Source: Lachnospiraceae bacterium UBA3645 (lineage in GTDB: Bacteria > Bacillota > Clostridia > Lachnospirales > Lachnospiraceae). Taken from it: a DNA stretch of 16,151 nucleotides. This document shows, in pieces, positions 1 to 16,151 of the stretch; the first letter of the stretch is position 1; every line of letters starts with the position of its first letter. The DNA lies in contig DFKM01000149.1 in the NCBI GenBank assembly GCA_002373555.1, forward strand, positions 1 to 16,151, written 5' to 3'. A model generated the notes under the pieces. That model was given only the letters and a program-made list of their open reading frames with translations, was not told the DNA's origin and searched no databases. A program made the translations under genes and the position numbers.

Positions 1-1294
1 TCAGGCTGTCCCAGCCGAAGCGCGCTCTGCCTTCCGTCAGCACCTTCCGGAAATTGGCGCCGCAGATGCTCGCGCCATGCATGACATCCGCGTCATACGG
101 TGCCCGGATATTTTTCAGCCGGAAATCCACCGGATCGATCCCGAGTTCCTCCGCGATCATGTTCCAGTGGGGTTCGAGCGCGATCGCTTCCTCCGACGAT
201 CCCCAGCTGCGGAAGCTTCCGTTCGCCGGCGTCGTAGTGCAGATGGAATAGCCTGTGAAACGGATATTCGGCAGTGCATATGTTTTCCCGAGCTTTCCTC
301 CTGCCGTGCGCAGATAGGAAGGACTGATCGTCTGGTACGCGCCCGCGTCCAGATTCATATGAATCCATACGCCGTGCACAGTGCCGTCCCGGTCCACCTT
401 GCTTTCCGTTCTGGTATCGAAATTGTGCCGCAGCAGCGTCCCCGTGATCTGCTCTTTCCTGGTGAAATGGCACATCACATCCGCTTTCAGATCATAAGCC
501 GCATAAGCGACCAGCGGCTCCAGCACCATTTCCTGCTTCACGCCGAAGGAACCGCCCATGATCGTCTTGATCACCCGGACTCTGTTGTAGGAAAGCCCCA
601 GGAGGTCCGCCACCGTGGAACGCACGCCGTAAGCTGTCTGCGTACCGGTCCATACGATCAGTTTTCCGGTCCCGCGGTCGTATTTCGCGCGGGACGCCTG
701 GGTCTCCATGCACATATGCGTCATCCGGCTGATATGCGATTCGCTGTGAAACATAAGCTCGCCGGCAGCGGCTTCATAATCTCCGTATTCCTGACAGTAC
801 GGCTCGTCCTTCGCGGGATAAATATTTCCGTTCCCGTTTTCATGCAGCTGCGGCGCGCATTCCTTCATCGTATCCTCCATGGTCAGGAGCAGCGGCAGCG
901 CTTCATATTCTACTTCGATCAGCCGGCAGGCCTGCTCCGCCGTCTCCGCATCTTCGGCAACGACAGCCGCTATCCGCTCTCCGTAGAACCTGACTTCCCG
1001 GTCAAAGAGACGTTCCTGGTTCTGGCTCCACTGAAGCTCATAAGAGGAAACGCGTCCGCGGTCGAAATACGTATCCGGCGTATTTTCGCAGGTATAGACC
1101 GCTTTGACGCCGGGCAGCCACGCCTTCGTCGTATCGATCCTCGTGATCCGACCATGGGCGATCGTACTGGGTTTGTATTTCAGATGCAGCATGCCGGGCG
1201 ACTGCATGTCCGAGCAGTACTCGACATGTCCCGTCACCTTCCCGTATCCGTGATCCGATCCCGTAGACCGGCCGATATAGCTGTATTCCTTCAT
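1..1294 (-). CDS. Xanthine dehydrogenase-type molybdopterin-binding subunit (partial, 3' end outside window)
   Basis: The first 431 residues of a molybdenum hydroxylase large subunit are visible; the stop codon lies left of the window. This family uses a molybdopterin cofactor to hydroxylate heteroaromatic rings or aldehydes with water as oxygen source, normally together with [2Fe-2S] and FAD subunits, neither of which is visible here. Seen: the N-terminal KVTG-x-x-x-Y pattern (about 19-26), a cofactor-contacting GTQ (217-219), GGSFGVKQE (247-255, family norm GGGFGGKE) and FRSWG (361-365, family norm FRGFG). The substrate-orienting Glu of xanthine dehydrogenase aligns with Gln254, so a purine substrate is doubtful. 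The start is supported by GGAGG at 1302-1306, seven bases upstream. It follows the lyase gene by 44 bp and is probably the fourth gene of the operon. Family membership is firm; substrate is unknown. Confidence 0.9.
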   Translation of the reverse strand, partial: MKEYSYIGRSTGSDHGYGKVTGHVEYCSDMQSPGMLHLKYKPSTIAHGRITRIDTTKAWLPGVKAVYTCENTPDTYFDRGRVSSYELQWSQNQERLFDREVRFYGERIAAVVAEDAETAEQACRLIEVEYEALPLLLTMEDTMKECAPQLHENGNGNIYPAKDEPYCQEYGDYEAAAGELMFHSESHISRMTHMCMETQASRAKYDRGTGKLIVWTGTQTAYGVRSTVADLLGLSYNRVRVIKTIMGGSFGVKQEMVLEPLVAYAAYDLKADVMCHFTRKEQITGTLLRHNFDTRTESKVDRDGTVHGVWIHMNLDAGAYQTISPSYLRTAGGKLGKTYALPNIRFTGYSICTTTPANGSFRSWGSSEEAIALEPHWNMIAEELGIDPVDFRLKNIRAPYDADVMHGASICGANFRKVLTEGRARFGWDSL

Positions 1295-1338
1295 TGACTG
1301 TCCTCCGCGCTGTAGATTTTGCAGCTATTCTGTATCGG

Positions 1339-2865
1339 TCACTGCAGTTTTCCCGTTTCCTCTTCCACGATACGAAGAAGTTCACCGTTGTGGATCAGGT
1401 TCCGCAGGAACTGGATATGGGGATAGAGATATTCATCCACCGTCATCAGCGGCACATCCTCCGCGATGCGGTCATAGATTTTCTTTGAGACGGACGAAAC
1501 CGGCGTGCTTTCATCCGCGAAGCTCTGGGCTTCATAATCGGAGAGCAGTTCGATTGCGAGAACATATTCCAGTTTCTCGCTGACGCTGTAGGCTTTCTTC
1601 GCGGCATTGTATCCCATCGCCACATAATCTTCCTGGTTCACGCAGGTCGGCGTGTTGTCCACGCTTGCTGGATGGGAAAGCACCCGCATGCTGTTGATCA
1701 GTCCGGCCTGGGTATACTGCGGGATCATCAGCCCGGAATTCAGGCCCGGATTCCGGATCATGAACGAAGGATAGCCGGAGTGGCCTTCATCAATCAGGCG
1801 GTTGTTGCGCCGCTCGGACATCTTCGCCAGCATCGTGGCCGCGATCGCACAGGAATCCATCTCGATGCCGACATAGGAGGAATCCGCATTGCACGCGGAG
1901 ATGACATCCTCATCCCCTTCCTCCGGCCAGATGATCGGATTGTCGCAGCAGGAATTCATTTCCGTTTCGATCGTGCGCTTGGCATCATAGAGCGTCTTCT
2001 TGGCAGCGCCGTGCAGCTGCGGGATGCAGCGCAGAGACAGTGCGTCCTGCAGATGGCTTCCTTCCGCAGCCTTGATCACGGCGGAATCCGCGAGGATCTT
2101 CCGTACATTTTCCGCGGAAGACGACTGCTCTTTATGCGGACGTACGGACATGACCCGGGGATCAAATGCGCGGATCAGACCTTTGCTGTTCTCCAGCGAC
2201 AATGCGCCGATGATGTCAGCGGATTTCGCGGACTCGATCATGTCATAGACTGCCAGCGCGCCCATCGCCGTAGGGGAAGTCGTGCCGGACACCAGCGCCA
2301 GGCCTTCCTTGGAAGCCAGGGTGATCGGGGACAGGCCGGCTCTCGCGAGCGCTTCCCGGCCGTCCAGCAGTTCGCCCTCGAACCAGGCTTTTCCTTCGCC
2401 GATCAGCACAAGCGCCATATGCGCTTCCGGGCTCAGATAACCGACTGAGCCGTCGCCCGGCGCCCAGGGGGTCAGATTGCGGTTCAGGAATTCGCGGTAC
2501 ATTTCCAGCACGATCAGCCGGACGCCGGAATACCCCTGTCCAAGATTCTGCAGCACCATGAGCATCGTACCTCTGACGACTTCCTCTGTGAGCGGCTGCC
2601 CGACGGAAACAGAGTGCGACAGCAGTATATTTCTCTGCAGCGCAGCGGCTTCCTCACTGCTGATCGTTTTGGTGCAGAGGGAACCGAAACCGGTCGTTAC
2701 ACCGTACATGGGTTTCTCTTCTGCGGTCCATCCGTCGACCAGGCTTCTGGCTTTCTTCACACGCGTCTCATATTCGTTTGAAAAATTGACCGGCACGTGG
2801 TATCTGACGACCTGTATAAAATCATCGAGTGAAAGTGTCTCTCCCAAAGTTACCCAGCTTTTCAT
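1339..2865 (-). CDS. Histidine/aromatic ammonia-lyase homologue with the MIO tripeptide deleted
   Basis: A 508-residue, full-length member of the HAL/PAL fold. Compared with Pseudomonas putida HAL it keeps the Tyr of YGVTTGFG (Tyr54), the His of LSH (His84), Arg279 in QDALSLR, the DNP motif (308-310) and the Glu of NQED (Glu412). At the active-site loop the family consensus GSVGASGDLAPLAHM reads GSVGYLSPEAHM (139-150), three residues shorter, removing exactly the Ala-Ser-Gly that cyclises to MIO. The catalytic Asn of LLNGT is Ser193, the catalytic Tyr before SLR is Leu276, and the Phe after GGN is Ala327. The frame is intact, so this is a repurposed enzyme rather than a decayed hutH. AAGGAGA precedes the start, 21 bp after the preceding lyase gene. 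It would act in the cytoplasm; the reaction is not predictable, but a lyase with a leaving group not needing MIO is plausible. Confidence 0.88.
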   Translation of the reverse strand: MKSWVTLGETLSLDDFIQVVRYHVPVNFSNEYETRVKKARSLVDGWTAEEKPMYGVTTGFGSLCTKTISSEEAAALQRNILLSHSVSVGQPLTEEVVRGTMLMVLQNLGQGYSGVRLIVLEMYREFLNRNLTPWAPGDGSVGYLSPEAHMALVLIGEGKAWFEGELLDGREALARAGLSPITLASKEGLALVSGTTSPTAMGALAVYDMIESAKSADIIGALSLENSKGLIRAFDPRVMSVRPHKEQSSSAENVRKILADSAVIKAAEGSHLQDALSLRCIPQLHGAAKKTLYDAKRTIETEMNSCCDNPIIWPEEGDEDVISACNADSSYVGIEMDSCAIAATMLAKMSERRNNRLIDEGHSGYPSFMIRNPGLNSGLMIPQYTQAGLINSMRVLSHPASVDNTPTCVNQEDYVAMGYNAAKKAYSVSEKLEYVLAIELLSDYEAQSFADESTPVSSVSKKIYDRIAEDVPLMTVDEYLYPHIQFLRNLIHNGELLRIVEEETGKLQ

Positions 2866-2886
2866 AATGTCTCCTTTTCTGTACGG

Positions 2887-4410
2887 TCAGGCCTGCTGCG
2901 GGAGCAGCGCTGTCAGTTCATCGGAAATGATCAGTTCATAGGCAGCCCGGATCTCGGCGTGCATATTGCGGTCTTCATGGAGGAACGGGATCACCTTCCG
3001 GATGGTCTGATAGGCCTTTTCCGTATAGTGTCCAAGCTGCAGTTCCCCGAGTTTCTGTTTCCGCAGATCGACGGCCTGCGCCGCGTACAATGCTTCGATC
3101 CCGACCAGGTATCTCAGATTATCAATGATCCGGAGCGCTTTTTCCGCAGCCATGGGAAGATTTGTCCCCCGGTCCTCGATGCCGCCCTCCAGCTGATAAA
3201 AATCCATGCTGGACGGCTGTGCCAGATGCCTGTTCTCCGCATCCAAATTCGCGTAGGTATTCATGATCGTCGCATAGCCGAAGCCTGCGTCATCCCACGG
3301 CGCCAGATAGCGTGTCAGATGGGTAAACGACGGATCCGTCATTTTCAGCATTCTGAAAACGATCGTCTTTGACAGCACCGCCAGTGTTCCTGCCAGCATT
3401 TCCACGCCGGCAGCAAGGGTCGGCGATTCAAAGTTCGCTGTCACAGAGGTTTCCTTTTCCTCCAGCAGGATGCAGGGATTATCCGATGTCGAATTCAGCT
3501 GGATCGCCAGGAATCGCTTTACAAACTGCAGTGCGTCCTTTACCGCGCCGGCAACACAGAATCCGTCCCGGAAGGAAAGCGGATCCTGCAGCGCACGGTC
3601 TTTATCCGGCGCGTAGAGATAGCTCCCCGCCAGGAATTTTCTGCATTCCGCCGCCGCTTCCATCTGTCCCGGCAGTCCCCGCAGGCGGTTCACGGCTTCG
3701 CTCATCTGCTCGACATTCCCGTTCAGGCCTTCATAATCCAGACAGTACACCAGCTGGGACAGCGAAAGAAGCTTTTCCGCTTCCCATACCAGTTCTGCCG
3801 CCAGCGCCTCTCCCTGCGCATTCGAGAGGATGATCGTGTGCGCATCCTTCTGATCCATCACATACGGCGGGATCCCGCAGGCTTCCATTGCCTCTGCGGC
3901 ATTCATCACTTTTCCGTTCCAGCTGACATCTGCTTCCCCGATAAAGGCCATACCGATATGCGATAATGTCGCGATATCGTCATCTCCCATCGATCCCCGC
4001 GAAGGGACGTGCGGCGTGAGCCCGTGATTCAGGAATGCCTCGAACATTTCCGCCAGTTCATCCGTTGCGCAGGCTGCGCCGATAAGCATCTGGTTTAAGC
4101 GGATGCACATCATGGCACGGACCTGATGATCCGCGTGCCACGGATCCACCCCGAGGCAATGCGAGCGGATCAGCCGCTTGTTGTAAGAGACCAGCGCGCT
4201 TTCTTCCATCCTGCGGTCTTTATTCCAGCCGACGCCGCGGTTGAATCCGTAGATCGCTTTTCCGTCCTTTGCCAGACCGGTCATGATCCTGCGTCCTTCC
4301 GCCAGTCTGTCAAAGCATTCTTCCGCGATCGCGACTCTTCTTCCCCGGCAGGCTACATCATACAGTTCTTCCAGTTTAAGATCGTGTCCGTTTAAGATGA
4401 CCGGCTCCAT
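2887..4410 (-). CDS. Second, divergent MIO-less ammonia-lyase-fold protein
   Basis: A 507-residue HAL/PAL-fold protein, strongly diverged from its 508-residue neighbour. The loop that should carry Ala-Ser-Gly reads GSMGDDDIATLSH (139-151), so Asp-Asp replaces the MIO-forming residues. It retains Tyr54 (YGFNRG), His84 (RSH), Arg281 in QDPLSFR, the SDNP motif (309-312), the NF pair (326-327) and the Glu of IED (Glu412); the catalytic Tyr before the SFR motif is Leu278. An in-frame upstream ATG at 4473 exists, but the start at 4410 is preferred: GGAGG lies five bases before it, it avoids overlapping the upstream gene, and it makes both lyases the same length. The gap to the upstream dehydrogenase gene is 13 bp, indicating co-transcription and possibly coupled translation. 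HAL-family active sites are built from several subunits, so a mixed oligomer with the other lyase is possible but unproven. Confidence 0.85.
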   Translation of the reverse strand: MEPVILNGHDLKLEELYDVACRGRRVAIAEECFDRLAEGRRIMTGLAKDGKAIYGFNRGVGWNKDRRMEESALVSYNKRLIRSHCLGVDPWHADHQVRAMMCIRLNQMLIGAACATDELAEMFEAFLNHGLTPHVPSRGSMGDDDIATLSHIGMAFIGEADVSWNGKVMNAAEAMEACGIPPYVMDQKDAHTIILSNAQGEALAAELVWEAEKLLSLSQLVYCLDYEGLNGNVEQMSEAVNRLRGLPGQMEAAAECRKFLAGSYLYAPDKDRALQDPLSFRDGFCVAGAVKDALQFVKRFLAIQLNSTSDNPCILLEEKETSVTANFESPTLAAGVEMLAGTLAVLSKTIVFRMLKMTDPSFTHLTRYLAPWDDAGFGYATIMNTYANLDAENRHLAQPSSMDFYQLEGGIEDRGTNLPMAAEKALRIIDNLRYLVGIEALYAAQAVDLRKQKLGELQLGHYTEKAYQTIRKVIPFLHEDRNMHAEIRAAYELIISDELTALLPQQA

Positions 4411-4423
4411 ATGCGCCTCCGAT

Positions 4424-5323
4424 TCATTCTGCATCTTCCAGAAGATTTCCTCCGACCGTATCATATCCGTCATAGAAGCCGCTTCCGGATTTCATACCGA
4501 GTTTTCCTGCTTCCACCATTTCCAGAAGCTTCCGGGGCGGGCGGTCACGCTCTTCCCCGCTGGCTTCAAAATAAGACATTTCAATATTGTAAACGGTATC
4601 CAGGCCGATCAGATCCATCAGTTCGAACGGCCCGACCTTGCTTTCCCATTCCGTCTTCCAGCCGCGGTCAAATTCCGCCGGATCACAGTATCCGTTTGCC
4701 CAAAGCCACAGGCACTCTCTCTTGACGGCACGCCAGACCCGGTTTATGGAGTAGCCTTTATTCTCTTTTCTGGTGACGACCGGTTCAAACCCGAGGGTCC
4801 GGTAATGCGCCAGTGCCGCTTCCTTTGTTTCCTCCGAAGTCGACGGATTCCACATCATTTCCAGATAATCGTTCCGCACCGGATCATCATGATCCGTGGA
4901 GAACGTCTTCCTCTTTCTCTCCTCTGAACACTGCACATAAATATCGCTCATCAGCAGGGAGGAAGTATTGGAATTCAGATACGTCCGCTCCGGACAGACC
5001 CGGTCCAGTTCTCCGAACAGTTCCTGCTTCAGCGCAAGCTTCTCAGGCACGCATTCAATGACCAGATCCGCGTCTCCGCAGCAATCCGCAAGGGACGCCG
5101 CATAGGAGATCCGCTCAAGCAGCGCTTCTTTCTCAGCTTCCGTGATCCTGCCCTCCTTAACATAGAAATCCGCGAAACGCTCTGTTTTCTGTCTGCATAT
5201 TTCTCTGGAGCGTTCCGAGCGGCTGTAGCCGCAGACAGTCTTGCCATGCAGTGCGTTCCGGAACGCGATCATGGAACCCTGGATGCCGATGCCGACGACG
5301 GCGACTTTTCTGATTTGGTCCAT
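4424..5323 (-). CDS. 3-hydroxyacyl-CoA dehydrogenase-like NAD-dependent oxidoreductase
   Basis: A 299-residue protein with the architecture of L-3-hydroxyacyl-CoA dehydrogenase: an N-terminal Rossmann motif GIGIQG (11-16), VIECVPEK (88-95), SNTSSL (118-123), an INR with the catalytic-type Asn194, and the C-terminal signature KLGMKSGSGFYDG (274-286). The family reduces or oxidises 3-hydroxy groups with NAD; relatives include L-carnitine dehydrogenase and lambda-crystallin/L-gulonate dehydrogenase. The usual LHFFNP segment around the catalytic His is replaced by STDHDDPVRND (142-152). His145 and Glu155 can still be aligned with the catalytic pair, but a classical acyl-CoA substrate is uncertain. 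It is the first gene of the operon, with GGTGGGAG before its ATG, directly downstream of the repeat-bearing promoter. A role on a hydroxy-acid or betaine-like intermediate is inference. Confidence 0.83.
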   Translation of the reverse strand: MDQIRKVAVVGIGIQGSMIAFRNALHGKTVCGYSRSERSREICRQKTERFADFYVKEGRITEAEKEALLERISYAASLADCCGDADLVIECVPEKLALKQELFGELDRVCPERTYLNSNTSSLLMSDIYVQCSEERKRKTFSTDHDDPVRNDYLEMMWNPSTSEETKEAALAHYRTLGFEPVVTRKENKGYSINRVWRAVKRECLWLWANGYCDPAEFDRGWKTEWESKVGPFELMDLIGLDTVYNIEMSYFEASGEERDRPPRKLLEMVEAGKLGMKSGSGFYDGYDTVGGNLLEDAE

Positions 5324-5365
5324 ATTCTTCTCCCACCTTTAATTTATTCCACTTTCATCAGAAAT

Positions 5366-5395
5366 ATTATATTATAAATGTCCATAAAATGTCCA
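5366..5395 (-). promoter_or_regulatory. Promoter of the dehydrogenase-lyase-hydroxylase operon
   Basis: On the minus strand TGGACA (complement of 5390-5395) and TATAAT (complement of 5366-5371) are separated by 18 bp. A second, overlapping TATAAT lies at 5371-5376. Transcription would start near 5359, leaving a leader of about 35 nt before the dehydrogenase ATG. The -35 box is imperfect and coincides with one of the direct repeats, as expected for an activator-dependent promoter. Confidence 0.7.
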
Positions 5396-5406
5396 CAAAA
5401 TGTCCA
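5378..5406 (-). promoter_or_regulatory. Predicted SARP operator: three TGGACAT heptamers at 11-bp period
   Basis: ATGTCCA (TGGACAT on the minus strand) occurs at 5378-5384, 5389-5395 and 5400-5406, spaced by exactly 4 bp, giving an 11-bp period of one helical turn. The spacers are also similar (TTTG, TTTA on the minus strand). Streptomyces antibiotic regulatory proteins such as ActII-ORF4 and DnrI bind direct heptamer repeats with this geometry just upstream of a -10 box. The copy nearest the gene is 6 bp from the distal TATAAT. A SARP-like regulator is encoded divergently next to it, so it is the obvious ligand; binding itself is inferred. Confidence 0.75.
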
Positions 5407-5431
5407 ATAATTGCTTCATCACTGCATTTCG

Positions 5432-5460
5432 TTGATAAACGGTCGTTATTATGCTAAAAT
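5432..5460 (+). promoter_or_regulatory. Sigma-A-type promoter of the SARP-like regulator
   Basis: TTGATA (5432-5437), a 17-bp spacer and TAAAAT (5455-5460), with the extended -10 TG at 5452-5453. The start point would be near 5467, about 38 nt before the TTG start codon. The three operator repeats end 25 bp upstream of the -35 box, so autoregulation is possible. Confidence 0.7.
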
Positions 5461-5504
5461 TCTGACAAAGTATCTGTAATCTGTCTGCCCGGGGAGGTAT
5501 CAAG

Positions 5505-8471
5505 TTGCCTACGATCTCAGTTCAGCTTCTGCATATGCCCGTGATCCGTCTCGACGGAAAAGTGATCACATTTCCGCTGAAAAAAGCCGATGCGCTTTTC
5601 TTCTACATGTGCACCGAGAAATCCGCCACGCGCACCCGTCTGGCCACGCTCCTCTGGGGAGGCGCCTCTGATGCTGCCGCGCGCAAAAATCTGCGGAACG
5701 CGCTTTATGCTATTAAGCAGGCATTTGGTTTTGATCCGTTTGAATCGCCGAAAAAACAGATCCTGAATCTGAACAGCAGCGTGATATTTCACATTGATAC
5801 CGACGATTTTCTGGAAACCGGTGATCTGCAGCTGTATCAGGATGTGTTTTTAAGCGGATTCTCCCTGAAAGATTCCTATGAATACGATGAATGGATGAAC
5901 AGTGTACGCTCCCGCATGGCAGATCATTATCTGCATTGCCTGTATCTCCGGTTTCAGCGGCTGCAGCCGGATGACATCACCGGCCGGGAAGACATCTTCC
6001 ACCGGTATACGTCCTCGGATCCGCTGGATGAGAGGATCTACATCCTCATGATGCAGACCTATCTGGAGAATTCCCAGCTGCTCAAAGGCGTGCGCTGCTA
6101 CGAAGATCTCCGTGCACTCCTTTCCGAAGAGCTCGCCATTTCGCCTTCGGTAGAGGCACAGGCTGTTTTTAACGAACTGAAGAAACAGCTGGAGCAGTCC
6201 AGCGGCACCTCCGGCATCGGCGACGGGGACGGAAGGCTGATCGGCAGGGACAGGGAAACTGCGGTCCTGCGCCGCTGCTGGCAGGATCTCGTGATGCGGA
6301 GAGCGGGGACGGTCTTCCTGTCCGGCGAAAAAGGCATCGGGAAAACATTCCTGTGCGACGCATTCCTGGACTCCCTTTCGGAAGAGAATGTGCTGATCCT
6401 CCGGGCGGACTGTCTGGAGCACGAAAAGCAGATCCCGCTGCGGTGCTGGTCTTCCATCCTCACGCAGGCAAGACAGTTTATGCAGTCCGAAAAGATCGAG
6501 GTCCCGGCCCGTTACCGCGAGGTCGTCCATTCCTTCTTCCCGACGCTGGATTCCCTGGGAAAAAGCGGGGCGGATCTTTCGGAGCTGCCGGCTTCCTACA
6601 GCTACCGCGCCGTCCGGAACGCACTTCTGCAGCTTCTGTCGGTGATCGCGGAAAAAATGCCTGTCATCCTGTACGTCAATGATCTGACGAACATGGATGA
6701 ACTGAGCGCAGACAGTTTCTCGACCCTGATCCGGAACAACCGCGGGAACTTCCTGATCCTGATCACCTGTCCTTCCCATATGGAACCGGGATGGGAAAAA
6801 TATGTCTCCGATCTGGTCCGCTTCCGGGGTGTGCAGAAGCTGATTCTGCAGCCGCTCGGCCGGGAGGAAGTAGAACGTTATCTCCTCCGGAAATTCCCGG
6901 AACAGACATTCCCGCCTGCACTGCTGGATTCCCTGATGAAGGAATGCCGGGGAAATCCCTTCTATCTGAATCTCATCGCCGGTCATCTGTACGAGGGCGC
7001 GGATGCGGAAACGATCGGAAACGCGGAACATATCATTCACGGCATCTTCGCGTCCCTGCCTGCCGGGGAAAGACGGCTGCTGGATCTGATCTCTGTCTTC
7101 CAGGACGGCGCGGCTGCCGAACCGCTTACGTTTATTACCGGGACCAACGCCATGGATATGATCTATACCCTTGACGATCTGATCGAACGCGGCCTGCTGA
7201 CCGAAGAAGCCCACGGTGCCGCTTCCCTGTTCCGGTTCCGGCACAACCTTCTGCTGGATTATATCCGCACCCATCTGTCACCGTCAAAAACAAGGCTGTA
7301 TCACAAGCGGATCGCGGAATACCTCCTGCAGAGCAGCCTTCCCCGTACGGGATCCTGGTACACGCAGATCATCTATCATTTTGAGGGCTGCGGAGCACCG
7401 GTCAAAAGCCTGTTCTACCGTATCCTGCAGCTGGAGGAGTTTGCCAAATACAATTACGATCTCTATCCGGTCCTTTCGCTTTCCGAAAAAGGATCCGGCG
7501 GATCCGCGCCTGCCGTTCTGCAGGAACTGTTCAGTCTGGAAAAACAGCTCTCCCGCTTTTATCACCTGTTTCCCGGAGAGATCCCCTATGAAGAAGCCGC
7601 GTGCCGTCTCTCCCTGATCATCGGGCGGATCGCCATCCAGCAGGGGGATTATGACGCCGGCCTGAGAGCGCTGAAGAGCCAGATCGAAGGCGGAACCTTT
7701 CTGTCCGGGAATCCCAGACTGGAACGGGCATATCACAGACAGCTGGTCTTTTACGGGATCCAGACATGGAACCTGCCGGTCATGGAGGCCGCGCTGGAGA
7801 AGTGCCTCGCCATTGACAGACAGCTTGGGGAGATCCACGAGACGGCGATCGACCGGCGGCTCAGAGGACTTTACTGCGGAATGAAGGGAGATCTGGACGA
7901 ATCCGACCAGCTGCTCCAGGCAGCCATTGAAGACTTCCAGTCTTCGGCGCTCACCCTGCAATCCTATACGCTGAATATCGCCGGCTGTTATAATTATCTC
8001 GGAGAAAATGCCCGGATCCGGAAAAACTATGATCAGTCGATCCTGTACTTCCGGAGAGCGCTGTCTCTGTGCCGCGAGAATGATCAGATGGAGAATCCGA
8101 TATTCTATGTCAATCTCGCCATCACCTATTATAATCTGGGCGATCTGAAGAATGCGGAAGCCTGCATCCGACAGAGCAGACAGCTGTACGACGCCTCCGA
8201 TGTGCAGATGGGCAGAAGCATCAGCCTGACAGGGGACGCCTATCTGCTGCATCATGCCGGTAAGGATCCCGAAGCACTCGCTGCGATGACGCTGGCAGCG
8301 GACTGCTGGCAGAAGCTCGGCTCTCCCAGAGACGCATTCTATTACTTCTATACAGCCTCCGTCCTGAAAAAAGAGGCCCCGGAAGTATTTGCTTCCCTGC
8401 TCCCGGAACCGTGGGAAAGCTACCGGGAGAAAGCAGACGCGACCACTAAAGAATATAGTACACTCAGATAA
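5505..8471 (+). CDS. SARP/AfsR-like transcriptional regulator (winged helix, BTAD, ATPase, TPR-like C-terminus)
   Basis: A 988-residue cytoplasmic regulator. Order: an OmpR-like winged-helix DNA-binding domain (about 5-95, including RTRLATLLWGG and a KNLRNALYAIKQ recognition-helix region), a bacterial transcriptional activation domain (about 98-235), a P-loop ATPase with Walker A GEKGIGKT (274-281) and a weak Walker B VILYVNDL (387-394), then helical sensor and TPR-like repeats (about 650-960). The start codon is TTG, with GGGGAGG seven bases upstream (5491-5497), which may keep expression low. Large SARPs of this type sense a signal through the ATPase/TPR part and activate a promoter bearing 11-bp-spaced direct repeats; just such repeats lie beside it in front of the divergent lyase operon. 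It is monocistronic and ends in a shared terminator. MalT-like STAND regulators were considered, but the DNA-binding domain is N-terminal and no LuxR-type helix-turn-helix is seen at the C-terminus. Confidence 0.9.
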   Translation: MPTISVQLLHMPVIRLDGKVITFPLKKADALFFYMCTEKSATRTRLATLLWGGASDAAARKNLRNALYAIKQAFGFDPFESPKKQILNLNSSVIFHIDTDDFLETGDLQLYQDVFLSGFSLKDSYEYDEWMNSVRSRMADHYLHCLYLRFQRLQPDDITGREDIFHRYTSSDPLDERIYILMMQTYLENSQLLKGVRCYEDLRALLSEELAISPSVEAQAVFNELKKQLEQSSGTSGIGDGDGRLIGRDRETAVLRRCWQDLVMRRAGTVFLSGEKGIGKTFLCDAFLDSLSEENVLILRADCLEHEKQIPLRCWSSILTQARQFMQSEKIEVPARYREVVHSFFPTLDSLGKSGADLSELPASYSYRAVRNALLQLLSVIAEKMPVILYVNDLTNMDELSADSFSTLIRNNRGNFLILITCPSHMEPGWEKYVSDLVRFRGVQKLILQPLGREEVERYLLRKFPEQTFPPALLDSLMKECRGNPFYLNLIAGHLYEGADAETIGNAEHIIHGIFASLPAGERRLLDLISVFQDGAAAEPLTFITGTNAMDMIYTLDDLIERGLLTEEAHGAASLFRFRHNLLLDYIRTHLSPSKTRLYHKRIAEYLLQSSLPRTGSWYTQIIYHFEGCGAPVKSLFYRILQLEEFAKYNYDLYPVLSLSEKGSGGSAPAVLQELFSLEKQLSRFYHLFPGEIPYEEAACRLSLIIGRIAIQQGDYDAGLRALKSQIEGGTFLSGNPRLERAYHRQLVFYGIQTWNLPVMEAALEKCLAIDRQLGEIHETAIDRRLRGLYCGMKGDLDESDQLLQAAIEDFQSSALTLQSYTLNIAGCYNYLGENARIRKNYDQSILYFRRALSLCRENDQMENPIFYVNLAITYYNLGDLKNAEACIRQSRQLYDASDVQMGRSISLTGDAYLLHHAGKDPEALAAMTLAADCWQKLGSPRDAFYYFYTASVLKKEAPEVFASLLPEPWESYREKADATTKEYSTLR

Positions 8472-8533
8472 AACGAAGACAGGCCCCGCATCACACTTTT
8501 TAAGGAAATGTGATGCGGGACCTGTCTCCGTTT
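8471..8533. terminator. Bidirectional terminator between convergent operons
   Basis: Left arm 8471-8495 and right arm 8509-8533 form a stem of about 25 positions with two mismatches; its core is CCCGCATCACA paired with TGTGATGCGGG. The foot of the stem is A-rich on one side and T-rich on the other, so it can stop transcription from both the regulator (plus) and fchA (minus). It begins at the last base of the regulator stop codon. Confidence 0.85.
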
Positions 8534-8549
8534 AAACAGTTATTCTATT

Positions 8550-9194
8550 TTAGAAGGTAAGAAAATCCTTTGTCAGTTCATCAACCGCAAATACTTCCTT
8601 CTCGCCTTCGAAAGCTTTCTTCACAACATCGTCGACTCTCGCCGCAAGCTTCGCAGTGAACTCTTCGTCCTTGATCGAAGAAAGATTGATGCGGCAGTTC
8701 AGCGCTGCACCAAGCACGGCGCTTCTTGCCATCATGCATCCGACCAGCGCGTCCGTAATGGCATTGGAATTTCCAAGCTTTACAGCTGTCTTTGCAAGCG
8801 GGATGACCCTGACAGCAGCTTCTGCTGCCGCGACGGGCACCAGCGCTGCGGCCTTCAGGCCTTCCTGCATCGCTGCGCGTCTTGCTGCCTTCTCTTCCTC
8901 CGTATTCTTCGGAAGCTTCAGCGCATCCATATACTGATTGAAGGATTCGGTATCCTTATCGACCGCTGCCAGCAGCTCTTCCTTGATCGCCATCGCTTCG
9001 TCGCGGACTTTGATCATGTCGGCTTCCGCAACGGCATACTTTTCACGGCCGATGGTCAGACGCGCTACCATTTCCTCCAGAGAGGCCGCAAGAGAACCGG
9101 CAAGTGCGGAAATGCTGCCGCCGCCAGGGGCGGGGGCGTCCGAGGATGTAAGCTGGGTGAAATCGGTTACGGTCATGTCGATTAATTTGCTCAT
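8550..9194 (-). CDS. fchA: Formimidoyltetrahydrofolate cyclodeaminase
   Basis: A 214-residue cyclodeaminase of the FchA/FTCD C-terminal family. It converts 5-formimino-tetrahydrofolate, made by the FtcD enzyme encoded just upstream, to 5,10-methenyl-tetrahydrofolate and ammonia, feeding histidine carbon into the one-carbon pool. Visible: the hallmark PAPGGGSISALAGSLAASL (21-39), the helical DKDTESFNQYM segment (about 79-89) and GNSNAITDALVG (about 141-152). Length is normal for the stand-alone bacterial enzyme. It is the last gene of the hut operon, 33 bp after ftcD, with a GGAAGGGG ribosome binding site and a small hairpin immediately in front. Transcription probably ends at the bidirectional terminator beyond its stop. 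Confidence 0.93.
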   Translation of the reverse strand: MSKLIDMTVTDFTQLTSSDAPAPGGGSISALAGSLAASLEEMVARLTIGREKYAVAEADMIKVRDEAMAIKEELLAAVDKDTESFNQYMDALKLPKNTEEEKAARRAAMQEGLKAAALVPVAAAEAAVRVIPLAKTAVKLGNSNAITDALVGCMMARSAVLGAALNCRINLSSIKDEEFTAKLAARVDDVVKKAFEGEKEVFAVDELTKDFLTF

Positions 9195-9206
9195 ATAACC
9201 CCTTCC

Positions 9207-9220
9207 GTCGCTGACGCGAC
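9207..9220 (-). promoter_or_regulatory. Small hairpin abutting the fchA ribosome binding site
   Basis: GTCGC (9207-9211) and GCGAC (9216-9220) pair around a four-base loop that reads GUCA in the minus-strand RNA. The stem ends directly next to the Shine-Dalgarno GGAAGGGG (complement of 9199-9206). The same layout, with a different stem sequence but the same loop, precedes hutI. Confidence 0.55.
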
Positions 9221-9227
9221 ATCTGTA

Positions 9228-10124
9228 TCAGTCGTACAGTCTGGTCTCGAGGACCTGGTTGATGGAGAAGTCTTCGATGCCGAGGTAGTACTCAGCGCAG
9301 TCTACCAGCGCCTGCATGGGAACAAGGCCGATGACCTCGGAGCCGACGACATTCACGCCCCAGCGCTTCGCTTCCATCTTGACGGTCTCAAAGACGGTGT
9401 AGATCGCGGTATGGGTATAGTCGGTCAGGTTCATGGAGACCTGTGCGATATTTCTGTCCTCAAGCATGACGCCCATCGCCTTGCAGTATGCGAATCCGCC
9501 GCGGATATGACGTACTCTGTCAGCGATCTTCTTCGCGATCTCAAGGTTGGAGGTATCCAGGTTGATATTGTAGGCTACGAGCGGCATACGGGCGCCGATG
9601 GCTGTTACGCCGCCGGTCGGATGGATCGTATCGGGACCGAAATCCGGTTTCCACATGGGATCTTTCATCTTCTCGGCCATGCCCTCGAACTGGCCTTTGC
9701 GGATCTTCGCAAGATTCTCGCGATGGGGCGCCGTCGCGGATCTCTCATACAGGAAGAAAGGCTGTCCGAATTTCTCGGAAGCGATCTTCGCGACTTCCTT
9801 CGCAAGCGCGTCAGCTTCTTCGACGGTCGCGTTCTTCACGGGGATGAAAGGAACAACGTCGACGCAGCCCATTCTGGGGTGCTGGCCTTCATGCTTGGTC
9901 ATGTCGATCAGCTCGACAGCCTTGCCGATGGCTTCCACCATGGCATCGCGCAGCGGCTCCGGCTCGCCGATGACGGTGACAACACTTCTGTTATGGTCCT
10001 TGTCGGAGGAGTAGTCAAGAAGCTTTACGCCTTCTTTGCCGCGGAAGCTGTCCACGATCTTCTCGACCTTGTCCAGGTCTCTTCCTTCACTGAAATTGGG
10101 TACGCATTCGATGATTTTGTTCAT
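9228..10124 (-). CDS. ftcD: Glutamate formimidoyltransferase
   Basis: A 298-residue formiminotransferase, normal length for the single-domain bacterial enzyme. It transfers the formimino group of N-formimino-L-glutamate to tetrahydrofolate, releasing glutamate. Visible: the N-terminal IIECVPNFSEGRD (4-16), the substrate-binding segment DHNRSVVT (43-50), and QHPRMGCVDVVPF with His82, matching the catalytic His82 of mammalian FTCD. Its presence shows that this bacterium uses the tetrahydrofolate branch of histidine degradation rather than HutG or HutF. It lies third in the operon, 63 bp after hutI and 33 bp before fchA, with an AGGAGA ribosome binding site ahead of the ATG. Confidence 0.95.
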   Translation of the reverse strand: MNKIIECVPNFSEGRDLDKVEKIVDSFRGKEGVKLLDYSSDKDHNRSVVTVIGEPEPLRDAMVEAIGKAVELIDMTKHEGQHPRMGCVDVVPFIPVKNATVEEADALAKEVAKIASEKFGQPFFLYERSATAPHRENLAKIRKGQFEGMAEKMKDPMWKPDFGPDTIHPTGGVTAIGARMPLVAYNINLDTSNLEIAKKIADRVRHIRGGFAYCKAMGVMLEDRNIAQVSMNLTDYTHTAIYTVFETVKMEAKRWGVNVVGSEVIGLVPMQALVDCAEYYLGIEDFSINQVLETRLYD

Positions 10125-10154
10125 GATGATTCTCCTGTATTAATGATCTTTGGA

Positions 10155-10171
10155 TGACGGCTGTGCCGTCA
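10155..10171 (-). other. Hairpin in the hutI-ftcD gap
   Basis: A perfect 7-bp inverted repeat, TGACGGC (10155-10161) with GCCGTCA (10165-10171), around a 3-base loop. It lacks a T tract on the minus strand, so it is not a good terminator; it could be an RNA processing or stability element between co-transcribed genes. Confidence 0.45.
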
Positions 10172-10187
10172 AAAGTAGGATTTACGA

Positions 10188-11429
10188 TTATCTGCTGACA
10201 ACGATGTCTCCGGCCTTGATCACGGTACCTGCCAGATTGTTTCCGAATCTGTACAGGATGAAATCAAGATTGTCTGCTTTCCAGATGACCAGATCAGCCT
10301 TCTTGCCGGGCTCGATGCTGCCGATGCTGTCCGCACGTTTGATCGCCGCAGCCGCATTCAGCGTCACAGCCGTCAGGACTTCTTCCGGCGTCAGTCTGTA
10401 TTTATAGCAGCCGAGGTTCATGGCGAACTGCAGGGAGAGGTTCGGACAGGAACCGGGGTTGAAGTCTGTCGCGATGGCGACCGGCACGCCGGCGTTCACC
10501 ATATCCCTTGCTCTTGCGAAACTCGCGTTCAGATAGAAGGAAGTCGCGGGCAGGCAGCAGGCGACGGTGCCGCCGCGGTGCATTGCCTCGATGCCTTCAT
10601 CGGTCGCTACGATCAGATGTTCGGCAGATACAGCGCCGATCTCCGCCGTCAGCTCCGTGCCGCCGATCGGATTGATCTCATCGGCGTGGATCTTCGGCGC
10701 CAGGCCGTATTTCCTGCCGGCTTCCAGGATCGTTCTGGATTCATCCGCGGTGAATACACCCGTTTCACAGAAAACATCGCAGAATTCCGCAAGGCCTTCC
10801 TCTGCCACTCTCGGAATCATCTCTTCGCACAGGATCCGGATGTATTCTTCGCGGTTCTCCTTATATTCTTCAGGAACAGCATGTGCTCCCAGGAATGTAG
10901 GTACAAGTTCAACAGGGTGCCGGCCCTGCAGGCTCTTGATGGCTCTCAGCTGCTTCAGCTCATGCTCTGTGGAAAGACCGTAGCCGCTCTTTGCTTCGCA
11001 GGTGGTCGTTCCCATCTCGAGCATCATGTCGAGCGCTTCCGCCGCCTTGTCAGCCAGCTCTTCCTCGCTCGCCGCACGCGTATTGCGTACGGTGGAGAGA
11101 ATGCCGCCGCCCTGGGCAAGGATGTCCAGATAAGCCACGCCCTTCAGCTTCAGAGCGAGCTCATGCTCACGCCATCCGCCGAAGATCAGGTGCGTATGCG
11201 CATCTACCAGTCCGGGGGTGACCAGTCTGCCGCCCGCGTCGATGCTGGAATCCGCATGCCTGTACTCTTCCGGGACTTCGCCTTCACCGACTGCGGCGAT
11301 CGTGCCGTCATCCGCGACAGCGATCCAGGCATCTTTGTAATATTTGATGTCGGCCTGATCCGGTCCGCAGTGCGCAGCGCTGCCCTGCGGTGTGGCAAGC
11401 TGTCCGATATTGTAAATAAGCTGTTTCAT
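10188..11429 (-). CDS. hutI: Imidazolonepropionase
   Basis: A 413-residue amidohydrolase that opens the ring of 4-imidazolone-5-propionate, the product of urocanate hydratase, to give N-formimino-L-glutamate. Metal and substrate residues are in place: DAHTH (His78, His80), KSGYGL (147-152), GAHAVP (His183), KIHADE (His248), SAEHL (His271) and ATDFNPG (Asp322). The reading frame extends upstream to an ATG at 11486, but the start at 11429 is chosen because the hutI homology begins there (MKQLIYNIG) and GGAAGGGG lies just ahead. It follows hutU by 65 bp, a gap holding two hairpins, and precedes ftcD by 63 bp. All catalytic positions I can check are intact, so activity is expected. Confidence 0.95.
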   Translation of the reverse strand: MKQLIYNIGQLATPQGSAAHCGPDQADIKYYKDAWIAVADDGTIAAVGEGEVPEEYRHADSSIDAGGRLVTPGLVDAHTHLIFGGWREHELALKLKGVAYLDILAQGGGILSTVRNTRAASEEELADKAAEALDMMLEMGTTTCEAKSGYGLSTEHELKQLRAIKSLQGRHPVELVPTFLGAHAVPEEYKENREEYIRILCEEMIPRVAEEGLAEFCDVFCETGVFTADESRTILEAGRKYGLAPKIHADEINPIGGTELTAEIGAVSAEHLIVATDEGIEAMHRGGTVACCLPATSFYLNASFARARDMVNAGVPVAIATDFNPGSCPNLSLQFAMNLGCYKYRLTPEEVLTAVTLNAAAAIKRADSIGSIEPGKKADLVIWKADNLDFILYRFGNNLAGTVIKAGDIVVSR

Positions 11430-11444
11430 ATAATCCCCTTCCGC

Positions 11445-11456
11445 CCCCTGACGGGG
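11445..11456 (-). promoter_or_regulatory. Small hairpin near the hutI ribosome binding site
   Basis: CCCC (11445-11448) pairs with GGGG (11453-11456) around a loop that is GUCA in the minus-strand RNA. It is two bases from the Shine-Dalgarno GGAAGGGG (complement of 11435-11442). The CCCC of the minus-strand RNA could alternatively pair with the GGGG of the Shine-Dalgarno itself. It is the counterpart of the hairpin ahead of fchA. Confidence 0.5.
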
Positions 11457-11459
11457 AAT

Positions 11460-11480
11460 CCCCCATCCGGAAGATGGGGG
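11460..11480 (-). other. Perfect 8-bp GC-rich hairpin in the hutU-hutI gap
   Basis: CCCCCATC (11460-11467) and GATGGGGG (11473-11480) form a perfect 8-bp stem with a 5-base loop, just after the hutU stop. No T tract follows on the minus strand, so a full terminator is unlikely; 3'-end protection or partial attenuation between hutU and hutI is possible. Confidence 0.6.
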
Positions 11481-11494
11481 AACCATTGCAGTTT

Positions 11495-13495
11495 TTATTC
11501 TCCGAGTACTTTCTTGACCATCTCGCGGTCTGCCACTACCGGTACGGTGATGTGGTCCGTTCCCTTGTAGAGTTCGTTGTACTCAAGAACTGTGGACATC
11601 GCGTTCTCGTTTCTTGCCCAGCTTCTTCTGGAAACACCGACCATGGTATCCCAAGGCATGGAGTTTCTCAGGATCTCGTCGACTCTTTCGCTTCCGTCAA
11701 GGACCATGCCGAAGCCGCCGTTGATGGATTTGCCGATGCCGACGCCGCCGCCGTTGTGCAGCGCTACCAGGCTCATGCCGCGTGCGCAGTTGCCGGCGAA
11801 GCACTGGGTCGCCATATCAGCCATGATATTGGAGCCGTCCTTGATATTGGAGGTCTCACGGAAAGGAGAATCCGTACCGCCGGTATCATGGTGGTCACGT
11901 CCCAGCATGACCGGTCCGATCTCTCCCTTACGTACCATGTCGTTGAACTTCAGAGCGATCTTCATACGGCCGAGGGCATCCTGATAGAGGATACGGCACT
12001 GTGTACCGACGACCATCTTGTTCTTCTTCGCGTCACGGACCCAGACCCAGTTGTCACGATCCTGATAACGTCTGTTGGGATCGATGCAGTCCATGGCAGC
12101 CTTGTCTGTCGCATCCAGATCTTCGGGCTTGCCGGACAGGCAGCACCATCTGAACGGGCCGTAGCCATAGTCGAACAGGCAGGGACCAAGGATATCTTCT
12201 ACGTAGGACGGGAAGATGAATCCGTCTGTCTCGTCATAACCGTTCTTACTGACTTCCTTCACACCGGCATCAAAGACAGCTTTTAAGAAGCTGTTGCCGT
12301 AATCGAAGAAGTAGGTTCCCCTGTCATGCATCTCGCAGATCAGCTCGAAATGATGCTTCAGAGTCTTGTCAACAAGCTTTCTGAACTTCTCGGGATCCTT
12401 GTCGAGCATCTCTGTTCTCTCTTCGAAGGTCAGGCCCTGCGGGCAGTAACCGCCGTCGTAAGGAACATGGCAGGAAGTCTGGTCGGAAAGCAGGTCGACA
12501 TGGACATCCTTCTTCAGAAGGAACTCCAGCAGATCAACGACATTGCCGTGATAGGCGATGGCGCAGGGTGCCTTCTCCGCAAGCTTCTCCTGTGCGATCT
12601 TCAGGGCTTCATCCAGCGAATCGGTATAGCAGCTGACCCAGCCCTGGGTGTATCTGGTCATGATACGGGAGATATCGACTTCGGCGATGATGGAAACCGC
12701 ACCCGCGATCTCGGCAGCCTTGCCCTGCGCACCGCTCATGCCGCCAAGTCCGGCGGTAACGAACAGACGTCCGGCCAGATCCTGATCCTGCGGGATGCCG
12801 AGTTCCAGACGGCCGGCGTTCAGCAGTGTGTTGAATGTTCCGTGTACGATACCCTGCGGTCCGATGTACATCCAGCCGCCGGCGGTCATCTGTCCGTAGT
12901 TGGCAACGCCCATGGCGGCCGCACGGTTGAAGCTCTCCTGATTGTCGAACATACCGGTCATCAGGCCGTTCGTGATGATGACTCTGGGGGATTTCTTATG
13001 GGAACGGAACAGTCCGAGCGGATGGCCGCTCATCACAACGAGCGTCTGCTCGTCTGTGAGGACTTCCAGATATTTCTTGATCAGGCGGTACTGCATCCAG
13101 TTCTGGCAGACCTGACCGGTCTCGCCGTAGGTGACAAGCTCGTAAGGATAAAGCGCTACGTCAAAGTCCAGGTTGTTGTCGATCATGACCTGGAAGGCTT
13201 TGCCTTCGATGCATTTTCCCTTGTATTCATCGATGGGCTTTCCGTGAAGGGCGCCTTCGGGACGGAAACGATAGCCGTAGATACGTCCATGCTCTTCGAG
13301 CTCCTCGGCAAATTCCTTTGCCATCTGCTCATGATGCTGCTTCGGGATATAGCGAAGCGCGTTCATGATCGCAGTCTCTTTGTCGGACTGGGACAGCTTG
13401 GATTCTCTGCGGGGCGCACGGCGGTATCCCTCTTCAAATTTGGGATACTCCGGGAGTTCGTCGTCAAGGCGGAGGAAATCAGCGTTGAGATTCAT
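11495..13495 (-). CDS. hutU: Urocanate hydratase (long form)
   Basis: A 666-residue urocanase that adds water to urocanate with tightly bound NAD acting as electrophile, giving 4-imidazolone-5-propionate. Visible: YGETGQVCQNW (123-133), SGHPLGLF (156-163), GQMTAGGWMYIGPQGIVHGT (201-220) and the NAD-binding TAGLGGMSGAQ (247-257). It is about 110 residues longer than the Pseudomonas putida type (about 557) and close in length to the animal UROC1 type; the extra length seems to include an N-terminal extension. An in-frame ATG at 13540 is rejected as start: GGAAGG lies eight bases before the ATG at 13495 and nothing comparable precedes the other. It is the first gene of the operon, behind a leader with a hairpin. 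No hutH accompanies it, so urocanate must come from elsewhere in the genome or from outside. Confidence 0.95.
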   Translation of the reverse strand: MNLNADFLRLDDELPEYPKFEEGYRRAPRRESKLSQSDKETAIMNALRYIPKQHHEQMAKEFAEELEEHGRIYGYRFRPEGALHGKPIDEYKGKCIEGKAFQVMIDNNLDFDVALYPYELVTYGETGQVCQNWMQYRLIKKYLEVLTDEQTLVVMSGHPLGLFRSHKKSPRVIITNGLMTGMFDNQESFNRAAAMGVANYGQMTAGGWMYIGPQGIVHGTFNTLLNAGRLELGIPQDQDLAGRLFVTAGLGGMSGAQGKAAEIAGAVSIIAEVDISRIMTRYTQGWVSCYTDSLDEALKIAQEKLAEKAPCAIAYHGNVVDLLEFLLKKDVHVDLLSDQTSCHVPYDGGYCPQGLTFEERTEMLDKDPEKFRKLVDKTLKHHFELICEMHDRGTYFFDYGNSFLKAVFDAGVKEVSKNGYDETDGFIFPSYVEDILGPCLFDYGYGPFRWCCLSGKPEDLDATDKAAMDCIDPNRRYQDRDNWVWVRDAKKNKMVVGTQCRILYQDALGRMKIALKFNDMVRKGEIGPVMLGRDHHDTGGTDSPFRETSNIKDGSNIMADMATQCFAGNCARGMSLVALHNGGGVGIGKSINGGFGMVLDGSERVDEILRNSMPWDTMVGVSRRSWARNENAMSTVLEYNELYKGTDHITVPVVADREMVKKVLGE

Positions 13496-13529
13496 TATGA
13501 GTACCTTCCTTTCGTGGTATATTGGTGAC

Positions 13530-13564
13530 TGGGGCGTCAAACAGCAGACTGCTCGGCTGCCCCA
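13530..13564 (-). promoter_or_regulatory. Hairpin in the 5' leader of the hut operon
   Basis: TGGGGC (13530-13535) pairs with GCCCCA (13559-13564), enclosing a second small stem AGCA/TGCT (13543-13546 with 13550-13553). It lies between the predicted hutU promoter and ribosome binding site. It matches no riboswitch class I recognise and has no T tract, so a transcript-stability or protein-binding role is a guess. Confidence 0.4.
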
Positions 13565-13581
13565 CTTTTTATTCCGACATC

Positions 13582-13590
13582 ATTCTAGCA
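13582..13590 (-). promoter_or_regulatory. Probable extended -10 promoter of the hut operon
   Basis: On the minus strand TGC followed by TAGAAT (complement of 13582-13590) gives an extended -10 box very like that of the regulator promoter (TGC TAAAAT). No good -35 hexamer sits 16-18 bp upstream, which suggests dependence on the extended -10 or on an activator. No TGGACAT-type repeat is seen here, so the SARP-like regulator probably does not control it in the same way. Confidence 0.5.
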
Positions 13591-13666
13591 TACGTTCCGT
13601 CAAAGAAACGTCCTTTTTATCACAATTATCGTGCGATTTTCATGAACAGCGAGAATAAAACGGACG

Positions 13667-13700
13667 AAAAAAAGGAGACAGAGGACCGATCTCTGTCTCC
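13667..13700 (-). terminator. Rho-independent terminator of the dehydrogenase pair
   Basis: In the minus direction GGAGACAGAG and CTCTGTCTCC form a perfect 10-bp stem (13691-13700 with 13674-13683) with a 7-base loop, followed by seven T (complement of 13667-13673). This is a textbook terminator and isolates the hut operon from upstream transcription. Confidence 0.93.
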
Positions 13701-13744
13701 GGGAGCTTTATGAAAACAGGCACTGGCAATACCTGTATCCATTA

Positions 13745-14734
13745 TCAGAATTTGAACAGGATCTTCATATCCCGCTTCACGGTGCCGGCCAGCCTCTCGA
13801 ATCCTTCGGCGGCCTGTTCGGGCGCGAGCACCGAGCTGATGATCCAGGAAAGATCCATGCCCTCCTCGGTGATCAGTTTTGCGGCTTCCTCCAGATCCGC
13901 CCGGTCATAATTATTGCTGCCGATCAGCTTCATTTCCTTGCTGACGGCGGTATTGAGATCGACGGCCGGAAGCTTCTCATAGATGGCAGAGATGTAGATG
14001 CGGCTGCCGTGTTTCGCATGCTGGATCATCAGATCCAGCGCACGGCCGGAACCGGCTGCATCCACGATGATATCCGCTTCCGGCGCATAGGCCGTCAGAT
14101 CTGCGCCGACCCGGGTGAGTCCGGCAGCCTTCGCCACGCTCTGTCGGTATTCGTCAATATCCGCGACAGCGACATTTTTCAGATGATACACACCGTTCAG
14201 GATTGCCGCGATCAGAAGACCGATCGGCCCGCCGCCGACGACCAGCGCATTTTCATCTTCCCGGGCGTCCATCCGCTTGCAGGCATGGACCGCCACGGCC
14301 AGCGGTTCGATCAGCGCGGCCTGTTTCAGATCCTTCGGCTCCTTCAGAAGAATGAGCTTTTCCGGCGGCAGTGCCACATATTCCGCAAAACAGCCGGGCC
14401 GTGCTTCCCCGATGAACACCAGGTTCTCGCACCGGGGGGTGGCGCCGTCCTGACACGCCTTGCATTTGCCGCATACGATCCTGGGATCGCCAGTCACCGG
14501 ATCGCCCGCGGCAAATCCGGATCCTTCCGGCGCGCTTACGACATGTCCGACAAATTCGTGTCCCATCGTCTGCGGCAGTTCTTCCACGAACATGCCTTCC
14601 CGATAAATATGAAGATCGGAACCGCAGATCCCGGCATAATCCACTTTGATCAGTGCTTCCTCCGGCTTCGGTATGACCTGTTCGATCTCTTCAAACCGGA
14701 CGTCCCTGATCCCGTAATTTCTTACCGCTTTCAT
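13745..14734 (-). CDS. Zinc-dependent medium-chain alcohol (polyol/sugar-acid) dehydrogenase
   Basis: A 329-residue MDR-family dehydrogenase oxidising a secondary alcohol with NAD(P). Catalytic zinc ligands are Cys37 (GICGSD), His59-Glu60 (GHE) and the Glu143 region (LIEPLAV). The structural-zinc cysteines are at 88, 91, 94 and 102 (CGKCKAC...C), and the nucleotide-binding motif is GGGPIG (167-172), followed by an acidic ADID that favours NAD. Closest types by motif are sorbitol/L-threonine/L-idonate 5-dehydrogenases; I cannot tell which. It begins 12 bp after the short-chain dehydrogenase gene with GGAGG six bases before the ATG, and ends in a strong terminator, so the two form a transcription unit. 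Pairing an MDR and an SDR dehydrogenase recalls the IdnD-IdnO pair of L-idonate catabolism, but that assignment is only a suggestion. Confidence 0.88.
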   Translation of the reverse strand: MKAVRNYGIRDVRFEEIEQVIPKPEEALIKVDYAGICGSDLHIYREGMFVEELPQTMGHEFVGHVVSAPEGSGFAAGDPVTGDPRIVCGKCKACQDGATPRCENLVFIGEARPGCFAEYVALPPEKLILLKEPKDLKQAALIEPLAVAVHACKRMDAREDENALVVGGGPIGLLIAAILNGVYHLKNVAVADIDEYRQSVAKAAGLTRVGADLTAYAPEADIIVDAAGSGRALDLMIQHAKHGSRIYISAIYEKLPAVDLNTAVSKEMKLIGSNNYDRADLEEAAKLITEEGMDLSWIISSVLAPEQAAEGFERLAGTVKRDMKILFKF

Positions 14735-14746
14735 CCGATTCCTCCG

Positions 14747-15526
14747 TCAGCTTGCGAGCCAGCCGCCGTCCACCTTAATGGTGACGCCCGTCACATAATC
14801 GCTTGCGGGGGAAGCCAGGAACAGCATCGGACCGGCCAGATCCGCGACCGTTCCCCAGCGCCCGAGCGGAATCCTTCCCTCAATCCAGGCGCGGTGTTCC
14901 GGATTATCGAAGAACGGCTGCGTCATCGGTGTGATGAAATAACCGGGCGCCACGCAGTTGACCTGAATATTCGCATCCGCAAGCTCGATCGCCATGGTCT
15001 TGGAGAGCTGGATCACGCCGCCCTTCGTCGAGCAGTACACACTGCTCTCCGCCAGTCCGATATAGCTTCCGAGCGAACCGATGTTGATGATCTTTCCGCC
15101 GCCGGTCTCCTTCATACAGCGGGCGACCTGCTGTGCGACGAAGAAGACACCTCTCATGTTGACGGCATGGATCTTGTCATACTGACGCTCCGTGACATCG
15201 ACAAAATTGTTGATATCCTCCACGCCGGCATTGTTGATCAGGATATCGATCCTGCCGTATTTCTCCATGATCGCACTGCACATTGCTTTGATGGAATCCA
15301 GCTTCGTCACGTCTACAAACAGTGCTTCCGCCTTTCCGCCCTGGGCAATGATGTCGGCGACCGTTCCGGCAGCCGCTTCCATATTAATATCCGCACAGAT
15401 CACAGTGCATCCCGCTTCCGCGAATACGTGGGCATAGCCTTCACCCAGACCAGTGCCGGAGCCGGTGATCAGCGCGATCTTTCCGCTGATATCAAAGAGG
15501 TTCCTGTCCTTCATAACCTTATCCAT
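14747..15526 (-). CDS. Short-chain dehydrogenase/reductase (gluconate 5-dehydrogenase-like)
   Basis: A 259-residue classical SDR. Visible: TGSGTGLG (21-28) for cofactor binding, Asp46 at the end of the second strand (favours NAD over NADP), NNAG (98-101), and the catalytic set Ser151, Tyr164 and Lys168 (YCSTK), then the C-terminal TGVTIKVDGG. The family oxidises or reduces sugars, sugar acids, steroids and others; similarity is to gluconate 5-dehydrogenase/KduD-like members, substrate unproven. Two ATGs lie close together: the one at 15532 abuts the AGGAGG with no spacing, so the start at 15526, six bases from it, is preferred. It is upstream of and co-transcribed with the zinc dehydrogenase, and separated from the ABC binding-protein gene by a hairpin terminator. 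Confidence 0.88.
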   Translation of the reverse strand: MDKVMKDRNLFDISGKIALITGSGTGLGEGYAHVFAEAGCTVICADINMEAAAGTVADIIAQGGKAEALFVDVTKLDSIKAMCSAIMEKYGRIDILINNAGVEDINNFVDVTERQYDKIHAVNMRGVFFVAQQVARCMKETGGGKIINIGSLGSYIGLAESSVYCSTKGGVIQLSKTMAIELADANIQVNCVAPGYFITPMTQPFFDNPEHRAWIEGRIPLGRWGTVADLAGPMLFLASPASDYVTGVTIKVDGGWLAS

Positions 15527-15542
15527 GATCATCCTCCTGTGG

Positions 15543-15584
15543 ATAAAAGAACAGCTGCGGACGGAAACCGCTTCCGCCCGCAGC
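15543..15584 (-). terminator. Terminator after the ABC sugar-binding protein gene
   Basis: The arms at 15554-15566 and 15572-15584 form a 13-position stem. The single irregular position is a G-U pair in the minus-strand RNA but an A-C mismatch in plus-strand RNA, pointing to function on the minus strand. A T-rich run (complement of 15543-15553) follows. It may be leaky, as the short-chain dehydrogenase ribosome binding site comes directly after it and no separate promoter is evident. Confidence 0.7.
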
Positions 15585-15598
15585 GTAAGCTTTAATCT

Positions 15599-16151
15599 TT
15601 ATTTGTCGATGATGTTCTCCCAGATCTGATCGCTGTCCGCCGGTGCTTCCTGCGGTACGAGCGGTGCCTGGAGGATCAGCGTCTCACCGGAATCGGCATA
15701 GGTGTTCTCCACAAATGTTGCCGGCGACCAGAGCGCGCCCTCTTCCTCGATCACAGTTCCGACCTCGGGAATGGTGCCGCCCTTCAGCATGACATCGATA
15801 TATTCCACGGCCATCTCTGCTGCCTGCAGTGCGGGCTGCTCAACAACGCAGTACAGCTTGCCCTGCTTGATGAGCTCGATGCCTTCCATACCGATGCAGA
15901 TACCGGAGATGCAGTAATCAGCGGGATCCAGATTATGGGCTTCCACAGCGGAAACGACGCCGCTTCCCATGATATCAGGCGTATGGACATAAATACCTAC
16001 GCAGTCGCTTTCGTGTGCAGTAAGCAGGTCAGAGCAGCGGTTGTAGGAATCATCATTGTTCCAGTTTCCTTCACCCTGTACGACCGTGAGCTGCGGGTAC
16101 TGACTGATCACGTTGTTGAAACCTGTATGGCAGTCTGTGGTATACATATCG
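15599..16151 (-). CDS. ABC transporter sugar-binding protein, RbsB-like (partial, 5' end outside window)
   Basis: The C-terminal 183 residues of a periplasmic-binding-protein type 1 solute receptor; the N-terminus with its expected lipoprotein signal lies beyond the right edge. Such proteins are anchored outside the membrane of Gram-positive bacteria and deliver sugars to an ABC permease. Seen: the repeating strand-helix pattern, a DMYTTDCHTGFNNVI segment resembling the inter-lobe ligand region, CVVEQPALQAAEMAVEYIDVMLKGG, typical of this fold's last helix region, and a C-terminal tail. The ligand cannot be read from this part. Neighbouring sugar-type dehydrogenases make a sugar or sugar acid likely. 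The gene ends in a stem-loop terminator. Confidence 0.85.
   Translation of the reverse strand, partial: DMYTTDCHTGFNNVISQYPQLTVVQGEGNWNNDDSYNRCSDLLTAHESDCVGIYVHTPDIMGSGVVSAVEAHNLDPADYCISGICIGMEGIELIKQGKLYCVVEQPALQAAEMAVEYIDVMLKGGTIPEVGTVIEEEGALWSPATFVENTYADSGETLILQAPLVPQEAPADSDQIWENIIDK

Follow-up and report, generated by a model that had tools for sequence, protein, structure and literature searches.

The known ammonia-lyases HAL, PAL and TAL require MIO to eliminate ammonia, and hydroxide and a free amine are poor leaving groups without it. In histidine ammonia-lyase (HAL), D145 and F329 help MIO to form, and HAL mutants F329A, F329G and D145A appear in PDB titles; H83, M382, E414, R283 and Y53 are, as we assume from work on HAL, the residues that hold the imidazole and the carboxylate. 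In the thiourocanate pathway, a betaine lyase acts first and a urocanase-family hydratase follows, and the thiourocanate and S-methyl-thiourocanate hydratase models (NF058530 and NF058531) thus belong to the same scheme as the one proposed here. The betaine lyase ergothionase (Treponema denticola, structures 6s7j and 6s7q), which releases trimethylamine from ergothioneine, has the PF00221 fold of the family but not its MIO tripeptide, and passages of a 2026 survey of trimethylamine sources also describe ergothionase as an enzyme without MIO (PMC13405746). Those passages name one Burkholderia ergothionase as the BLAST query and give the authors' own remark that divergent homologues were not accounted for (PMC13405746).

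The window analyzed here is a stretch of 16,151 nucleotides that makes up all of contig C27 (DFKM01000149.1) in the genome of Lachnospiraceae bacterium UBA3645, an assembly of 1.96 Mb that is 63% complete. On its minus strand, at 1339..2865, lies a gene for a MIO-free PF00221 lyase of 508 aa (hereafter the target), which we predict to be a hercynine (imidazole betaine) trimethylamine-lyase. In this reading, which we hold to be fairly probable, the target would be a MIO-free beta-elimination lyase that takes trimethylamine off an alpha-trimethylammonium imidazole amino acid, most likely converting hercynine to trans-urocanate. Of its parts, betaine-lyase chemistry is well supported by inference, and hercynine (histidine betaine) is the likely substrate.

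A lyase without the MIO tripeptide

The product of 1339..2865 scores 536.6 bits against PF00221, above the gathering score, and has the family fold (mean pLDDT of the AF2 model 94.5). Its loop at 2416..2451 (minus strand, residues 139-150) reads GSVGYLSPEAHM in place of GSVGASGDLAPLAHM, and alignment with the canonical HAL of the same genome (GSLGASGDLCPLAHM) shows that Ala-Ser-Gly is gone and the next Asp is a Tyr, with the flanks aligning on both sides. The exact loss of Ala-Ser-Gly claimed by the initial annotation is thereby confirmed, although the site quoted for it, 2421..2465, was slightly off. The same annotation had considered a sequencing error that, once corrected, would restore nine bases here; sequencing or assembly error is ruled out, because the GSVGYL loop is found in the best relative of all 80 loci (the best 80 of 98 relatives) and in 105 of 149 distinct aligned lyases.

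The residue numbers given earlier fit the sequence, by motif position for Y54, S193, L276, R279, A327 and E412 and by alignment column for H84, and on P. putida HAL numbering, mapped onto the target by motif, both the changes of Asn to Ser193, Tyr to Leu276 and Phe to Ala327 and the retention of Tyr54, His84, Arg279 and Glu412 stand. Compared with HutH of P. putida (1b8f) and T. acidophilum (7tqr), the target is thus without Ala-Ser-Gly and carries N195S, Y280L, F329A, H330D and a Tyr at D145, so that D145 and F329 are both missing. The codons of A327 and D328 (HAL F329 and H330) lie at 1882..1887, that of L276 (HAL Y280) at 2038..2040 and that of M380 (HAL M382, kept as in HAL) at 1726..1728, all on the minus strand; the substitution of H330 by D328 was absent from the initial annotation and turned out to be important. 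The imidazole and carboxylate residues of HAL are all present, with H84, M380, E412, R279 and Y54 standing for H83, M382, E414, R283 and Y53.

The solved structures closest to the target are histidine ammonia-lyases (312 bits to 7tqr, against 180 bits to ergothionase, with which it shares 28% identity over 493 aligned residues). Identity as a plain HAL is rejected, since the target does not reach the curated hutH cut-offs (505.7 bits where TIGR01225 asks for 539.15, and 518.4 bits where NF006871 asks for 524). These scores, the ergothionase homologue beside the gene and the tie of its clade to BCCT transporters support the earlier view that a hutH label would be wrong, and the target should not be called hutH. 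It is also very improbable that the target is a histidine ammonia-lyase that works without MIO: the tripeptide is absent, N195, Y280 and F329 are replaced, clade members have BCCT neighbors, the known ammonia-lyases need MIO, and the same genome encodes a canonical ASG enzyme with all of the checked catalytic residues. A fourth lyase, with the loop GSLGSSDLAPLAHL, lies beside that canonical gene, so that one of the four lyases of this genome retains the MIO tripeptide, the other three having lost it or carrying it in altered form.

This fourth gene (L138 4525-6069, contig C81) has a counterpart at L136 6510-8117, and in each case a second HAL-like gene adjoins canonical hutH, its loop (GSLGSSDLAPLAHL or GSLGSSDLSPLAHL) being one residue short and without ASG while the other checked catalytic residues are intact. 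In the tree described below, these altered-loop genes represent a separate MIO-state change within the HALs.

Clade and distribution

Relatives were collected in one scan of GTDB genome contigs, which found 98, and the best 80 of the 98 were kept as loci. The 149 distinct aligned lyases of the fetched loci comprise 105 with the GSVGYL loop (the target clade), 22 with ASG, 15 of ergothionase type, four with SSG or CSG, two with SSD and one unclassified. The initial annotation had proposed a PF00221 phylogeny to see whether MIO-less members form a conserved clade, and those with the GSVGY loop do: in a tree of 77 rows (loop columns removed, quick search, no bootstrap), 34 of 34 GSVGY rows lie on one side of one branch (SH-aLRT 96), all 15 ergothionase-type rows lie on another (SH-aLRT 100), and the SSD pair is nested in the HALs (SH-aLRT 100). 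The separate branches lead us to reject the target as a member of the ergothionase clade, and the loops differ as well, the ergothionase-type loop being one residue shorter than that of HAL with the Asp kept, in contrast to the three-residue deletion of the target. If ASG, SSG and CSG are all scored as MIO, three MIO-state changes are required on this tree, for which the software cautions that the long branches of ergothionase and CSG come together. When the GSVGY and ergothionase-type rows are joined, the AU test returns p 0.352, so that a single MIO-free origin is not rejected; residues shared by the two clades may therefore be inherited and not convergent, and we do not claim that N195S and Y280L prove convergence.

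The 80 loci (best 80 of 98) are mostly from Bacillota, with others from Acinetobacter, two Deltaproteobacteria records, a Spirochaetes MAG and Fusobacterium naviforme. Close members (>500 bits, a line that more distant clade members would not pass) occur in three of 196 genomes sampled from the class of the window, namely its own genome, G099 and G173. The distribution of the clade is patchy. Broken or split lyase genes were seen at L133 4833-7696 and L082 183-1761.

The window and its closest relative

Next to the target on the minus strand, at 2887..4410, lies a second lyase gene with the loop GSMGDDDIATLSHI, an ergothionase homologue whose closest solved structure is the T. denticola ergothionase 6s7j/6s7q (546 bits, E 7e-163); its ORF stays open as far as 4473, and a start at 4410 would correspond to the 507-aa database protein P0121. 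On the other side, at 8..1294 (minus strand), a molybdenum hydroxylase gene (XDH-like, a family assigned via one cluster member, L017) runs off the contig end with 83% identity over 429 aa to L005 11541-13832. Model matches identify a 3-hydroxyacyl-CoA dehydrogenase-like protein at 4424..5323 (minus strand), and domain matches a large regulator-like protein (BTAD, AAA, TPR) at 5505..8471 (plus strand). The remaining genes lie on the same strand as the target and encode a formiminotransferase-cyclodeaminase family protein (PF04961, 8550..9194), glutamate formimidoyltransferase FtcD (9228..10124; TIGR02024 432.9 bits, cut-off 221.25), imidazolonepropionase HutI (10188..11486; TIGR01224 486.6 bits, cut-off 298.15) and urocanate hydratase HutU (11495..13540; TIGR01228 455.1 bits, cut-off 375). 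This HutU scores below both thio-urocanate cut-offs (314.1 against 930 for NF058530 and 371.4 against 880 for NF058531). No BCCT gene was found in the window. The ergothionase neighbor, the Hut genes and the separate clade marked by the MIO-free loop are all additions to the initial annotation.

The nearest relative, L005, is a Lachnospiraceae MAG from goat jejunum, in which a lyase 92% identical to the target is followed by the XDH-like gene; the other identities to the window are 97% for HutU, 99.7% for FtcD and 89% for HutI. An XDH-like gene lies within 400 bp of five of 16 ergothionase-type genes (L017, L061, L065, L132 and L133), as well as at 8-1294 of the window, and from this placement the hydroxylase is a candidate for the step after thiourocanate.

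Two adjacent genes on one strand, one of them with changed catalytic residues, could also be explained if the target were a dead paralogue or a partner subunit of the adjoining ergothionase. The strong conservation of the clade makes this a most doubtful explanation, as Y54, R279 and E412 are invariant in a 51-row alignment, and genome G010 has a clade member without any ergothionase-type gene.

Active-site signature

In HAL numbering, Tyr53, Arg283 and Gln277 are unvarying across the 105 target-clade proteins; position 414 is Glu in 104 (with one gap) and position 83 is His in 101 (two Asp, two Cys). Position 280 is Leu in 99 of the 105 (five Tyr, one Met) and in all 15 ergothionase-type proteins but in none of 22 ASG proteins. 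Ser at 195 is found in 81 target-clade proteins (of 105) and in 11 ergothionase-type ones (of 15). Leu at 280 alone is no proof of the MIO-free state, since it also occurs in two of the four SSG/CSG proteins, which are possible MIO formers. Position 330 is Asp throughout the target clade (105/105) and Glu throughout the ergothionase type (15/15); it is His in 20 of 22 ASG proteins (Tyr in two) and in all six SSD and SSG/CSG proteins. Met382 is present in 105/105 of the target clade, as against 0/15 of the ergothionase type (eight Gly, three Ser, two Ala, one Cys, one Gln), which keeps Phe329 in 14/15 where the target has A327. The signature thus indicates that the two MIO-free clades are alike around the expected site of the trimethylammonium and diverge next to the imidazole, the side on which ergothionase has a sulfur to accommodate, the pocket sides being presumed from what is known of HAL.

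Two lyases of Deltaproteobacterium Smac51 (L120 4893-6578 and L121 4953-6578) combine a Cys-Ser-Gly tripeptide with a Leu at position 280 and a Ser at position 329. A BCCT gene lies 0.4 kb from one of them, on the opposite strand, and 1.5 kb from the other.

These residues also bear on the possibility that the target is a second trimethylamine lyase for a sulfur betaine, be it ergothioneine, S-methyl-ergothioneine or ergothioneine sulfonate. Such an enzyme would account for the adjoining ergothionase homologue, for the absence of MIO together with Y280L and an acid at 330 in both clades, and for the XDH-like gene that accompanies ergothionase-type genes and also the target in the window and L005. 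We nevertheless think it unlikely, given that Met382 is universal in the target clade where ergothionase-type proteins have a small residue in 14 cases and Gln in one, that G010 has the target clade without an ergothionase-type gene, and that the hydratases encoded in the window and in L058 and L069 all pass the hutU cut-off but neither of the two thio-urocanate ones.

Links to the Hut pathway

The lyase has hutU and hutI nearby in L005, L009, L052, L054, L058 and L067-L069, although HutU is beside the lyase in only 11 of 80 loci (best 80 of 98). The Sporomusa loci (L052, L054 and L058) have hutU-hutI-ftcD-cyclodeaminase downstream of the lyase and on its strand, immediately downstream in the case of L058. 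The Acinetobacter celticus locus (L069) runs hutC, a 194-aa protein (HutD-like by eye, matched by no model), hutU, hutI, hutG, a glutamate dehydrogenase-like gene, the lyase, a BCCT-family gene whose product is below the NCBIfam BCCT subfamily cut-offs, and a 410-aa protein with no match at E 1e-20. Its HutU scores 1018.8 bits (cut-off 375). No HAL-like hutH was found in this genome, where the sole other PF00221 match has Gln at 414, and in Natroniella acetigena (G229), where urocanase is present, no PF00221 match exceeds 552 bits; being absences in draft assemblies, both are weak evidence. A literature search found no histidine-growth data for A. celticus, the tabulated data covering other Acinetobacter.

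Among the 42 isolate genomes that carry the clade, urocanase was detected in all but G217 (41), compared with 23 of 196 genomes in the class sample, which is not matched to the isolates; in G099 the clade is present and urocanase was not detected. Because 39 of the 42 isolates also have a gene that is canonical-HAL-like by score (at least 598 bits), the association is confounded and, taken alone, does not implicate the target.

Transporters and other neighbors

Taking direct adjacency as the same strand with a gap below 400 bp, and ASG, SSG and CSG lyases as MIO-type, a BCCT gene directly adjoins 54 of 104 target-clade genes, five of 16 ergothionase-type genes and none of 26 MIO-type genes; within 2.3 kb the counts are 66/104, 6/16 and 2/26. 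NhaC-type transporters have the opposite bias (directly adjacent in 2/104 of the target clade vs 7/26 MIO-type). The Fisher p values, 1.5e-7 for BCCT (54/104 vs 0/26) and 1.7e-4 for NhaC, treat related genes as independent and are therefore overstated. By locus (best 80 of 98), 46 have BCCT, 11 an SSF symporter and none both, and 23 have neither, some of these on short contigs. The nearest solved structures to a representative BCCT (L012) are a trimethylamine transporter and BetP, and linkage to BCCT genes suggests quaternary ammonium compounds.

In 45 of 80 loci (best 80 of 98) there is a gene of one regulator cluster, and the member of this cluster that was tested is a sigma-54 activator. 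A gene of the MTTB (trimethylamine methyltransferase) family lies directly upstream of the clade member in L076, and one of the same cluster lies downstream of the lyase in L075. An approximately 180-aa protein accompanies the SSF symporter beside MIO-free lyases in L007, L052, L054, L058, L079-L081 and L083, and a Pfam scan of two of its members gave no match. An AcnX gene follows a MIO-free lyase in L076, and the aconitase-X swivel domain (PF01989) is also found on the ergothionase homologues P0125, P0170, P0184 and P0191, so this domain family occurs with both MIO-free types.

Not all members of the clade need act alike. Five keep N195, Y280 and F329, from which the clade may have several substrates, and tandem pairs of clade members occur in L008, L020, L023, L027, L033, L044 and L055. 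The target itself could be a MIO-free enzyme for another imidazole substrate or leaving group, e.g., ring-methylated hercynine, dimethylated histidine or imidazole lactate, and the tandem and Tyr280-keeping subclades, which differ at 195, 280 and 329, may differ in just this way. For the target we regard this as slightly less likely again than a sulfur betaine, since the transporter association points to quaternary ammonium compounds and hydroxide or a free amine would leave poorly without MIO.

A predicted hercynine trimethylamine-lyase

As a hercynine trimethylamine-lyase, the target would probably work like ergothionase yet stand outside the ergothionase clade. Trimethylammonium would leave unaided, as in ergothionase, which would make MIO dispensable. 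We infer that Tyr54 would serve as the base, that Arg279 would hold the carboxylate and His84, Met380 and Glu412 the imidazole, and that the quaternary ammonium would be held by the new Asp328 and in the space vacated by MIO, Phe329 and Tyr280. A BCCT partner would import the betaine, and the urocanate product could pass to HutU, HutI and FtcD, all encoded in the window. The suggestion in the initial annotation of a lyase rebuilt for a better leaving group fits the ergothionase neighbor, the BCCT-tied clade and the imidazole-side residues that are kept. Histidine betaine has been reported as a metabolite of the sheep rumen (PMC11839056), consistent with L005, the nearest relative, coming from a ruminant. 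No hercynine lyase was named in the titles listed by a literature search that covered few subscription journals.

With somewhat less confidence than for the target alone, we lean towards a broader picture of an unnamed, widespread but patchy MIO-free family apart from ergothionase that would feed hercynine into the Hut pathway, with BCCT or SSF partners, replacement of hutH in some hut operons (A. celticus), subclades for related betaines, and a role as a gut and rumen source of trimethylamine that is now annotated as histidine ammonia-lyase. Judging from the passages of the 2026 survey that treat its query, the target clade is probably among the homologues that it missed (PMC13405746). If the reading is right, database entries would need renaming, both those called 'HAL/PAL/TAL family ammonia-lyase' (e.g., P0036, Clostridium symbiosum, loop GSVGYLAPEAHM) and the 'histidine ammonia-lyase' entry P0058, on the basis of its 69% identity to the target. 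The family would also offer a natural comparison of the residues that change once the leaving group makes MIO unnecessary. For the organisms that carry it, the target-type lyase would be an unrecognized trimethylamine source, a new route by which a betaine from fungi or the diet is turned into trimethylamine and urocanate, and a second entry point into the Hut pathway.
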